A stretch of DNA of 64,000 nt from contig NZ_BAEI01000025.1 of the NCBI RefSeq assembly GCF_000241325.1, positions 62,001 through 126,000 of the forward strand. The letters are read 5' to 3'. The notes below the pieces were generated by a model. That model searched no databases and had not been told where the DNA came from. It saw nothing but the letters and a program-made list of their open reading frames with translations. This document shows positions 1 to 64,000 of this stretch, in pieces; the first letter of the stretch is position 1; the number at the start of each line of letters is the position of its first letter. The stretch is from Gordonia polyisoprenivorans NBRC 16320 = JCM 10675 (GTDB lineage Bacteria > Actinomycetota > Actinomycetes > Mycobacteriales > Mycobacteriaceae). Both the position numbers and the translations under genes were made by a program.

Positions 1-1480
1 TCTGCAGCAACAGCAGTCGCAGCTGCGGAGCCAGCTCGGCTCGGCCATCCAGGTCTATTACGGTGTGGCGTCGACAGCGGGCGCCGACGCGGCGTTGTTC
101 GCCGATCAGCCGCCGTTGCGGTCGCTGCACGAGGGCTTCGTGGCGCAGCCGCCGATCGGCACCACCCTCGGTGAGGCTGTCGACCGACTGATCGCCGATG
201 CATTCACCGCCCTGTATCCCGATCATCCGGATTTCACCCCGGCCGACAAGCTGATCACCCGCAAAGAGTTGTCGATGACGCTGGACCGGTTGCGGGAGGC
301 CCAATCCGATCCCGAAGGTCGACTGGCGTTGGATCGCAGTGATATCCAGACCGTGCGGCGCATCGTCAGCCCGCTGGGGCTGGCCAAGACAAGCGAAACC
401 CACCTGATCTTCTCAGCCGATCAGTTCGCCGGCTGGCGCACACGCATCACTCAGGAGCTGGGTCGCGCCGGTGTGTCGACGGACGAGTCGGGTGCGGCAT
501 CGGACTCCGAGGTACCGGTGGAGGCGGTACGGACCGCGATCGTCACCTCCGGTCCCCGGCGCGGCCTCACCGACGACGTCATCGACCTGATCACCGGCGC
601 GTGGGCAGCGCAGACACGGCGGTCGTGGTTTCTGCACGGATCAGCCGTCGCCGAGCCTGCTCTCGGTGACTTCCGGCGGCGTGGGCTGGCGCTGCGGATC
701 GAGCAACTGCCCGATCGGCAGGTGTGGGTCTCGGCCATTGCTCGCTGGACCACACTCACCGGCCGACGGGTCAACGACTTCCTCACTCCGTCGAATGTCG
801 CGGCATTCGCCGGGGATGTGCGAGCGTACGCCTCCGAGCGAGCAGTGCGTCGTACCCGTCTCGCGCGTGCACTCGAGAAGGCCTACTCCGCGCGGCATCT
901 GGACGGTGGTGCCCGGTTGTCCACGGCAACAGCACTCGACGGGCTCTTCGCGCCGGAGTTGGCCACGCTCAACAACCTCGAGATCGTGGCCCGTGTTGCC
1001 GATGCCGATCTCGGCGGTGCCACCGATGTACAGGCCAGTAGGGCGCTCGGAACAGAAGGTGCCGTTGCCGATGCCGTCGAGGCCTTCACCTTCCGTAGGC
1101 TCGAACCGCTGTTGACATGCGCCGGCACCGAGTCCGAGACGGAGGACGGGCGAGACGCAGCGAGTATCGTCGCAGAACTCGACGACGCACTCGTCAGCCA
1201 CGAGCTCACGATTCCGCTGGTTGCCGCTCTGGCGAGAGTCGGCCAGCGTCGCGACGCGTGGGTCGATCGGCGATTGAGCCAGCGACCCGCGGTCGTCGAC
1301 GATCCGCAGCCCACTCCACCACCACCGCCGCCGGGTCCGCGAGCCTTCCAGATGGAGGTGTCCGATCCGTCAGGCTTCTCGACCGTGGAACGCAAGCTCG
1401 CTGAGCTCTTGGCCGCTCATCCCGGTACCACTTTCACGGTGACCGTCACCGAGTCGACCGGAGCCACTGCGGCGCGATGA
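1..1480 (+). CDS. pglY: BREX type 2 ATPase PglY, C-terminal part (5' end outside window)
   Basis: The reading frame is open from base 2, so the gene begins left of the window; 492 codons are visible and the GTG at 65 is an internal Val codon, not the start. PglY is the large ATPase of type 2 BREX (Pgl), equivalent to BrxC in type 1. The ATPase core is not visible; what remains is the alpha-helical C-terminal part, which begins with a Gln-rich helix. A proline run near the end (about 1315-1340) is followed by a small C-terminal domain. Its TGA overlaps the ATG of pglZ (ATGA at 1477-1480), so the two are translationally coupled. The assignment rests mainly on the neighbours pglZ, brxD and brxHI; the fragment alone has no diagnostic motif. 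Confidence 0.8.
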   Translation, partial: LQQQQSQLRSQLGSAIQVYYGVASTAGADAALFADQPPLRSLHEGFVAQPPIGTTLGEAVDRLIADAFTALYPDHPDFTPADKLITRKELSMTLDRLREAQSDPEGRLALDRSDIQTVRRIVSPLGLAKTSETHLIFSADQFAGWRTRITQELGRAGVSTDESGAASDSEVPVEAVRTAIVTSGPRRGLTDDVIDLITGAWAAQTRRSWFLHGSAVAEPALGDFRRRGLALRIEQLPDRQVWVSAIARWTTLTGRRVNDFLTPSNVAAFAGDVRAYASERAVRRTRLARALEKAYSARHLDGGARLSTATALDGLFAPELATLNNLEIVARVADADLGGATDVQASRALGTEGAVADAVEAFTFRRLEPLLTCAGTESETEDGRDAASIVAELDDALVSHELTIPLVAALARVGQRRDAWVDRRLSQRPAVVDDPQPTPPPPPPGPRAFQMEVSDPSGFSTVERKLAELLAAHPGTTFTVTVTESTGATAAR

Positions 1481-4314
1481 CCACTGCAACGGGTTTGCCG
1501 GAGGCTGATCTCGCGTCGATCAAGGGCGTGATCGGTGAACTTTCGGGCAAGAACTACCGCCCCGGCGTGGTTGCGGTGGCGGCAGTCCCGCACTGGGCGG
1601 GTCCCGCGGAACTCGCCCATGCCGGGACGCGAGTACTGATCACCACCGCTTCCAGTGTGCTCGCCATCCGTGACGTGCTGCGACGGCGTACCGAGACCGA
1701 TTGGCTGGTGATTCTCACCGACCGGCCGTCCACGGAGATTCCCGCGGGAATCGCCGAGCACCTGGTGACCGGCCGACTCCGCAACCTCGATCCGTTCCCC
1801 TTGTTGCGCAACGTTTTTGCTGCATCCAAGCAAGAGTTCGGTCTCTTGGGCGACCAGACAGAGATCGCTCGGGCGATGCTCCGGGAGATCGGCGAAAAGC
1901 CCACCCCGGCGCCCGGCGGGGTGCTGACCGACGACCACGTCTTCACCGAGCTCGGCCAGCGGAAGTTCGACCTCGCCCGTGCCAACATGACCCCCCATCA
2001 CGTGGCCCGGTGGTCGATGGATCCGGTGGCGACGCAGCGCTACACGGCGTGGGCGGAGCATGCGCATCCGGCGCTCGTCGAGCGGTACCTCCTTTGGCTC
2101 ACCCGGCAGCTCGGCGAGCTGGGGCCGATGTTGATGTCGGCATGGCGGCGCCAAGGACCGGCATCGATCGTGCCGCTCGGTCTGATCGCCGGCGTGGTCG
2201 CCGGCACACCGCAGCCCGATGAGGATGCGGCCGAATCGATCCCGCGTATTCGCACTCGGCTGGAGATGAAGGTGGACGACGTCGTCCTGTCCGAATCGCA
2301 GCTCGCCGCGTGGGGCGCGGTGGCGACCCTGGCGGTGGCCGGCGCCCACGATCCCGGACCGGCGCTCACCGCGGCCGAAGCGTTGGTCACCGAACTCCAC
2401 GCCGAGCCGCTGGTGGCTCGCTCCGATGTTCTGCCGTCGGCGCTCGTGGTGCGTATCGCAGCGTTCGCAAGCCGGTTGGCCATTGCGACACAGCACGCCG
2501 TAGGGGGTGACACCGCTGCGGATGTGAACCCGGTGGATCTCACCCCGGTCGACAATGCGTGGGCCGCCGTGCGCGCACACCGCGATCACGATGCAGCCAC
2601 CGCCCCCCGAGACGTTCCGGTGGGGGCTGCGGCGTTGCGCTTGATCCGCCGATTGGTCGAACCGTGGCAACACCCCGCGACACTGTCGGAATGGCTGACT
2701 CGGTACCGCACCGATTGGTCGTGGGTCGACAGTGCGGTCAATCGTGCCCACATCGGTGCCGACAACCCGCGACTCGCACACGCCGTTCACCAACTCCTCG
2801 GAGCAGTCCGCACGCGACGCGCGCAGATGGATCGCGAGTTCGCGACACGTCTGGCAGCCGCCGGCGTGCACCGCGAATCCGGTTCGGGTGCACCGCTCTA
2901 CGCCGAGGACATCCTCGACGCCGTGGTTCTGCCACTCACGGCACGCGATCATGGCGCCACCGGCGCCGGACTCGGCGGCAGCGAACCGTCCCGCTCGCCG
3001 GTGCTCCTCATCGTCGCCGACGGTATGGACGTCGCGTCCGCCAACGACGTCGTGACCGATGCCACCCGGCACCGGCGTCCGCAATGGCAGGACTGCATCC
3101 GCGCCGACGACGACGGCCCGCTCACTGCGCTGTCGGTGCTCCCGAGCGTCACCAGGTTCTCGCGGTGCTCGTTGTTGACCGGCGCCCTTGCAGCCGGAAG
3201 TCAAGATCGCGAACGGTCGGGCTTCGCGGACTGGTTGCAGCAGCGAGGATTACGCGGCCAGGGGCAAGTGCTGTTCCACAAGGCCGACCTCGACGCGGTA
3301 TCGAAGGGACACTCGTTGGCGCTCGACGTTCGCCAAGCCGTACAGGACACCGCCAGCCGCACAGTGGTTGCGTGTGTTCTCAACGACATCGACGACGCGC
3401 TGGATCGGTCCGATCCGATCGGGTCCTCGTGGACGGTTTCGTCGTTCAAACACCTCGACGCGCTGTTGACCGAGGCGGCCGCCGTCGGCCGGACGGTGGT
3501 GCTCGTCAGCGACCACGGCCATGTGGTGGAGCGTCGTGAGCAGCCCAGTGTGCAACGCGGAGATCAGATCTCGGCACGTTACCGCGGGGCGTCGGGAACA
3601 CCTGCAGCAGATGGCGAGATGCTCGTCGACGGAGAACGCGTACTCACCGACGATCATCGCGCCGTCCTCGCCGTCGATGAGCAACTTCGCTACACCGGGC
3701 TCAAGGCCGGATATCACGGCGGGGCAGCCCTCTCGGAGGTGAGTATCCCGGTCTCGATTCTGGTCAACGGTGCCATTCGCTCGTCACTGCCGCTGGTTCC
3801 CTCGGGTTTCGCTCCCCCGTCATGGTGGGATCTCGATGATGCCGCGCCGACTCCGCTGCCCGCGCCGGTCACGCCGTCACCAGCTCCTGCGCCGGCGAAG
3901 CGACCGGCCAAGAACGCGAAGCCTGCTCCGACCTCGGGACAGGAATCACTCTTCGACGTCGGTGAAACCCCTGCGGGCTCAACGGCGGATGATGCGGTCG
4001 CCGACGCGGCATTCGATCCGATCGGTCGACTTCTCACCAGCGGACTGTTCCTCAGTCAGTTCAAGCAGTTCGGTCGTACGCTCACGCACCAGTCGGTGGG
4101 GTCGCTGCTCCGGGAATCTCAGGCGGCCAACGGCGTGCTGCCGATGAGCAGGGTGGCCGAGATCCTCGGACTGCGTCCGGCACAGGCCCGTGGGGCGGTC
4201 GCGCACCTGAGCCAGGTGTTCAACATCGACGGTGTGTCGGTGATCGCGCAACACGGTGACGACGTGACGATTTCTTCGGCATTACTGTTCGAGCAGTTCG
4301 GGGTGAGCCCATGA
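1477..4314 (+). CDS. pglZ: BREX system alkaline-phosphatase-like protein PglZ
   Basis: 945 aa. PglZ is the hallmark protein of BREX systems and belongs to the alkaline phosphatase superfamily. Metal-site motifs are visible in order: LLIVADGMD near residues 510-516, the Ser/Thr nucleophile region SRCSLLTGALAAG near 560-573, and the metal-binding VSDHGH near 677-682. A Pro/Ala/Lys-rich linker (about 785-820) joins the catalytic part to a C-terminal segment (about 850-940) that reads like a winged-helix DNA-binding domain. The ATG overlaps the pglY stop and its own TGA overlaps the brxD ATG, so all three are coupled. In the Pgl system PglZ is needed for phage growth limitation together with the methyltransferase PglX. 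The exact biochemical role of the phosphatase fold is not settled. Confidence 0.93.
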   Translation: MTTATGLPEADLASIKGVIGELSGKNYRPGVVAVAAVPHWAGPAELAHAGTRVLITTASSVLAIRDVLRRRTETDWLVILTDRPSTEIPAGIAEHLVTGRLRNLDPFPLLRNVFAASKQEFGLLGDQTEIARAMLREIGEKPTPAPGGVLTDDHVFTELGQRKFDLARANMTPHHVARWSMDPVATQRYTAWAEHAHPALVERYLLWLTRQLGELGPMLMSAWRRQGPASIVPLGLIAGVVAGTPQPDEDAAESIPRIRTRLEMKVDDVVLSESQLAAWGAVATLAVAGAHDPGPALTAAEALVTELHAEPLVARSDVLPSALVVRIAAFASRLAIATQHAVGGDTAADVNPVDLTPVDNAWAAVRAHRDHDAATAPRDVPVGAAALRLIRRLVEPWQHPATLSEWLTRYRTDWSWVDSAVNRAHIGADNPRLAHAVHQLLGAVRTRRAQMDREFATRLAAAGVHRESGSGAPLYAEDILDAVVLPLTARDHGATGAGLGGSEPSRSPVLLIVADGMDVASANDVVTDATRHRRPQWQDCIRADDDGPLTALSVLPSVTRFSRCSLLTGALAAGSQDRERSGFADWLQQRGLRGQGQVLFHKADLDAVSKGHSLALDVRQAVQDTASRTVVACVLNDIDDALDRSDPIGSSWTVSSFKHLDALLTEAAAVGRTVVLVSDHGHVVERREQPSVQRGDQISARYRGASGTPAADGEMLVDGERVLTDDHRAVLAVDEQLRYTGLKAGYHGGAALSEVSIPVSILVNGAIRSSLPLVPSGFAPPSWWDLDDAAPTPLPAPVTPSPAPAPAKRPAKNAKPAPTSGQESLFDVGETPAGSTADDAVADAAFDPIGRLLTSGLFLSQFKQFGRTLTHQSVGSLLRESQAANGVLPMSRVAEILGLRPAQARGAVAHLSQVFNIDGVSVIAQHGDDVTISSALLFEQFGVSP

Positions 4315-5636
4315 GTGGGTCGTCTCCGAACGGGCCGGCTCCGACCGGTCTGTCACCCGTGCGGCGCCGTGAGATCTTGACCGCGTTGCGCCAGGGCAGT
4401 GTGCCATCGGGCAACCTCGACGTACTGGCCGTCGGTATCGATTCCTTTGCTCCGACGATCGATGACGAGATCGCGGCAGTGGCGGCCGGCGGGTCGGTCT
4501 TCAAGGCAGTGCGCGGCGAATACGGCTCGGGTAAGACCTTTTTCGCCCGATGGGTGGAGCAGCGGGCGATACGACAGGGCCTCGCTGTCGCCGAGGTACA
4601 GGTCAGCGAGTTGGAGACACCGCTGCACAAGCTGGAGACGGTGTATCGGCGGACCACGGAATCGCTTCGGACATCGGCCTTCGCGCCATCGGCATTCCGG
4701 TCCGTCATCGATGCGTGGCTGTTCGAGATCGAGAATGACGCCGCTGCCTTGGTAGCCGGCGATGTACCGACCGCGGACGAAGTCGGCGCGCTGCTCGAAC
4801 AGCGACTCGCGGCGGTGGCCACTGCAGCACCGGTATACCCCATGGTGTTACGTGCATACCGCAGCGCGGTGGAGTCGGGTGACGCGGTCACCGCCGATGC
4901 GTTGATCGCCTGGCTCGGCGGCCAGCCCCACGTGGCCGCCACAGCAAAACGCGCCGCCGGAGTCCGCCAAGACGTCGACCACTTCTTGGCGATGGGCTTC
5001 TTGCAGGGTCTGCTCGCGGTACTCAAGGGCGCCAGGCATCCTGGGCTGGTCCTGGTGATCGATGAGGTAGAGACCATCCAGCGCATGCGCTCCGACAGCC
5101 GGGCAAAGGCGCTGAATGCGTTGCGACAGTGGATCGACGAGCTCGACTCCGGGCGCTACCCCGGCCTGTACTTGCTGATCACCGGCACTCCGGCGTTCTT
5201 CGACGGCCGGATGGGTGTGCAGTCCCTGCCGCCGCTCGCACAGCGTCTGGCGACCGATTTCACCACCGACCCGCGCTTCGACAATCCGCGCGCACCACAG
5301 ATCCGGTTGCGCAACTTCGATATTGACCGGCTCGTCGAGGTCGGTACCCGGGTCCGTGAGGTGTACGCCGACGGCGCCGGAGACCCGACGCGCATCCGGG
5401 CCGTGGTCGATGATGCCTACATCGGGGATCTCGCACGAGCGCTGGCAGGAAAGTTGGGCGGGCAGGTGGGGGTGGCGCCGCGACTTTTCGTCAAGAAGCT
5501 CGTCGTCGACGTCCTCGACCGGGTGGACCTACACGCCGACTTCGATCCTCGGCGCGACTACGCGCTGACGGTCTCGGGCAGCGAACTCACCGATACCGAA
5601 CGCGCCGCGGCATCGCCCGACGACATCGAGTTGTAG
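4311..5636 (+). CDS. brxD: BREX ATP-binding protein BrxD
   Basis: 441 aa AAA-type ATPase. Walker A is GEYGSGKT at residues 69-76 and Walker B is LVLVIDEVE near residue 250, followed by a sensor-like LLITGTPAFF segment. BrxD is the small ATPase that, with the helicase BrxHI, is attached to type 2 BREX loci next to pglW, pglX, pglY and pglZ. The start overlaps the pglZ stop by 4 bp and the stop lies 3 bp before brxHI. The C-terminal part (about 300-400) looks like the lid and winged-helix region of an ORC/Cdc6-type ATPase. Together with pglZ and brxHI it types this locus as BREX type 2. Confidence 0.9.
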   Translation: MSGSSPNGPAPTGLSPVRRREILTALRQGSVPSGNLDVLAVGIDSFAPTIDDEIAAVAAGGSVFKAVRGEYGSGKTFFARWVEQRAIRQGLAVAEVQVSELETPLHKLETVYRRTTESLRTSAFAPSAFRSVIDAWLFEIENDAAALVAGDVPTADEVGALLEQRLAAVATAAPVYPMVLRAYRSAVESGDAVTADALIAWLGGQPHVAATAKRAAGVRQDVDHFLAMGFLQGLLAVLKGARHPGLVLVIDEVETIQRMRSDSRAKALNALRQWIDELDSGRYPGLYLLITGTPAFFDGRMGVQSLPPLAQRLATDFTTDPRFDNPRAPQIRLRNFDIDRLVEVGTRVREVYADGAGDPTRIRAVVDDAYIGDLARALAGKLGGQVGVAPRLFVKKLVVDVLDRVDLHADFDPRRDYALTVSGSELTDTERAAASPDDIEL

Positions 5637-5639
5637 CCG

Positions 5640-7760
5640 ATGAGCGGATTTGAGTCCCTCGACCCGGCGATCCAGCATCACATCGTCAATACCCTTGGCT
5701 GGCCTGGTCTTCGGCCGCTGCAGGAGGAATCCATTCCCGCCATCGTCGGAGGTGGGGACGCGCTGTTGCTCGCTCCGACGGCCGGCGGCAAGACCGAGGC
5801 AGCGGTGTTCCCGGTACTTACGCGGATGCAGGAGCACCGGTGGGCCGGGACGTCGGTGCTGTATGTGTGCCCGTTGAAGGCGCTGCTGAACAATCTGGGC
5901 CCACGTCTCGCCGATTACGCCGCGTGGGTGGGACGTAGTGCGTCGGTGTGGCACGGTGACGTGTCGCAGGCAGCCCGTCGCGGGATCACCCGGGACCGAC
6001 CCGATATCCTGCTCACCACACCTGAATCCCTCGAATCGATGCTGGTTTCAGAAAGCGTTGATGCACAACAGTTCTTGGGTGACGTCCGAACCGTGATCGT
6101 CGACGAGGTGCACGCCTTCGCCGGAGACGACCGAGGGTGGCACCTCCTCGCGGTGCTTGCCCGGCTGGAGTCTTTGATCAGCGATGCGAGTGGGCCGAAT
6201 GCCCCCCGCCGGCGGCTGCAGCGGATCGGGATGTCGGCTACCGTCGGTAACCCTGACGAACTGCTGCGATGGCTCCGCGGAGGGGCGGCAGACGGTGGGC
6301 GAGTGGTGGCACCGGAGGCGTCGGCCGCGGTGGGTGCTGAGATCACCGTCGATGCCGTCGGCAGCGCCGAGAACGCTGCCACGGTCATCGCGGGACTACA
6401 TCGTGGCGAGAAACGGCTCGTGTTTGTCGATTCACGTCGGTTGGCCGAGGAACTCGGGACGGCACTGCGAAGCCGCGGCATCACCACGTTCATCTCGCAT
6501 TCGTCATTATCGGCGCAGCAGCGCCGCGAATCCGAAGCGGCCTTTGCCGAGGCCCGCGATTGCGTCATCGTCGCGACGTCAACGCTGGAACTCGGGATCG
6601 ACGTCGGTGATCTCGACCGGGTCATCCAGATCAACTCACCGCGGACGGTCTCATCGTTCCTACAGCGACTCGGCCGGACCGGTCGACGACCCGGCACCAC
6701 CCGCAACTGTCTGTTCTTGGCCCTCGACGATGCTTCACTCGCGCAGACGCTGGGAATGCTGCACTGCTGGGCGACCGGCTGGGTGGAGCCCGTGGTGGCC
6801 ACTCCCGAGCCTCGCCACATCGCTGCTCAGCAGATCCTCGCGGCGGCCTTGCAGACCCGACGGCTTCCGCTCGTCGGGTGGCAGCATCAGTGGGCCGATC
6901 TACCGCTGTTCGGTGAGGACGGCGACGAGATCTTCGACCACCTGCTCAGCACGGGGTTCCTCGACCACGATGCCGGCAGCGCCTTCATCGGACTGGAAGC
7001 CGAAAGACACTTCGGGCGGCGTCATTTCCTGGAGCTCCTCGCGGTGTTCACCGCGGCTCCCGAGTTCCGGGTCTTCGAGGGCCGCAACGAGATCGGGATG
7101 GTGGAGGTCGGGGTTCTGACCCAGCGGACGGAGGGCCCTCGTGTACTGCTGTTGGGTGGTCGATCGTGGAAGGTGACCCATATCGACTGGAAGCGACGGC
7201 AGGTGTACGTGGAGGGCACCGATATCCACGGCACTGCACGCTGGCAATCGATACCGGACGGATTGTCGTTCGAGATCACTCGCGGCGTGCGCAGCGTGCT
7301 GCTGGGAGAGACACCCTCGGGAGTGACGTTGTCACGCCGTGCCGTCGAGGCGCTCGATGGTTACCGTGCGCAGCGCTCGGCGCACGTTCACCCGGCCAAC
7401 CTGGTCATTGAGCGAGATGTGCGCGGCGACTGGCGGTGGTGGACGTGGGCCGGAACCAAAGCCAACCGCACTCTCGCCGCCTGGACTCGAGAGCTGGTGC
7501 CCGGGCGTCAGAGGATCAGCGGAGAGTCGATCCGGTTGCACTCGGACCTGCGAGTCGACGACATCGCGCGCGTATTGGCTTCGGTGCGGGGCAGCTCGCA
7601 CCGTCCTCTGCCGGATGTCGATCGCGCCGCGATCAGCGGGCTGAAGTTCTCGGCGGCGCTCCCGGAAGGCCTGGCGCGCCGGACTCTCGCTGCACGGGTG
7701 GTCGACGTCAAAGGCGCGGAATCGGTTCTGACGAGACGTGTGTCATTCGCGAAATGCTGA
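5640..7760 (+). CDS. brxHI: BREX DEAD/DEAH-box helicase BrxHI (Lhr-like)
   Basis: 706 aa superfamily 2 helicase. Motif I is APTAGGKT (45-52), motif II is DEVH (about 155-158), motif III is SAT in GMSATVGN (about 198), and motif VI is QRLGRTGRRPGT (about 341-352). The HELICc domain carries TSTLELGIDVGD. The C-terminal 300 residues resemble the extension of Lhr-type helicases. In type 2 BREX this gene closes the operon after brxD, as here (3-bp gap). It presumably moves along or unwinds DNA for the defence complex; its exact activity in BREX is unknown. No gene of the same operon follows: the next gene has its own promoter. Confidence 0.9.
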   Translation: MSGFESLDPAIQHHIVNTLGWPGLRPLQEESIPAIVGGGDALLLAPTAGGKTEAAVFPVLTRMQEHRWAGTSVLYVCPLKALLNNLGPRLADYAAWVGRSASVWHGDVSQAARRGITRDRPDILLTTPESLESMLVSESVDAQQFLGDVRTVIVDEVHAFAGDDRGWHLLAVLARLESLISDASGPNAPRRRLQRIGMSATVGNPDELLRWLRGGAADGGRVVAPEASAAVGAEITVDAVGSAENAATVIAGLHRGEKRLVFVDSRRLAEELGTALRSRGITTFISHSSLSAQQRRESEAAFAEARDCVIVATSTLELGIDVGDLDRVIQINSPRTVSSFLQRLGRTGRRPGTTRNCLFLALDDASLAQTLGMLHCWATGWVEPVVATPEPRHIAAQQILAAALQTRRLPLVGWQHQWADLPLFGEDGDEIFDHLLSTGFLDHDAGSAFIGLEAERHFGRRHFLELLAVFTAAPEFRVFEGRNEIGMVEVGVLTQRTEGPRVLLLGGRSWKVTHIDWKRRQVYVEGTDIHGTARWQSIPDGLSFEITRGVRSVLLGETPSGVTLSRRAVEALDGYRAQRSAHVHPANLVIERDVRGDWRWWTWAGTKANRTLAAWTRELVPGRQRISGESIRLHSDLRVDDIARVLASVRGSSHRPLPDVDRAAISGLKFSAALPEGLARRTLAARVVDVKGAESVLTRRVSFAKC

Positions 7761-7793
7761 CTCAGAGGGAGCCGATCGCATGGCATTGAGTGT

Positions 7794-7810
7794 GTCGATG
7801 TTCCATCGAC
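7794..7810. promoter_or_regulatory. Inverted repeat between brxHI and the GTPase gene
   Basis: GTCGATG-TTC-CATCGAC: perfect 7-bp arms with a 3-nt loop, 34 bp after the brxHI stop and just upstream of the predicted -35 of the next gene. It could be a regulator site for the GTPase promoter or part of a brxHI terminator; no T-run follows, which favours an operator. Confidence 0.5.
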
Positions 7811-7812
7811 GG

Positions 7813-7848
7813 TTCAACTTGTCGGATACGCCCGATACGATCGCGGCG
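7813..7848 (+). promoter_or_regulatory. Predicted leaderless promoter of the GTPase operon
   Basis: TTCAAC (7813-7818), a 17-nt spacer, then TACGAT (7836-7841) place the transcription start about 7 nt downstream, on the GTG start at 7848. There is no Shine-Dalgarno sequence before this GTG. This fits a leaderless mRNA, which is common in actinobacteria, and means the GTPase pair is probably transcribed separately from the BREX genes. Confidence 0.5.
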
Positions 7849-10800
7849 TGACAGAAGCGCGCTCCGACGACACCAAGTCGTCGCTGATAGATGCAGTGGC
7901 AGCAGCCACAGCTGCCGGCGCTGTGGCCCTCGACGAGCTGGAACTCGAGTCGAAGGCACTCATTCGCGACCTCGGCGAGTCGTTGACGGCGCCTGAGTTG
8001 ACAGCTCACTTCGACGCCTATGTGCGCGACTCCCACCTGCTCCTTGATCGACAGCGAGAGCAGCTGTCGACCTTCAACATCGCGTTCTTCGGCAGGACCG
8101 GCGCCGGCAAGAGCACGCTCCTGTCTGCGTTCGGGCAGCTCGACGGCAGCGGAGTATCTCCCGGTGTCAGTGACTTCACCACCGACGTCATCCCCGTCGA
8201 CTGGAATGGTTGCCGACTGTGGGACACACCGGGAATCAACGGATGGGGCCGGACCCGCCGACGCGCAGATCTGGAGGAAGCAGCACGGAAAGCAGTCGAG
8301 TCCGCCGACGTGGTCCTGCTCTGCTTCGACACCCAAAGCCAGCAGGCCTCCGAGTTCACGAAAGTTGCCCAGTGGGTGCAAGCCTTCGGGAAGCCTGCCA
8401 TCGCCGTCCTCAACGTACGGAATCGACGCTGGCGGCACTCGGCCAAGGTCAGCCGGATCTCGGAGCGCGAACGTCATTCACGGTCGGTCCGTGAGCATGT
8501 CAACAACATCAGAACCGAGCTTGCGCGTATTGGTCTCGGCGGTGCCCCGGTGGTGGCCATCAACACTCAGCGGGCGCTCTTCGCGCGAGCCGCAACGCCG
8601 TTTCAGGGCCAGTCCGCCAAGGATTTCGACGCGAACCGAAGTGAATTCGGAATCGCCTACCTGCATGACGCATCGAACTTCGAGGTGCTCGAGGATCTTC
8701 TTGCCGCTTCGATCACCAGCGGCGGCACGGAACTGCGACTTACTTCCCTCTACGCAGGCATGCGCGCACTCCGGGAGAGACTTGCGAACCAGATCATCAA
8801 CGAACGCAACGAGAGTGCGACGGCGATCGGACTCGGTGAGCGCGGTCTCGCCACGTTACTCAGGGTGCTCGGATATCCCGACGGCCCCGACCGCAACGCG
8901 CTACTCGGTGACAGCGAGCCCGCGTTCTCTCAACTCGAACAGATTCGCGGCGAATTCACCGAAGCTTCCGAGGGGAGCCTGGCGCGTCACAGCCGTGGCA
9001 TCATCACCGCTGCGTTGGGAGCAGTTCGCGCCGATTCGCATCGGCGGGCTGAGAAAGTGACCGAGAAGATCCTGAACGGCGCAAAACTCTCATCCCAGCA
9101 GGTTCGGGACGCGATCTTCGACGCAGCTCGCATCGACGCCGCAGAGGAACTGGCGTGGAAATCGTATGAAACCTTTCTGCAAAGACAGCTGGATTTGGTA
9201 CCCGGCGATCACACAAAGGCCGGTGCCGAACAGCAACCGACTGTCAGCACCCAAGCTGTCGGCCGCTTTTCATACCGGGCGACCCGGGTTGTCCAGGCCG
9301 CGGCAAAGGGAGCGGGGGCGGCTGGTGCGGTGCTCGGATTCACCCCGGCGGGTTGGGGAATCCTGGCAGTCGGTGCTGCGGGAGACTTCGCTGGAGGCAA
9401 ACTCCTGCTCCATGCGCAAGGCCAACAGGCACTGACTCGCGCTGCCGCTTTCCGCGACGCTCGCGACACCGTCAATGGATATTTCGATGAGCTCGACACC
9501 CGTCTTCGCGAAGCGGTCCTCAGACATAGCTGGGCAACCGCTGGCCCAGTCCTGCGCCAGCATGTGGAACAGACACTCCGCCACCAGCGGGTTCACTCGC
9601 AGAGTCTCACCGCAGAAAGCCTCGTGAAGGGGATTGCGCCCGCTCGAAGCAGTGGTCCAACCGCCGACGATGTGCTCGCGCGAGCCACGTCGGCGGTCGA
9701 GAATGCGAGGACATTCAGCCGTGACGCGGAGGTATGGCTCGGCGAAGACTGGCTACTGACGGGGCAGCCGCGCAACCATATCGATCCGTCGACCTCTCTC
9801 GCAGTCAGCCAGTTCGACTACGGCACTGGCAAATCTGTCGGATTCCTCGAAGAAGCTTGGGCGCCTGTAGATCAGACCGCAGTAGATCTTTGGCTCAAAC
9901 GTTGCGCACAGTTCGTACACGGCAGTGGAGACGATTCGGCTATCGCAAGTCCGAGAGTTGTCATTCTCGGTGACTACAGTGCGGGAAAGTCGACGCTGAT
10001 CCGTCGTCTTCTCTTCGAAGCCGGTGAGCACATCGACCAAGAAATCGAGATCCGCGCGTCTGCGACAACGTCTGGCGCACGTGAATATCAGGTGGGCCGA
10101 TATCGGCTCATCGACACGCCGGGCCTGCAGTCCGGGTCGAGCGCACATGATCTGACTGCGCGAGAGTCGCTCAGCGGAGCCTCTCTGGTTGTCGTCGTCC
10201 TGCAAGTGAACCTGCTCATCGGCGATGCGGAACTGATCCGCACTCTGATCGACGGCGGACACAATTCGCCGAGCAGGCGAAGTCGAACGCTCTTCGTGAT
10301 CAATCGCGCAGACGAGCTCGGAGTCGATCCAGTCGCTGCGCCCTCGGACTTCGTGAACCTCCGGGAACAGAAAGCAGCCGAACTCATTTCCACCCTTGCC
10401 TCACAAGGCGTGGAAATCGACAGGGGTCAGATTCACATCGTCGCGGCTGATCCGTATGGAATCGTGGGTGGGGATCGCACCGCGACGCGCGAGAGCTTCA
10501 GTGCGCATCGTGAGTGGGATGGCGTGCAGGCCTTGATCGATATGTTCACTCACGCGACCGACGCGGAGGTGTTGACCGGGACTCTTCTCGGACAAGCAGA
10601 TGCGACCATGTCGTCACTACTTGCGTATCGCGACCTACTGACCGCAGACAGCGACGCGTTGAGCGACGAGAACACTCGTCGAACTGACGACCTGTCGGCA
10701 GTGGCCAACGGGTTGGGCGACCTCCGGGTGCTCCTGGACGAGGTTCGCGAGAATCTACGCAGGGCCATAAACGAAGGTGCGGACGTCGCGCGGCAAGATA

Positions 10801-11516
10801 TTGAGAATCTCGGCACCATTGATCGTGCCGCACTGGCGAAGGCTGTCAACAGTTGGCATGAAGACCCAAGCTTTGACCAGCGCATCGACGACGTGACATC
10901 AAGAGCGGCAGATGATCTGGCAGTCTGGGCCGACACCCAGACTTCTGTTATCGGCAGAAGATCAGCACTTGCACAATGGTCCGCCGGGGTTCAGACGGCT
11001 GTCGCCGCACCCTCCGCGCAGTCCGCCGCGTTTGCGAACGCACCAAAGGTAGTTGGTGATGCCGGCAAGTACGCCGCGAACGCGGCAAAGCTCCTCGGTC
11101 AGCGCAAATACCTCTATCCTGCCGCGAAAAAGCTGGGTGTTAATTTCAAGCCGTGGGGTGCGGTCAAGGCGAGCAAACGCTTCGCCAAAGCTGGTCCCAT
11201 CCTCATGGCGGTAGGCGCGGTTGCCGACGGTGTGGCCATGTACCAAGATCATTCGGCGCACAAAGCCTGGGCGAAGGAAAAGTCTGAGGCGCGGCGGCTC
11301 ATCGATCGGCAAGCACAAGAAATCGAGGACTCGATGATCACCGGGAGTAGCGGGCTCATCGACTCGGTCGCCCCAGTTGCCGAGCTGCTCTGCGAACTGC
11401 GCGAGCGTCTCGATGTCCTCACCGAGGCCACGGGCGTGCAAATCGACACCATGCGCTACCGACTGGATTCTGTTTCAGAAAGCATCGCAGCCGCACCTTA
11501 CGTCCGCCACGAGTGA
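7848..11516 (+). CDS. Dynamin-like protein with two GTPase domains
   Basis: 1222 aa with two complete P-loop GTPase domains. Domain 1 has G1 GRTGAGKST (82-90), threonines suited to G2 near 111, and G3 DTPG (126-129). Domain 2 has G1 GDYSAGKST (about 707-715), G3 DTPG (about 754) and a G4-like NRAD (about 814). Between them lies a helical region with a Gly/Ala-rich hydrophobic stretch (about 481-525), and a second hydrophobic stretch lies near 1110-1130; both could enter a membrane. This tandem layout is that of bacterial dynamin-like proteins, which tubulate or fuse membranes. I cannot name an exact family. A second GTPase gene follows 9 bp downstream. Codon use looks less GC-rich than in the genes from 13176 onward, as expected for an acquired island. 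Confidence 0.8.
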   Translation: MTEARSDDTKSSLIDAVAAATAAGAVALDELELESKALIRDLGESLTAPELTAHFDAYVRDSHLLLDRQREQLSTFNIAFFGRTGAGKSTLLSAFGQLDGSGVSPGVSDFTTDVIPVDWNGCRLWDTPGINGWGRTRRRADLEEAARKAVESADVVLLCFDTQSQQASEFTKVAQWVQAFGKPAIAVLNVRNRRWRHSAKVSRISERERHSRSVREHVNNIRTELARIGLGGAPVVAINTQRALFARAATPFQGQSAKDFDANRSEFGIAYLHDASNFEVLEDLLAASITSGGTELRLTSLYAGMRALRERLANQIINERNESATAIGLGERGLATLLRVLGYPDGPDRNALLGDSEPAFSQLEQIRGEFTEASEGSLARHSRGIITAALGAVRADSHRRAEKVTEKILNGAKLSSQQVRDAIFDAARIDAAEELAWKSYETFLQRQLDLVPGDHTKAGAEQQPTVSTQAVGRFSYRATRVVQAAAKGAGAAGAVLGFTPAGWGILAVGAAGDFAGGKLLLHAQGQQALTRAAAFRDARDTVNGYFDELDTRLREAVLRHSWATAGPVLRQHVEQTLRHQRVHSQSLTAESLVKGIAPARSSGPTADDVLARATSAVENARTFSRDAEVWLGEDWLLTGQPRNHIDPSTSLAVSQFDYGTGKSVGFLEEAWAPVDQTAVDLWLKRCAQFVHGSGDDSAIASPRVVILGDYSAGKSTLIRRLLFEAGEHIDQEIEIRASATTSGAREYQVGRYRLIDTPGLQSGSSAHDLTARESLSGASLVVVVLQVNLLIGDAELIRTLIDGGHNSPSRRSRTLFVINRADELGVDPVAAPSDFVNLREQKAAELISTLASQGVEIDRGQIHIVAADPYGIVGGDRTATRESFSAHREWDGVQALIDMFTHATDAEVLTGTLLGQADATMSSLLAYRDLLTADSDALSDENTRRTDDLSAVANGLGDLRVLLDEVRENLRRAINEGADVARQDIENLGTIDRAALAKAVNSWHEDPSFDQRIDDVTSRAADDLAVWADTQTSVIGRRSALAQWSAGVQTAVAAPSAQSAAFANAPKVVGDAGKYAANAAKLLGQRKYLYPAAKKLGVNFKPWGAVKASKRFAKAGPILMAVGAVADGVAMYQDHSAHKAWAKEKSEARRLIDRQAQEIEDSMITGSSGLIDSVAPVAELLCELRERLDVLTEATGVQIDTMRYRLDSVSESIAAAPYVRHE

Positions 11517-11525
11517 AAGCCGACA

Positions 11526-13103
11526 ATGACCACCATCAACAGTGCTGAGCAATGGGTTCTTTCGTCATCAGACGCCGAGAGCGTGGCCAAGTGTCGCGAG
11601 GGTCTTGCCGAGTTCACGAGACAGTCCAAGCCCATCGTCACTGTCCTCGGGTCATACGACACGGGCAAGAGTAGTCTCATTCGACGGATTCTCGTCGATA
11701 GTGGCGTCAGCGTTCCCGAGTGGTTGACCATTAGTGCGCGCCACGAAACGTTTGCGGTCAATCAGATTGACTGCGGGGGCTACATTGTGCGGGACACACC
11801 CGGTCTGGCCATCGGTGCAGATGATGCCCGCGCCACCTCCAACACGTCTGATGCGTTCGATGCGGTCACCACTACGGATATCGCAGTCATCACGGTCTCT
11901 CCTCAATTGGCGACGGGCGAACGCGACGCCCTCCTCGATCTCATCAGTGTGGGATGGGCACCGGGGACGCTGTGGTTCGTGATCGGCAGATTCGACGAAG
12001 CTGGAGTGCCTTTCGACTCGGATCCCGACGGGTACCGCGGTGCCGCGGAACGCAAGACCCGCGAGCTTCGGGATTCCCTGAAACTGGATCCTGGTGTTCC
12101 GGTGTTCGTCGTGTCCCAGGACTTTGAGCAGATCGGTGGACCTGATCGAGATCTCGATTCAGACACCTGGGAGGAGTCCAGGGAGTGGGACGGTATGGCT
12201 TCCCTGGAGGACGCTCTGACGTCAATAACACAGGACCGACGTGATTTCTTGAGAGACGCTGCGGTCAAACGGTTCTGGGCAATCGCTGCCAAGCAGGTGG
12301 CCCAGGGTCTCGCAGGTGAGCGCCAAGATCTCAAGACACTGGAAGGCGTAGCGGACCGGGCCGCAAAGCAATTGGAACTCTGGGACGATCAACTCAACAC
12401 GCTCAGCAGAGCAGCGGCGAGTGCGCTCGACAGCGAGATCGATCAGGAGTCTGCGCGCCTGACGAAGCTCCAATCAGATCTGGCATCCGTCACCACGGCT
12501 CTCACTCAGGTCCTGGACCGGTGGCACGCGAAACAGACCCAGAGCCTCGATCTGTTGCTGCAGGATGTCGACTTCGCCCAGACAACCGAGAAGGCCAGCC
12601 CCGATTGGCAAGATCTGTCCGACATTCTGCAACAAGCAACGGTCGGCGCCACCGCTGCGGCGCAGGGTCCTGACCCGATCTTCTCCAAGGTCACCGGACG
12701 ACTGGGACCGGTGATTGTCGGTGCTCTGACCGATTACGCGAAGCTGAGCCGCCAGAAGACCTTGAAGGCGCGCGGTTCCGCTTTGCCCGCGGACACAGAG
12801 TGGTCCGCTCCCAAGTACGCTGCCGCCGCAGCGGCTGGACTACCGCTGTTGCAGGAAGTAGCCGGCTTCGTCGATGACGAGCGTGCGAAGGCGGCCGCGA
12901 AAGCGCAGTATGCGGCTCAGCTCTCGCAATATGCACAGCTCACCAAACAGAAGGCTGATGAGCAGTGGGCCATCACAATCGACCACGCACGCAACAGAGT
13001 GCAGGAGGCTTTCGGAGAACAGGCCGGCACCTTACCGGTCATCACCGACCGCATCGCCCAGATCGACAGTGCGCTGCAGCAGATCGGAGAGTGGGGCCGG
13101 TAG
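11526..13103 (+). CDS. Dynamin-like GTPase, partner of the double-GTPase protein
   Basis: 525 aa. One N-terminal GTPase domain: G1 GSYDTGKSS (42-50), G3 DTPGL (about 90-94), and GRFDE (about 152) where N/TKxD would be expected, so the base-specificity motif is degenerate. Residues about 255-345 form long heptad-like helices typical of a dynamin stalk. A short Ala-rich hydrophobic patch (AAAAAGLPLLQEVAGF, about 435-450) could touch lipid, and the end is again helical. It starts 9 bp after the larger GTPase gene and surely shares its mRNA. Bacterial dynamin-like proteins often work as pairs of unequal paralogues, which fits this arrangement. It is the last gene of the defence island; backbone genes follow on the opposite strand. 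Confidence 0.75.
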   Translation: MTTINSAEQWVLSSSDAESVAKCREGLAEFTRQSKPIVTVLGSYDTGKSSLIRRILVDSGVSVPEWLTISARHETFAVNQIDCGGYIVRDTPGLAIGADDARATSNTSDAFDAVTTTDIAVITVSPQLATGERDALLDLISVGWAPGTLWFVIGRFDEAGVPFDSDPDGYRGAAERKTRELRDSLKLDPGVPVFVVSQDFEQIGGPDRDLDSDTWEESREWDGMASLEDALTSITQDRRDFLRDAAVKRFWAIAAKQVAQGLAGERQDLKTLEGVADRAAKQLELWDDQLNTLSRAAASALDSEIDQESARLTKLQSDLASVTTALTQVLDRWHAKQTQSLDLLLQDVDFAQTTEKASPDWQDLSDILQQATVGATAAAQGPDPIFSKVTGRLGPVIVGALTDYAKLSRQKTLKARGSALPADTEWSAPKYAAAAAAGLPLLQEVAGFVDDERAKAAAKAQYAAQLSQYAQLTKQKADEQWAITIDHARNRVQEAFGEQAGTLPVITDRIAQIDSALQQIGEWGR

Positions 13104-13175
13104 GCCGGGGCGATCAGCGACCAGACGTCGACGTCCGCCCTCGCCCAAAGCCCCGGCGCTAGAGCGGATTCGGCG

Positions 13176-13739
13176 CTATGCACCACCGGCGTCGAGCCGG
13201 CTCGTCACACGTTCGCGTACGGCGCGAAAGTACGGTGCGCGGTGCGGGTGGGCGCGATGATGCGGCGAGTCCGGGCCGTGCCGGTCCAGCATGTCGCGCA
13301 TCCGGTCCTCGACGTCCATCACGGCGTGGCCGGTCGGGCTGGAGGTCTGGTCGGCCAGCGTCAGCGCGTCGGTCACCTCGTCCTCGACGAAGGTGAAGTC
13401 GCTCAGTGCTTCGTCGATGCCGCGTTCGGCCGCGATGTAGCGCGCGCCGGAATGGTGGGCGACGAGAGCGCACACCTCTTCGGGCCAGCCCCGCGCGCGG
13501 AGATACCGTGCGCCGTCGACGGGATGAAAGCCGGTGTCGCGCAGTGCGGGAACGTAGCCGATGTCGTGGAGCCAGGCGGCGGCGATCAACGCATCGCGCC
13601 GTCGCGGATCAACGGTTTGGGCATACCGGGTGGCCTGCGCGGCCACGCGGGTCACGTGGCGGAGCCGGTTCGGATCAGAGGCCAGGAGTCGTGCTGCGAG
13701 TTCTCGCGCCGCGTCCGTGAGCGCGTTCTCGTCGTCCAC
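13176..13739 (-). CDS. HD-domain metal-dependent phosphohydrolase-like protein
   Basis: 187 aa. The HD-domain pattern is present: H28 in LRHVTRVA, the HD pair in AAWLHDIGY (about 57-58), a second His pair in VAHHSG (about 89-90) and a distal Asp in LTLADQTS (about 128). These residues bind the divalent metals of HD phosphohydrolases; the substrate is unknown. The GTG start at 13739 is chosen because GGAGGAGAGG lies directly upstream. It is divergent from the amine oxidase gene at 13821 and marks the first gene right of the defence island. Confidence 0.75.
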   Translation of the reverse strand: MDDENALTDAARELAARLLASDPNRLRHVTRVAAQATRYAQTVDPRRRDALIAAAWLHDIGYVPALRDTGFHPVDGARYLRARGWPEEVCALVAHHSGARYIAAERGIDEALSDFTFVEDEVTDALTLADQTSSPTGHAVMDVEDRMRDMLDRHGPDSPHHRAHPHRAPYFRAVRERVTSRLDAGGA

Positions 13740-13820
13740 AACCTCTCCTCCGCGTCCCCCGACGGCCCGGCACGTGTGATTGTGCCACGACGCCCCACAC
13801 CGGACGATAACGTCTGTCAG

Positions 13821-15161
13821 ATGTCACGACCGTCGCCACACACCGTCGTCGTCGGAGCCGGCGTCGCCGGGTTGACCACCGCCAGGTTGTTGCACAGGTA
13901 CGGCCACAGCGTCGTCGTGCTGGAGGCCCGCGACCGGATCGGTGGCCGCACCCACACCGACCGCTCCGACGGATATGTCACCGATCGGGGTGCCTCGTGG
14001 ATTCACGGCATCGACGACGCCCCGTTGTTCGACGCCGCCCGCGCGTTCGGTATGCGGACCGTCGAGTTCACCGTGGGCAGTTATCAGCCACTGAGTCGGC
14101 CGACCGCCTACTACGGCCCCGACGGTTCCCGGCTGAGCGACGCACAGATCGCCGCGTTCGTCGAGGACATACAGACCGTCGACGCGCTGCTGTCGGACGC
14201 CATCGGCTCGGCCGGTCCGGGGCGCTCCTACTGCGACGCCGTGGAGGACACCTTGGCCGGGCTCGACTGGACGCCCGGCCGCGCCGAGCGGGTGCGGGAG
14301 TTCTTGGCGCACCGCACCGAGGAGCAGTACGGCGTGGAGAGTGGCGAGCTCGATGCCCACGGTCTCGACGACGACGAGACCCTCGGCGACGAGGTGGTCT
14401 TTCCCGACGGCTACGACCGACTGGCGTCGGCGCTGGCGCAGGGGCTCGACGTGCGGTTGGGCCACATCGTGACGCGGGTCCGGTGGTCGGCGGAGGGTGT
14501 CGTCGTGGCATCCGATGCCGGGGAGTTCGCCGCCGATCACGTCGTGTTGACCGTGCCGGTGGGGGTGCTGAAGTCGGGTGATCTGACCGTCGATCCACCG
14601 CTGCCCGAACCACTCGCCGGTGCGCTCGACCGGCTGGAGATGAACGATTTCGAGAAGATCTTCCTACGCTTCGAGCACCGATTCTGGGATGACGGTGTGT
14701 ACGCGGTCCGGCGGCAGGGGCCGGCCGGTCGCTGGTGGCATTCGTTCTACGACCTGTCCGCATTGCACGGCACGCCCACGCTGCTGACCTTTGCCGCCGC
14801 CGACTGCGCCCGCGCGATCTGCGGCTGGTCGGACCGTCGGATCGCCGATTCGGTGCTCGACGCACTGCGCGAGATCTACGGCGATGCCGTGAGCACACCG
14901 ATCCGTGTCGACGTCACCCGGTGGCGCGACGACCCGTTCGCGCGGGGATCGTATGCGTATATGACCGTCGGCTCGACGACCGCCGACCACGACGTGCTCG
15001 CCACCCCGGTCGGCGACGGCGTGCTCCACATCGCCGGTGAGGCCACGTGGACCGACGACCCGGCGACGGTGACCGCAGCGCTGATGTCGGGGCATCGGGC
15101 GGTGGGCAACATCCTCGGCCATCCGGTGCCGCTCGAGGAGTTGTGGCAGAAGGGCACGTGA
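13821..15161 (+). CDS. Flavin-dependent amine oxidase
   Basis: 446 aa FAD enzyme of the amine oxidase family. The N-terminus carries the dinucleotide motif VVVGAGVAGLTTARLL and the acidic strand end VVLEARDRIGGRTHT; the flavin-contact motif RGASWIHG follows near residue 55. The C-terminus has GSYAYMTVG and HIAGEAT, where FAD is closed in. Such enzymes oxidise primary amines or polyamines to aldehydes with release of peroxide; the specific substrate cannot be read from the sequence. The ATG at 13821 is chosen because it puts the Rossmann motif about 6 residues from the start; the open frame upstream of it is antisense to the HD gene. Confidence 0.85.
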   Translation: MSRPSPHTVVVGAGVAGLTTARLLHRYGHSVVVLEARDRIGGRTHTDRSDGYVTDRGASWIHGIDDAPLFDAARAFGMRTVEFTVGSYQPLSRPTAYYGPDGSRLSDAQIAAFVEDIQTVDALLSDAIGSAGPGRSYCDAVEDTLAGLDWTPGRAERVREFLAHRTEEQYGVESGELDAHGLDDDETLGDEVVFPDGYDRLASALAQGLDVRLGHIVTRVRWSAEGVVVASDAGEFAADHVVLTVPVGVLKSGDLTVDPPLPEPLAGALDRLEMNDFEKIFLRFEHRFWDDGVYAVRRQGPAGRWWHSFYDLSALHGTPTLLTFAAADCARAICGWSDRRIADSVLDALREIYGDAVSTPIRVDVTRWRDDPFARGSYAYMTVGSTTADHDVLATPVGDGVLHIAGEATWTDDPATVTAALMSGHRAVGNILGHPVPLEELWQKGT

Positions 15162-15239
15162 CCTCCTGGCCGAATCACCCAGCAAGGTCGCGTGAATCTA
15201 CTCATGGCGCCACCGGGACCGGTTGCGATCGTTGTCGGC

Positions 15240-15533
15240 ATGGCAACCTCAGAGATTCCCCAGAACCCCACCACCGCAGCGTTCTTCCTCCAGGCAGCGA
15301 TCGCCTTCGGCGTCAGCCTCGCGACCGCCGTCGTCGGCGTCTTCTATCTGCCGATCGACGCCTGGCAGCGCGGTTTTCTCGCAATCACCTTGCTGTTCCT
15401 CACATCCAGTACGTTCACCCTCGCCAAGGTGGTGCGCGACCGGCAGGAGCAGACGTCGGTGCGGGCACGACTCGACGAGGCGAGGGTGGACAAGTTGATC
15501 GCCGAACACGATCCCTTCAGCAAGGTTTCATGA
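15240..15533 (+). CDS. YiaA/YiaB-type two-helix membrane protein
   Basis: 97 aa if it starts at 15240; an in-frame ATG at 15192 would add 16 residues. Two transmembrane helices (about 13-35 and 42-62) are joined by a short turn, which is the yiaA/B two-helix domain seen in small inner-membrane proteins of unknown role. The C-terminal tail is charged (RDRQEQTSVRARLDEARVDK) and likely cytoplasmic. Neither start has a strong ribosome-binding site. Confidence 0.7.
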   Translation: MATSEIPQNPTTAAFFLQAAIAFGVSLATAVVGVFYLPIDAWQRGFLAITLLFLTSSTFTLAKVVRDRQEQTSVRARLDEARVDKLIAEHDPFSKVS

Positions 15534-15565
15534 TTCGGGTCTCGGAGTTCGGGGCGCGGGCTCGG

Positions 15566-15721
15566 TCAGAAGTAGTGGGCGCGTCCGCCCACCGCACGGC
15601 CGGTGGCACCGAGGATCGCGAGGATCAGACCGATCACCACCAGGATGATGCCGATGGTCCATAGGATCGGGATACCGAAGATGAGTCCGAGGATCAGACA
15701 GATGGCGCCGAGGATGATCAT
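15566..15721 (-). CDS. Small hydrophobic membrane protein (DUF6131-like)
   Basis: 51 aa, almost entirely hydrophobic: two membrane helices rich in Ile, Leu and Gly, ending in a short GRAVGGRAHYF tail. The ATG at 15721 is preceded by GAGAGG at proper spacing. Proteins of this size and composition (DUF6131-like) are common in actinobacteria and have no known function. It is convergent with the YiaA/B gene (32 bp apart). Confidence 0.65.
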   Translation of the reverse strand: MIILGAICLILGLIFGIPILWTIGIILVVIGLILAILGATGRAVGGRAHYF

Positions 15722-15821
15722 GAGAAGCCTCTCGAGATGACGCGGATGAGGACTGCTCGGCGCTGCTGCAAGCACCTTCCACCCTAGACCTCCCGCACCC
15801 CGACGTATACGGAGTCAGCAG

Positions 15822-16634
15822 ATGATCGACAAGAATCCGGCCGACGCGGTACGGCAGGCGACCGGGCGCGGCGAGTTCGAGGCCCTGGCCCGCGCCGGTC
15901 ACGTGGTGAGCGGGTTGTTGCATCTGTTGATCGCCTACATCGTCGTTCGACTTGCCTTCGGCGATCCGGGAAACGCCGATCAGTCCGGTGCGTTGGGTTT
16001 GTTCGCGTCGTCGACGGGTGGGCGAATGGCGTTGTGGGCTGCGGTCGTCGCCTTCGTCGCGATGGCGTTGTGGCGCATCGCCGAAACGATCATCGGACCG
16101 CATCCGGCCAACCCGAAGCCCGGTGAGGACGACGGCTGGCTCGATCGCGCCAAGGCCGCATCCCTGGCCGTGGTCTATCTCGGATTTGCTTGGTCAGCAG
16201 CGCAATTCGCGTCAGGCCATGGACAGTCCAGTGGCAGCCAGAACGCCGGGATGAGCGCCAGGCTGATGGAATCGGTTGCCGGCAAAGGACTTCTGATCAT
16301 CGTCGGACTCGTCATCATCGGCGTCGGTATCTATCACATCTACAAGGGCGTCACGAAGTCGTTCCTTGACGACCTCACCATCGACGACAACCCGGCGCTC
16401 ACGGTGACCGGCGTCGTCGGTTATGCGGCCAAGGGACTTGTGCTCGCCGGCGCCGGCGTGCTGGTGATCATCGCGGCGGCGACGGCCGACCCGGCCAAGG
16501 CCACCGGTATCGACGGTGCGGTCAAGACGGTCGCGGGATGGCCGGCCGGCCAGGTTCTGCTCGTCCTGGCCGGTCTCGGGTTGGCGGCCTACGGCATCTA
16601 CTGCTTCGTGATGGCGCGTTTCGCGCGGATGTGA
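15822..16634 (+). CDS. DUF1206 integral membrane protein
   Basis: 270 aa with six predicted membrane helices arranged as three repeated pairs, each repeat starting with a segment like ARAGHVVSGLLHLLIAY or GYAAKGLVLAGAGVLVI. That is the DUF1206 layout, a family of unknown function in actinobacteria and cyanobacteria. The last six codons and the TGA stop lie in the first unit of a 23-bp tandem repeat that continues twice more past the stop, so the gene end has been locally amplified. Confidence 0.8.
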   Translation: MIDKNPADAVRQATGRGEFEALARAGHVVSGLLHLLIAYIVVRLAFGDPGNADQSGALGLFASSTGGRMALWAAVVAFVAMALWRIAETIIGPHPANPKPGEDDGWLDRAKAASLAVVYLGFAWSAAQFASGHGQSSGSQNAGMSARLMESVAGKGLLIIVGLVIIGVGIYHIYKGVTKSFLDDLTIDDNPALTVTGVVGYAAKGLVLAGAGVLVIIAAATADPAKATGIDGAVKTVAGWPAGQVLLVLAGLGLAAYGIYCFVMARFARM

Positions 16635-16684
16635 CAGTGCGTTTCACGCGGAGGTGACAGTGCGTTTCGCGCGGATGTGACAGT
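16616..16684. repeat. Three-copy 23-bp tandem repeat across the stop of the DUF1206 gene
   Basis: Units at 16616-16638, 16639-16661 and 16662-16684. Each unit reads GCGTTTC(G/A)CGCGGA(T/G) followed by GTGACAGT. Units 1 and 3 are identical and unit 2 differs at two bases. Unit 1 encodes the end of the protein with the TGA; the extra copies lie between this gene and the convergent LysR gene. Confidence 0.9.
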
Positions 16685-16693
16685 GCGGCTTGA

Positions 16694-17551
16694 TCACGTC
16701 GAATAGAGGCGTGTGGTCGTGGTGATCAGGTCACCGAGCGCTGCCGGCTCGTGATCGAGCCACCACGCCAGCCGGACCGCGATCCGTGGGCCGTCCTTGA
16801 CGGGGCGGTAAGTGATGTCACCGCGCGCGTGGTGATGAGCCGTGGATTCGGCCGTGGTGCCGACGCCGCGGCCGGCGGCGATGGCGTCGAGCCAGCCCTC
16901 GACGTCGTGGATCTCGACGACCTCGGGTGAGCGTGCCGTCCCGGCCCACAGTTCGCGGTGGGTGGTGCCCGACCGGGTGTCGACGAGTACCGGGCGGGTG
17001 GCTACCTCGGCCATCGTCAGACTGCGTCGGCGCGCCCACTGCGGGTCGTCGGTGGCGAAGGCCACCAGCCGCCGTTCGAGGCCGACGATCGCCGATCCGA
17101 ACCGCTTCTCGTCGACGGGAACCCGGACGATGGCCACGTCGCAGAGCCCGTCGGCGAGTCCGCCGGTTGCCGAATTGTGTCGCACGAGTTCGAGTTCGGT
17201 GTTCTCGTGCTGTCGGGCCCACTCGCGTTGCAGCGTCGTGGTGTGCTTTCCCAATGCGGCCCAGGCATATCCGAGCCGGAGAATGGCGTGGCGGCTGTCG
17301 AGGAACTGGGTGAATCGTTGTGCCTCGGCGAGTACTCGACGGGCGTGCGGCAGCACCTGTCGGCCGGTGCTGGTGAGTTCGCATCCGCGGGGAATCCTGC
17401 GCAACAGCGTCTCACCCACCGAACGTTCGAGGGAGGCGATGGTTCGCGATACCGCGGCCTGTGAGACGTACAGGCGCTCAGCCGCCTCGGTGAACGATCC
17501 GGCATCGGCAGCGGTGACGAAGAAACGAAGTTCACGCAGGTCCCACTCCAT
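16694..17551 (-). CDS. LysR-family transcriptional regulator (left copy)
   Basis: 285 aa. The N-terminal winged helix (about 4-63) has the LysR pattern FFVTAADAGSFTEAAERLYVSQAAVSRTIASLE, and the rest is a periplasmic-binding-protein-like effector domain. The ATG at 17551 is preferred over the TTG two codons upstream because LysR proteins begin a few residues before the first helix. It is divergent from an EamA exporter 74 bp away, the usual arrangement for a regulator and its target. It is not closely similar to the right-hand LysR at 19358. Confidence 0.85.
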   Translation of the reverse strand: MEWDLRELRFFVTAADAGSFTEAAERLYVSQAAVSRTIASLERSVGETLLRRIPRGCELTSTGRQVLPHARRVLAEAQRFTQFLDSRHAILRLGYAWAALGKHTTTLQREWARQHENTELELVRHNSATGGLADGLCDVAIVRVPVDEKRFGSAIVGLERRLVAFATDDPQWARRRSLTMAEVATRPVLVDTRSGTTHRELWAGTARSPEVVEIHDVEGWLDAIAAGRGVGTTAESTAHHHARGDITYRPVKDGPRIAVRLAWWLDHEPAALGDLITTTTRLYST

Positions 17552-17591
17552 GACCAAAGCGTATACCTACGTCAATATATGCACTGGTCAT

Positions 17592-17622
17592 CGGTATCGG
17601 CCACTCATACCGTCAAGGTATG
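17592..17622. promoter_or_regulatory. Candidate LysR operator between regulator and exporter
   Basis: Two overlapping inverted repeats: CGGTAT-N9-ATACCG (17592-17612) and CATACC-GTCAA-GGTATG (17606-17622). They share the ATACC half-site and the second runs up to the exporter start codon. This is a plausible binding and repression site for the divergent LysR protein. Confidence 0.5.
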
Positions 17623-17625
17623 CAC

Positions 17626-18603
17626 ATGTCTCGTCAGACGCGCGGCATCGGACTCGTCCTGGGCAGCGCAGCATCCAATCAGACCGGAGCCGCCCTGGGC
17701 GCCATGGCCTTTCCGACGCTGACCCCGGTCGGGGTGGTCGCCGTGCGGCAGATCGTCACCGCCGTTGCCCTCATGGCAACGATCCGTCCGCGGGTCCGCG
17801 GGCTGACCCGCCGACAATGGCTGCCGATCATCGGTCTGGCCGTAGTGTTCGGGGTGATGAATCTCGGCCTGTATTCGGCGGTCGACCGTATCGGGCTCGG
17901 TCTGGCGGTGACGCTGGAATTCCTCGGGCCGCTCACCATCGCGGTGTGCGGAGCACGCGGCACGGTGTCGGTCGGGTGTGCACTGACCGCGGCACTCGGC
18001 GTGGTGACACTGACCCGCCCCGGCCCGACGACCGACTACGTCGGGATCGGGTTCGCGCTGATCGCCGCGCTCTCATGGGCGTGTTACATCCTGCTCAATC
18101 GCTCGGTGGGCCGTCTGGTGCCCGGAGTGCAGGGCAGCGCCCTGGCCGGTCTCGTCGCCGCGGGTGTGTGGATGCCCATCGCCATCGGTTGGCTGCTCAC
18201 CCACCGGCCCACCGTCACCGCGCTGGTTCTCGCGGGACTGTGCGGCGTGCTGTCGTCGATCGTGCCGTACGTGACGGACCTGACTGCGCTGCGCTGGATT
18301 CCCGCGCACCTGTTCGGGACTCTGACGAGCATCAACCCGGTGTGGGCCGCACTGATCGGCGTGATCGTGCTCGGTCAACGACTCGGGGGCCTCGAGTGGA
18401 TCGGGATCGGGCTCATCGTCGTGAGCAACGCGGCCGCGCTTGTCGCCCACCGTGGTGCCGATGCTGGCGATGATCACCAGGACGATCGCCGTCAGCCGCA
18501 GGGCACCGGCCGCCTGTCCGAGCAGCACCCAGCCGGCGATGGTGGCGACGATCGGTTCGAGGCTGAGCAGCACTCCGAACACGTGCCGCGGCAGACGGCG
18601 TAG
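17626..18603 (+). CDS. EamA-family exporter with antisense-derived C-terminal tail (left copy)
   Basis: 325 aa from the ATG at 17626 (AAGG about 8 nt upstream; an ATG two codons earlier is also possible). Ten membrane helices in two EamA repeats form a drug/metabolite transporter of the RhtA/YddG kind, which exports amino acids or similar small molecules. The conserved domain ends after the tenth helix (GLIVVSNAAALVAHR, about nt 18460). The last roughly 47 residues are hydrophilic (GDDHQDDRRQPQGTG and onward) and are only the antisense of the convergent exporter. The normal stop has been lost, so the two genes overlap tail to tail by 531 bp. Confidence 0.75.
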   Translation: MSRQTRGIGLVLGSAASNQTGAALGAMAFPTLTPVGVVAVRQIVTAVALMATIRPRVRGLTRRQWLPIIGLAVVFGVMNLGLYSAVDRIGLGLAVTLEFLGPLTIAVCGARGTVSVGCALTAALGVVTLTRPGPTTDYVGIGFALIAALSWACYILLNRSVGRLVPGVQGSALAGLVAAGVWMPIAIGWLLTHRPTVTALVLAGLCGVLSSIVPYVTDLTALRWIPAHLFGTLTSINPVWAALIGVIVLGQRLGGLEWIGIGLIVVSNAAALVAHRGADAGDDHQDDRRQPQGTGRLSEQHPAGDGGDDRFEAEQHSEHVPRQTA

Positions 18604-19320
18604 TGCCCCGAGCTCCAGGGTGTACGGAATGACCGACGACAGCAGTGCCGTGCCGAGAGCGGCGAGCGCGACAGTGGTGTCGAGGTGTCCGGCCGTCAGG
18701 CCACCCATGCCGAACGGCAGGACGCACACCGTCGCGACGACCAGTGCCATCGCCAATCCGCCGGAGCCCGGAACTCGTTGCCCCACACGCGCACTGGTGA
18801 GAATGTACAGAGCCCAGAACGCGCCGGCGATCACAGCGAACAAGACGCCGAGGGGATCGAGGCCCGCCGCCTCGGTCATGCTCTCGACTCCCAAGAGCAC
18901 CATCGCGGCCAGCGCCAGGCCGACCCACACCAGGTCGGTGCGTCGTCGTGACAGCACAGCGGCGAGGATCAGTGGGCCCAGGAATTCGATGGAGACCGCC
19001 ACGCCGAGGGGCAGCCGCGCGATGGCCTCGTAGAAGGTGCCGTTCATCCCGGCCAGCGCGACACCGAAGGCCACGACCGATCGCCACTGCCCGACGCTCC
19101 AACGCCATGCCCGCGGCCGCGCCATCATCAACAGGAGGATTGCGGCAAGCCCCAGACGCAGCGTGGTGACCCCGGCGGCGCCGAGCGCGGGGAACGCGAT
19201 CCCGATGGCCAGCGCCGCGCCGAACTGCAGCGAGACGCACGAACCCAAGATCATCAGCACCGGCATGACTACCAGGATCACGCGTCGGCGCTGATCAATC
19301 CAGCGAATGTTTCTACTCAT
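18073..19320 (-). CDS. EamA-family exporter, RhtA-like, with antisense-derived C-terminal tail (right copy)
   Basis: 415 aa. Residues about 15-290 form a complete ten-helix RhtA-type EamA transporter; the family hallmark near the end, LRRLPRHVFGVLLSLEPIVATIAGWVLLGQ, is intact. Homology should stop at about residue 295 (IIASIGTTVGDKRGR, near nt 18445). The remaining roughly 120 residues are polar, His/Asp/Gly/Gln-rich and antisense to the left exporter. RhtA proteins are normally about 295 aa, so the tail is abnormal. The gene is divergent from its own LysR gene at 19358. Confidence 0.75.
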   Translation of the reverse strand: MSRNIRWIDQRRRVILVVMPVLMILGSCVSLQFGAALAIGIAFPALGAAGVTTLRLGLAAILLLMMARPRAWRWSVGQWRSVVAFGVALAGMNGTFYEAIARLPLGVAVSIEFLGPLILAAVLSRRRTDLVWVGLALAAMVLLGVESMTEAAGLDPLGVLFAVIAGAFWALYILTSARVGQRVPGSGGLAMALVVATVCVLPFGMGGLTAGHLDTTVALAALGTALLSSVIPYTLELGALRRLPRHVFGVLLSLEPIVATIAGWVLLGQAAGALRLTAIVLVIIASIGTTVGDKRGRVAHDDEPDPDPLEAPESLTEHDHADQCGPHRVDARQSPEQVRGNPAQRSQVRHVRHDRRQHAAQSRENQRGDGGPVGEQPTDGDGHPHTRGDETGQGAALHSGHQTAHRAIEQDVTRP

Positions 19321-19330
19321 CTACCATTAG

Positions 19331-19348
19331 CAGAACTGAACAATTCTG
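19331..19348. promoter_or_regulatory. Candidate LysR operator (right pair)
   Basis: CAGAA-CTGAACAA-TTCTG: 5-bp inverted arms with an 8-nt spacer in the 37-bp gap between the divergent exporter and LysR genes. It immediately precedes the ribosome-binding site of the LysR gene. Confidence 0.4.
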
Positions 19349-19357
19349 GAGGTGGTG

Positions 19358-20287
19358 ATGCTCAACGTCAGCCGCCTGCGCATCCTGCGGGAGTTGCATC
19401 TACGGGGCACCCTGGCCCAGGTCGCCGAGGCGTTGTCGTACACACCGTCGGCCATCTCCCAACAGCTGTCGCTACTCGAGCGCGAGGCGGGCGTGGCCCT
19501 GCTCGAGCGAGTCGGGCGAGGTGTCCGGCTCACCGATCAGGCGCTGACACTCGTCGCGCACGCCGAGGTGATCCTCGCCGAACTCGAACGCGCCGAGGTC
19601 GACCTCGCGCAGGCCCAGCCGTCGGTGCACGGAGTGCTGCGCGTGTCGTCGTTCCAGTCGGTGGTGGCCGAGATCGTCCCGCGGGTGCTGACGCTGCTCG
19701 AACGCAGCCATCCCGCGTTGCAGGTGGAGCTGACGCTGCGCGAGGTCGAGGGCGCGTATCGGGGATTGCTGTCACACACCTTCGATCTCATCCTCGGCGA
19801 ACAGTTCCCCGGGCGGCCCTCACCGGTCCGGCCGGGCACCGATCGCGCCGACCTCATCCACGATCGGCTCCTGCTCGCCGTCCCGGCACAGGGACCGCTG
19901 GCGGTGGAGCCGTCCGGACTTGCCGAACTCGCCGAACTCCCGTGGGCACTCGAACCCGCGGGGACCGACAGCGGCGAATGGGCACGCGCCGTGTGTCGTT
20001 CGGCCGGCTTCGAGCCGCGAGTGCGGTTCGACGGCCCAGACACCCTGCTGCATTCGAGGTTCGTGGCCAACGGTCACGCACTCGCTTTCGTTCCCGCGTT
20101 GATCGCCGGCGACGACCCGCGACTGCGGCTCTACGCCCTACCCGGCGACCCGGAACGGAGTCTGTTCACCGCGGTCCGCACGGGCCGGTCCGGCCATCCC
20201 GCCGTACGTGCGTTTCGAGACGCGTTGGCGCAGGCGGCTGCTGAACGTGGGCCGCAGGTGCCGAGCGTCGAACTGTTCCGCGCGTAG
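19358..20287 (+). CDS. LysR-family transcriptional regulator (right copy)
   Basis: 309 aa. The N-terminal winged helix reads LRILRELHLRGTLAQVAEALSYTPSAISQQLSLLEREAG, followed by an effector domain. The ATG at 19358 is chosen because TGGAGG sits 5-9 nt upstream; GTG codons at 19352 and 19355 lie inside that site. It is divergent from the right-hand EamA exporter, whose expression it probably controls. It ends 14 bp before the convergent SDR gene. Confidence 0.85.
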   Translation: MLNVSRLRILRELHLRGTLAQVAEALSYTPSAISQQLSLLEREAGVALLERVGRGVRLTDQALTLVAHAEVILAELERAEVDLAQAQPSVHGVLRVSSFQSVVAEIVPRVLTLLERSHPALQVELTLREVEGAYRGLLSHTFDLILGEQFPGRPSPVRPGTDRADLIHDRLLLAVPAQGPLAVEPSGLAELAELPWALEPAGTDSGEWARAVCRSAGFEPRVRFDGPDTLLHSRFVANGHALAFVPALIAGDDPRLRLYALPGDPERSLFTAVRTGRSGHPAVRAFRDALAQAAAERGPQVPSVELFRA

Positions 20288-20301
20288 ATCACCCACTGAC
20301 C

Positions 20302-21162
20302 TCACCAGGTGTGATGCCCGGCCGCATCGGCTCCGCGGTCGACTTCGGCCAGCAGCCGGTGCATGGTGGCCGAGCGCACGAGATATCGATCCAGGAGCGG
20401 GTTGGCTGCTCCGTGAACCCATTTGAGCGCTCGCCATCCGGCCGGCGCGAACGATTCGCCGTGCCGGTGCACGACGTTGCCGACGATGACCCGAGCCGCG
20501 TCGTCAGCTGAGATCCGTCGACTCAACGGCCACGGCAGCAGTCCGCCGATCTGACGTCCCAACTCGTCGGAATCGAGCATGTCGTGTGTCATATCGGTGT
20601 CAACTATCCCGAAGTAGACGACACCTGCGGAGGCTCCGTGGGGAGCGAGCTCGAGGCGGAGAGCACGGCCGAGCTGGCTGACCGCGGCCTTGCTGACCAT
20701 GTACGGCGATCCACCCGCTCCGGGCGCGAACGAGGCCCCCGACGACACGATGACCACGTGGCCGCCGCCGGCGACGATCTGATCGAGCGCCGGCCGGACG
20801 GTGTTGTACACGCCGGTGATGTTGACACCGATCACCCGATCGAACTCGTCATCGTCGAGCGCACGGACGGTGGCCGGAGTCGGACTGACCCCCGCATTCG
20901 CGACGATCACGTCGATCGATCCGAAATGCTTTGTCACCGAACGCATCACCCGCCGCATGCATTCTCGGTCCCGGACGTCTGCCGCATAGGCCACCGCATT
21001 CGGGCCCAGATCTTTCGCGGCCGCATGCACCCCGACGGCGTCGCGGTCGACGAGCGCAACCCGTGCCCCGAGACGCACCATCCGCGCGGCAACTGCTCGG
21101 CCGATACCCTGTGCGGCGCCGGTGACGACGACGACCTTGCCTGCCGGGTCGAGGCGATTCAT
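20302..21162 (-). CDS. Short-chain dehydrogenase/reductase
   Basis: 286 aa classical-type SDR. NAD(P)-binding motif TGAAQGIG (about 14-21), NAG (about 91-93), and catalytic Ser with YxxxK (SSGASFAPGAGGSPYMVSKAA). The ATG at 21162 overlaps the stop of the upstream flavin monooxygenase (ATGA, 21159-21162). It is the third gene of an operon with an NTF2-like protein and a Baeyer-Villiger-type monooxygenase. A reductase or alcohol dehydrogenase supplying or removing the ketone substrate of the monooxygenase is the natural reading. Confidence 0.85.
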   Translation of the reverse strand: MNRLDPAGKVVVVTGAAQGIGRAVAARMVRLGARVALVDRDAVGVHAAAKDLGPNAVAYAADVRDRECMRRVMRSVTKHFGSIDVIVANAGVSPTPATVRALDDDEFDRVIGVNITGVYNTVRPALDQIVAGGGHVVIVSSGASFAPGAGGSPYMVSKAAVSQLGRALRLELAPHGASAGVVYFGIVDTDMTHDMLDSDELGRQIGGLLPWPLSRRISADDAARVIVGNVVHRHGESFAPAGWRALKWVHGAANPLLDRYLVRSATMHRLLAEVDRGADAAGHHTW

Positions 21163-22670
21163 GAAGCACGCTCCGCCATGGGACTGCGTGGTCCGACGTC
21201 GAAGGCTGCAGCGTCGAAGTGCTCTGTGCGACGGGCATATTCGAAACTCCATCCCGGATACAGGCCGGCATTGCGACCGTCGGCGGTGTGGTAATAGCTC
21301 GTGTCGCACCCACCGGTCAGCCACACCGTGTGCTCACTGCGCCGGTTCATCTCGTCGACGAACTCGTCCTGTGCACCCGCGCGGACCTCCACCCGCACGA
21401 CGCCGCGGTCCCGTAACTGACCGAGCGCGTCGACGATGTAGCGGCATTGGGCCTCGATCATGTAGATCGCCGACTGGTTGCCGACCGCGCCGAATGCACC
21501 GAGAGTGGTGAAGAAGTTCGGGTATCCGGCGGTCGCGGCGCCCAAGTAACTGCGCGGACACTCCCGATAGTCGTCGGCGTAGGTGCGTCCATCGAGGCCG
21601 TGAATTCGCTCGTACACCGCCGGCGGGACCTGGAATCCCGTCCCGTACACGATGGCGTCGACGGGGTGCTCGTGTCCGTCGCGTGTGATCACCGAGCTGT
21701 CGGTTATCTCGGCGATGCCGGCGGTGACGACGTCGACGTTGTCTCGGGTGAGCGCCGGGAGGTAGTTGTCAGAGAAGATCGCCCGTTTGCATCCGATGAC
21801 ATAATCGGGGGTCAGCATCCTCCGAAGTGTGCGATCGCGCACCTGCCGGCGCAACTGGAACCGCCCGAGCAGCTCGAAGGGGTATCGAAACCGCGCGTCG
21901 ACGAAGCCGACGAGCCCGAAGCTCTCGATCGCCAGGTAGTAGACCGTGCGGAGCAGGCGGCGCAGGGCCGGGACGCGGCGCAGGAGTGATCTCTCGACGG
22001 CGCTGGTGGTGCGGTCCATCCGTGGCACGATCCACGGGGCGGATCGTTGGAACACCACCAGGTGCTCGACGTGCGGTTGCAGCTCCGGGATGAATTGGAC
22101 GGCCGAGGCTCCGGTACCGATGACCGCCACCCGCTGCCCGGATGGGTCGAAGTCGGTGGGCCAATGCAGTGAATGAAAAGCCTTGCCGGCGAATCGTTCC
22201 CGTCCGGGTATCGCGGGGTAGCGCGCCTCTCCATAGACGCCGGCGCAGGTGATCAGGAACCGGGCGGTCATCGGTCCCCGGGAGGTGGTGAGACGCCACA
22301 GGGAGCCCGTGTCGTCCCAGTCGGCCCGGAGAAGCTCCGTGTCGTAGCCGATGTGGTCGAGCACCCCATGGCGGTCGGCAACCGTCTGCAGATACTCGAG
22401 AATCTCCGGTTGCGTGCCGTAGGTCCTCGACCAGTCGGGGTTGGGCGCAAAGGAATAGCTGTACAGGTGCGACGGCACATCGCACGCACACCCCGGATAC
22501 ACGTTGTCCCGCCATGTTCCGCCGAGTTCCTCGGCGCGTTCGAGTATCACGAAATCCTGCAGCCCAGCTTTGCGTAACGAGGCCCCCAGCGCGATCCCGG
22601 CGAAACCTGCTCCGACGACGACGATCTGATGGTCGGGTCCGTCGATCGCTTCGGGCCGGCGGTCGGTCAT
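21159..22670 (-). CDS. Flavin monooxygenase, Baeyer-Villiger type
   Basis: 503 aa. FAD-binding GAGFAGI near the N-terminus, NADP-binding GTGASAVQ near residue 175, and between them the Baeyer-Villiger fingerprint FxGxxxHxxxWP (FAGKAFHSLHWP). These enzymes insert oxygen into ketones to give esters or lactones, using NADPH. It overlaps both its operon partners by 4 bp. Such operons in Gordonia and Rhodococcus often degrade steroids, terpenes or cyclic ketones; the substrate cannot be told from sequence. Confidence 0.87.
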   Translation of the reverse strand: MTDRRPEAIDGPDHQIVVVGAGFAGIALGASLRKAGLQDFVILERAEELGGTWRDNVYPGCACDVPSHLYSYSFAPNPDWSRTYGTQPEILEYLQTVADRHGVLDHIGYDTELLRADWDDTGSLWRLTTSRGPMTARFLITCAGVYGEARYPAIPGRERFAGKAFHSLHWPTDFDPSGQRVAVIGTGASAVQFIPELQPHVEHLVVFQRSAPWIVPRMDRTTSAVERSLLRRVPALRRLLRTVYYLAIESFGLVGFVDARFRYPFELLGRFQLRRQVRDRTLRRMLTPDYVIGCKRAIFSDNYLPALTRDNVDVVTAGIAEITDSSVITRDGHEHPVDAIVYGTGFQVPPAVYERIHGLDGRTYADDYRECPRSYLGAATAGYPNFFTTLGAFGAVGNQSAIYMIEAQCRYIVDALGQLRDRGVVRVEVRAGAQDEFVDEMNRRSEHTVWLTGGCDTSYYHTADGRNAGLYPGWSFEYARRTEHFDAAAFDVGPRSPMAERAS

Positions 22671-23413
22671 CGTCGGGCGAGTTTCTGTCGGAGACCTCGG
22701 GTGACCGCAGGCACCTTGGACAGGCCCATGAGGGCGCGAAACTGCCAGCTGTCGTCACGCGGAAGGATGCCCGCCCGCTGGACGCCGTCGAGAAAGTCAT
22801 AGAGGGTCTCGCCCTCTTCCATGAGGCCGTCGGCGTTGAAGTGGTATCGGTCGACCGCGGGGGCCTGGATGAATCGGCCGTTCCCGTAGATGGTCGGAGC
22901 GGAATCGTCGTACGGGTGCAGCCTGAGCGGACCGCTCCAGTGGCCGCTGCCCATGTAGCGGATGACCGTCCGCACGGTGCCCTCGGGAGTGACGTCGATG
23001 TACACCTGGTCGGGAAGGGGGTCGTACCGCCAGTCCGGGATGGCATCGAAGAATGCGAAGTTGTACTTGACGAACTCGTCGATGCCGACGATGGTCCGGC
23101 CGAAGGTGGTGACGTCGGTGTACCGGATGTCCTGGGTGTACAGCTCGTCGTTGATGGTCATGTCCCGCACCAGGAAACTCCACCAGTACTTCTTCGCCCA
23201 GGTCATGACCCACGACAGATCCTTGTCGTGGACGTTGCTCAGGTAGTCGAGCTTCGTGGCGAAGGCGTCGAACCATTCCCGGGTGCTCGCCATCAGCTCG
23301 GCTTCGGGAATGGCCCTGATCGGCACTGCCCGGTTCGAATCGAGGTACTCGGGTACCGGACGCGAGAGACGCGGTTGGGCGAGGGATCTCTGGAACTCTT
23401 GTTCGTCGTACAT
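22667..23413 (-). CDS. NTF2/SnoaL-like protein, first gene of monooxygenase operon
   Basis: 248 aa with no membrane segment or signal peptide. The aromatic-rich middle (about 45-190) with alternating strands (DQVYIDVTPEGTVRTVIRYMG) looks like a SnoaL/NTF2-type cone fold used by small hydrolases, isomerases and ligand-binding proteins. I do not recognise a precise family. The ATG at 23413 has a strong AGGAGGT site upstream. It begins the operon with the Baeyer-Villiger monooxygenase and the SDR. Confidence 0.6.
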   Translation of the reverse strand: MYDEQEFQRSLAQPRLSRPVPEYLDSNRAVPIRAIPEAELMASTREWFDAFATKLDYLSNVHDKDLSWVMTWAKKYWWSFLVRDMTINDELYTQDIRYTDVTTFGRTIVGIDEFVKYNFAFFDAIPDWRYDPLPDQVYIDVTPEGTVRTVIRYMGSGHWSGPLRLHPYDDSAPTIYGNGRFIQAPAVDRYHFNADGLMEEGETLYDFLDGVQRAGILPRDDSWQFRALMGLSKVPAVTRGLRQKLARR

Positions 23414-23465
23414 GTCGACCTCCTGGACACCGTCGGATCGATCGAGCACCTGAGCCCGACCAAAC

Positions 23466-23483
23466 ATGAATCACATGATTCAT
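23466..23483. promoter_or_regulatory. TetR operator candidate
   Basis: ATGAATCA-CA-TGATTCAT: perfect 8-bp inverted repeat with a 2-nt centre, 53 bp upstream of the NTF2-like gene and 72 bp before the divergent TetR gene at 23555. Its size and position fit a TetR dimer site controlling both directions. Confidence 0.65.
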
Positions 23484-23554
23484 CTGATATCGGGTGATGT
23501 CAATTGCGGGCCGACTCGGTCCGGCTCATCGAGGTGTGGTGCAGTATTGCGGTC

Positions 23555-24190
23555 ATGAACACGTCCAAGGTGTGGGGTGGCCAGAGTCCACAAGACCGGT
23601 CGTCGAGCCGCCGGGAGTCACTCCTCTCGGCGGCCGAAGCCCTGTTGGGCGATGGGGGCGCCGTGGCCGTGACGATGCGCGCGGTGGTCCGCGCAGCGCA
23701 GCTGAGCCCTCGCTACTTCTACGAGAGCTTCGCCTCCCGTGAAGAACTACTGTTCGCCGTTCACGACCGGGTCGAAGACCAACTCCTGCAACGCCTTCAA
23801 AACGTGAGCAGTTCCGGTGACCTGCGCGATGCGGTGCGTTCATCGTTCGAGATCATCCGCGACTTCTTCGAGGAGGATCCGCGCCGCGCCCGCATCCTGT
23901 TACGCGAGCCCCTGGCCGACGACATGCTCCGCTCGCACAGCGCCACCCGTATCCCCATCTTCACCCGAGCCGTCATTCAGCTTCTCGCACAGGGTCATCC
24001 GGAGGTCGCCGAGGCTACCGGCGGCGACGAAGCGGACTGGATGATCAGATCCACGGCGCTCTCGGGCGCCCTGATCTCGTTGTACCTGGAGTACACCGAT
24101 GGCCACATCGACGTCGAACCGGACCGCCTGGTCGATGCGGCCGTGGACCTCGTGTATGCGCTCGGGGGTTTACGCGATACGCGGCCCTAG
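23555..24190 (+). CDS. TetR-family regulator
   Basis: 211 aa from the ATG at 23555. The DNA-binding domain (about 18-65) contains LLSAAEALLGDGGAVAVTMRAVVRAAQLSPRYFYESFASREELL, the helix-turn-helix and Tyr/Phe turn typical of TetR. The C-terminal ligand domain is less conserved. Divergent from the monooxygenase operon and likely its repressor, acting at the palindrome at 23466-23483. Its 3' end overlaps a convergent membrane-protein gene by 4 bp. Confidence 0.85.
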   Translation: MNTSKVWGGQSPQDRSSSRRESLLSAAEALLGDGGAVAVTMRAVVRAAQLSPRYFYESFASREELLFAVHDRVEDQLLQRLQNVSSSGDLRDAVRSSFEIIRDFFEEDPRRARILLREPLADDMLRSHSATRIPIFTRAVIQLLAQGHPEVAEATGGDEADWMIRSTALSGALISLYLEYTDGHIDVEPDRLVDAAVDLVYALGGLRDTRP

Positions 24191-24675
24191 TCGTCTCGCG
24201 AGTCCTCGGCGGCGGCAAGGATGTGGGACGTACGCGCCGTCTGCATCGCAGCGTTGCCCACCGCGACGGCCGCCGCAAGGACGATGATCACCCATGTCAT
24301 CACTGGCGGCCAGTCGGCGATATGTACGAATTCCCACGTTTCTTTGATCGCGATGCAGGTGGCTCCCGCGGCGACGAGCAACCACCCCAGGGCGGTGTTG
24401 GAGAATGCCAGCATGCGCTGGACTTCCTCGGTGCTCATCACGCCGATCACTTCGCGTTTGATTCTGGTGCGTTCTCGGTGGTGCCGCCAGTAGGCGACCG
24501 GCGGTATCAGCCACCACCACGGGGAGATCGGTTGAGAAGGGGCGATCGTGTCGGGCAATGCCCGGCGCTGGGTCAATCCCTGGTCACGCAGTTCGGTAGC
24601 AGCTTGGTAGAGCGGCCCGGCCACCAAGAGCCATGCGCCCAGTGCGCCGAGGGCTGCGATGATCGGGTTTTCCAC
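24187..24675 (-). CDS. Membrane protein of unknown function
   Basis: 162 aa starting with GTG at 24675, preceded by AAGGAG. Three to four hydrophobic helices: about 5-25, a Trp/Pro-rich segment near 50-62, about 95-112 and 122-145. A basic loop (YWRHHRERTRIKREV) lies between the second and third. No family recognised. It lies 34 bp after the MarR gene on the same strand and is probably co-transcribed with it. Confidence 0.6.
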   Translation of the reverse strand: MENPIIAALGALGAWLLVAGPLYQAATELRDQGLTQRRALPDTIAPSQPISPWWWLIPPVAYWRHHRERTRIKREVIGVMSTEEVQRMLAFSNTALGWLLVAAGATCIAIKETWEFVHIADWPPVMTWVIIVLAAAVAVGNAAMQTARTSHILAAAEDSRDD

Positions 24676-24709
24676 GTCAGGGCTCCTTGTCTGGACGGCG
24701 CTCGCGGGG

Positions 24710-25189
24710 CTACTCCGGTTCGGGTCGTCGCCGGTTCGTGGCGGCGACGCAGGCGTCGGCGTAGTCGACGAGCAGGGCCGCGAAGTCGCGGCGTTTTTGG
24801 GCGGGCCACTCGTGGGTGATCTCGAGGAATGCCTGTCGGTGTTGGCTGCGGAATCGGTCGCGCAGTCCGCGCCCGGCGTCGGTCAGTTCGATGATTGTCC
24901 GCCGCCCGTCGAGTTGCGATGCCTGCCGAATCAACAGGCCATCCTTGATCATCCCGGAGACCATGCGGCTGGCCTGAGACGAGTCGACACTCATCTGGTC
25001 GGCGACATACCCGACGGTTACCTCACCATCTGCTTCATCGACGATGTTGATGATCTGATTGCGCACCAGATCCTGACGGGTGACCGGCGGATCGACGTCG
25101 AAGAGCGCTGTCCGCCTCCGCAATCGGGCGAACGCGGCACCGACCTCGTCGAGTACCGCGTCGGGATCAGGTCTCGCGGCGGCACTCAC
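24710..25189 (-). CDS. MarR-family transcriptional regulator
   Basis: 159 aa, GTG start. Winged helix at about 40-105 with VGYVADQMSVDSSQASRMVSGMIKDGLLIRQASQLDGRRTIIELTDAG, the MarR recognition helix and wing (DGRR). Divergent from the amidohydrolase operon at 25352; it probably represses that operon and its own transcription. Confidence 0.85.
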   Translation of the reverse strand: MSAAARPDPDAVLDEVGAAFARLRRRTALFDVDPPVTRQDLVRNQIINIVDEADGEVTVGYVADQMSVDSSQASRMVSGMIKDGLLIRQASQLDGRRTIIELTDAGRGLRDRFRSQHRQAFLEITHEWPAQKRRDFAALLVDYADACVAATNRRRPEPE

Positions 25190-25230
25190 AACAAATGACT
25201 GTAGTGCATGCGGTTGCCGATCAGCATTTC

Positions 25231-25262
25231 GCTGCTATCGTCAATTATGTGCAAATAGCAGC
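25231..25262. promoter_or_regulatory. MarR operator candidate
   Basis: GCTGCTAT (25231-25238) and ATAGCAGC (25255-25262) form a perfect 8-bp inverted repeat with a 16-nt AT-rich spacer, in the gap between the divergent MarR and amidohydrolase genes. The right arm also lies in a shorter palindrome, ATAGC-A-GCTAT. Confidence 0.5.
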
Positions 25263-25351
25263 TATCTGTCGATCGCTTGCATCTGCCGCAGGGTCAGTCA
25301 CCTCGCCGTGAGTGGATACGCTCACCGGCCTGTCCGCGGAAGGCGGAACGC

Positions 25352-26584
25352 ATGACCACCACAGCAATCATCAACGCCCGAATCTTCGACGGAACCGACG
25401 TGCTCGAGGCCACCACACTGGTCGTCGACGGCACCGAGATCACCGCGGTGGGAGGTGAGATCCCCGAGGGCGCGCAGGTCTACGACGCGACCGGTGCCAC
25501 CGTGCTGCCCGGCCTGTTCGACGCCCACGTCCACACCAGCGAATCCGCGCTGGCATTGGCGCTGACCTTCGGTGTGACAACCGAATTGGAGATGCAAGGC
25601 ACGAATATCGGCGAGAAGCAGGCCGGTATCGGCCGCGACGACCGGCTGGCCGATGTACGCTCGGCCGGGTTCGGGCTGACTCCGCCCGGCGGTCACCCCA
25701 GCGAGCTGTTCCCCGAGGGCTTCCAGCCCGGTCCGCCGCCCGGGCAGGGCGGCCCACCCCCCGGTCCCGCGCCGGTGCGCCCCTTCGTGAGCACCCCGCA
25801 GGAGGCGATCGCCTACATCCCGCAGCTGATCGACACCGGTTCGGACTACATCAAGTTCATGGTCGACGACGGCAGCGTCGAAGGCCATCCCGGTATCCCC
25901 ATGCTCGATCAGGCCACCCTCGACGCGGGCGTCGCCGAGGCCGCCCGATGCGGAATGCTCACCGTCGCACACGCATTGACGATTGATAGCACCCGGATGG
26001 CCCTCGACGCCGGGATCGGCGGACTCGCGCATCTGTTCATGGACCAACCGCACACCGACGAGATCATCGACCGCATCGTCGAATCCGGGGTGTTCGTCAC
26101 CCCCTGCGTCGTCCTCAACGCCTCGATGATGGGCATCACCGGCGCCGAACTCGCCGACGACCCACGGGTCGCCTCGCGCCTCGACGAGGACTGGATGACC
26201 ACTCTGCGCTCCAGCTTCAACCACTATCCCCAGGGCAGCCTCGACGACGTCCTCGCCTCGGTGAAGGCACTGCACGACCGTGGCGTCGACATCCTGTGCG
26301 GCACAGATGTTTCCGTGCCCCTACCGTTCATGGGCGGATTGGCTCACGGCGCCAGCGTGCACCACGAACTGCAGTACCTCGTCCGCGCGGGCCTGACCCC
26401 GGTCGAGGCCCTGCGGACCGCCACCAGTATCCCGGCCCGACGATTCGGCCTCGAGGATCGAGGGCGGATCGCGCCCGGGTTGCGCGCCGATCTGCTCGTG
26501 GTCGACGGCGACCCGACCTCCGACATCACCGCGACCCTCAACACCCGTGCGGTCTGGCGGCGCGGCACCCGACTGGGGTCGTGA
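25352..26584 (+). CDS. Amidohydrolase (imidazolonepropionase/prolidase-like)
   Basis: 410 aa TIM-barrel metal hydrolase. The metal motif is DAHVH (about 60-64), followed by a carboxylated-Lys-type strand (YIKFMVDDG), His in TVAHALT, and the final Asp in LCGTDVSVP. The C-terminus ends in the GRIAPGLRADLLVVDGDP strand typical of the family. A Pro/Gly-rich insertion (about 122-152) is unusual. The ATG at 25352 follows a purine-rich GGAAGGCGG. Its stop overlaps the start of the next amidohydrolase, so the two form an operon, probably degrading a cyclic amide or ester. Confidence 0.82.
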   Translation: MTTTAIINARIFDGTDVLEATTLVVDGTEITAVGGEIPEGAQVYDATGATVLPGLFDAHVHTSESALALALTFGVTTELEMQGTNIGEKQAGIGRDDRLADVRSAGFGLTPPGGHPSELFPEGFQPGPPPGQGGPPPGPAPVRPFVSTPQEAIAYIPQLIDTGSDYIKFMVDDGSVEGHPGIPMLDQATLDAGVAEAARCGMLTVAHALTIDSTRMALDAGIGGLAHLFMDQPHTDEIIDRIVESGVFVTPCVVLNASMMGITGAELADDPRVASRLDEDWMTTLRSSFNHYPQGSLDDVLASVKALHDRGVDILCGTDVSVPLPFMGGLAHGASVHHELQYLVRAGLTPVEALRTATSIPARRFGLEDRGRIAPGLRADLLVVDGDPTSDITATLNTRAVWRRGTRLGS

Positions 26585-27537
26585 GGGTGGCGGCCGCCGG
26601 GAGAATCGACGTCCACGCCCACTACTTCGGCGGCGCCGTCGCCGACCTGATCGCCGGTCGAGGTCCCGGCGGCCCCGACCGGGACCGGTGGACGGCCGAC
26701 ACCGCGCTGGATGTGATGGCCGAGTTCGACATCACCGCCCAGATCCTGTCGTTGCCGTTCACCCCGATGGCGACACCCGACGACCCCGGCTTCGCCACCC
26801 GCTTCGCCCGGCAGGTCAACGAGGACTACGCGGAACTGATCGCCACCCACCCGGGCCGGTTCGGGGCGTTCGCCGTGCTACCCGGAACCGGTGCCGACGA
26901 CATGCTCGACGAAATCGGCTACGCACTCGACACCCTGCACCTCGACGGTATCGCCCTGAACTCGAACATCGGCGGCCACTACCTCGGCTCCGAGTTCATG
27001 GAACCCGTTCTCGCCGAACTGAACCGGCGGCGCACACCGGTGTTCATCCATCCCACCGACTGCGCACACGCCGCCGAACTCGCACTCGGACGACCACGCT
27101 CGGTCATCGAGTTCCCCTTCGACACCGCACGCAACATCGTCAACGCGCTCTACACCGGCGTCTTCCACCGCCATCCGAACCTCGTGCTCATCCTGCCGCA
27201 CTGCGGCGGACCACTGCCCAGCCTCTCCTGGCGCATCAGCGAACACACCACCGTCGCCATCGGACCCGACGACACCCCGATCACGCCACAACACGTCGCC
27301 GACATGCTCGCCCGGCTCTACTACGACACCGCGATGGCCGGCGCTCCCGTCTCATTACTACCCACCCTGCAGATCACCGACATCAGTCACGTCCTCTTCG
27401 GCACCGACTGGCCGGCCGCCCCCGAACCCACCGTCGCCCGCACCATCGACCAACTCGTCCACGCCGGCCTCACCGCCGACGAACTACACGCCATCGAGTA
27501 CGGCAACACGGCAAAACTGTTGAGCCGCTTCGGCTGA
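26581..27537 (+). CDS. Amidohydrolase family 2 (ACMS decarboxylase-like)
   Basis: 318 aa from the GTG at 26581, which overlaps the preceding stop (GTGA). The N-terminus has the metal motif RIDVHAHYF; later come FIHPTD, LILPHCGG and HVLFGTDWP, the conserved His and Asp ligands of the amidohydrolase-2 family. Members include aminocarboxymuconate-semialdehyde decarboxylase and 2-hydroxy-aromatic decarboxylases. Paired with the other hydrolase under MarR control, it likely carries out the next step on the same compound. Confidence 0.85.
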   Translation: MRVAAAGRIDVHAHYFGGAVADLIAGRGPGGPDRDRWTADTALDVMAEFDITAQILSLPFTPMATPDDPGFATRFARQVNEDYAELIATHPGRFGAFAVLPGTGADDMLDEIGYALDTLHLDGIALNSNIGGHYLGSEFMEPVLAELNRRRTPVFIHPTDCAHAAELALGRPRSVIEFPFDTARNIVNALYTGVFHRHPNLVLILPHCGGPLPSLSWRISEHTTVAIGPDDTPITPQHVADMLARLYYDTAMAGAPVSLLPTLQITDISHVLFGTDWPAAPEPTVARTIDQLVHAGLTADELHAIEYGNTAKLLSRFG

Positions 27538-27580
27538 TACATAGCTGCCACCTCATGAGACCGAGCTCACTCGACAATAG

Positions 27581-27592
27581 CGAACATGTTCG
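27581..27592. promoter_or_regulatory. TetR operator 1 (CGAACATGTTCG)
   Basis: Perfect 12-bp palindrome CGAACATGTTCG in the leader of the FMN reductase gene, 31 bp centre-to-centre from an almost identical second site. Two such sites are the mark of a repressor binding as two dimers. Confidence 0.75.
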
Positions 27593-27609
27593 TTAAGCTG
27601 GAAGCGACA

Positions 27610-27625
27610 AACGAACATGTTCGTT
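27610..27625. promoter_or_regulatory. TetR operator 2 (16-bp palindrome)
   Basis: AACGAACATGTTCGTT is a perfect 16-bp palindrome, 23 bp before the FMN reductase start. The regulator is presumably the TetR protein at 28227 in the same operon. Confidence 0.78.
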
Positions 27626-27648
27626 AACGACGACGAGAGGAGTAGGAC

Positions 27649-28215
27649 ATGCGGATTGGTGTGATCTTGGGATCGGTGCGGCAGGGCCGCAAAGGTGAGG
27701 GCGTGGCACGCTGGGTTCTGGAGTCGGCATCCACCCGTGAGGCCACCTACGAGTTGATCGATCTGGCCGAGCACGAGTTGCCACATCTGGCCGAGCCGAT
27801 GCCGCCGATGATGGGCAAGTACATTGACGAACGCACCAAGGCGTGGGCGCACCTGATCGACGGGTACGACGCGTTCATCATCGTGACCGCCGAGTACAAC
27901 CACGGCATCCCCGGCGTGCTGAAGAATGCTCTTGACCACCTGTATGCCGAATGGGGTGGTAAGCCAATCGGTTTCGTCGGCTACGGCGTTGTCGGCGGCG
28001 CCCGCGCGATCGACCAGTTGCGGGTGCTGGCCGGGGTTCTGGGCATGGCCGATGTTCAGCCCGACGTCCAGTTGCAGTTGTGGTCGCCGGCGTTCGACGA
28101 CACCGGTGTCGCCGCCGAGGGCCCGCATGTCGCGGCGCTGGCTAGCGTGTTCGACGCGGTCGAGGACTGGACCCGGTTACTGCGCCCGAATACGGTTGCC
28201 GCCGAACAGAACTGA
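27649..28215 (+). CDS. NADPH-dependent FMN reductase
   Basis: 188 aa flavodoxin-like protein. The flavin phosphate loop GSVRQGRKGEGVARWV is at the N-terminus and the isoalloxazine-contacting motif VTAEYNHGIPGVLKNALDHL lies near residues 83-102; both are diagnostic of the NADPH-dependent FMN reductase (YieF/ChrR) family, which reduces flavins, quinones, chromate or azo dyes. AGGAG precedes the ATG. It heads a cluster with a TetR repressor and a TetX-like monooxygenase and sits behind two palindromic operators, so it is probably induced by a redox-active or aromatic compound. Confidence 0.88.
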   Translation: MRIGVILGSVRQGRKGEGVARWVLESASTREATYELIDLAEHELPHLAEPMPPMMGKYIDERTKAWAHLIDGYDAFIIVTAEYNHGIPGVLKNALDHLYAEWGGKPIGFVGYGVVGGARAIDQLRVLAGVLGMADVQPDVQLQLWSPAFDDTGVAAEGPHVAALASVFDAVEDWTRLLRPNTVAAEQN

Positions 28216-28226
28216 TCGAGCCGATC

Positions 28227-28925
28227 ATGAGTGACACGAAACAGCCACACAGTCGCCGGCGCGGTCCGGCGAAGACAATGCTCTCGCGGCAACGGATCGT
28301 CGACACGACCATCGAGATCATGCGTCGCGAAGGCCTGCGCAAGGCGACGATGCGGCGGGTGGCCCAGGAACTCGACACCGGGGCGGCGTCGCTGTACGTC
28401 TACGTCCGCAACACCGGCGAGTTGCACGCCGCCGTCATCGACGAGCTGCTCGGCACCATCGACGACCCGGGCACCGGAACGTGGCAACAGCAGCTCGTCG
28501 AACTCGTCACCGACTATCGAGACGTATTGATGCGGGATCACGGGCTGGCACGCTCGGCACTGGTGATCCGCCCCAACGGGCCTCACCTGTTGGCATTGTT
28601 CGACCGGATGATGACATTGCTCATCGAGGGCGGTGTCGAACCGGTCAGTGCCGCGTGGGGCGCGGACATGCTGCTGCTTCACGCGACAGCAACCGCCGCC
28701 GAACACGCCGCTCCCGAAGACGGCGACGCCGATGCCGGTGATCTACCCGACGACGTCCACCACGCCCTGACTGTCGCCGTGCAGACCGCCGACTCCACAT
28801 CCACGCCCGCGCTGGCCGAGCACGCCGACGCCGTCATGGCCGGCACCCCGGCCCAGCGGTGGGCATGGACACTGAACACCCTCATCGCCGGTATCGCAGC
28901 CGGCGAACGACCCCCCATCCCCTGA
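28227..28925 (+). CDS. TetR-family regulator of the reductase/monooxygenase cluster
   Basis: 232 aa. Helix-turn-helix region about 20-65 (RIVDTTIEIMRREGLRKATMRRVAQELDTGAASLYVYVRNTGELHAAVID), followed by a longer all-helical domain of the TetR_C type related to tetracycline repressors. It starts 11 bp after the FMN reductase and is followed 40 bp later by the monooxygenase, so the repressor sits inside the operon it likely controls through the palindromes at 27581 and 27610. Confidence 0.87.
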   Translation: MSDTKQPHSRRRGPAKTMLSRQRIVDTTIEIMRREGLRKATMRRVAQELDTGAASLYVYVRNTGELHAAVIDELLGTIDDPGTGTWQQQLVELVTDYRDVLMRDHGLARSALVIRPNGPHLLALFDRMMTLLIEGGVEPVSAAWGADMLLLHATATAAEHAAPEDGDADAGDLPDDVHHALTVAVQTADSTSTPALAEHADAVMAGTPAQRWAWTLNTLIAGIAAGERPPIP

Positions 28926-28965
28926 CCGGCGTCACGCCGGAATACGTTGTGAAAGAAGGACAATC

Positions 28966-30159
28966 ATGACCTCCACCCATTACCCCATCGCCATCATCGG
29001 CGGCGGTCTCGGCGGTCTGACCACCGCCCGGGTGCTGCACGCCAACGGCATCGACGCAGCCATCTTCGAACTCGAACCCGACCGCCACGCACGGACCCAG
29101 GGCGGCATGCTCGACATCCACGACGACAGCGGCCAGGAGGCCCTGCGCGCAGCGGGTCTGCACGAACAGTTTCTCGCCCTGATCCATCCCGGCGGGGAAT
29201 CGATGCGCATCCTCGACACGACCGGCACCGTCCTCTACGAAGAGACCGACACCGGAGAACTCGACCGCCCCGAAATCGATCGCGGCACCCTGCGCGATCT
29301 GCTGCTGGACTCACTACCCGAGGGCACCGTGCACTGGGGCAGCAAAGTCACCACGATCGCGCCCGACGACTCGCAGACCGGCCGGTACCGCGTCGAGCTC
29401 GCCGACGGTGACAGCTTCACCACCGATCTGCTCATCGGCGCCGACGGCGCCTGGTCGAAGGTGCGTCACGTGTTGTCCGACACCATGCCCGACTACACCG
29501 GCATCTCCTTCATCGAAGCCGACCTGTACAACGCCGACACCGACCACCCGGCCGAGGCCGCGGTGATGGGCACCGGCATGCTGTTCGCACTCGGCGGGCC
29601 CACAGGCATCCTCGGGCACCGCGAAACCGACGGCAGCCTGCACTTCTACCTCGGACACCGAGCCGACGAAAACTGGGTCGACACCATCGATTTCAGCGAC
29701 ACCACCGCAGCCAAAGCCGCGATCCTCGAACTCCTCGACGGCTGGGACGACGATCTACGCGGCCTGATCGCCAACGCCGACACCGCACTCACACCCCGCC
29801 GGATCAACGCACTGCCGGTCGGATACTCATGGCCACACACCCCGGGAGTGACCCTGCTCGGCGATGCCGCCCACGTCATGTCACCGTTCGCCGGCGAAGG
29901 TGCCAACCTCGCCATGTACGACGGATCCCGGCTGGCTCTGGCGCTCGCCGCGCACCCCGACGACACCGACGCCGCATTGAAAGCCTATGAGACCGAGCTG
30001 TTCACACGTTCAGCAGCCTCGGCCGGCGACTCCGCCGAAAGCCTCGAGATGATCTTCGCCGACGACGCACCACGCGGCCTGGTCGAGATGTTCACCGCGA
30101 TGGACCGGCCCGGCGCCATCGACGACGCCGCCCAGCAAGCACCCAAGGCCGCTCACTAG
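28966..30159 (+). CDS. FAD-dependent monooxygenase, TetX-like
   Basis: 397 aa class A flavoprotein monooxygenase. FAD motif AIIGGGLGGLTTARVL at 8-23, GADGAWSKVR (DG motif) near 160, and the second FAD motif LLGDAAHVMSPFAGEGANLA near 299-318. From memory, the order and wording of several segments (GGMLDIHDDSGQEALRAAGL, PEIDRGTLRDLLLDSLPEGTV) closely follow TetX, the tetracycline-degrading monooxygenase. Tetracycline as substrate is inference; many TetX-like proteins in soil actinobacteria act on other aromatics. AAAGAAGGA precedes the ATG. It is the last gene of the cluster. Confidence 0.85.
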   Translation: MTSTHYPIAIIGGGLGGLTTARVLHANGIDAAIFELEPDRHARTQGGMLDIHDDSGQEALRAAGLHEQFLALIHPGGESMRILDTTGTVLYEETDTGELDRPEIDRGTLRDLLLDSLPEGTVHWGSKVTTIAPDDSQTGRYRVELADGDSFTTDLLIGADGAWSKVRHVLSDTMPDYTGISFIEADLYNADTDHPAEAAVMGTGMLFALGGPTGILGHRETDGSLHFYLGHRADENWVDTIDFSDTTAAKAAILELLDGWDDDLRGLIANADTALTPRRINALPVGYSWPHTPGVTLLGDAAHVMSPFAGEGANLAMYDGSRLALALAAHPDDTDAALKAYETELFTRSAASAGDSAESLEMIFADDAPRGLVEMFTAMDRPGAIDDAAQQAPKAAH

Positions 30160-30165
30160 CTGAAC

Positions 30166-31377
30166 TCACAACCCCTGCGGATACCAGAACGCGCGGTAGG
30201 TGGTCATCATCCCCGACAGGGTCGCGTCGTAGATCAGGTGCCCGGTCCGGTCGAAGGACGCCACGTGTCCGGTGGTGCCCCATCCGCCGAACACCGAACC
30301 GTCGGACAGTGTTTCGACGTTGCCCATCGCCCAGGCGGTGAGGTGGTCGGGATGGGTCCACCGCGACACCAGGCTGACGGTGCCCTTCTTCCAGTCAGGC
30401 CGGATGGTGAGGATCGACGACGGGCCGCCGGTGCCGGGAAGGCTGGAGTTGTTGTCGAAGAGCCGAATCGTGCCGTCGGGCAACAGCTCCGCGTCGTGCT
30501 GATTGCGGAACGTCGCGTTGTCGGCGACCCGCATGGTGGACCGATTGCCGCCGATCACCGCACGCACGGCGCCGGTGGTTCCGTCGACGAGGTACAGCGC
30601 CGAGGTGTTGCGTGAGGACACCAGGTAGTTGCCCTTGCCGTCGGGGAAGATGCTGTTGATGTGGAAGTAGTCGAGTCCCTGGCCCGGCAGCGGCAGCGGC
30701 GTGGTGGTTGCGGTCACCGGAACGTGAGACAGTGCGTCCCAAGAGAATTCGGTTCTGCCGCTGTCGATGTCGATGATGTAGAAGTGCGAGTCGACGACGG
30801 GGACCCGTGCTCCGTTGACCACGGCGGTGGTGCGCGCGTAGCTGGTCACCGCGGCGCGGCGTCCGTCGGGCAGGATGCGGAACTCGTGCAGGTCACCGGA
30901 GGTGCCGACCGGCGTCCGGAGTTGGTGCAGCACTTGGAAGTTGCGGTCGGCGATGAAGTAGGTCCCGTCGCCATGACCGGCACCGTTGGCACCCTGCCAC
31001 CACGTGTACACACGCTGCCCGCGGTAGGTCTGTATCTGGAAGTTGCCGGCCTCCTGACCTTGTGGGATGACCCGTTGGTGCAGCAGCGCCCCGTTGCGGG
31101 CGCGGACCTGCAGCGTCACCGGGTCGTGGGCACCGATGGCCCCGATCGCTCGCGGTACGGCGGGGTTGTTCAGCAGGTCGGCGGGTGCCAGCAGAATCAC
31201 GCCACCGAGACCGGGATTGCGATCCAATGTCACCGTGTAGCCGTTGGAGGCCGGTGGCGCAGCAGATGCCGTCGGCGCCGGCATCACGCCGAACCCGACG
31301 AGCGCCGACAAAAGGATCGAGAGCCACAGGCGCACGGCCACATTCTTCGTCACCCGAAGCACTCTGCCGCCGACCAT
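30166..31377 (-). CDS. Secreted arylsulfotransferase-family protein
   Basis: 403 aa with an N-terminal signal peptide (basic start, hydrophobic LWLSILLSALVGFGVM, cleavage after TASA). The body is a beta-propeller-like repeat protein of the arylsulfotransferase family: DLHEFRILPDGRRA, HINSIFPDGKGNYLVSSRNTSALYLVD and NQHDAELLPDGTIRLFDNN hold the conserved His residues. Family members move sulfate between phenolic compounds; many actinobacterial members are uncharacterised. It is convergent with the TetX-like gene (6-bp gap) and divergent from a small secreted protein. Confidence 0.8.
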   Translation of the reverse strand: MVGGRVLRVTKNVAVRLWLSILLSALVGFGVMPAPTASAAPPASNGYTVTLDRNPGLGGVILLAPADLLNNPAVPRAIGAIGAHDPVTLQVRARNGALLHQRVIPQGQEAGNFQIQTYRGQRVYTWWQGANGAGHGDGTYFIADRNFQVLHQLRTPVGTSGDLHEFRILPDGRRAAVTSYARTTAVVNGARVPVVDSHFYIIDIDSGRTEFSWDALSHVPVTATTTPLPLPGQGLDYFHINSIFPDGKGNYLVSSRNTSALYLVDGTTGAVRAVIGGNRSTMRVADNATFRNQHDAELLPDGTIRLFDNNSSLPGTGGPSSILTIRPDWKKGTVSLVSRWTHPDHLTAWAMGNVETLSDGSVFGGWGTTGHVASFDRTGHLIYDATLSGMMTTYRAFWYPQGL

Positions 31378-31562
31378 CCCCCTGGGGCAAGTCTCTGCCC
31401 GATTTGAGTTCTTCCTGCGCGGATGGCGCGGGGCGAGTAGTCCGCTTCGCCCGATCCGCGTGCCGCACTACTCGTTACGTCGACGGTTGTCCGGCGCACA
31501 GTTCCTCCTACCGGCCCACTCCGGACCGGCCGCCAGAGAACCCAGCCCGAAAGGCCCCCGCC

Positions 31563-31949
31563 ATGAACAAGAAACACCTCATCGGTGTCGCCGCGGTCGC
31601 GACCGGCATCGCCGCCGCAATCACGCCCGCCGCCACCGCCGCAGCCGCCGATCCCCCCGAAGCGCATATCCTGCTGATCGGTACCGACTCGGCTCAGGCC
31701 ACGTGGAACACCCACGGCCGCACCGGATGCTCGGCCACTGTCACCGAAGGCACACAGGTGGAATCGGTCCCGAACATCCCTCCGACCGGTAGTGGCGGGA
31801 TCATCAAGGTCACTCAGAATGCGACGTTGAAGATCACCTGCCCCGGCGGGGTCACGAGCGCCACCGCGCGGCTCTACGGACCGCGCAATCCATTCAACGA
31901 CATGCGGACGAATTTCAACGATTCGACCGGTGATGCCTTCGGGTCGTGA
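31563..31949 (+). CDS. Small secreted protein of unknown function
   Basis: 128 aa. A clear signal peptide (MNKKHLIGVAAVATGIAAA and onward, cleavage near TAAAADP) leaves a mature protein of about 98 residues with two cysteines (in RTGCSATV and ITCPGG) that could form a disulphide. The strand-rich mature part suggests a small beta-sandwich. No family recognised. A strong hairpin follows the stop. Confidence 0.65.
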   Translation: MNKKHLIGVAAVATGIAAAITPAATAAAADPPEAHILLIGTDSAQATWNTHGRTGCSATVTEGTQVESVPNIPPTGSGGIIKVTQNATLKITCPGGVTSATARLYGPRNPFNDMRTNFNDSTGDAFGS

Positions 31950-31965
31950 GTGACCCTGGCGAGTC

Positions 31966-32001
31966 GTGACGGCGCCGCTCCCCCCGCGGCGGTGCCGTCA
32001 C
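31966..32001. terminator. Bidirectional hairpin terminator candidate
   Basis: GTGACGGCGCCGC (31966-31978) pairs with GCGGTGCCGTCAC (31989-32001), 13-bp arms with one G-T pair and a 10-nt loop, between the convergent genes ending at 31949 and 32010. There is no T-run, as is common for actinobacterial terminators. Confidence 0.65.
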
Positions 32002-32009
32002 GGCGTCAC

Positions 32010-32912
32010 TCAGGCCGAGAGCCCCATGCCGACCCGCTCACGCAACGCCTCGATCGCCGCCCGAGCACCCAGATAGTACGGTTTGGGCACCCGAATGACG
32101 TTGGGGCGCAACGCGGAGAGATGCTCGGAATCCTGCACCGAGCACGGCCAGAAATCGTCGGTGCCCGACGCGGGATGGTCGGTTGTCGAGAATTCGAGAC
32201 AGCCGGTCAAAGCGCCACACCGATATTCGATGCCGGTGATGTCGGCCAGCGCGAGCACCTCGACATGCACTCCGGCCGCCGACCCGGACTCCCAGCCGGT
32301 CTTGCGGATTTCGACGCGGTCGTCGAAGGCTGCCAGCAATCCGTGCCGCCCCGCGTTGAGGACCATCCACGGGTAGTCACCGTCGCCGGCGTGCTCGTCG
32401 ACGGCCTCCCACTGCGCCTCGGTCATCGGTTCGCCGTACACCGTCACCCGCCGTCGTTGCGCGCGTCGCCGTCGGGTTCGCTCGGCGGCTTCGGTGCGCT
32501 GCCGTCGCCACCGGGTCAGCGCGGGCGCCACATCGGCGCCCACCCCGGCGGAGTGCAGCGACTCGACGAAGTAGGTGAGGAACTCCGTCTCGTCCCGATG
32601 GAATTGCCCGAACACCCGCGGCCCGTCGACGGTGCGCAGTGTCAGCGTGGGCACCAGCCGCGCACCGATGAATTCGGCGCCGACGATGTCGTCGGCGGCC
32701 ACCTGCATGGTGATGACTCCGCGGCCGGACGCCGCGGCCGAGTTGAATCCGAGAATCCGGGCGTTCGTGATCGCCACGCCCTCGACGGTCGGTTTGAGTC
32801 GGTGCACGGCGACGAACGCGGTGATCGTCTCCCCTTCGAGGAGGTGCGGCTCGAGACAACGCTGCCACTGTGCGGCGCCCAACGCCGACACCACCGGACT
32901 CAACTTGCTCAT
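32010..32912 (-). CDS. Hypothetical protein with PH-like domains
   Basis: 300 aa from the ATG at 32912. Soluble, with two regions that look like bacterial PH/GRAM folds: residues about 20-105 (LEGETITAFVAVHRLKPTVEGVAITNARILGF) and about 180-270 (FDDRVEIRKTGWESG...LADITGIEYRCGALTGCLEFST). They are joined by a very basic helix (RWRRQRTEAAERTRRRRAQRRR). Such domains set expression or membrane-contact thresholds in other bacteria, but no function is known for this one. It is followed by an unrelated SDR gene on the same strand 84 bp upstream. Confidence 0.55.
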   Translation of the reverse strand: MSKLSPVVSALGAAQWQRCLEPHLLEGETITAFVAVHRLKPTVEGVAITNARILGFNSAAASGRGVITMQVAADDIVGAEFIGARLVPTLTLRTVDGPRVFGQFHRDETEFLTYFVESLHSAGVGADVAPALTRWRRQRTEAAERTRRRRAQRRRVTVYGEPMTEAQWEAVDEHAGDGDYPWMVLNAGRHGLLAAFDDRVEIRKTGWESGSAAGVHVEVLALADITGIEYRCGALTGCLEFSTTDHPASGTDDFWPCSVQDSEHLSALRPNVIRVPKPYYLGARAAIEALRERVGMGLSA

Positions 32913-32996
32913 ATCGGGAGCGTACGCCCAGGTCACCGAGGTCGCAGCGCGAGCGAATCAGACACCGGTCTGATTGGTGAGCGTTGCGCGGGACGC

Positions 32997-33704
32997 TCAC
33001 CACTGCAGCGCAGCGTCGTCCTCCCAGAACGTGCCGGTCGGTCCGTCGGGCCCGAGTGAGGCGAGCCGGGCGACGGTCCGGGCGCTGATCTCGGGTGCGC
33101 GCCCGGGATGGCTGCCGGGCTCGCCGCCACCGAGTTCGGTTGCGGTGATCCCGGGTTCGACCGCGTTGATCTTGATGTCGGGATAGGCCTTGGCGTATTG
33201 GACGGTGAGCATCGACACCGCCGCTTTGCTGGAGCCGTACACGATGGACACGAAGTGCGACGCGGGTCGCGACGGTTCGTGGGTCGCCCAGAACGAGCCG
33301 AGAGCGCTGGACACGTTCACCACCACAGGATTCTCGGACTGCTGGAGCAGCGGCAGCGCGGCTTCGGTGACGCGGACGATGCCCACGGCGTTGGTGTCGA
33401 AGACCTCGAGAACGCTCGGACCGTCCATCGCCTCGGTGGCACCACCGGCTCGTTTGGCGATGCCGGCGTTGTTGACGAGCACATCGAGTCCGCCCTCGGC
33501 CGCGATCGTCTCGAATGCGGAGGCCACCGACGCGTCATCGGTGACGTCGAGCTGGACGAACTGCGCCCCGACCTCCTGCGCTGCGGCTCGCCCGCGACCC
33601 TCATCTCGTGCACCGAGGTACACCCGGTGGCCTCGGCCGACGAGGAGGCGTGCGGTTTCCTTGCCGAGGCCCTTGTTGGCCCCGGTGATCACTGTGGTTG
33701 TCAT
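32997..33704 (-). CDS. Short-chain dehydrogenase/reductase (carbonyl-reductase-like)
   Basis: 235 aa. Motifs: TGANKGLG (6-13), NNAG (about 80-83), and SSALGSF with the catalytic YGSSK about 28 residues later, a spacing typical of carbonyl-reductase-like SDRs. The ATG at 33704 is chosen because TTTVITGANKGLG should begin within the first residues. Divergent from the XRE regulator at 33804, which probably controls it. Confidence 0.85.
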   Translation of the reverse strand: MTTTVITGANKGLGKETARLLVGRGHRVYLGARDEGRGRAAAQEVGAQFVQLDVTDDASVASAFETIAAEGGLDVLVNNAGIAKRAGGATEAMDGPSVLEVFDTNAVGIVRVTEAALPLLQQSENPVVVNVSSALGSFWATHEPSRPASHFVSIVYGSSKAAVSMLTVQYAKAYPDIKINAVEPGITATELGGGEPGSHPGRAPEISARTVARLASLGPDGPTGTFWEDDAALQW

Positions 33705-33803
33705 GCATCGATCCTCGCGCGTCGGCGGGTTGATAGGCAGCCGTCTGATTGTCGTAGGACTCGCAGTACCAGGACACCGCGCGGACTGCGGGAGCAAACT
33801 GAA

Positions 33804-34670
33804 GTGGTGCGCGTGGTGAAGAACGAGGAGTTCGGCAAGACCGTCCGGCGTCATCGGGAGCGCCTCTCACCAGAAGCGGTCGGCCTCCCGGGTGGTGGGC
33901 GGCGGCGCGCTCCGGGTCTGCGTCGCGAAGAGCTCGCCATGACCGCCGGTATCTCGGTGGACTATCTGACCCGGCTCGAGCAGGGCCGGGCGACGTCCCC
34001 TTCTCCGCAGGTCGTCGAATCGTTGACGCGAGCGCTGCGTCTTCCCGACGCGGACCGCGAACGGCTGTTCCTGCTCGCCGGCTATACCGCGCCCGGCATC
34101 GGGCTCATCCGCACCCGGATCGCACCGAGTGTCACGCGGATGCTCGACCGCCTCGCCGGCACACCGGTCGTGGTGTATGACGCCGCGTGGAATCTGCTGA
34201 TCGCCAACCCCGCCTATGACGCACTCATGGGCGACACGTCGGTCCTCACGCGTTGGGAGCGGAATGCTCTGTGGCGCAACATCCACGGCCCGGCATCACG
34301 TGCCCGTCAGAGCGCGCAGGAGCACGACGCACAGATCAAGCGGCTCGTCGCCGATCTCCGCATGACGGCAGTACGCTATCCGACCGATCCGACGCTGCGC
34401 GATCTGATCGATGAATTGACCTCGTCGAGTGCGAGATTCACCGAACTCTGGGAGTCCGCCGACGATGCGCCGGCCCCCGACGCCGCACGTCACAAGGTGA
34501 TCGATCACCCGACGGTCGGGCCGATCACCCTCGACTGCGACACCCTCGTCGTCGCCGGCGACGACCTGCGCATCATGATCTACACTGCGGAGCCGGACAC
34601 TGCCGATGCCGAGAAGCTGGACCTGGCAATCGTTCTCGGCACGCAGGCACTGTCATTACGTGGACCGTGA
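33804..34670 (+). CDS. XRE-family regulator with MmyB-like ligand domain
   Basis: 288 aa from the GTG at 33804, about 9 nt after GGAG; in-frame GTGs at 33807, 33813 and 33816 are alternatives. N-terminal helix-turn-helix (LRREELAMTAGISVDYLTRLEQGRATSPSPQVVESLTRALRL) is followed by a PAS-like domain (TPVVVYDAAWNLLIANPAYDAL) of the MmyB type, which binds fatty acids or other ligands. Regulators of this class commonly sit divergent to an SDR, as here. The 3' end overlaps the convergent AhpD-like gene by 15 bp. Confidence 0.83.
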   Translation: MVRVVKNEEFGKTVRRHRERLSPEAVGLPGGGRRRAPGLRREELAMTAGISVDYLTRLEQGRATSPSPQVVESLTRALRLPDADRERLFLLAGYTAPGIGLIRTRIAPSVTRMLDRLAGTPVVVYDAAWNLLIANPAYDALMGDTSVLTRWERNALWRNIHGPASRARQSAQEHDAQIKRLVADLRMTAVRYPTDPTLRDLIDELTSSSARFTELWESADDAPAPDAARHKVIDHPTVGPITLDCDTLVVAGDDLRIMIYTAEPDTADAEKLDLAIVLGTQALSLRGP

Positions 34671-35249
34671 GCGATCCCCGCGCCCCATCGCGTAGAACTC
34701 CTCGTTGGGCCGCAGATTGGTGGCGTTGGCGATCCGGTTGGACATCCCGAAGAACGCCGAGATCGACGCGATGTCCCAAGCGTCCTCGTCGGTGAAGCCG
34801 TGGGATTTCAGTGCGTCGTAATCGGATTCGGACACCGCGTAGGCCTCGGTCGAGACCTTGAGGGCGAAATCGAGCATGGCGCGTTGACGATCGGTGATGT
34901 CGGCCTTGCGATAGTTGGCGGCGACCTGATCGGCGATCAGCGGATTCTTGGCCCGGATGCGCAGGATCGCACCGTGGGCGACGACGCAGTACTGGCATTG
35001 GTTGGGGCTCGACGTGGCGACGACGATCATCTCGCGGTCGGCCTTGGTCAGATTCCCGGGCTTGTCCATCAACGCGTCGTGGTAGGCGACGAATGCCCGG
35101 AATTCGTCGGGGCGCCGGGCCAGCAGGAGGAACACGTTGGGGATGAAACCCGACTTCTCCTGTACCGCGAGGATGCGCTCACGCACATCATCGGGAAGGT
35201 CTTCGAGCGTCGGCGTCTCGAACCTGCTGATCGGGTGGGCGTCGGTCAT
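34656..35249 (-). CDS. AhpD-like peroxidase-related enzyme
   Basis: 197 aa all-helical protein with the carboxymuconolactone decarboxylase/AhpD motif CQYCVVAHGAI (CxxCxxxH, near residues 85-92). AhpD-type proteins are thiol peroxidase partners that use this disulphide and the His as a proton relay. The C-terminal FFGMSNRIANATNLRPNEEFYAMGR is typical of the peroxidase-related (YP_) subfamily. It lies 28 bp after the secreted hydrolase gene on the same strand. Confidence 0.85.
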   Translation of the reverse strand: MTDAHPISRFETPTLEDLPDDVRERILAVQEKSGFIPNVFLLLARRPDEFRAFVAYHDALMDKPGNLTKADREMIVVATSSPNQCQYCVVAHGAILRIRAKNPLIADQVAANYRKADITDRQRAMLDFALKVSTEAYAVSESDYDALKSHGFTDEDAWDIASISAFFGMSNRIANATNLRPNEEFYAMGRGDRSRST

Positions 35250-35277
35250 GGTTGCTCCGTCTCAGCTGGGAGATAGG

Positions 35278-36114
35278 TCAGCCCAGGAGATCTCGTGCCA
35301 CCTGGGACACGGTGACCTTACCCTGCGCCTGACCACCCTGGCCCGCAAGGTTGTTCATGATGGCGACGACGAATCGCTGGTTGTCGCCGGCGAATCTGAT
35401 GGAGTTCATCACCGACCCGCCCTGCTCGTCGGACCAGCCGTTCTTGTTGCCGGGCGCCAGATTCGCGGGCAACGACTTGATCCCCCATTGCTGATCCGGT
35501 GCGACGCCGCGCATCTCGCCGATGAGGTAGGCGCGGTCGGTCGGCGCGGTGCGGGTGAGAACGTAGTCGACCAGTCGTGCGAGATCGCGCGGTGTGTCCT
35601 TCTGGAATCCCCAATAGGGATAGAACTCGGTGAATCCTCGCTGCGGCGCCAGCGACGTCATCCCGAACGCGCGGAAGTCACGGTTGAAGGTCTGGTGATC
35701 AGGCCCGGCGAAGGCGAACCAGAGTCGATCGGTCGCCTCGTCGTCGGAGCTGTTGAGCATGGCGTGCATGTCGGCGCGATTGGCGGGCGAGAGCGTGATC
35801 GCACCCGACCTCGCCCGATTCAGCAGGTCGGTGGCGATCGCCAGCTTGATCGTCGACGCCGTCCACACCGGGGTGTCGGCGTTGCGATCTGCGTACGTCG
35901 CGCCGGTGACGCGGTCGATCACCACGATCCCGGTGTGGCCCGGCCGGGTGGCCGCGTAGGCGTCGGCTGCGGTCAGCCGACCCGGTAGCTCGACGGCACG
36001 CGCGGTATCACCCAGAGGTGCGGCGTGTGCTGGTGCTCCGGTGACGGCCACGACCGATGCCGCCACCGCCGAGAGCGCTGCGGCGAGGGCTGTACGAATC
36101 ATGTGTCGACGCAT
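35278..36114 (-). CDS. Secreted serine beta-lactamase-fold hydrolase
   Basis: 278 aa. Signal peptide MRRHMIRTALAAALSAVAAS..., cleavage near AHAAP. The mature part carries the active-site SxxK as STIK (S87, K90) in WTASTIKLAIATDLL, followed by a LNSSDDEATD segment in the place of the SxN loop and KNGW (KxG-like) near the end. These are the three motifs of class A-like beta-lactamases and DD-peptidase-related serine hydrolases. Whether it cleaves beta-lactams cannot be told. The ATG at 36114 gives a normal signal peptide. Confidence 0.78.
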   Translation of the reverse strand: MRRHMIRTALAAALSAVAASVVAVTGAPAHAAPLGDTARAVELPGRLTAADAYAATRPGHTGIVVIDRVTGATYADRNADTPVWTASTIKLAIATDLLNRARSGAITLSPANRADMHAMLNSSDDEATDRLWFAFAGPDHQTFNRDFRAFGMTSLAPQRGFTEFYPYWGFQKDTPRDLARLVDYVLTRTAPTDRAYLIGEMRGVAPDQQWGIKSLPANLAPGNKNGWSDEQGGSVMNSIRFAGDNQRFVVAIMNNLAGQGGQAQGKVTVSQVARDLLG

Positions 36115-36267
36115 GGGCGCCACCGTACGGCACACCTTTCCTCGCGCCCCTCATCGTGCCGGATATGAGGAGAAAAGGTGGTTATAAATCGGAAAAGTCC
36201 GGCGCCCGATCCCTTTTCACGCGCAATTCAGTACGGTAAAAGTTCTTCTGTCTGCTAAGGAGTTCAG

Positions 36268-37920
36268 ATGACCCAGACGAGTGCGAAGCCTGAAGCGGGT
36301 GACAATCGGAACCTGCGCAGAGATGTCGGTTTGATCGGTCTGCTGTTCGCCAGCGTCGGGTCGATCATCGGTAGCGGATGGCTTTTCGGCGCGATGAACG
36401 CCGCGCAGAAGGCCGGTCCCGCGGCGATCATCTCGTGGTCGATCGGTGCGGTCATGATCTTGCTGATCGCACTGACCTTCGCCGAGCTCGGCACCATGTT
36501 CCCGGTCTCCGGTGGTGTTGTTCGCTTCCCGCACATCGCCTTTGGCTCGTTCGCGAGTTACACCAGCGGTTGGATCCTGTGGATCGCGTGCGGCACGGTC
36601 GCGCCGATCGAGGTGGAGGGCGCGCTGCAGTACGCCACCAAGTACGCCGCGTTCACCTCCAAGTCGACGGTCAACGGCGACACGGTGCACACCCTGACCG
36701 GCCTCGGCTACCTCACGGCCGTGGTCCTCCTCGCACTCTTCGTGGTGGTCAACTACATCGGCGTCCGCTGGTTCGCCCGGGTCAACAACGTTCTGGTGTG
36801 GTGGAAGCTCGCGATCATCACCGTCGTCGTGATCGCCTTCCTCGTCACCCAATTCCATCCCAGCAACTTCACCTCCAAGGGCTTCATGCCCAACGGTTGG
36901 GAGGGTGTGTTCACCGCGATCGCCACCTCCGGAATCGTGTTCTCGTTCCTGGGTTTCCGTCAAGGAATCGAACTCGCCGGCGAAACGTCGAATCCCCGAA
37001 AGTACGTGCCCATCGCCGTCATCGGGTCGGTGATCCTCACCGGGATCATCTATGTGGCACTGCAGGTGGCGTTCATCGGCTCTCTCAATCCGCGTGACTT
37101 CATCCACGGATGGGCGACGATGGGGTTCACCAACGACTTCGGTCCGCTCGCCGCGATCGCCACCGCCATCGGACTGGGCTGGCTCGCCACACTGCTCTAC
37201 ATCGACGCGATCGTCTCCCCCGGAGACACCGGATTGATCTACACCACGGTCACCTCACGCGTGTCCTATGCCATGGCGCGCAACGGTAATGCACCGAAGA
37301 TGCTGGCCAAGACGACCAACCGCGGTGTCCCGCTGGTCAGCCTGATCGTCGCCTTCGTCCTCGGTCTGATCATCCTGTTGCCCTTCCCGAGCTGGCAGCA
37401 GCTCGTCGGGTTCATCACCTCGGCGACCGTGCTGTCCTTTGCGGCGGGGCCTGTAGTCGTTGCGGCACTGCGTCGTTCGGACCCCAAGCGCGAACGGCCG
37501 TTCCGCGTGCCCGGCGGTGATGTGATCCCGCTGTTGGCGTTCGTCGCCTCCAACCTCATCGCTATCTGGTCGACATGGACGATCAACCTCAAACTGTTCA
37601 TCGCCGTCCTGATCGGCCTCGTCCTGCTGGCCATCCTGGAGATGGTGTACGACCAGCCGGTCCTCGAGATGCGTTCGGGCTCATGGATGATCCTGTGGCT
37701 GGCCGGTCTCGCCCTGATCTCCTATCTGGCCGGCGATCTCGACAGCAGCGCCGTCCTCGGCTTCTGGTGGGCCAACATCATCACCGTGGTATTCAGCGTC
37801 GTCGTGTTCTATCTCGCCGTGCACTTCCGATTGAACAACACGACAATGGCCGAACACATGGACGCCGTCTTGACCGAGGCCCACGCCGAAGAGCAGGAAC
37901 TCGGGCCCGCGGCGAGCTGA
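36268..37920 (+). CDS. APC-family amino-acid permease
   Basis: 550 aa with about 12-14 membrane helices. The N-terminus reads LIGLLFASVGSIIGSGWLFGA, the GSIIGSGW helix-1 break that binds substrate in the APC superfamily. A cytosolic FRVPGG loop and a charged C-terminal tail follow. Probably imports amino acids or similar cations; substrate unknown. AAGGAG precedes the ATG, and the 150-bp upstream region is unusually AT-rich with TACGGT as a possible -10. It ends 3 bp before a convergent small membrane protein gene. Confidence 0.85.
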   Translation: MTQTSAKPEAGDNRNLRRDVGLIGLLFASVGSIIGSGWLFGAMNAAQKAGPAAIISWSIGAVMILLIALTFAELGTMFPVSGGVVRFPHIAFGSFASYTSGWILWIACGTVAPIEVEGALQYATKYAAFTSKSTVNGDTVHTLTGLGYLTAVVLLALFVVVNYIGVRWFARVNNVLVWWKLAIITVVVIAFLVTQFHPSNFTSKGFMPNGWEGVFTAIATSGIVFSFLGFRQGIELAGETSNPRKYVPIAVIGSVILTGIIYVALQVAFIGSLNPRDFIHGWATMGFTNDFGPLAAIATAIGLGWLATLLYIDAIVSPGDTGLIYTTVTSRVSYAMARNGNAPKMLAKTTNRGVPLVSLIVAFVLGLIILLPFPSWQQLVGFITSATVLSFAAGPVVVAALRRSDPKRERPFRVPGGDVIPLLAFVASNLIAIWSTWTINLKLFIAVLIGLVLLAILEMVYDQPVLEMRSGSWMILWLAGLALISYLAGDLDSSAVLGFWWANIITVVFSVVVFYLAVHFRLNNTTMAEHMDAVLTEAHAEEQELGPAAS

Positions 37921-37923
37921 CGA

Positions 37924-38211
37924 TCAGCCCAGGATCAGCCATCCGAATCGCAGGACGACAGCGGTGACGCCGAAGACCGCCACGGCGAGGAGCCACCGCC
38001 GGGCGAGACGTTCCCGGGTGTCCCTGCCCTGGATGTCCCTGCCCTGGATGTCCCTGCCCTGGATGTCCCTGCCCTGGATGTCACGGTCGCGTCCCGGACG
38101 TTCGCGCAGATAGACGTAGGCGGAGGCGAGCGCACTGAACGCGGCGGCCACACCGACGACGGTGATGACCGTGATCATCACCAGGTCGGTCGTGCCGGCC
38201 GGTTCTCGCAT
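37924..38211 (-). CDS. Small membrane protein with four in-frame GRDIQ repeats
   Basis: 95 aa from the ATG at 38211. Two membrane helices (about 12-32 and 75-93) are separated by a strongly charged loop containing GRDIQ four times in a row. The loop is encoded by a perfect 15-bp tandem repeat, so its length can change by slippage without breaking the frame. No family recognised. It is divergent from PEP synthase (97-bp gap). Confidence 0.6.
   Translation of the reverse strand: MREPAGTTDLVMITVITVVGVAAAFSALASAYVYLRERPGRDRDIQGRDIQGRDIQGRDIQGRDTRERLARRWLLAVAVFGVTAVVLRFGWLILG
38021..38080. repeat. Four-copy 15-bp minisatellite inside the small membrane protein gene
   Basis: TCCCTGCCCTGGATG repeated perfectly four times (38021, 38036, 38051, 38066). 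The unit is a multiple of 3 and encodes GRDIQ on the minus strand. Complete identity of the copies points to recent expansion. Confidence 0.95.
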
Positions 38212-38308
38212 GGCTCTGTCGATCCTACCCAGCACCAACTGGTGTCCTCGGTCCCTAGGCGTCGCCGTCGTCGGCGCGGACGATGGAAGGTGAACGAGGA
38301 GGTCAGCA

Positions 38309-40558
38309 ATGATCCGAGAATTCTCGAACCTTCGACTCGACGATGCCGAGGACGCCGGCGGCAAGGGCGCCAATCTCGGCGAACTGTGCAGCGCCGGACT
38401 GCCGGTGCCACCGGGATTCGTCCTGCTGCGCGACTGCTATCGAGAGTCGATGTCGGTCGCCGGATATGCCGAGGAGCTGGCGTCGAAGCATCGCGACGCC
38501 CTCGCCGCGGTCGCCGACAACGACAAACTCACCGCGCTGTGCAACGAGTTGCAGGAGAAGGTCGGGCTCGCGGGTATCGACCCCCAGGTGCGCGAGGACA
38601 TCCTCGACGCCTATCACCGGCTCGGCGACAACGTGCCGGTCGCGGTGCGCTCGTCGGCCACCGGTGAGGACGGCAAGGATGCCTCGTTCGCCGGCATGAA
38701 CCGCACGCTGACCGACGTCGTCGGCGACATGGCGCTGCTCGACGCGGTGAGCGCGTGCTGGCAGTCGCTGTTCGGCCCCCGGGTCGTCGCCTATCGCGCC
38801 ACAAGGGGATTCACCGACGAGCCCGCCATGGCGGTGGTCGTGCAGCAGATGGTCGCCTCGCAACGGTCCGGGGTGGCGTTCACCGCCGACCCGAGTACTG
38901 GTGCGCGCGACCGCGTCGCCATCGAGGCAGCACTGGGTCTCGGCGAGGTGGTGGTGTCGGGGATGGTGCAACCCGACACCTACATCATCGACAAGTCCAC
39001 CGGCTCCATCCTCGAGACCCACATCGGGCATCAGGACTTCCGCATCGTGCGCGGTACCGACGGCGTCGACCACACCGAAGACCTCGATGAGGATCTCGCG
39101 CAGGCCCGGGTCCTCGACGACGAGACCGTGCGACGGATCGCCGAGCTCGCGCTGGCCGTCGAGGACCATTACGGCTGCCCGCAGGATCTGGAATGGGCGA
39201 TCGATCCCGGCGGCGCGGTGTGGCTGGTACAGGCACGCCCGATCACCACCCTCGGCGCCACCTCGTCGCCACCCGGAACGGTTCTGGCCCAGGGACTCTC
39301 GGCCGCTCCCGGCATCGCCAGCGGGGCGGTCCGCGTTCTGAACTCGCCGGCCGACGGCGGGCAGCTCGCCGATGGTGAGGTGCTGGTCGCGCCGATGACC
39401 AACCCCGATTGGCTGCCGACCCTGCGGCGTGCGGCGGCGATCGTCACCGACGCTGGTGGGATGACCTGTCATGCGGCGATCGTCGCCCGCGAGCTCGGCG
39501 TGCCCTGCGTCGTCGGAGCACGTTCGGCCACAAAGGATCTGCCCGCGGGTGAGGTGGTCACGGTTGACGGTACGCATGGCCAGGTCCGTGCCGGTGTACC
39601 CGAGACCACCGCCACGGTGGCCGTCACGTCGCCGGGCACGCCGACGGTGGCGCGCGCCGAGGTGACCGGGACCCGGATCTATGTGAATCTCGCGATGCCC
39701 GACAGCGCGGAGTCGGTGGCGGCTCTCGACGTCGACGGTGTGGGACTGCTGCGCGCGGAGTTCATCCTCACCGAGGCGCTCTGCGGTCGACATCCGCACG
39801 ATCTCATCGCCAAGGGTGAGAGTGAGACCCTGGTGGATGCACTGGTGAGTTCGGTGGGCCGCATCGCGACGGCGTTCGCGCCGCGTCCAGTCATCTACCG
39901 CGCCACCGATTTTCGCAGTAACGAGTTCCGTACCCTGCGCGGCGGCGAGGAGTACGAGCCGGTCGAGCACAATCCGATGATCGGCTATCGCGGCTGCTTC
40001 CGCTATATCAAGGAACCCGAGTTGTTCGGTCTCGAGCTCGAAGCGCTGGCCCGTATCCGCGACACCGCACCGAATCTCGGGCTGATGATCCCGTTCGTGC
40101 GGACGAAATGGGAGCTCGAGGAATGCCTTTCGCTGATCGACGCCAGTCGTCTCGGACACCAGCGAGGGCTGAAGCGGTGGGTGATGGCCGAGGTACCCTC
40201 GGTGGTTCACTGGCTACCGGAGTACGTCGGGATGGGGATCGACGGGGTGTCCATCGGCAGCAACGACCTGACCCAGTTGATGCTCGGCGTCGACCGTGAC
40301 TCGGAGATCTGCGCAGAGGTGTTCGACGAGTCCGATCCCGCGGTACTCGACGCGATCGGCCAGATCATCTCCACCGGGCGGCGTCTGGGCATCACCACGT
40401 CGCTGTGCGGGCAGGCTCCGTCGACGAAACCCGAATTCGCCCAACGCCTCGTCGAACTCGGGATCACGTCGGTGTCGGTGAACCCCGACGCCGTTGACGC
40501 GACCAGACGAGCGGTCGCCGCGGCGGAACGGCGGTTGTTGTTGGCAGCGGCACGCTGA
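38309..40558 (+). CDS. ppsA: Phosphoenolpyruvate synthase
   Basis: 749 aa, close to the usual 790-800. N-terminal ATP-grasp domain with KGANLGEL (19-26) and VRSSATGEDGKDASFAGM; central phosphohistidine domain GGMTCHAAIVARELGVPCVVG with the catalytic His; C-terminal PEP/pyruvate barrel with GSNDLTQLMLGVDRD and the catalytic Cys in TSLCGQAPS. Converts pyruvate and ATP to PEP, AMP and phosphate for gluconeogenesis. GAGGAGG lies about 10 nt before the ATG. A PEP-synthase-like enzyme with another acceptor is possible, but all key residues of PpsA are here. Confidence 0.9.
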   Translation: MIREFSNLRLDDAEDAGGKGANLGELCSAGLPVPPGFVLLRDCYRESMSVAGYAEELASKHRDALAAVADNDKLTALCNELQEKVGLAGIDPQVREDILDAYHRLGDNVPVAVRSSATGEDGKDASFAGMNRTLTDVVGDMALLDAVSACWQSLFGPRVVAYRATRGFTDEPAMAVVVQQMVASQRSGVAFTADPSTGARDRVAIEAALGLGEVVVSGMVQPDTYIIDKSTGSILETHIGHQDFRIVRGTDGVDHTEDLDEDLAQARVLDDETVRRIAELALAVEDHYGCPQDLEWAIDPGGAVWLVQARPITTLGATSSPPGTVLAQGLSAAPGIASGAVRVLNSPADGGQLADGEVLVAPMTNPDWLPTLRRAAAIVTDAGGMTCHAAIVARELGVPCVVGARSATKDLPAGEVVTVDGTHGQVRAGVPETTATVAVTSPGTPTVARAEVTGTRIYVNLAMPDSAESVAALDVDGVGLLRAEFILTEALCGRHPHDLIAKGESETLVDALVSSVGRIATAFAPRPVIYRATDFRSNEFRTLRGGEEYEPVEHNPMIGYRGCFRYIKEPELFGLELEALARIRDTAPNLGLMIPFVRTKWELEECLSLIDASRLGHQRGLKRWVMAEVPSVVHWLPEYVGMGIDGVSIGSNDLTQLMLGVDRDSEICAEVFDESDPAVLDAIGQIISTGRRLGITTSLCGQAPSTKPEFAQRLVELGITSVSVNPDAVDATRRAVAAAERRLLLAAAR

Positions 40559-40870
40559 CGAGGACGGCCGACGAACCGCCCTCGGGGGGTCACCGCGAGC
40601 GCCTCCTCGAGGAGTGCGGCCCCCTCAACCGGGCAGTGATGTGGTGATGGCGGTTGTCTCGGCCGCGGAGAGGGTGGTTGCCCGGCTGCAGAATGGTCAG
40701 AGGAGCGACGCCGGGGTCCAGGTGGGCCAGTCGGGTTCGCCGACGGGTATCCCACACAGCGATACACCTGGTAGCGGCGAGAAAATGGTCCTTGAGCCTT
40801 TGCGAAGACCACATCGCCCGGGAATCGACGCGATGAGCCGCTAGGGTGGGCCACATCCGAGAGGAGGCCC
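40559..40870. other. Intergenic region without a recognisable gene
   Basis: 312 bp between ppsA and the LURP-one-like gene. No protein with family features is visible in any frame. GAGAGGAGG just before 40871 is the ribosome-binding site of the next gene. I see no RNA gene or clear hairpin terminator. Confidence 0.6.
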
Positions 40871-41368
40871 ATGTCCACGCTCTACATCAAGCAGAAGATG
40901 CTCTCGCCGAGCGGCAAGTTCACCGTGCTCGATCAGGCCCAGCAACCGCGATACCTTGTCAGCGGCAGCTTCATGAAGATCCCCAAGAGCTTCACCATCA
41001 CCGACACCTTCGACCGGCCGGTTGCCGAGATCACCAAGGCGGTGTTCAGCTTTCAGCCGAGGTTCACAGTCGAGATGAACGGTCAATTGGTGGCGACGAT
41101 CCGCAAGGAGTTCAGCTTTTTCAAGCCCCGCTACACCATCGACGGTGCCGGCCTCGACGTCTCCGGCGATTGGTGGGACATGAATTTCAGCGTCCTGCGC
41201 GGCGGGCAGCCGGTCGCCACGATTCACCGAAAGCTGTTGAGCTGGGCGGACACCTACGAGGTCGAGGTGCTCGACGAGACGCTTGAGGCGACGATCATCT
41301 CGCTGGTGGTCGCGATCGATCGGGTGCGCGCCGACAGCGACGGCGCAAACGCCTCAGCCACGTTCTGA
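40871..41368 (+). CDS. LURP-one-related/YxjI-like protein
   Basis: 165 aa, predicted as a curved beta-barrel around one buried helix. Repeating strand pairs such as FTVLDQAQQPRYLVSGSF, KSFTITDTFDRPVAEITKAVF and FFKPRYTIDGAGLDVSGDWW are the tubby-like LURP-one/YxjI pattern. Function unknown; in other organisms the fold binds lipids or acts as a scaffold. Strong GAGAGGAGG site before the ATG. Ends in a 15-bp overlap with the convergent TetR gene. Confidence 0.75.
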   Translation: MSTLYIKQKMLSPSGKFTVLDQAQQPRYLVSGSFMKIPKSFTITDTFDRPVAEITKAVFSFQPRFTVEMNGQLVATIRKEFSFFKPRYTIDGAGLDVSGDWWDMNFSVLRGGQPVATIHRKLLSWADTYEVEVLDETLEATIISLVVAIDRVRADSDGANASATF

Positions 41369-41962
41369 GGTCACCAACGGCCAGAAGATGTCGTCGACGA
41401 TCGAGTCGATGCGATCGTCGCCGACCCGCTCGAGGCGCATCAGCAGATCGTGCCGCATCAGGTCGAATGGCAGGTCGAGCACCGACTGCGGCACGTGGTC
41501 GAGGTCGATCTCGCCACGCTCGGCGGCCCGGGCGAAGATGTCGGCGGCGCGGGTGTTTCCGGCACCGTGCAGCATCTGCTCGCGAATCGCGGCGGGGGTG
41601 TATCCGGAACTGTCATGGAGTCCGGCGAAGGCCGCGCTGACAACGGCGAGCATGCCCGAGCGCGCGTCGTTCATGGTGTGGAGCAATTGCCGGATGTCTT
41701 CGCGCAGGCTGCCGGTGTCGGGGGTTTCGGCGGGAGTGTTGGCGGCGTAGTCGGTGAGAGCGGCCAACACCATATCGTCCTTGTTGGGCCATCGGCGGTA
41801 GAGCACGCCGACGCCGGTCTTCGCGCGCGCGGCGACCGATTCCATGGTCAGTCTGGCGAATCCGACGTCGACCAGCTCGTCCCACGCGGCCTGCAGCAAG
41901 GCCTGTTCCAACTCGGGCCCACGACGACGCCGCCGTGGGGTCTCGGTGCGCTCGGCCGTCAT
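41354..41962 (-). CDS. TetR-family regulator of the DHA2 exporter
   Basis: 202 aa from the ATG at 41962. DNA-binding part about 15-65 (ALLQAAWDELVDVGFARLTMESVAARAKTGVGVLYRRWPNKDDMVLAAL) and a variable ligand domain. Divergent from a 14-helix drug exporter 106 bp away, with a strong inverted repeat between them, the classical QacR/TetR-type arrangement for drug-induced efflux. Confidence 0.88.
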   Translation of the reverse strand: MTAERTETPRRRRRGPELEQALLQAAWDELVDVGFARLTMESVAARAKTGVGVLYRRWPNKDDMVLAALTDYAANTPAETPDTGSLREDIRQLLHTMNDARSGMLAVVSAAFAGLHDSSGYTPAAIREQMLHGAGNTRAADIFARAAERGEIDLDHVPQSVLDLPFDLMRHDLLMRLERVGDDRIDSIVDDIFWPLVTSERG

Positions 41963-41988
41963 GCGGCCATCGTAGTCACCTTCGATCA

Positions 41989-42012
41989 ATAAGGAAGGTT
42001 TACATTCCTTAT
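41989..42012. promoter_or_regulatory. TetR operator at the exporter promoter
   Basis: ATAAGGAA-N8-TTCCTTAT: perfect 8-bp arms. A third half-site ATAAGGAA lies at 42030-42037, so a second dimer could bind. The site lies between the divergent regulator and exporter genes. Confidence 0.7.
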
Positions 42013-42068
42013 CTTGGCGCGTAGCGTCCATAAGGAATGGATTCTTCTCTTAAAGACGGGAGGTCGTG

Positions 42069-43472
42069 ATGACCACGACCGACACACCACTTGACGACAA
42101 GATCGACCCGCAGGTGCTCAAAACGGCGATGGTCCTCGTCGTCGGCGCCCTTGCCGTGGTCTTCGACACCACCATCGTCAGCGTCGCACTACACCAACTG
42201 GCCGTCGACCTACACGCATCGGTCACCACCATCCAATGGGTGATGACGGGTTACCTTCTCGCACTTGGTATTGCAGTGCCGCTGAGCACATGGGCGCTGG
42301 CCCGGTTCGGCGGGAAACGCGTGTGGATGGTCTCCCTCGCGGTGTTCCTGATCGGCTCCATCGGCTCAAGTCTCGCGTGGAGTGCCGGCGCCCTCATCGG
42401 ATGGCGGGTGCTGCAGGGACTCGGCGGCGGACTGATGTTGCCGGTGATGACGACCATGATCATGCAAGCAGCCGCCGGACGCGCCATCGGGCGCACGGTC
42501 ACCTGGGTGGCACTACCCGCATTGCTCGGCCCCATCCTCGGACCGCTGGTCGGTGGCCTCATCATTAGTCAGCTGAGCTGGCGGTACATGTTCTGGGTCA
42601 ACGTCCCATTCTGTCTCATCGGCTTGTTCCTCGCGTGGCGGTACCTCGAGAAAGAGCCGACGCCGCAGCAGTTTCCGCGTCTGGACGTCTGGGGTCTGGT
42701 CGCCTTCGCCCCGGGCATCGCGTGCGTGATCCTCGCGTTGTCGAACGCGGGCGGCGAGGCCGGATTCGCACACGCCGACGTCCTCGTGCCCCTGACCGTG
42801 GGCGTCGTCGCCCTGATCGTCTTCGCCCTCCACGCATTGCGAACGTCCTTACCGCTCATCGATATTCGCCTGCTGGCCACGCGATCGGTCGGCTCTTCGT
42901 CGACGGTGATGTTCTTGTCGGGATTCGCCCTGTACGGAGCAATGCTGGTGCTTCCGCTGTTCTATCAGGAGGCTCGCGGCGCCTCCGCGCTGATGGCGGG
43001 AATCATGCTGGTACCACAAGGAATCGGCACCTTGCTGAGCCGGCAGATCGCCGGTCCGCTCACCGATACGATCGGCGCCCGGATGATCGCCACCGTCGGT
43101 TTCCTGATCACGGCGGCGGCAACCATCCCGTTCTGCTTCGCCGACGCGCACAGCAACGCCTGGGTGCTCGCGGCGTTCCTGGTGGTGCGCGGCATCGGAC
43201 TCGGCGCCATCACGATGCCCGTGATGACCGCGTCCTACGTGGGTCTCGGCCGCGATGCCATCGCGCACTCCAGCGTGCTCACCCGGACCACCCAGCAACT
43301 CGGCGGATCATTCGGGACCTCGGTGCTCGCCGTGCTCCTGACCTCCCAGGGATTTCACGCCGCATTCTGGTGGGCAACGGGTTTCGCCTTGGCGGCCACC
43401 GTGCTGTGCGTCTGGCTCCCCGGGCGCAAGGAGGTTCTCGAAGCAGCTGCGGCGGCCCGTCGGTCAGCGTGA
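42069..43472 (+). CDS. DHA2-family MFS drug exporter
   Basis: 467 aa, about 14 membrane helices. Helix 1 contains DTTIVSVALHQL, the DHA2 D1-type motif; motif A is present as STWALARFGGKRVW; motif C as GPILGPLVGGLI. DHA2 proteins (EmrB/QacA kind) expel drugs and toxic compounds in exchange for protons. The ATG at 42069 is preferred because GGGAGG lies 5 nt upstream; a GTG one codon earlier is possible. Probably induced through the divergent TetR protein. Confidence 0.88.
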   Translation: MTTTDTPLDDKIDPQVLKTAMVLVVGALAVVFDTTIVSVALHQLAVDLHASVTTIQWVMTGYLLALGIAVPLSTWALARFGGKRVWMVSLAVFLIGSIGSSLAWSAGALIGWRVLQGLGGGLMLPVMTTMIMQAAAGRAIGRTVTWVALPALLGPILGPLVGGLIISQLSWRYMFWVNVPFCLIGLFLAWRYLEKEPTPQQFPRLDVWGLVAFAPGIACVILALSNAGGEAGFAHADVLVPLTVGVVALIVFALHALRTSLPLIDIRLLATRSVGSSSTVMFLSGFALYGAMLVLPLFYQEARGASALMAGIMLVPQGIGTLLSRQIAGPLTDTIGARMIATVGFLITAAATIPFCFADAHSNAWVLAAFLVVRGIGLGAITMPVMTASYVGLGRDAIAHSSVLTRTTQQLGGSFGTSVLAVLLTSQGFHAAFWWATGFALAATVLCVWLPGRKEVLEAAAAARRSA

Positions 43473-43667
43473 TGATCAGACGTCCTGCGGTTGACCGGGC
43501 TGGTTGAGGTGCGCTATCAGTCGCGGTTTACCACCAGCCCCGCCACCAATGCCCTGGCCGTCTTCGACACCGCGGTCCGGCGCGCTGGCCCGCAGATCCG
43601 GCGCCGATACCGTTCACCGCCGCCGCCTGCGAGCGAGCCGGCATCGGTGTGGTGCGGGTGCCCTGAA

Positions 43668-43703
43668 CTCCCCTGCTACTCCGGGCTCCCCCGCTACTCC
43701 GGG
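43668..43703. repeat. Two-copy 18-bp direct repeat across the alcohol dehydrogenase stop
   Basis: CTCCCCTGCTACTCCGGG (43668-43685) and CTCCCCCGCTACTCCGGG (43686-43703), one mismatch. The second copy contains the last codons and stop (43694-43696) of the minus-strand dehydrogenase gene, so the gene end has been duplicated. Confidence 0.85.
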
Positions 43704-44737
43704 ACCACCACGGCACGCCCGCGCAGATCGTTCGCCGCGAGCTTGCGGTAGGCATCGAGGGCGTTGTCGAGGGTGAAGCGCTCCACCGCAACATCGAGCA
43801 CACCGTCGCGCGCCAGGTCGAGCACCTCCATGAGTTCGTCGCGGGCACCCCAGTAAGGGGCCCGCACCGACACCTCGTAGGGCTGGGCGAAGATGCCCAC
43901 CTTGGCCGTGGCCACCCCGTCTCCGAGTCCGACGATGGTCACATCACCCATCGCGCCGACCACACCCATCGCGGTGTCGATGGTCGGCTGGTATCCGACG
44001 AAGTCGAAAACAGCGGTGGCACCGTCGCTTCCGGTGATCTTGCGGACATTGGCGATGGCATCGGCGTCACTGAGGACTGCCTCATGCGCGCCGACCTCCT
44101 TGGCGAAGGCGAGCTTCTCCTCGGTCACGTCGAGCGCGATGATCCGGGAGGGGGTGAGGTGACGCAGCATCTGGATCGCGACGTGGCCGAGCCCGCCGGA
44201 ACCGATCACCACCGCCGTCGTGCCGCCGACGAGCTTGCTCAGCGACGGCTTGATCGCGTGATACGGCGTCAGGCCGGCGTCGGTGAGCGGGACGGTGGTC
44301 ACCGGATCCAGGTCACCGATCGGAACGAGATGCCGCGCGTCGTCGACGATGAGGTACTCGGCCATCGCGCCATCGGTGCCCAGTCCGGGCGGGGTGATCC
44401 CCAATTCGATTGCACGCGAACAGTAGTTCTCCAGCCCTCGAGCACAGAAGTGGCACACCCCACATCCCCACGGGCCGTAGACCGCGACGGCGGTGCCCTC
44501 GGTCACCGACGAGACCCCCTGTCCCACTTCGGCAACGACGCCGACCCCTTCATGACCGAGGGTCATCGGCAGGGGATACGGGAAGTTCTCCGCCGGCATG
44601 TTGAGAACGAAGTCGTCGGAGTGGCAGGCGCCCGCTGCGGTGACCTTGAGCAGTACCTGCCCGGGGCCGGGCGCCGGCTTGCTCACCTCACGGAGTTCGG
44701 GCTCGGCACCGGGCTTGATCATCTGGACGGCCTTCAT
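43694..44737 (-). CDS. Zinc-dependent alcohol dehydrogenase
   Basis: 347 aa medium-chain dehydrogenase. Catalytic zinc ligands in GACHSDD (about 37-40) and LGHEG (about 60-63); structural zinc site CGVCHFCARGLENYC; NAD(P)-binding GSGGLGHVAIQ near residue 175. Oxidises alcohols or reduces aldehydes; the substrate range is not readable. The ATG at 44737 is preceded by a weak AAAGG. It is one of few single-gene units in this stretch. Confidence 0.87.
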   Translation of the reverse strand: MKAVQMIKPGAEPELREVSKPAPGPGQVLLKVTAAGACHSDDFVLNMPAENFPYPLPMTLGHEGVGVVAEVGQGVSSVTEGTAVAVYGPWGCGVCHFCARGLENYCSRAIELGITPPGLGTDGAMAEYLIVDDARHLVPIGDLDPVTTVPLTDAGLTPYHAIKPSLSKLVGGTTAVVIGSGGLGHVAIQMLRHLTPSRIIALDVTEEKLAFAKEVGAHEAVLSDADAIANVRKITGSDGATAVFDFVGYQPTIDTAMGVVGAMGDVTIVGLGDGVATAKVGIFAQPYEVSVRAPYWGARDELMEVLDLARDGVLDVAVERFTLDNALDAYRKLAANDLRGRAVVVPE

Positions 44738-44810
44738 CTGGCATCACCTTTCGTACGGTCTCGGTCCCCCCTTCCGTACTACGCCCTCATGGCCGATTGC
44801 GCATATGTAC

Positions 44811-45110
44811 TCACCCGGGGGTGATCCGGCTGGTCAGGAACTCGATGACACGACCGCGGCGATTGAGCACGAACCTGTGTGCGGTCCCGTCCTTGGTGTG
44901 GACGGTGAGGCCGTTGTTCACCAGTCCGAGCGTCCGGTACGTCGTGAGTCCGGCGATGTCCCGGTACTCGATGCGGGTGCTCCCCGTCTGGATGTTGAAC
45001 CTGTGCGAGTCGAATGTCATGCCGGTCTCGTCGAAGCGGAGCTTGCCGCCGACCGCTTCTGCGCCGCGCCAGTAGTTCGCAGCGATCTTCTCCCCCGTGT
45101 AGTCATGCAT
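44811..45110 (-). CDS. Small PH-like domain protein
   Basis: 99 aa. One strand-rich domain (GKLRFDETGMTFDSHRFNIQTGSTRIEYRDIAGLTTYRTLGLVNNGLTVHTKDGTAHRFVLNRRGRVIEFL) reads like a GRAM or bacterial PH fold: paired strands, the conserved IEYxDI segment and a C-terminal helix. No function known. The longer frame upstream of 45110 is antisense to metN and is not part of the protein. Confidence 0.65.
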   Translation of the reverse strand: MHDYTGEKIAANYWRGAEAVGGKLRFDETGMTFDSHRFNIQTGSTRIEYRDIAGLTTYRTLGLVNNGLTVHTKDGTAHRFVLNRRGRVIEFLTSRITPG

Positions 45111-45279
45111 GCGGGCGAGGGTAGACCGCCCGCCCCCGAGGTGGACGACGCCGACACGCCGTTTCCGAAACGTCCGCACCGTCGGTTTTGCGCGCAGTGC
45201 GCGCAATGATGGTCCTCGCGTGTCGGGGTCGTCAGGATCTCCTGGTGCCAGAACGTCCATACAGTGAGCCCGATCGCCC

Positions 45280-46281
45280 ATGATCGAGGTCTCCCATCTC
45301 CACAAGGTCTTCACCACGCCCTCGGGACCGGTGACCGTCCTCGACGACGTGACCTTCTCCGTGTCCGGGGGCGAGGTCTTCGCCGTCGTCGGCCCGTCCG
45401 GTGCGGGCAAGTCCACGCTGACCCAATGCCTGAATCTGTTGCAGCGGCCCACCTCCGGTGAGGTGATCGTCAACGGCGAGAACCTCGCCCATCTCGACGC
45501 CGGCGCCTTGCGGGCCGCGCGGCGACGTATCGGAACCGTCTTCCAGTCGGCGAATCTGTTGTCACGCAGAACCGCAGCCGAGAACGTCGCACTCCCCCTC
45601 GAGTATCTCGGCGCGACCAAGGCGGCCATCCGGACGCGGGTGGGCGAGTTGCTCGATCGCGTCGGCATGGGTGACCGCGCCGATCTCTATCCCCATCAGC
45701 TCTCCGGCGGGCAGCGGCAACGCGTGGGAATCGCTCGCGCCCTCGCGCTCAAACCCGCCGTGTTGCTCTCCGACGAGGCGACCTCTGGTCTCGACCCGCA
45801 GGCGACAACGTCATTCTTGAACCTCCTCGGCGACGTCCGCGACGAGCTGGGGCTCGCCGTGGTGTTCATCACCCACGAGATGGATGTCATCACCCGGATC
45901 GCCGACCGCGCCGGTCGTCTCGACCACGGGCGCATCGTCGAGCAGGGGGCGGTGGCAGATCTCGTCCTCGACCCCGACTCGGTACTGGGAAAAGCGTTGC
46001 GCCCACGCGGAACCGCCGCACCCGCCGCACCCGGCCGCAGCAGCGTCGAGGTGACCTACAACTCGGCGGCCGTACCACCGGACTGGATCGCACGGGTGTC
46101 GAGCACGATCGGTACCACCGTCGGGGTGCTCGGCGCCAACATCCAAAGTGTTGACGGCGTCACTGCGGGCGCGTTGACCGTTTCCGTCGAGGACCACTCG
46201 CTCGACGCCTTCACCGCAGCGGCCGCCACCTACGGGATCACCGTCGGCGCAGGCCTACGTTCCCAGGAGGCCGCGGTATGA
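45280..46281 (+). CDS. metN: Methionine-type ABC transporter ATPase MetN
   Basis: 333 aa. Walker A GPSGAGKST (about 39-47), signature LSGGQRQRVG, Walker B AVLLSDEATSGLD, H-loop THE. Residues about 255-330 form the C-terminal NIL domain found in MetN, which binds methionine and shuts the importer down. The stop overlaps the start of metI (ATGA). No Shine-Dalgarno precedes the ATG and I find no SAM riboswitch in the 169-bp leader. Confidence 0.87.
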   Translation: MIEVSHLHKVFTTPSGPVTVLDDVTFSVSGGEVFAVVGPSGAGKSTLTQCLNLLQRPTSGEVIVNGENLAHLDAGALRAARRRIGTVFQSANLLSRRTAAENVALPLEYLGATKAAIRTRVGELLDRVGMGDRADLYPHQLSGGQRQRVGIARALALKPAVLLSDEATSGLDPQATTSFLNLLGDVRDELGLAVVFITHEMDVITRIADRAGRLDHGRIVEQGAVADLVLDPDSVLGKALRPRGTAAPAAPGRSSVEVTYNSAAVPPDWIARVSSTIGTTVGVLGANIQSVDGVTAGALTVSVEDHSLDAFTAAAATYGITVGAGLRSQEAAV

Positions 46282-47021
46282 GCGACATCACCCATCTGGC
46301 GGCGATCACCGTACCGGTCAACGAGATTCCGTCGCTGCTGATCCCGGCCTTCATCGACACGGTCCTCATGGTGAGCATCGTGATGGTGATCGTGTTGGTC
46401 GTCGGGGTGCCGCTCGGTGCGCTGATCCACAACCTCGCCCCGGGCGGGTTGTTCGAGAACCGATCCCTGCACACGCCGCTGTCCTGGGTGATCAGCATCG
46501 GACGTTCCCTGCCGTTCCTCGTCCTGATGACGGCGATCATCCCGTTCACCCGGCTGCTCACCGGCACCAACATCGGGATCCCGGCCGCAGTCGTCCCGAT
46601 GTCGATCGCCGGGATCGCCTTCTTCACCCGCATCGTCGAGAATTCATTGCGCTCGGTACCCACCTCTGTGGTGGAGGTGGCCAAGGCATCGGGCGGGTCG
46701 AACGCCCAGATCATCTGGACCGCACAGATTCCCGAGGCCCTTCCCAACATCGTCGGCGGGCTCACGATCAACACGATCGCGATGATCGAGTACTCCACGA
46801 TCGCCGGCACCATCGGCGCGGGCGGCCTGGGATATGTCGCGGTCACCTACGGCTATCAGCGTTTCGATCACGGCGTGATGATCGCGACGATCCTCACCCT
46901 CATCGTCGTCGTCGCGTTGATCCAGGTGATCGGCGACGGCCTCGTCCGGCACCTCACCCCGGAGAAGTCCCTGCGCAGCAGAACCATTCGCGCCGATCGA
47001 TCCAGTCGCAGCAAAGTCTGA
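46278..47021 (+). CDS. metI: Methionine-type ABC transporter permease MetI
   Basis: 247 aa with five to six membrane helices. The EAA-type loop that docks on the ATPase is EVAKASGGSNAQIIWTAQIPEALPNIVGG (about 133-161), close to the MetI consensus. Overlaps metN by 4 bp and is followed 56 bp later by the binding protein. Imports methionine or a related compound together with MetN and MetQ. Confidence 0.87.
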   Translation: MSDITHLAAITVPVNEIPSLLIPAFIDTVLMVSIVMVIVLVVGVPLGALIHNLAPGGLFENRSLHTPLSWVISIGRSLPFLVLMTAIIPFTRLLTGTNIGIPAAVVPMSIAGIAFFTRIVENSLRSVPTSVVEVAKASGGSNAQIIWTAQIPEALPNIVGGLTINTIAMIEYSTIAGTIGAGGLGYVAVTYGYQRFDHGVMIATILTLIVVVALIQVIGDGLVRHLTPEKSLRSRTIRADRSSRSKV

Positions 47022-47077
47022 CCCATCCCGCTCCCCTGCTCAGTCCACACCCACACCCACACGAAGGGCGATACCCC

Positions 47078-48004
47078 ATGTCGCAGACCACCGGACCCCA
47101 GATCGACTCCACCGATTCCTCGCCACCACCAACGGGCGGTGACATCGAACTGCGCACCCGGCGTCGTTGGCCGATCTACGCCGCGATCGGGGTGGTTGTC
47201 GTCGTCATCGCAGCGATCATCGGTTGGCGCTTCGCCGGATCGGATACCAAGTCCGCCAACGACACTCCCGGAGCGACGCTGACGGTCGTAACCGCCGAGG
47301 GCAACGCCGCCGAGGAAGCGCTCGTCGACTTCGTGTCGAAGAATGTCGCACCCCGCTATGGGATCACCGTGGCGTTCAAGGGACTCTCGGACTCCACGAC
47401 GCTGAACCGGGCGGTCAGCGACGGCGAGGTGGCGGGCACCATCTACCAGCATCGCCTCTGGCTCTCGCAGGTGCTCGACGCGAACCCCGACTTCCAGGAG
47501 GAGGCCGCAACTCCGGTGTTCCGCTGGGGATTCGGTATCTGGTCGGACAAGTACACCTCGCCCGCACAGATCCCGCAGAACGGCACGGTGTCGCTGTACT
47601 CCGACCCCGCGAACGAAGCGCAGGGCCTGTGGCTGCTCGAGCGGGCCGGTCTGATCACCCTGAAGCCGGGGGTGGACAAGTGGAAGGCCACCCAGGACGA
47701 CATCGCGACGAATCCGAAGAACCTGCAGTTCAAGTTGCTGGACTTCGCCGCACAGTCGCGTGCGTTGCCCGACCTCGACGCCACCGTCGGCTACACCGAG
47801 TACTACCTCGCCGCCGACATCGACATCGCCAAGCAGATCTTCTCGCCGCCTGCGCCCGACGAATTCGCCGGGCAGCTGACCATCGGGTCGAAGTGGAAGG
47901 ACGCCGACAACATCAAGAAGCTGGTCGCCGCTTTCAAGGATCCCGCCGTCCAGAATTACCTGCGCACCGATCCGCAGGTGAAGAACATCCTCTTGCCGCT
48001 CTGA
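47078..48004 (+). CDS. metQ: Methionine-type ABC transporter binding protein, membrane-anchored MetQ
   Basis: 308 aa NlpA/MetQ-family substrate-binding protein. Instead of a lipobox it has one N-terminal membrane helix (about 31-51, WPIYAAIGVVVVVIAAIIGW) after a polar head. The binding domain (about 67-308) contains VVTAEGNAAEEALVDFVSK, YQHRLWLSQ and the family-typical VGYTEYYLAADI. A Pro/Ser/Asp-rich head is cytoplasmic if the helix is a signal anchor. Follows metN and metI in the same operon. Confidence 0.85.
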   Translation: MSQTTGPQIDSTDSSPPPTGGDIELRTRRRWPIYAAIGVVVVVIAAIIGWRFAGSDTKSANDTPGATLTVVTAEGNAAEEALVDFVSKNVAPRYGITVAFKGLSDSTTLNRAVSDGEVAGTIYQHRLWLSQVLDANPDFQEEAATPVFRWGFGIWSDKYTSPAQIPQNGTVSLYSDPANEAQGLWLLERAGLITLKPGVDKWKATQDDIATNPKNLQFKLLDFAAQSRALPDLDATVGYTEYYLAADIDIAKQIFSPPAPDEFAGQLTIGSKWKDADNIKKLVAAFKDPAVQNYLRTDPQVKNILLPL

Positions 48005-48073
48005 TGAGAGATGTCGGAAAACCGGTCAGGAATCGAGAAGCCTGGGTGCGGTCACCAGTCCTACCGTGAGGAC

Positions 48074-48679
48074 ATGACCACAACCATCGATTCCCTGTCC
48101 CTCGGCGCCACCGATCCCGGAGACGCCAAAGCGTTCTACGACAAGGCCTTCGGACTCGGTGATCGGCTTCGTCTGCACCACAGCGACGAGCCGACCACCG
48201 GGTTCCGTGGGTTCGTGCTCTCCCTCGTCGTCGCCGATCCGGCGGTCGTCGACTCGTTCATCGACCCGGCACTCGATGCCGGAGCCGAGCTCCTCAAACC
48301 AGCACGGCGCTCCTTCTGGGGATACGGCGGTGTCCTGCGCGCGCCGGATGGCGCGATCTGGAAGATCGCCTCGTCGTCGAAGAAGAACACCGGCGCACCG
48401 CTGCGAACGGTCGAGGACGTCGTGATGTTGATCGGCGCCGGCGACATTGCGACGTCCAAGGCCTTCTACACCGACCACGGCTTTGAGGTCGCCAAGTCGT
48501 TCGGCCGCAAGTATGTCGAGTTCGCCGGCGGACCGATCACGCTCGCCCTCTACGGGCGCAAGGCCGCCGCCAAGGACGCCGGCGTCCGCCCGGAAGGCGA
48601 GGGTGCACATCGCATCCGGTTGTTCACCGGCACAGCCACGTTCACCGATCCAGACGGGTTCGTCTACGAGGAGTTGTGA
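48074..48679 (+). CDS. Glyoxalase/bleomycin-resistance-family protein
   Basis: 201 aa with two beta-alpha-beta-beta-beta units: about 1-100 (LGATDPGDAKAFYDKAFGL ... VLRAPDGAIWKIAS) and 110-200 (MLIGAGDIATSKAFYTDHGFEV ... FTDPDGFVYEEL). This is the vicinal-oxygen-chelate fold of glyoxalase-like enzymes; the exact reaction is unknown. The ATG at 48074 follows GTGAGGA. Convergent with the cholesterol oxidase gene (12-bp gap). Confidence 0.8.
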   Translation: MTTTIDSLSLGATDPGDAKAFYDKAFGLGDRLRLHHSDEPTTGFRGFVLSLVVADPAVVDSFIDPALDAGAELLKPARRSFWGYGGVLRAPDGAIWKIASSSKKNTGAPLRTVEDVVMLIGAGDIATSKAFYTDHGFEVAKSFGRKYVEFAGGPITLALYGRKAAAKDAGVRPEGEGAHRIRLFTGTATFTDPDGFVYEEL

Positions 48680-48691
48680 TCCGGGCTGGGC

Positions 48692-50356
48692 TCAGCCGCC
48701 GTCGGCGATGATCGTGGCGATGTTGCGTTCGGCGACGGCGGTGATGGTCAGCGACGGGTTGGACGCACCGGCCGAACCGGGCAGCATGGCGCCGTCATTG
48801 ACGTAGAGGTTCCGGTATCCGTGGACGCGGCCGTAGGCGTCGCACGCCGTCCCCAGGGTGGCTCCGCCCATGCAGTGCGCCCAGGTCAGGTCGGGCTCGT
48901 AGACCACCGCATCGACCGGGAAGTCGGCGTGCCGCGCCATCACGTGACCGATCCGTTCGCAGTTCTCCGCGACGCCACCGTTGCCACCGGCCGGCCAGTC
49001 GAGGATGACCTGTTGCGAATCTCGGTGGTAGCGAAAGGTTCCGCGCGTCGGATCGACCGACGTGATGCCCATCTTGATCGCCGAGGTATTCATCGCTGCG
49101 GCAGCGGAATCCAGTGGTCCGAGAGAGAAGGTGCTGTTGACCATCACCCGGGCGAACTGCTCGGTGGTGTCGAAGAATCCGGCGGCACCGACGGCCGACT
49201 GCTGATCCTTACGACTGCCCCCGACTGCGATGTCGATGTTGCCGTTGCCGTTGTTGCCCCAGCCGGTTCCGATGTGTTCGTTCAGGTTCGGCAAGGTTCC
49301 GGTGTCGCGGGCACGCACCAGCAGTCTGTTGGTTCCAAGGCATCCGGCTGCGAGGACGAGGCGGTCGGTCGTCAGGGTCCGCCTGGTGAGGACGTCGCCG
49401 TACGGGCTGACGTAATCGACGTCGAGGACGAACCGCCCTGTCGGTTCGACGTGGATGTCGTTGACCTGATGGCGCGGATGAATTGTCGCTTTGCCGGTGG
49501 CCTCGGCGCGGGGGAGATAGCTGTAGGTCAGCGAGTTGAGGGAACCATTGGAGTTGGCGAGCGCGCTGCTGGTGGCCATCGGTGCGGCGCGACCGGCGAT
49601 CTCGTCCCGCACAACGTTCCACCGCCAGTTGCCGGGAACGAAATATGGTGCATATCCGGCTTTCTGGCCGATGCGCCAGAAGTCTCGGCAATTGCTGAAG
49701 CTGTGATCGCGATACACGTCCGGCGGTACGACCGTCGCCCCGAGGCCCGCCAGAGCCTTCGGGTACCAGGTCGTGGCCATGTCGTCGTAATCCACGACGC
49801 CCTTGAACACCTGGTTGAACGGGTCCCGCTTGGACTCGGCGGTGATGCCGATGTAGACCACCGATCCGCCGCCCACCGCCGCACCGCACATGATCGCCGA
49901 GTTGTTGTGCCAGCTGATCTCGAAGATCCCGCCGAAGTCGTCGACGGCGGCCATCGCGCCGAGGGTCTCGGCGTAGGCGGGCACCGTGAGCGCCGACGAC
50001 GCGGATCGCTCGGCAAGGGATCGTTGGGCGTGCCACAGCATCCGGCCGTCCCACCCGAAGATCTTGCGCCACGGGTCGTGTGGCCACCGCGATCCGCGTT
50101 CGAGCACGGTTGTCTGAATTCCGGCCTCCGCCAAGCGAAGTGCGCTGACCGAGCCGCCGAACCCGGAGCCGATGACGATCGCCTCGGAGTGTTGACGGGG
50201 CGGGGTGACCGGACGAAAGATCTCCGGCACCAGCGATTCGTATCTGCCGTGTGCCGCAGGTAGCGCAGCGCTGCGCCCCGCACCGACGGTCGCCGAGACG
50301 CCGGCAGCTGCGACTCCGGCAGCGGTCAACCGCATAAACGATCGACGATCCATCAT
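48692..50356 (-). CDS. GMC-type cholesterol oxidase, Tat-exported
   Basis: 554 aa (an ATG one codon later is equally good). The N-terminus is a Tat-type signal: DRRSFMRLTAAGVAAAGV. FAD motif GSGFGGSVSALRLAEAG near residue 60-76, and the C-terminal AHCMGGATLG with SNPSLTITAVAERN holds the His and Asn used in class I cholesterol oxidases. Likely oxidises 3-beta-hydroxysteroids outside the cell, yielding the ketone and peroxide. A TetR gene lies upstream on the same strand, and a fatty-acid/steroid-type operon is divergent. Confidence 0.83.
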   Translation of the reverse strand: MMDRRSFMRLTAAGVAAAGVSATVGAGRSAALPAAHGRYESLVPEIFRPVTPPRQHSEAIVIGSGFGGSVSALRLAEAGIQTTVLERGSRWPHDPWRKIFGWDGRMLWHAQRSLAERSASSALTVPAYAETLGAMAAVDDFGGIFEISWHNNSAIMCGAAVGGGSVVYIGITAESKRDPFNQVFKGVVDYDDMATTWYPKALAGLGATVVPPDVYRDHSFSNCRDFWRIGQKAGYAPYFVPGNWRWNVVRDEIAGRAAPMATSSALANSNGSLNSLTYSYLPRAEATGKATIHPRHQVNDIHVEPTGRFVLDVDYVSPYGDVLTRRTLTTDRLVLAAGCLGTNRLLVRARDTGTLPNLNEHIGTGWGNNGNGNIDIAVGGSRKDQQSAVGAAGFFDTTEQFARVMVNSTFSLGPLDSAAAAMNTSAIKMGITSVDPTRGTFRYHRDSQQVILDWPAGGNGGVAENCERIGHVMARHADFPVDAVVYEPDLTWAHCMGGATLGTACDAYGRVHGYRNLYVNDGAMLPGSAGASNPSLTITAVAERNIATIIADGG

Positions 50357-50496
50357 CTTTCGCGCCCCCAGGGAACCCCATCCCGACCCCGTCGTAACGA
50401 TGGCGATCTTATCGCACCCGCCCAATACCCATTGAACGACAAAAGATTCGAGAGTAGTGAACGGTTGAGGTTGACGTCGGGGATCGACCGAGTCGT

Positions 50497-51126
50497 CTAC
50501 CCGCGGTCGAGTCCGTCGAACACCGCTGCCAGATGACCCCGCGCGGCGTCGACCTGCTCGGCGTCGTCGGCGAGGTGGTGCAGGAGTGCCCGCTGAAAGA
50601 TTCCATCGAGCACGATATATGCGGTTGTCGGATCAAGCTGGGGCTCAACGCCTTTGAGATCACAGTAGCGAGACACCACACGCCAGATCATTTGTTCTCG
50701 ACTGGCTTCGATCTCGAGCACCTGCGCACGGAAGGAGGAATCGAACAGACTCTGGTTGCGCATGTCGTACCACAGCCGGTGGATCGGGGCGTCGCGCAGC
50801 AGCGTGTCGAAGAAAGTGTCGCCGAATGACTTTCGGAGATCGTCGGCATCCGCAGAGTGCTGGACAACTCCGTCGTACCGGGTCACGCAGACGTCCTCGT
50901 ACTGACGGACGGCCTCGGCGATCAGATCGAGCTTGTCGGAGAAGTAGTAGTGCAGGACCCCATGGGAGTACTCGGAATTCTGCGCGATCTCGCGCAGGCT
51001 CGTCCGCGCATATCCGAGTTCGGCGAGAGTGTGCAGGGTAGCGGTCGCCAGTTCTCGACGCTTCGCCTGGAACTTGTCGCGGGCACGCTCCTCGACACGG
51101 GCGCGCGGCTCCGACAGTTGGGCCAT
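50497..51126 (-). CDS. TetR-family regulator
   Basis: 209 aa from the ATG at 51126, preceded by GGGAGGAG. Helix-turn-helix about 22-65 (ATLHTLAELGYARTSLREIAQNSEYSHGVLHYYFSDKLDLIAEAV), then a helical ligand domain. It lies between the cholesterol oxidase (same strand) and the divergent saccharopine-dehydrogenase-like operon, with a pair of direct repeats in the gap, and probably controls both. Confidence 0.87.
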   Translation of the reverse strand: MAQLSEPRARVEERARDKFQAKRRELATATLHTLAELGYARTSLREIAQNSEYSHGVLHYYFSDKLDLIAEAVRQYEDVCVTRYDGVVQHSADADDLRKSFGDTFFDTLLRDAPIHRLWYDMRNQSLFDSSFRAQVLEIEASREQMIWRVVSRYCDLKGVEPQLDPTTAYIVLDGIFQRALLHHLADDAEQVDAARGHLAAVFDGLDRG

Positions 51127-51194
51127 CGCGGTCGCTCCTCCCACTGGTCACGGGCGTGTCCCCGGAGTCTAGCCCGGCTGTCGATCCCCACCCC

Positions 51195-51238
51195 TTGACG
51201 GTCGTCCAAATTTTGCTTGACAGTCGTCCAGACTTCGC
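51195..51238. promoter_or_regulatory. Two 22-bp direct repeats forming an operator over the promoter
   Basis: Two adjoining copies (51195-51216 and 51217-51238) share the core TTGAC(G/A)GTCGTCCA. They lie between the divergent TetR gene and the operon at 51353, and the second copy includes the -35 of that operon. Confidence 0.7.
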
Positions 51239-51246
51239 CTTAGTGT
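51217..51246 (+). promoter_or_regulatory. Promoter of the saccharopine-dehydrogenase-like operon
   Basis: TTGACA (51217-51222), an 18-nt spacer and TAGTGT (51241-51246). The -35 is inside the second direct repeat, so a bound TetR dimer would block RNA polymerase. The leader to the ATG at 51353 is about 100 nt. Confidence 0.55.
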
Positions 51247-51352
51247 GATCCGCAGCACAGGTTCGGTCCGTGGATCACTCCGCCCCTTGTGCCTCATGCG
51301 TGTCCCTGACCTGCCAGTTCTCCTTGGCGGTCCATGGCGAGAGGAACGATTC

Positions 51353-52480
51353 ATGCCCACCGACAAACGCGTCGTCGTCTACGGAGCCTCCGGCTACACC
51401 GGTCGATTGATCTGCGAGTACCTGCGCGAATACAACATCCCGTTCCTCGCCGCAGGCCGCGATCACAGCCGCCTCAAGGCGATCGTGGAGGCGGTGCCGG
51501 GGATCGAGACGGTCGATCACGACATCGTCGAGGTCGAACACTCGCTTCCCGCTCTCGTCGAGGCGTTCCGCGGTGCGGACGTCGTTCTCAACACGGTCGG
51601 GCCGTTCGCCAGGTGGGGCCATCCGGTGGTCGAGGCCTGCCTGGAGGTCGGCGCGCACTACACCGACACCAACGGCGAGCAGAACTGGATGATCGACGCG
51701 AAGGAGCGCTACGCAGTCGATTTCGCCGCGCAGAGTCTGGTCCTCACACCAGGTCTGGCGCAGATGTATTCGATCGGCGAGATCGCGGCGAACATCTGTC
51801 TGGAAACCCCGGGTGTCGACACACTCGACATCGAGGTGTTCTGGAAAGGCCATCCGACCGTCGCCTCGACAAACACGATCCTGACCAACGCGGCGTTCGC
51901 CAAGGCCTACTACCTCGAGCAGAACGAGTACGTCGAGTGGCCAGACGAAGACGGCGTGTATCAGATCGTCGTACCCGGCCAGCACGAGTTGGGACTGGCG
52001 CTGCCCTGGGGTGGCACGTCGCATCCGGTGTGGTTCAAGGACGATCCGCGGGTCGCCAATGTACGTGCGCTCGGCGGAGTGCTCAATCGTCCTCTGATGC
52101 TGGGGGTTCCGCAGATGGTTGGCGCGGCGCTCGAGCAGATGGATGGCAAGAGCGAGGCCGAGAAGTACCAGATCATCGATGCCATCTCGGCGTCGGTGCG
52201 CAGCGAGACACCGCCGCGGGAGAACCCCCGGATCAACACCTCTCTCGACTCGGTGTACGCGTCCGGGCCGCTGGGCCGCGTGCACTGCCTGATCAACGGC
52301 AACTGCAACTACAAGCAGACCGCCCTGCTCAACGCCTATGCGGCAGCCCACCTCCTCAAAGCCCCACCGCATGCGGTCGGGTTCGCCTCGAGTTGCCAGG
52401 CATTCGGACACCGCGAGCTGCTCGGTGTTCTACACGCCTTTGGCCTCGTTCTCGATCCGGTTGTCACGGTGAACAACTAA
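51353..52480 (+). CDS. Saccharopine dehydrogenase-like / trans-enoyl reductase-like protein
   Basis: 375 aa from the ATG at 51353 (GAGAGGA upstream). N-terminal Rossmann motif VVVYGASGYTGRLICEYLREYN with RDHSRLKAI, then TVGPFARWGHPVVEACLEVGAHYTDTNGE, all typical of the saccharopine-dehydrogenase NADP-binding family, which in mycobacteria includes trans-acting enoyl reductases. The family label does not fix the substrate. It heads an operon with an acyl-CoA synthetase and an SDR, so an acyl or alicyclic compound is likely. Confidence 0.78.
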   Translation: MPTDKRVVVYGASGYTGRLICEYLREYNIPFLAAGRDHSRLKAIVEAVPGIETVDHDIVEVEHSLPALVEAFRGADVVLNTVGPFARWGHPVVEACLEVGAHYTDTNGEQNWMIDAKERYAVDFAAQSLVLTPGLAQMYSIGEIAANICLETPGVDTLDIEVFWKGHPTVASTNTILTNAAFAKAYYLEQNEYVEWPDEDGVYQIVVPGQHELGLALPWGGTSHPVWFKDDPRVANVRALGGVLNRPLMLGVPQMVGAALEQMDGKSEAEKYQIIDAISASVRSETPPRENPRINTSLDSVYASGPLGRVHCLINGNCNYKQTALLNAYAAAHLLKAPPHAVGFASSCQAFGHRELLGVLHAFGLVLDPVVTVNN

Positions 52481-52492
52481 GAGGCCGGACAC

Positions 52493-54025
52493 ATGCGGCT
52501 ATCGGACTACCTCGACAAAGGCGCGTCATTGGGCCGGGACGCACCGTGCATGACCGCCGGTCCCGTCACACTTACCTACGGCGAGGTCCACGACCGGACT
52601 GTCGACATCGCCGGAGCGTTGCAGCACAGCGGGATTCATGCTGGAGATCGCGTCGCTGTCCTCTCCGGAAACGATCCACGCGCGCTCACCTGTGTGTTCG
52701 GGATCTCCCGGGCCGGAGCGGTGTGGTGCCCGGTGAACCCACGCAACGAGGCCGAGGAGAACCGGCAGCTGTTCGCGCTGTTCGGTTGTCGATTCCTGTT
52801 CTTCCAGAGCGCATTCGCCGACCTGGTTGCAAGGATTCGGGATCGGCTCCCCGACCTCGAATGGCTGGTCTGCCTCGACGATGCGGTGGACGGGGCACTC
52901 ACCTTCGACGACTGGCTGGCCGACCACCATGCCGAGGTGGAGACCGACCGCCGCCCGGACGGAGGCCTGTGCATGCTCGCAGGCACCGGCGGCACCACCG
53001 GTAAACCCAAGGGCGTGCGACTGACCGAGGACAACATGATGACCTCGACGGCGCTGGCGTTGATGAGCTATCCGTTCGGGGACCGGCCTCGCTACCTCGC
53101 GCTGGCCCCGCTCACCCATTCGGCGGGTGTGCTGACCTTTCCCATCCTCAGTCTCGGCGGCCACATCGTCATCATGGCGCGTCCCGACATCGGCGAGTTC
53201 CTGAGACTCATTGCGCATCACCGGATCACCCACGCATTCTTGCCGCCCACGGTGATCTACGGTGTCCTCGATCATCCCGATCTCGACGCCACCGATCTCT
53301 CCTCGTTGCGGTGCCTCTGGTACGGCGCCGCACCGATGTCACCCACTCGACTCACCGAAGCACTCGAGCGCATCGGGCCGGTACTGGGTCAGCTGTTCGG
53401 ACAGACCGAGGCACCCAACATGATCGCGACCCTCGCACCCGCCGAGCATTTCCGCGCCGACGGCTCGGTGGCGACCGAACGATTGACGTCGGCGGGGTGT
53501 CCCACACCACTCACGACTGTCGCCATCATGGATTCCTCGGGGGAACTGGTGGCCCGCGGCCAACGCGGCGAGATCGTCGTACGCGGACCGCTCGTCATGG
53601 ACGGGTACCACGAGAATCCCGAAGCCACTGCCGAGGTCAGCGCGTTCGGCTGGCACCACACCGGAGATATCGGCTACCTCGACGACGACAACTTCCTCTA
53701 CGTGGTCGACCGCGCCAAGGACATGATCATCACCGGCGGCTTCAACGTGTACTCCGCCGAGGTCGAGCAGGCCCTGCTGGCCCACCCCGCGGTCAAGGAG
53801 AGCGCGGTGATCGGTCTGCCGGACGACAAATGGGGTGAACGGGTCGTCGCCGCAGTGCAATTGCGTGACGGCCGCGATGCCGCGCCGGCCGAACTCATCC
53901 AGTTCGTCAAGGACCGCATCGGAAGTGTCAAGACACCCAAGCAGATCGAGATCTGGGACGATCTGCCGCGCTCGAAGGTCGGCAAGATCCTCAAGAACGA
54001 GGTCCGCGCCACCATGCAGAACTGA
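52493..54025 (+). CDS. Acyl-CoA synthetase / AMP-dependent ligase
   Basis: 510 aa. P-loop-like motif TGGTTGKPKGVRL near residue 164-176, core motif QTEAPNM, the hinge region TGDIGYLDDDNFLYVVDRAKDMIITGGFNVYSAEVE and the C-terminal catalytic Lys in SKVGKILK. Activates a carboxylic acid to its CoA thioester at the cost of ATP to AMP. Second gene of the TetR-controlled operon; 12 bp after the first. Confidence 0.88.
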   Translation: MRLSDYLDKGASLGRDAPCMTAGPVTLTYGEVHDRTVDIAGALQHSGIHAGDRVAVLSGNDPRALTCVFGISRAGAVWCPVNPRNEAEENRQLFALFGCRFLFFQSAFADLVARIRDRLPDLEWLVCLDDAVDGALTFDDWLADHHAEVETDRRPDGGLCMLAGTGGTTGKPKGVRLTEDNMMTSTALALMSYPFGDRPRYLALAPLTHSAGVLTFPILSLGGHIVIMARPDIGEFLRLIAHHRITHAFLPPTVIYGVLDHPDLDATDLSSLRCLWYGAAPMSPTRLTEALERIGPVLGQLFGQTEAPNMIATLAPAEHFRADGSVATERLTSAGCPTPLTTVAIMDSSGELVARGQRGEIVVRGPLVMDGYHENPEATAEVSAFGWHHTGDIGYLDDDNFLYVVDRAKDMIITGGFNVYSAEVEQALLAHPAVKESAVIGLPDDKWGERVVAAVQLRDGRDAAPAELIQFVKDRIGSVKTPKQIEIWDDLPRSKVGKILKNEVRATMQN

Positions 54026-54067
54026 TCGCCCATACGTCGAAATTATCCACTCGAAAAGGAACCCCTC

Positions 54068-54823
54068 ATGACCGAACTGAAAGACAAGCGGGTCTTCGTG
54101 ACCGGCTCTGCGGCCGGCATCGGCAAGGCCATCGCCGCGCTGTTCATCGAGCGCGGCGCCAGGGTCATCATCAGCGACCGCGACAAGACCGCCGCCAACG
54201 ACACCGCAACCGAACTCGGAGCCGCGGGAGTGGCCAACTGCGACGTCACCGACGAAGCACAGGTCCAGTCGGCGATCACCGAAGCCGTCGGCGTCCTCGG
54301 CGGCCTTGACGTGCTGGTCAACAATGCCGGCATCGAGATCTCGACCCCACTGCTCCAGCAATCCACCAGCAGCTTCGACGAGATCTTCGCCGTCAATGTC
54401 CGTGGTCCGTTCGTCGCGATGAAGGCGGCCATCGGGCACCTCGTCGAGTCCGGCGGCAACATCGTCAACATTTCCTCGATCGCCGGCATCGGCGGCAGCC
54501 CCCTGCTCGGATCATATTGTGCGACAAAGGCTGCGCTCATCCAGATGACCCGGGTGGCCGCGGTGGAGATGCGTCCCGCAGGAGTGCGCGTCAACGCCGT
54601 CTGCCCCGGATTCGCCGACACCAGCATGGTCGAACGACTGATCCCGGATTTCGAGGCCGCCACCCAGGTCCCGTTCGGAGACCTGGTGGCCGCCAAACAG
54701 GGGCGCCTGGGCACACCCGAGGACATCGCCGAGGTGGCGGCGTTCCTGGCCTCCGACCGTGCGTCGTGGGTGACCGGCAGCAGCTACGTCCTCGACGGTG
54801 GGCTCACGGCGTCGTTGGTGTGA
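54068..54823 (+). CDS. Short-chain dehydrogenase/reductase
   Basis: 251 aa classical SDR. TGSAAGIG (about 12-19), NNAG (about 85-88), catalytic Ser in SSIAGIGGSPLLGSYCATKAA and the YxxxK it ends with, and the late PGFADTSM segment. AAGGA precedes the ATG. Third gene of the operon: likely oxidises or reduces a hydroxyacyl-CoA or ketone made by the previous enzymes. Confidence 0.86.
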   Translation: MTELKDKRVFVTGSAAGIGKAIAALFIERGARVIISDRDKTAANDTATELGAAGVANCDVTDEAQVQSAITEAVGVLGGLDVLVNNAGIEISTPLLQQSTSSFDEIFAVNVRGPFVAMKAAIGHLVESGGNIVNISSIAGIGGSPLLGSYCATKAALIQMTRVAAVEMRPAGVRVNAVCPGFADTSMVERLIPDFEAATQVPFGDLVAAKQGRLGTPEDIAEVAAFLASDRASWVTGSSYVLDGGLTASLV

Positions 54824-54898
54824 GGCCAACCGGGGCCACCACTGACATGAGGCCGCGACAGTGGGCTGCCGTCGTGTTGTCCACCCCCCGTGCGGCTT

Positions 54899-55540
54899 TC
54901 ACAAGTCGACCTTGGTCCACGTCATCCCGGACAGCGCTGCGGCTCCTCCGACAACCCAGGCCCACAACTGCCCGGGAAGCGAGCCGGCATCAGTGACAGT
55001 CGCGAAGTGTCGATCTGAAGAACCGTCGCGGTACTCCAGATCGAACGTCCCCTCGTCTCTGACGCGGGTCTGCACGTAGACCTCGCTGTCGCGTTCGATG
55101 ACGAGAAACGGGTCGGGTTCTTCCAACCGGTCGACCAGAGCATCGAGCATTTGCGGGCTGAGCATGGGCAGGCGGCCGAGGCTGCCGTGCAAGACAGCGA
55201 TCGGAACCGCGTGCTCGGTATCGATGTAGATGTTCTCCTGCGGGTCATATACATCGAAACCCCAAGTGGCAGCGAGCGGCATCACGATCTCACGACTTTG
55301 CTCGGCGTCTGACCACGACGCGGTGATGTAGGTCCCGGATCTCAGCGGTTCGGGTGTCTCGTGTTCGATTCCGCGTCGGCGCTGGCTGTCGACGATGTGG
55401 CTGATCAACGCTTGGACGGGCGAATCATCGGGGTGCTGAGTGGTTGGCGGACTCGCTTCCAAGTCCTGCTGCATGACCCGTGCCGCAGACTCGGCGTCGG
55501 TGGCCAAACGCCACGGCAAGGCGTAGAGGTCGTAGCTCAT
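54899..55540 (-). CDS. Hypothetical cytoplasmic protein
   Basis: 213 aa, no signal or membrane segment, strong GGAGAAGGAGA before the ATG. Acidic, with no recognised motif; the beginning MSYDLYALPWRL and alternating short strands and helices are reminiscent of small immunity or SUKH-type proteins, but this is only an impression. It is convergent with the SDR at 54068 and stands 176 bp from the GAF-like gene. Confidence 0.55.
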   Translation of the reverse strand: MSYDLYALPWRLATDAESAARVMQQDLEASPPTTQHPDDSPVQALISHIVDSQRRRGIEHETPEPLRSGTYITASWSDAEQSREIVMPLAATWGFDVYDPQENIYIDTEHAVPIAVLHGSLGRLPMLSPQMLDALVDRLEEPDPFLVIERDSEVYVQTRVRDEGTFDLEYRDGSSDRHFATVTDAGSLPGQLWAWVVGGAAALSGMTWTKVDL

Positions 55541-55716
55541 CGGCCGTCTCCTTCTCCTGAAAGCTTCTCCCTGTCAATCAATTTCAGCGCCTTTCTGCGA
55601 TACCGGCAATGCGGGCGAAACGGCCCGGAGCGAGCCCCGGTTCACGGTGTTTGCCATGTCCACGAATCGATGCGCCACACGTGGTTTTCGACGATGACGC
55701 CGATGGTCCAACCTTG
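55541..55716. other. Intergenic region without a recognisable gene
   Basis: 176 bp between two minus-strand genes. Only the ribosome-binding site and probable promoter of the gene at 55540 can be placed here. Confidence 0.5.
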
Positions 55717-56556
55717 TCAGCCGGGGGCTACGAGTGTGGGATATATCGCGAGGAGCAGCTCGGGGGTCATCGGCCATGGTTCGGCGGTGAGGGGTCTGGG
55801 TGCGTTGTCGGTCCCGTCGATCACCTTCTCCGGCAAGTCGGGTCGGGTCGCGGATAACCACGCGATCACCCGTCTGCTTTCGGCGTCAATCAGTGCGGGC
55901 GCAATCCTTCCTGCGCGAGCGGATGCGTCCAGAGTCCGGCGTGCAAGCATGTCAGGATCGTTTTCGGGCAGAGGCTCGGGCAGTTCTACTGAGATGCCGA
56001 GCATCCGCGGGCCGTCGAACGTGGCGATACAACGATGGGTGTATCGGTGGACTACGCCGCGTAGGTCGATCCATTCCCCTGAACCCCGGAAGCCGATCGA
56101 GGCCCCCCGTATGTCCATGGCTATCCGGACCGCGTCAGCAGGGCGGACGAGTCGTGACAGTCGGTCGGTCAAAGTGTCGGCGAACACCTGCGGGATGCGC
56201 GGGCCAGTCACCGCGGTCGGCGCTACTCGATCTGCCAGATCCCACTCCCATGCTTGCGTCACGGGTTGGGCGGGCGGCGTCTGATCCGGATCCCCGATCC
56301 ACATGAGCACGCCGTGTACCTGTCTCGACGGCCCCAGCACCGGGGAAGCCAACGCAAGTCGCGGGCCGGCGAGGTCGATGAGGACCTGTGATTGCTTGAG
56401 ATTGTTGAGAACGGTCTCGACCAGCCGCAGAACCGTCTTGTGCACGGATCCGCGGAATTCGTTGGACAGCGGTCGCCACTTCTTGGATCGCTCACCAATC
56501 AGTAGCACCGCGGGCATCTCTCCGACGGTGTCCACGAGAAACCATCCTTCGGCCAC
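55717..56556 (-). CDS. GAF-like domain protein at the end of the AfsA operon
   Basis: 279 aa from the GTG at 56556, which puts the gene 14 nt after the monooxygenase stop; a further upstream start would overlap it. Residues about 20-115 (WRPLSNEFRGSVHKTVLRLVETVLNNLKQSQVLIDLAGPRLALASPVLGPSRQVHGVLMWIGDPD) look like a GAF-type sensory fold, and about 130-230 contain a second PAS-like sheet (IRGASIGFRGSGEWIDLRGVVHRYTHRCIATFDGPRMLGISVEL). It resembles a DUF5593-like actinobacterial family of unknown role. Being last in the operon, it could be a receptor or an immunity-type sensor for the product, but this is inference. Confidence 0.55.
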   Translation of the reverse strand: MAEGWFLVDTVGEMPAVLLIGERSKKWRPLSNEFRGSVHKTVLRLVETVLNNLKQSQVLIDLAGPRLALASPVLGPSRQVHGVLMWIGDPDQTPPAQPVTQAWEWDLADRVAPTAVTGPRIPQVFADTLTDRLSRLVRPADAVRIAMDIRGASIGFRGSGEWIDLRGVVHRYTHRCIATFDGPRMLGISVELPEPLPENDPDMLARRTLDASARAGRIAPALIDAESRRVIAWLSATRPDLPEKVIDGTDNAPRPLTAEPWPMTPELLLAIYPTLVAPG

Positions 56557-56570
56557 CGAACGAGTATCGC

Positions 56571-58097
56571 CTATGCGGGGGCCGGTGCGGTTGTGCGACC
56601 CCAACTGCGAAGGCCGAAGTTGTCGCGCATCCATCCGATCATGTGGGCGACTTCGTCAGAGCCACCCGCCCATGCCACATAACCGTCGGGCCGGATGACG
56701 ACGATTTCCGGGTACTCCGCGGGCAGTCCCGAGGACACTGGTGCGATCTGGGCAAACGGAAGGTCGGCAGTGGACACGAGCGCGGAAGCGGCCGTGGTCG
56801 GCACAAGGACCAGAAAGTCCCCTCCGTGGAGTAGTTCGGCGACTGTGGTTGGCGCACCATCGACGCTGAGCTCCACATCGGGGAAGAACTCTCCATCGAG
56901 CTGATGCGCGCCTCCTTGCCCTACTGGGTGCTTCAGCGAGGTGCCGTTGATCCGGGCAGCCAGCCAGTCATGGGCGCCAGGCTCGTGCAACCATTGCTCC
57001 ACCACATTGCGTACCGGATCGTTTGCCGAGTCCGGATTCATGAGTGTCGACTGCAGTCGGGTGTTGTCGATCAGCCACTGACCGACCGGTTCACGCTCTG
57101 CCCCATAGGTATCGAGAAGCCTTTCGTCTGCGGCACCCGTGAGTACAGCTGAGAGCTTCCATCCCAGATTGACAGCGTCTCCGATTCCCGCGTTGAGTCC
57201 TTGGCCGCCCAGAGGGTAGTGAATATGTGCTGCGTCGCCGGCCACGAACAGCCGGCGATCGCGGTAGTTCTTTGCAACGCGACTGTAGTCACTGAACCGG
57301 TTGAGATAGTGCGGGGCAACGAGATCCACGTGCGAGCCCACGACCCGGTCTACCGCCGCCCCGAACTCTTCGGGGGTGACAGGTGCCACGCGATCGCTCG
57401 CGGGGCCGTCGAACTCGAAGACGATCAAGCGGCTGTCCCCGTACCGGTTCAGATTCAGCAACGTCCAACCGCGCGGGGTCGGTGTCCAGCCGGCGGGCAG
57501 CTGTTCGGGGTGGGGCACGCCGGCCAGGCCCAGGATCGCTCGCATCGTGGGTGGATGCTCGCGCACCGCGAAGGCTCCCGACTGCCGCACCACGCTGCGA
57601 CCGCCGTCCGCGCCCACCGCGTACCGGGCCTCGAAGGATCGCTCGGCACCGTCGGGTCCCGTGGCGATGGCGCGCACACCGTTGTGGTCCTGCGTGACGC
57701 TGACAACCCTGTGCCGGCGCAGGACCCGCGCACCAGAGGCCTCTGCCCGCCGCGCAATCGCGCGTTCAAGGTCGGCTTGGGCGATCCCGAGCATGACAGG
57801 GCCGTCAATGGTGCGCCCCCGCATGCTGAGCCACGGGTAGCCCGCAAATTGAAACTGCTCGACCGTCTCCTCCCGGGGATCGGTCGTGAGTCGCGGCACA
57901 GTAAGGATGCCCCGCCGCGCCAGCGTCGCGATAGCCCGAGCGTGGTAGGTCCCAGCCTTGGGGTATTCGCTGACATCGCCCCGCTGCTCCAGGACGAGTA
58001 CCGAATTCCCGTGCAGCGCCAGCTCGTTCGCGACGAGCATGCCGACCGGGCCGCCCCCGACGACGATGACGTCGCTGCCGTCCGCCACCCTCGTCAT
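56571..58097 (-). CDS. FAD-dependent aromatic monooxygenase (PheA/TfdB type)
   Basis: 508 aa from the ATG at 58097 (overlap with the P450 stop, ATGA). FAD motif VIVVGGGPVGMLVANELALHG at the N-terminus, DG motif GADGGRSVVRQ near residue 150, GDAAHIHYPLGGQGLNAGIGDAVNLGWKL near 285, and a thioredoxin-like C-terminal domain ending in the operon's conserved tail. This is the two-domain class A hydroxylase architecture also used by tailoring enzymes of antibiotics. Probably hydroxylates the operon's product. Confidence 0.85.
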   Translation of the reverse strand: MTRVADGSDVIVVGGGPVGMLVANELALHGNSVLVLEQRGDVSEYPKAGTYHARAIATLARRGILTVPRLTTDPREETVEQFQFAGYPWLSMRGRTIDGPVMLGIAQADLERAIARRAEASGARVLRRHRVVSVTQDHNGVRAIATGPDGAERSFEARYAVGADGGRSVVRQSGAFAVREHPPTMRAILGLAGVPHPEQLPAGWTPTPRGWTLLNLNRYGDSRLIVFEFDGPASDRVAPVTPEEFGAAVDRVVGSHVDLVAPHYLNRFSDYSRVAKNYRDRRLFVAGDAAHIHYPLGGQGLNAGIGDAVNLGWKLSAVLTGAADERLLDTYGAEREPVGQWLIDNTRLQSTLMNPDSANDPVRNVVEQWLHEPGAHDWLAARINGTSLKHPVGQGGAHQLDGEFFPDVELSVDGAPTTVAELLHGGDFLVLVPTTAASALVSTADLPFAQIAPVSSGLPAEYPEIVVIRPDGYVAWAGGSDEVAHMIGWMRDNFGLRSWGRTTAPAPA

Positions 58098-59362
58098 CGC
58101 CCCACCGCAGCGCTCGGGCGCAGCGCCACGGGTAGACGGATCGGCCGGCGGAGCCCGGTTCCCAGATCCCACTCGATCTCCTCGGGAGCCACGGCGAGCC
58201 GCAGATCAGGGAACCTCGCCACCAGGGTCTCGAGGACAGTGATCAGCTCGATCTGCGAGAGCGCCGACCCCATGCAGCGGTGCATGCCGTAGCCGTACTG
58301 CAGGTGCCGTCGTCCCGGACGCGTCGGGTCGATACGAAGCGGATCCCTGAAGACCTCCGGGTCGCGATTCGCGGCGTTGATATGCGGGTAGACGATCGAT
58401 CCCACGGGAAGCGTGACGCCGCCGACCGATAGTGGCTTGGTCAGCTCGCGTGGGAAGGAGCCTGGCGTTCCGAGGGGCATCAGCCGCAGGATCTCCTCGA
58501 CAAGCCCCTCAACGGTGACGTCTCCGTAGGACACGCGCCGATACAGTTCCGGAATCGCGAGCGCTGCGTACATCGTCTTCGTCAACATCGTCGCGACGTT
58601 GTTGTCGCCGCCCAGAACGATTCCCATGACCGTTCCGGCGATGAGAGCATCGTCGACAGCAGCGAACTCGGGTTGCCCGGCGCGGTGCCGGTAGGTCGCG
58701 ATCAGGCCGTCGTCCGAGTAGGGCTCCTCCCCCGCCACCAGGCGCTGGACCCAGCCGTAGAGCTCCATCCAGGACCGCTCGATCGACGGGATGTCGTCGG
58801 GCGGGGCGAGCTGGATGCGACGCCCCAGTTCGTTCATCCAGGGGGCCAGTGTGTCCTCGACCCCGAGCAGCCGGCACACCACCCGAGCGGGGACTACGCG
58901 AAACACCTGCGCCACCAGATCGGGGCCGGAAGTCGCCTCGAGGTCGTCGAGTGCAGCTTCGGTCAGATCGGCGATCAGCGGTGCGAGACCGGCGATCGCC
59001 CGTGCGCTGAACTCGTGGGAAACGAACTCGCGCACAACCCCGTGCACCGGGGCGTCGAGATTGATCAGCACCTCGGGCGCCCAATTGGTCGGCATGAACG
59101 ACGGTCCGCCGTCGACGTTGCACAGGACGCGGCTCGCCGTGCGGTCCAGCATGAGCGTCTTGACGTGCTCATACGCTGTCAGGCTGATCGCCTCGTGTCC
59201 GCTGGGGAGCTCGATGCGGGTCAGTCCGTCCGGTCCGGGCCATTCGCGGACATAGGGGGCAGGCGTGTCGAGCAATGGAATCTCAGTGACCAGGGGCCCG
59301 TCGGATATATCGGGCGTAGATGTCGTTGTCTCGGGCGTGGATCTGAACTCGGTGGTGGTCAT
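58094..59362 (-). CDS. Cytochrome P450
   Basis: 422 aa bacterial class I P450. The haem loop is YGYGMHRCMG (Cys363), the EILR motif lies near 286-289, and the I-helix has GIVLGGDNNVATM in place of the usual AGxDT, which may alter oxygen activation. No redox partner is encoded next to it. It overlaps both neighbours by 4 bp, so it is expressed at the same level as the exporter and the flavin monooxygenase. Confidence 0.87.
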   Translation of the reverse strand: MTTTEFRSTPETTTSTPDISDGPLVTEIPLLDTPAPYVREWPGPDGLTRIELPSGHEAISLTAYEHVKTLMLDRTASRVLCNVDGGPSFMPTNWAPEVLINLDAPVHGVVREFVSHEFSARAIAGLAPLIADLTEAALDDLEATSGPDLVAQVFRVVPARVVCRLLGVEDTLAPWMNELGRRIQLAPPDDIPSIERSWMELYGWVQRLVAGEEPYSDDGLIATYRHRAGQPEFAAVDDALIAGTVMGIVLGGDNNVATMLTKTMYAALAIPELYRRVSYGDVTVEGLVEEILRLMPLGTPGSFPRELTKPLSVGGVTLPVGSIVYPHINAANRDPEVFRDPLRIDPTRPGRRHLQYGYGMHRCMGSALSQIELITVLETLVARFPDLRLAVAPEEIEWDLGTGLRRPIRLPVALRPSAAVGR

Positions 59363-60987
59363 CGAGGGGTCCTTTCGGAGATCGCTCGGGAATCGATTGT
59401 GTGCTCGTTCGCTGCTTCGGCGACGCCGATCGGATCACGCTGGGCCACAGAGGATGTCACGATGTTCACGTCCTCGGACGGATCGGGCGGTTCGGGCGTC
59501 CGGCGCAGCAGCACCACGACCACGACGGTGAGCACGGCGCTCGCGGCGGCGATCGCCCACAGCAGCGGTACCAGCCCCTCGGCGAAGGCCGTCCGCAGCG
59601 AGCCTGTTGCGACCCCCGTCACGTCACGGATCTCGCCCGTGATCACCCGGTCGACGATCGTGCGTTGCGCATCCGGGCTCAGGTTCTCCGGTAGCACCTG
59701 CCGCACCTTGCCGCCAACAACGGCCGAGAGGGCACCGGCGAACACCGCGACGACGACGGCTTCGCTGCCAAGGCGCACGGTGGACACCAGGCCCGACACC
59801 ATGCCGGACTTCTCCTCGGGGACAGACCCGATTGCTTGCCCGTCGACCAAACCCACACCGAGCCCGAATCCCAACCCCAACAGGATGAATGGCCCAATCA
59901 GTCCGGGGACGTCGGCGGCCGTGCCCTCCCGGGTAAGCCACGCGGCGCCGATGACGTACAACCCGACACTGCCGCCGAGGATGATCCAGGCGGGCACGCC
60001 GCGGCCGTGTAAGGCCCCTGCGATGAGCGGCCCCACAATCACGGGCACCGTCATGATCAGCATGACGCCGCCGATGGCACCGGAACCCAGCTGCCACACG
60101 CTGGTGATGAACGTCGGGTAGTAGGTCAGTAGTGTGACGAATCCGATCGCTCCGGCTACGGGCACCAGCAGCAACCCGACGAGCCGGGGTGACCGGAGAA
60201 GGCTGAGGTCGAGAAGCGGGTTGGCGGTCACATGTTGTAGGAGGACGAAGACGGCGAGCAGCAGGACACCGGCAACGACAAGACCTATCGTTCCCGGCGA
60301 CGCCCACCCCCAGGAATTGCTCTGTGCGACACCGGCGATCACGAGACTCAGCGATGCTGCGAAGACGACGGCACCGCGATAGTCGATTCGGCCGGCGTGC
60401 TCGACCGGGCTGTCGTGCACGCCCGAGGCGACCACGAGTGCTACCGAAACCACCATCGCGACGGCGTTGAACCAGAAGATCCCAGTCCAGCCGCCGAGTG
60501 CGATGGCGGCCGACGAAATGCTGGGCCCGAGCCCGAGCCCGACGCCGGCCGCGGTGCCGAACAGTGCGAAGGCGCGGGCTGCAGCCTTGCCGGAGAAGGT
60601 GATCGCGAGCAGTGCTCCCGAGCAGGCGAAGACGATCGCCGCACCGATGCCCGCGAGTGCACGAGCCAGGTCGAGCACGACGAGGTTCGGGGCGAGGGCG
60701 CTCAGAACACCTGCTGCGGTGAAAACGCCGCCGCCCAGCAGCAATCCACGGCGGCGGCCGAGGTGGTCTGCGATCGATCCGGCCACGAGGCTGAACACAG
60801 CGAACGTGAGGTTGAATCCGTTGACCACCCATTGCAGCTGCGCAGGCTGCGATCCGAGGTCTGCTGCGATGTGCGGAAGCGCGACGCCGGTTCCAGACAC
60901 GCCGGTGGGGACCACAACGACACCGAGCAGAATTGCCGCGAGCAGGACAGCGGGATTCCCGTTCCGAGAGGACGATTCGTGGGCCAT
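59359..60987 (-). CDS. MFS exporter (DHA2-like, 14 helices)
   Basis: 542 aa. Helix 1 carries PTGVSGTGVALPHIAADLG, motif A is GSIADHLGRRRGLLLGG, and GTAAGVGLGLGPSIS reads like motif C. Roughly 14 membrane helices followed by a polar C-terminal tail. In an operon of oxidative enzymes with an AfsA-like protein it is the obvious exporter of the small-molecule product. Starts in a 1-bp overlap with the HAD gene (TGATG arrangement). Confidence 0.87.
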   Translation of the reverse strand: MAHESSSRNGNPAVLLAAILLGVVVVPTGVSGTGVALPHIAADLGSQPAQLQWVVNGFNLTFAVFSLVAGSIADHLGRRRGLLLGGGVFTAAGVLSALAPNLVVLDLARALAGIGAAIVFACSGALLAITFSGKAAARAFALFGTAAGVGLGLGPSISSAAIALGGWTGIFWFNAVAMVVSVALVVASGVHDSPVEHAGRIDYRGAVVFAASLSLVIAGVAQSNSWGWASPGTIGLVVAGVLLLAVFVLLQHVTANPLLDLSLLRSPRLVGLLLVPVAGAIGFVTLLTYYPTFITSVWQLGSGAIGGVMLIMTVPVIVGPLIAGALHGRGVPAWIILGGSVGLYVIGAAWLTREGTAADVPGLIGPFILLGLGFGLGVGLVDGQAIGSVPEEKSGMVSGLVSTVRLGSEAVVVAVFAGALSAVVGGKVRQVLPENLSPDAQRTIVDRVITGEIRDVTGVATGSLRTAFAEGLVPLLWAIAAASAVLTVVVVVLLRRTPEPPDPSEDVNIVTSSVAQRDPIGVAEAANEHTIDSRAISERTPR

Positions 60988-61685
60988 CAGGAACCGCCCT
61001 CAGAGGTCGTGGTGAGTAGGCGTGCGAGATCGGCCAGGGCACTGGAGGTTTCGACGAACTGCACCGCGCCCCAGCCGGCGTTCTCGGCCGCGTCGCAGTT
61101 CACTCGAAGGTCGTCGACGAGGATTGCCTTGGTCCCTGGCACACCAATACGCTCGGCCGCGAGGGCGAAGATTTCGGGGTCCGGTTTGCGGAGCCGCACC
61201 GCGTAGGAGTCGACGATGACGTCCACCTCGTCGTCCAACCCCACCATGGGACGCCAGTACGGTTCCCACTCGCGGACGTTGTTGGTCAGGATGCCGACTC
61301 GGTATCCGGACCCGCGCAACTGGACTGCCAGGTCGCGAATGACGGAGTTGACCTCGTGTCCGGCAAACCACTGACGCCCGAACTCCAACTCCGAGCGGGA
61401 GACGTCGATATTCCGCGCGGTCAGCCAGGTGTGCAACCCTTGCACCCACTCCTGCTCGGTGAGCATCCCCAGCTCGACCGGGGCCAGCACGTCGACGCCG
61501 AGGCGGTCGGCTACGCCGGCCATCGCAGCCTTGAGATCGGACGGCGCGATCCCCGTTTTCCGTTCATATTCGGCGAACAAATCCTCGATGGGTGGCGACA
61601 GGACACCGCCGAAATCGAGGAACACGGCCGAGTATTTCGATTCCGGGGTGTGGGGTGCGATATCAACGATGGCGGGGACGGTCAT
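60987..61685 (-). CDS. HAD-superfamily phosphatase
   Basis: 232 aa subfamily IA hydrolase. Motif I is FLDFGGVL (about 22-29), motif II ILTNN, motif III KPDPEIF and motif IV LVDDLRVN. Removes phosphate from small molecules. Dephosphorylation is a known step in gamma-butyrolactone synthesis after the AfsA reaction, so this enzyme could do that here. The gene overlaps the AfsA-like stop by 4 bp and the MFS start by 1 bp. Confidence 0.85.
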   Translation of the reverse strand: MTVPAIVDIAPHTPESKYSAVFLDFGGVLSPPIEDLFAEYERKTGIAPSDLKAAMAGVADRLGVDVLAPVELGMLTEQEWVQGLHTWLTARNIDVSRSELEFGRQWFAGHEVNSVIRDLAVQLRGSGYRVGILTNNVREWEPYWRPMVGLDDEVDVIVDSYAVRLRKPDPEIFALAAERIGVPGTKAILVDDLRVNCDAAENAGWGAVQFVETSSALADLARLLTTTSEGGS

Positions 61686-62386
61686 CGTTTACCTTCTGTG
61701 ATGGAGCCGGTCTCGACGCTGACATTCCTGGAGAATCGGACGCGACCCGAGGTGATCGACTCGTCTTCCTGGAGGATCTCGACCTCGAAGGCGTATCCCG
61801 GATCGGGCTCGTCGACGGGGCGAACCTGGATCACGGTGTGCAGGTCGAGCTCGCCGAACCGCGTGAACTCGGCTCGTAACGATTCCAGCACGAGCCGCCG
61901 GGCGCTGAGTCCATGGGTTTCATGCGCGGCGAGGATGCCCGCCTGCCGGATCGCCTCGAAGAGAACTGCGCCAGGGATGTGATCGAGCGGGTGGTCGAAC
62001 AGACTCGGGTGGTGTTGATCGACGAGCACGTCGATATCGAGGCCGCTGGGCGTTGCGGTGACGTCGCCGAGTACCGAGTTGCGGTCGATCCTGCGGCCAA
62101 GTGTTTCCGCGGGATGCACGCCGCGGACGGTCCGTGGACCGCGACCGGGTGGTGGCGTGATCCCGGCGCTGTACTCGTCGAGGCCGAGTCGGGCTCGCCC
62201 CTTGCCCCGCACACGGGCCCAGACGTCGCGGGGCATCCACTGGATGGTCATCGTGACGGTTGCCGCAACGGTCCCCCCGAGAAGGCACTCCATCTCGAGG
62301 GTGATGCCGATGACTTCGTCTCCGCGGACCTTCTCCTCCACAATGACGGCGCTGAGCTCACCGTTGCCCGGCGCCGTGGATCTCAA
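61682..62386 (-). CDS. AfsA-like butyrolactone-synthesis hotdog protein, lacking its N-terminal part
   Basis: 234 aa from a TTG at 62386 (GTG at 62341 possible); AfsA proteins are about 300 aa with two hotdog repeats. The second repeat is complete: SLFDHPLDHIPGAVLFEAIRQAGILAAHETHGL holds the conserved DHxPG. Of the first repeat only the final strands remain (VIGITLEMECLLGGTVAATVTMTIQWMPRDVWARVRG). The frame runs open upstream past the arsR start with no ATG or GTG, so the 5' end seems lost at about 62390. AfsA joins a beta-ketoacyl chain to dihydroxyacetone phosphate, the first step to gamma-butyrolactones. First gene of the coupled operon; whether the truncated form works is unknown. Confidence 0.78.
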   Translation of the reverse strand: MRSTAPGNGELSAVIVEEKVRGDEVIGITLEMECLLGGTVAATVTMTIQWMPRDVWARVRGKGRARLGLDEYSAGITPPPGRGPRTVRGVHPAETLGRRIDRNSVLGDVTATPSGLDIDVLVDQHHPSLFDHPLDHIPGAVLFEAIRQAGILAAHETHGLSARRLVLESLRAEFTRFGELDLHTVIQVRPVDEPDPGYAFEVEILQEDESITSGRVRFSRNVSVETGSITEGKR

Positions 62387-62446
62387 TGCGGGAACGCAAG
62401 TGCGCTCCCGGGTATCGGAGGGCCTTGTCCCGTTGAATCGATGTAT

Positions 62447-62458
62447 GTCAATATTGAC
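62447..62458. promoter_or_regulatory. ArsR operator candidate
   Basis: GTCAATATTGAC, a perfect 12-bp palindrome ending 2 bp before the arsR GTG start. Its place and TCAA/TTGA halves fit the classical ArsR/SmtB site. It also lies upstream of the divergent AfsA-like gene. Confidence 0.7.
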
Positions 62459-62460
62459 GG

Positions 62461-62823
62461 GTGTCGAATAAGAACTTGCTTCTCTTGCCAGGCCGCGGCC
62501 TGAGTGGTGACGAGACCGGAGCGGTTACCCCGCTGCTGAAGGCGCTCGCGGATCCGGTTCGGCTGCGGTTGCTGTCGGAGGTCGCCGCGCATCCGGGAGG
62601 TGAGGCGTGCGTGTGCGACATCTCCGGGCCGTTCGAGCTGTCGCAGCCGACGATCTCGCATCATCTCAAGGTGCTGCGTCAGGCGGGTCTGGTGACGAGC
62701 GAACGCCGCGCGACCTGGGTGTACTACCGTGTGAACACCGAAGCACTGCAACAACTGTCGGTCCTGCTGGGCGATCTCGCCATGGTTGTGGGGGAAACTC
62801 GTTCGTGCGAGGCCGACCAGTGA
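62461..62823 (+). CDS. arsR: ArsR-family metal-responsive repressor
   Basis: 120 aa, GTG start. Winged helix with LLKALADPVRLRLLSEVAAHPGGEACVCDISGPFELSQPTISHHLKVLRQAGLV; the ELCVCD-type motif ACVCD supplies the cysteines that bind arsenite. The start is 2 bp after the operator, with no ribosome-binding site, so the mRNA may be leaderless. Its TGA overlaps the GTG of acr3. Confidence 0.9.
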   Translation: MSNKNLLLLPGRGLSGDETGAVTPLLKALADPVRLRLLSEVAAHPGGEACVCDISGPFELSQPTISHHLKVLRQAGLVTSERRATWVYYRVNTEALQQLSVLLGDLAMVVGETRSCEADQ

Positions 62824-63920
62824 CCACCACCGACACCGCGGTCGCGGCGAAGTTGTCGATGCTCGACCGGTTCCTGCCGGTGTGGATCGGCGCAGCAATG
62901 GTCGCGGGCCTGATGCTGGGCCGCACCGTTCCCGGCCTGGGTGACGCCCTGGCGGCCGTGGAGATCGACGGCATCTCGCTGCCAATCGCTCTCGGACTGC
63001 TGATCATGATGTATCCGGTGCTGGCCAAGGTGCGCTACGACCGACTCGACTCGGTCACTGGCGATCGTCGCCTGCTCCTGGGATCGCTCCTGCTGAACTG
63101 GATCGTCGGACCCGCGTTGATGTTCGCGCTGGCCTGGCTTCTGCTCCCGGACCTACCGGAATACCGGACCGGACTGATCATCGTCGGTCTGGCGCGCTGT
63201 ATCGCGATGGTCATCATCTGGAACGACCTGGCGTGCGGCGACCGCGAGGCGGCTGCCGTCCTCGTCGCACTGAACTCGGTGTTCCAGGTGATCATGTTCG
63301 CCGTGCTGGGCTGGTTCTACCTTTCGGTGCTACCCGGATGGCTCGGCCTGGAACAGACGACCATCGACACCTCGCCGTGGCAGATCGCGAAGTCGGTGCT
63401 GATCTTCCTCGGAATCCCGTTGATCGCCGGCTATCTCACCCGCCGCATCGGCGAACGGGCCAGAGGCCGCGAATGGTACGAATCCTCGTTCCTCCCGCGA
63501 TTGGGGCCGTGGGCCCTCTACGGTCTGCTGTTCACCATCGTCATCCTGTTCGCCTTGCAGGGGGAGCAGATCACCTCTCACCCGTGGGACGTCGTGCGGA
63601 TCGCGCTGCCGCTGCTGATCTACTTCGCGGTGATGTGGGGTGGCGGATTCGTCCTCGGCGCCGCGATGGGGCTGGGTTACGCACGGACCACCACGCTGGC
63701 GTTCACCGCCGCCGGCAACAACTTCGAACTCGCCATCGCCGTCGCGATCGCGACCTATGGTGCGACCTCCGGCCAGGCTCTCGCCGGGGTCATCGGGCCA
63801 CTGATCGAGGTCCCGGTTCTCGTCGCCCTCGTCTATGTGTCCCTGGCGTTGCGGAAACGCTTCACAACTCCCACTGCTTCTAGCCTAGATGTGTCGAAGG
63901 AGCCTGCTCGCGATGTCTGA
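62820..63920 (+). CDS. acr3: Arsenite efflux permease ACR3
   Basis: 366 aa, GTG start overlapping the arsR stop (GTGA). About ten membrane helices. The Cys of TM4, essential in ACR3, is present in LARCIAMVIIWNDLACGD. The family motif GNNFELAIAVAIATYG lies near residue 300. Exports arsenite using the proton-motive force. The next gene begins inside the last codons (8-bp overlap). Confidence 0.9.
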   Translation: MTTTDTAVAAKLSMLDRFLPVWIGAAMVAGLMLGRTVPGLGDALAAVEIDGISLPIALGLLIMMYPVLAKVRYDRLDSVTGDRRLLLGSLLLNWIVGPALMFALAWLLLPDLPEYRTGLIIVGLARCIAMVIIWNDLACGDREAAAVLVALNSVFQVIMFAVLGWFYLSVLPGWLGLEQTTIDTSPWQIAKSVLIFLGIPLIAGYLTRRIGERARGREWYESSFLPRLGPWALYGLLFTIVILFALQGEQITSHPWDVVRIALPLLIYFAVMWGGGFVLGAAMGLGYARTTTLAFTAAGNNFELAIAVAIATYGATSGQALAGVIGPLIEVPVLVALVYVSLALRKRFTTPTASSLDVSKEPARDV

Positions 63921-64000
63921 GAATGCGTTGGACGAACACCTACGTCGCGGTGAACACCGCGAGCAGCCCGAACTGTTGATGCCTCATACCGTGTTGGCCC
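63913..64000 (+). CDS. Third gene of the ars operon, N-terminal fragment
   Basis: 29 codons visible (MSENALDEHLRRGEHREQPE...), running off the window. The ATG lies within the last codons of acr3, so it is translationally coupled and very likely part of the arsenic operon. The fragment is too short to name a family. Confidence 0.55.
   Translation, partial: MSENALDEHLRRGEHREQPELLMPHTVLA

Follow-up and report, generated by a model that had tools for sequence, protein, structure and literature searches.

A LeoBC/LeoA-type dynamin pair with a PafBC-type promoter motif beside a type 2 BREX locus of Gordonia polyisoprenivorans

Two genes for dynamin-like GTPases, DLP1 and DLP2, follow a BREX operon in Gordonia polyisoprenivorans, and the question they raise is whether they are part of BREX, a defence module in their own right or merely neighbours. 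We analysed a window of 64,000 nucleotides (contig NZ_BAEI01000025.1, positions 62,001 to 126,000); coordinates below are those of the window, and all features described lie on its forward strand.

The locus and its proteins

The genes upstream of DLP1 make up a complete set for type 2 BREX, consisting of PglW, PglX and BrxC/PglY (PADLOC E-values of 7.6e-286, 0 and 0, respectively) and then PglZ, BrxD and BrxHI. The window opens with the 3′ part (1..1480) of the gene for PglY (full protein 1281 aa), the start of which lies farther upstream; next come pglZ of type 2 BREX (1477..4314; NCBIfam BREX_PglZ_2, 1.9e-202), brxD (4311..5636; NCBIfam BREX_BrxD, 3.5e-186) and brxHI (5640..7760; PADLOC BrxHI, 1.5e-299). 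Compared with type 2 BREX (Pgl) systems, the neighbouring operon is thus a complete BREX-2, to which the dynamin pair is accessory. The initial annotation had described a protein of 1222 residues with two GTPase domains and a partner of 525 residues, 87 bp beyond brxHI; indeed, both reading frames are present, their domains can be located by motifs, and the gap runs from the end of brxHI at 7760 to the start of DLP1 at 7848. DLP1 (7848..11516) begins with GTG and joins a LeoBC-like half (residues ~13–569) to a LeoA-like half (residues ~700–1192), while DLP2 (11526..13103), which starts 9 bp 3′ of DLP1, is a second LeoA-like dynamin. Between brxHI and the DLP1 promoter lies a perfect inverted repeat, GTCGATG-TTC-CATCGAC (7794..7810), the sole exact copy in the genome. 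We weighed this repeat as an operator or a terminator; no run of T follows it, and an intrinsic-terminator scan found nothing.

All three dynamin units have strong matches to the LeoBC and LeoA models of the PADLOC ‘dynamins’, which are related to Eleos of DefenseFinder. DLP1 residues 13–569 match LeoBC (PDLC03841; 3.5e-129, 430.7 bits), DLP1 residues 700–1192 match LeoA (5e-83, 278 bits), and DLP2 matches LeoA (1.4e-87, 293 bits). The suggestion that the pair is dynamin-like is therefore borne out by the LeoBC/LeoA matches; by the same matches to ‘dynamins’/Eleos, the pair is not an undescribed kind. The NCBIfam LeoA model gave DLP1 only 74 bits (cut-off 325) and no match to DLP2, and Pfam models MMR_HSR1 and Dynamin_N were above cut-off in DLP1, with the helical stalk (DLP_helical, 24.9 bits) just below its cut-off of 25.5. 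A profile built from seven DLP1 proteins (A1) matches the LeoA crystal structure 4AUR through profile positions 727–1256 (E 1.4e-12); profile A2, compared with the PDB, found no dynamin.

The GTPase motifs agree with this assignment. DLP1 has P-loops at residues 82 and 708 and DTPG at 126 and 756, and DLP2 has a single GTPase domain, so that the P-loop and DxxG of the dynamin superfamily are both present; the first GTPase domain of DLP1 has NVRN rather than the usual NKxD. Among the 25 DLP1 proteins placed in a tree, all between 1222 and 1390 aa long, a pattern search found the first P-loop in every one and the second in 24, although in two further genomes (G735 and G910) the DLP1 reading frame is broken into two frames.

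The initial annotation had also proposed hydrophobic stretches suited to membrane contact. Stretches outside the GTPase domains (DLP1 489–512 and 1112–1131, DLP2 431–450) have Kyte-Doolittle values of 1.3–1.4 and look, on this measure, paddle-like rather than like clear transmembrane helices. A hydrophobic segment follows the first GTPase domain in 25/25 DLP1 proteins, and a second is, by our count, at a comparable place in 17/25. The most hydrophobic stretches of all (DLP1 773–801 and DLP2 134–155), however, fall within the GTPase domains and are therefore uninformative about membranes. An AlphaFold model (A3) was too poor to use (mean pLDDT 37, pTM 0.30).

Eleos is made up of LeoA and LeoBC, which, as inferred from the profile lengths of 601 and 559, are two separate single-dynamin proteins. 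Here, in contrast, a single chain of 1222 aa joins a LeoBC and a LeoA unit, and an additional LeoA follows. Judged by sequence, DLP1-DLP2 is a fused variant of the LeoBC/LeoA dynamins with three GTPase domains, and not an outsider to that family. The accessible text on Eleos describes it as a Dynamins-like system, the two labels often being found as couples, and mentions neither a BREX partnership nor a PafBC-type promoter (PMC11811056). DynA of Bacillus subtilis resembles DLP1 in having two dynamins fused in one chain (PMC4159319), but the portion of the DynA report available to us names neither a partner protein nor BREX (PMC8844932), and the sequences here match the Leo models.

Occurrence with BREX-2 and with other defence systems

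The pair is rare, found in 20 of the 401 genomes of a family survey, and in each of the 20 another match, the DLP1 neighbour, sits immediately upstream in the same orientation. BREX-2 PglZ exceeded the cut-off in 41/401 genomes. The two occur together in seven genomes versus ∼2 expected (Fisher P = 0.002; P = 0.007 without the genome of the window), with PglZ 3.5–13 kb from the pair in six of the seven, so that the proposed co-occurrence near pglZ/brxHI is indeed above chance. A specific tie to BREX does not hold, since only 6/20 pair-bearing family genomes have the pair near BREX-2. Nor does the pair behave as a BREX-2 core component, being linked in only 6/41 PglZ-positive genomes.

These numbers bear on the idea that the dynamins are an integral effector of BREX, in which the PglW kinase or PglY ATPase, for example, would sense phage DNA and directly activate the dynamins, leading to abortive membrane damage. 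Six BREX-2 loci do carry the pair, three of them with its start divergent from the neighbouring pglW, but 34 of the 41 BREX-2-positive genomes lack it, a further one carries it on a different contig from BREX-2, and the pair also accompanies other systems; we consider this idea improbable. The main text of a 2026 BREX survey contains neither ‘dynamin’ nor ‘GTPase’ (0 occurrences each; PMC12839542).

In further searches, the pair was found in 7/59 genomes of the genus and in 2/16 of a second genus (g5), all already in the set; one scan of genome contigs yielded two Streptomyces loci, and, under the E limits applied, the sole match in a plasmid collection was a Nostoc plasmid. In viral contigs, profiles A1 and A2 picked out 115 and 31 pattern stretches, none of which was a relative by tblastn, and thus these two scans gave no sign of a phage-borne pair. 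The tree of 25 DLP1 proteins, which left out G735 and G910 (split frame) and the distant G401 and G479, implies at least four changes between BREX and non-BREX settings, although the count of separate joins to BREX is uncertain because of long branches, that of the window included.

Away from BREX, the pair keeps company with other defence families, among them DISARM, pPIWI-RE and type I restriction. PADLOC was applied to 19 non-BREX pair loci (G910, L024, G401 and G479 lay outside the scan), and we counted a match as strong if E was below 1e-30; 11 loci had strong defence matches, 4 had weak ones and 4 had none. Strong matches were found in only 1/11 control regions (P = 0.010), a comparison in which cases and controls were unmatched, with 1–7 proteins per case locus and 1–2 per control region. 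The control ORFs were 20 scanned from these 11 regions, out of 26 (the two largest in each of 13 regions). The difference is retained (9/17, P = 0.022) without two related loci that match only a generic helicase, and was similar before three further case loci were added (10/16 versus 11 control regions, P = 0.007). Homologues in the scanned loci are therefore not mostly outside defence islands or beside unrelated genes, which the initial annotation had named as evidence against its proposal. With 11/19 non-BREX loci flanked by other defence families, the pair appears from its gene neighbourhoods to be an optional defence module and not a part of BREX.

Linkage alone is no proof of cooperation, because defence genes gather in islands, and the pair might be a self-contained Eleos/dynamin system that lies near BREX merely through such clustering, with no functional link. 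Partners vary, as do layouts (three among the BREX-linked pairs); G887, of the same genus and with a closely related BREX-2, has no match to the pair; the pair has its own promoter; and in 11/11 comparisons listed the pair region had a lower GC content than a control region from its own genome. This passenger explanation is harder to reconcile with the tight same-strand spacing (87 bp to brxHI here; in G736, drmB is 46 bp away, and in G163, PprPDDEXK is 51 bp away), with the contiguous arrangement on one strand with the partner system in G980 and with the divergent start beside pglW in three genomes. We regard it as a serious possibility, somewhat short of even.

The promoter and its DNA-damage-type motif

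The initial annotation had given the pair its own leaderless-type promoter, and that reading is both supported and sharpened, because an element of RecA-NDp type, TTGTCGG-N10-TACGAT (7819..7841), has its −10 box end 6 nt before the GTG of DLP1, a leaderless layout. It is an exact instance, at promoter distance, of TTGTCRG-N10-TANNNT, which we take to be the RecA-NDp consensus. Counting the start codon as +1, the first box occupies −29 to −23; a sigma-70 consensus scan upstream of DLP1 found no promoter.

This motif lies within 150 bp upstream of 11/26 DLP1 genes, including all six near BREX, and within 250 bp after the gene start, on the same strand, in 0/26; the count omits Nostoc, G401 and G479. 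When G833 and G868 are also omitted, the motif precedes 11/24 DLP1 genes versus 9/401 other ORFs of the same regions (P = 1.8e-10). The 15 DLP1 loci with no motif in the 150 bp upstream include those with DISARM and pPIWI-RE. Of eight exact sites in the other pair regions, only three fall no more than 150 bp from the start of a DLP1 gene; two are antisense within DLP1 (G679 and G732), and the others are elsewhere. The source genome has 28 exact copies compared to 2 of the reversed pattern, and the genes they precede include recA, uvrA and a methyladenine glycosylase.

In motif, spacing and position, the element is thus like those of the PafBC (RecA-NDp) regulon, recA and uvrA of the same genome carrying it as well. 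The promoter of DLP1 fits, as far as its sequence can indicate, a RecA-NDp/PafBC DNA-damage promoter, an assignment that is new here. We know of no earlier case of a dynamin defence pair in a PafBC regulon, and none of the 12 papers listed (of 892) in a literature search has both ‘PafBC’ and ‘dynamin’. The available parts of two PafBC papers name its motif RecA-NDp (PMC6789036) and describe activation by single-stranded DNA and a ‘−26 motif’ (PMC11804915), giving the name and position of RecA-NDp with the letters absent.

A DNA-damage-type promoter might also suit a dynamin outside defence, induced by DNA damage to act in vesicle release or envelope stress, much as LeoA acts in vesicle secretion; deletion of LeoA and LeoB reduces vesicle release by about half (PMC4159319, in the part seen). 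The distribution of the pair, however, is sporadic, low in GC and mostly flanked by defence genes, and a separate dynamin pair in the genome (≤55 bits to LeoBC) could do housekeeping. A role outside defence is thus very unlikely.

A possible second layer of defence

The family, architecture, linkage and promoter motif of the pair are directly supported. Since the promoter is like that of DNA-repair genes and the dynamins are of an antiviral kind, the pair is perhaps a membrane-based second line of defence. The proposal that it acts behind BREX is plausible, with the anti-phage function and membrane step of DLP1-DLP2 being what we infer. As phage attack and the partner system acts, single-stranded DNA would become exposed, and PafBC activated by this DNA would induce DLP1-DLP2 as a leaderless operon. 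Late in infection, both GTPases might assemble on the membrane, where they would slow or restrict lysis and the release of phage, by analogy with Bacillus DynA, which protects against phage by delaying lysis (PMC8844932, as far as available). The two proteins would act in this way as a second layer when BREX fails to clear the phage.

We put at about even the case that the pair is a membrane-remodelling defence module of LeoBC/LeoA type, joined several times to DNA-directed systems and triggered through PafBC as a second layer. More tentatively, it may be a mobile dynamin module with three GTPase domains under PafBC, attached to BREX-2 and other DNA-directed systems as an immune membrane arm of the DNA-damage response, in which single-stranded DNA from failed clearance triggers lysis control.

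The locus bears on how bacterial dynamins are triggered in phage attack and on whether BREX has downstream layers. A PafBC-type promoter before a dynamin defence pair offers a concrete, testable trigger, single-stranded DNA, and the repeated joining to unrelated DNA-directed systems points to an add-on module of general use, not to a peculiarity of a single locus. If this is true, a membrane response would tie nucleic-acid defence to the control of lysis.

The dynamin pair and its BREX-2 locus

A complete type 2 BREX (BREX-2) set lies upstream of the window's dynamin genes; PglW (1388 aa), PglX (1198 aa) and PglY (1281 aa), each separately confirmed by PADLOC, are followed by PglZ, BrxD and BrxHI, all in one direction. 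The two-GTPase-domain protein DLP1 (7848-11516, GTG start, 1222 aa) is encoded 87 bp downstream of brxHI and its 525-aa partner DLP2 is encoded 9 bp 3' of DLP1. The next large ORF 3' of DLP2 has a flavin amine oxidase domain, and no tRNA genes were found across the window (62001-126000 of its contig, in a genome of 6.28 Mb). Between brxHI and DLP1 there is also a perfect 7-3-7 inverted repeat (7794-7810), a single exact copy in the genome, which may be an operator, an attenuator or chance.

By PADLOC, DLP1 matches LeoBC over residues 13-569 (3.5e-129) and LeoA over residues 700-1192 (5e-83), while DLP2 matches LeoA (1.4e-87); a seven-protein DLP1 profile, at positions 727-1256, matches the LeoA crystal structure 4AUR (E 1.4e-12). 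On these matches, DLP1 and DLP2 form a dynamins/Eleos-type system that carries a single fusion and an extra LeoA. Against the NCBIfam LeoA model, DLP1 scores 74 bits, under the cut-off of 325, and DLP2 has no match; a seven-protein DLP2 profile found no dynamin in the PDB. In passages of PMC4159319, LeoC and LeoB are split and upstream of LeoA, and DynA is fused. The predicted structure model, with a mean pLDDT of 37, neither supports nor opposes a stalk and paddle.

DLP1 is 1222-1390 aa long in all 25 rows of its tree, a Nostoc plasmid copy among them, and by pattern the first P-loop is found in 25/25 and the second in 24/25. An NxRN pattern replaces the usual NKxD base-recognition motif of the first GTPase domain in 21 of the 25 rows (residues 187-195 in the window's DLP1) and may alter nucleotide choice. 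At two loci, L098 (genome G735) and L105 (genome G910), DLP1 is split between two frames, which may be a frameshift, a sequencing error or a natural split like that of LeoC and LeoB. The source genome has a second dynamin pair (L006; 517 and 638 aa) that is distinct from DLP1 and DLP2; the smaller protein has no PADLOC match and the larger scores 55 bits against LeoBC.

Linkage to BREX-2 and to other defence genes

Relatives of DLP2 are found in 8/298 genomes of the order, 7/394 of the class and 20/401 of the family, samples that overlap one another, and all 20 family genomes have a second match just upstream of the DLP2 relative. BREX-2 PglZ is above the cut-off in 36/298 order and 41/401 family genomes. 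The pair and PglZ occur in the same genome 4 times in the order sample (p 0.009) and 7 times in the family sample versus ~2 expected (p 0.002, or 0.007 without the window's own genome). PglZ is 3.5-13 kb from the nearer pair gene in six of these seven, and in the seventh, G910, the two are on separate contigs. The pair is on the same strand downstream of brxHI in the window, divergent from pglW in G191, G142 and G203 (~100-360 bp between the longest ORFs), and tail to tail with the BREX operon, with other genes intervening, in G679 and G732. The DLP1 tree requires at least four changes between BREX and non-BREX linkage, a count to be read with caution given several long branches, the window's included; the closest kin of the BREX-linked G191 DLP1 is the G759 copy, which adjoins a type I restriction gene. 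Outside the family sample, BREX-2 lies ~366 kb from the pair in G451, is on other contigs in G479 and is absent from the pair-bearing genomes G163, G139, G105 and G401.

A PADLOC scan at 19 non-BREX loci took in 52 neighbouring proteins, and two BREX-linked neighbours were scanned as well. Matches below 1e-30 were obtained at 11 of the 19 loci: DISARM DrmA/DrmB (G736, G774), a pPIWI-RE set (G163), type I restriction (G759; G250, ~10.5 kb from the pair), PbeA-like and PDC-S37 proteins (G980), a GajB-like UvrD helicase (G960 and the closely related G976), HEC-05 (G665), an Orf5-like protein (G833) and an MkoC-like protein (Nostoc). Four loci had weaker matches only (G451, G139, G868, G735) and four had no match near the pair (G752, L025, G826, G105). 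Among 20 control proteins from 11 random same-genome regions, 4 matched at 1e-8 and 2, both from one region, matched strongly. Pair loci exceeded control regions in strong matches (p 0.010; 0.022 without G960 and G976, where the helicase match is generic), with case and control loci sampled to unequal depth. The GC content of pair regions was below that of the same-genome control region in each of the 11 comparisons available (of 13 control regions).

At the G980 locus (L095, 2258-19899), seven genes including the dynamin pair run on one strand with no large gaps, perhaps as a composite defence operon; its other members include PbeA-like and PDC-S37/Mokosh-like proteins, along with weaker matches to ZacB and ZacC. 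In both G960 (L093) and G976 (L094), the pair is followed 3' by two large genes that are close in size between the two genomes (936/965 and 1109/1107 aa); the second is the GajB-like helicase match in both, and the first has no PADLOC match.

A PafBC-type promoter element before DLP1

The element TTGTCGG-N10-TACGAT at 7819-7841 ends 6 nt before the DLP1 start codon, and its first box spans -29 to -23 if the start codon is +1. It fits the letters taken here as the consensus of RecA-NDp, a DNA-damage promoter motif. The RecA-NDp name and its link to PafBC come from passages of PMC6789036, and passages of PMC11804915 describe a '-26 motif' for PafBC and its activation by ssDNA.

With up to one first-box mismatch permitted, the motif lies within 150 bp upstream of 11/26 DLP1 genes (exact in the window, G752, G759 and G732) and on the same strand within the first 250 bp of 0/26. 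In the same regions it precedes 11/24 DLP1 genes versus 9/401 other ORFs of at least 100 aa (p 1.8e-10), and the spacing is 10 in 11 of 12 DLP1 matches when spacings of 8-12 are scanned. Control regions (520 kb of strand sequence) have no exact and two one-mismatch sites; pair regions except the window have 8 exact sites in 1.41 Mb, three within 150 bp before DLP1, one 283 bp before it (G910) and two elsewhere. The remaining two are antisense in the 3' part of DLP1 in related genomes (L103 of G679, 4344-; L104 of G732, 4501-).

The motif precedes 6/6 BREX-linked DLP1 genes versus 5/20 others (p 0.002, with related rows not independent). It was not found within 150 bp upstream of 15/26 DLP1 genes, DISARM and pPIWI-RE copies included, and some of these may be transcribed from the partner system's promoter. 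Near the sister DLP1 genes of G191 (L034/L035) and G759 (L097), non-dynamin neighbours also have RecA-NDp-like sites.

G887, of the same genus, has BREX-2 proteins 72-91% identical to the window's set, shares with the source genome a gene on the opposite strand before pglW (446 aa in the latter, 60% identical), and has no DLP2 match in its genome. DNA similarity stops at window 7690, just within brxHI, and the same RecA-NDp-type element stands directly after brxHI (L125:6346-6372), where no dynamin gene follows. Two histories would give this arrangement: loss of the pair with the promoter retained, or the arrival of the pair at a pre-existing promoter.

The source genome has 28 exact motif sites versus 2 for the reversed pattern. 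Half of these sites (14/28) hardly differ from one another and precede members of a single repeated gene family (L133, L135, L141-L144, L147-L149, L151-L155), some near contig ends; its proteins have LTFTDP.ADAAAI near the start, and the one member scanned with Pfam (1e-5) had no match. Pfam matches were obtained for 7/10 scanned proteins downstream of motif sites: RecA, UvrA, a methyladenine glycosylase, a protein kinase, a helicase, and one protein each of the DUF222 and PRiA4_ORF3 families. Four of their genes (glycosylase, DUF222, kinase, helicase) share the 6-nt leaderless layout, which is absent at the recA and uvrA sites.

Novelty and proposed course of action

Systems of this kind are already known (LeoBC/LeoA dynamins, Eleos). 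Eleos reportedly protects against phages, a finding of Millman et al. in 2022. Among titles and abstracts of the top-ranked literature matches, a search outside which most subscription papers fall, none described a dynamin pair in connection with either BREX-2 or PafBC. In its main text, the BREX survey PMC12839542 contains neither 'dynamin' nor 'GTPase', and passages of the actinobacterial survey PMC10482375 report that Eleos is extremely enriched in Rhodococcus, with no BREX link to Eleos.

The family, architecture, linkage and motif of the pair are the established part of the picture, and the steps beyond these we infer. DynA, according to the abstract of PMC8844932, provides population-level phage protection through delayed lysis. 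Given this delay and the promoter result, the likeliest course would be that infection leads to ssDNA, which would activate PafBC; PafBC would turn on the DLP1-DLP2 operon, and assembly of both proteins on the membrane would result in later or reduced phage release.
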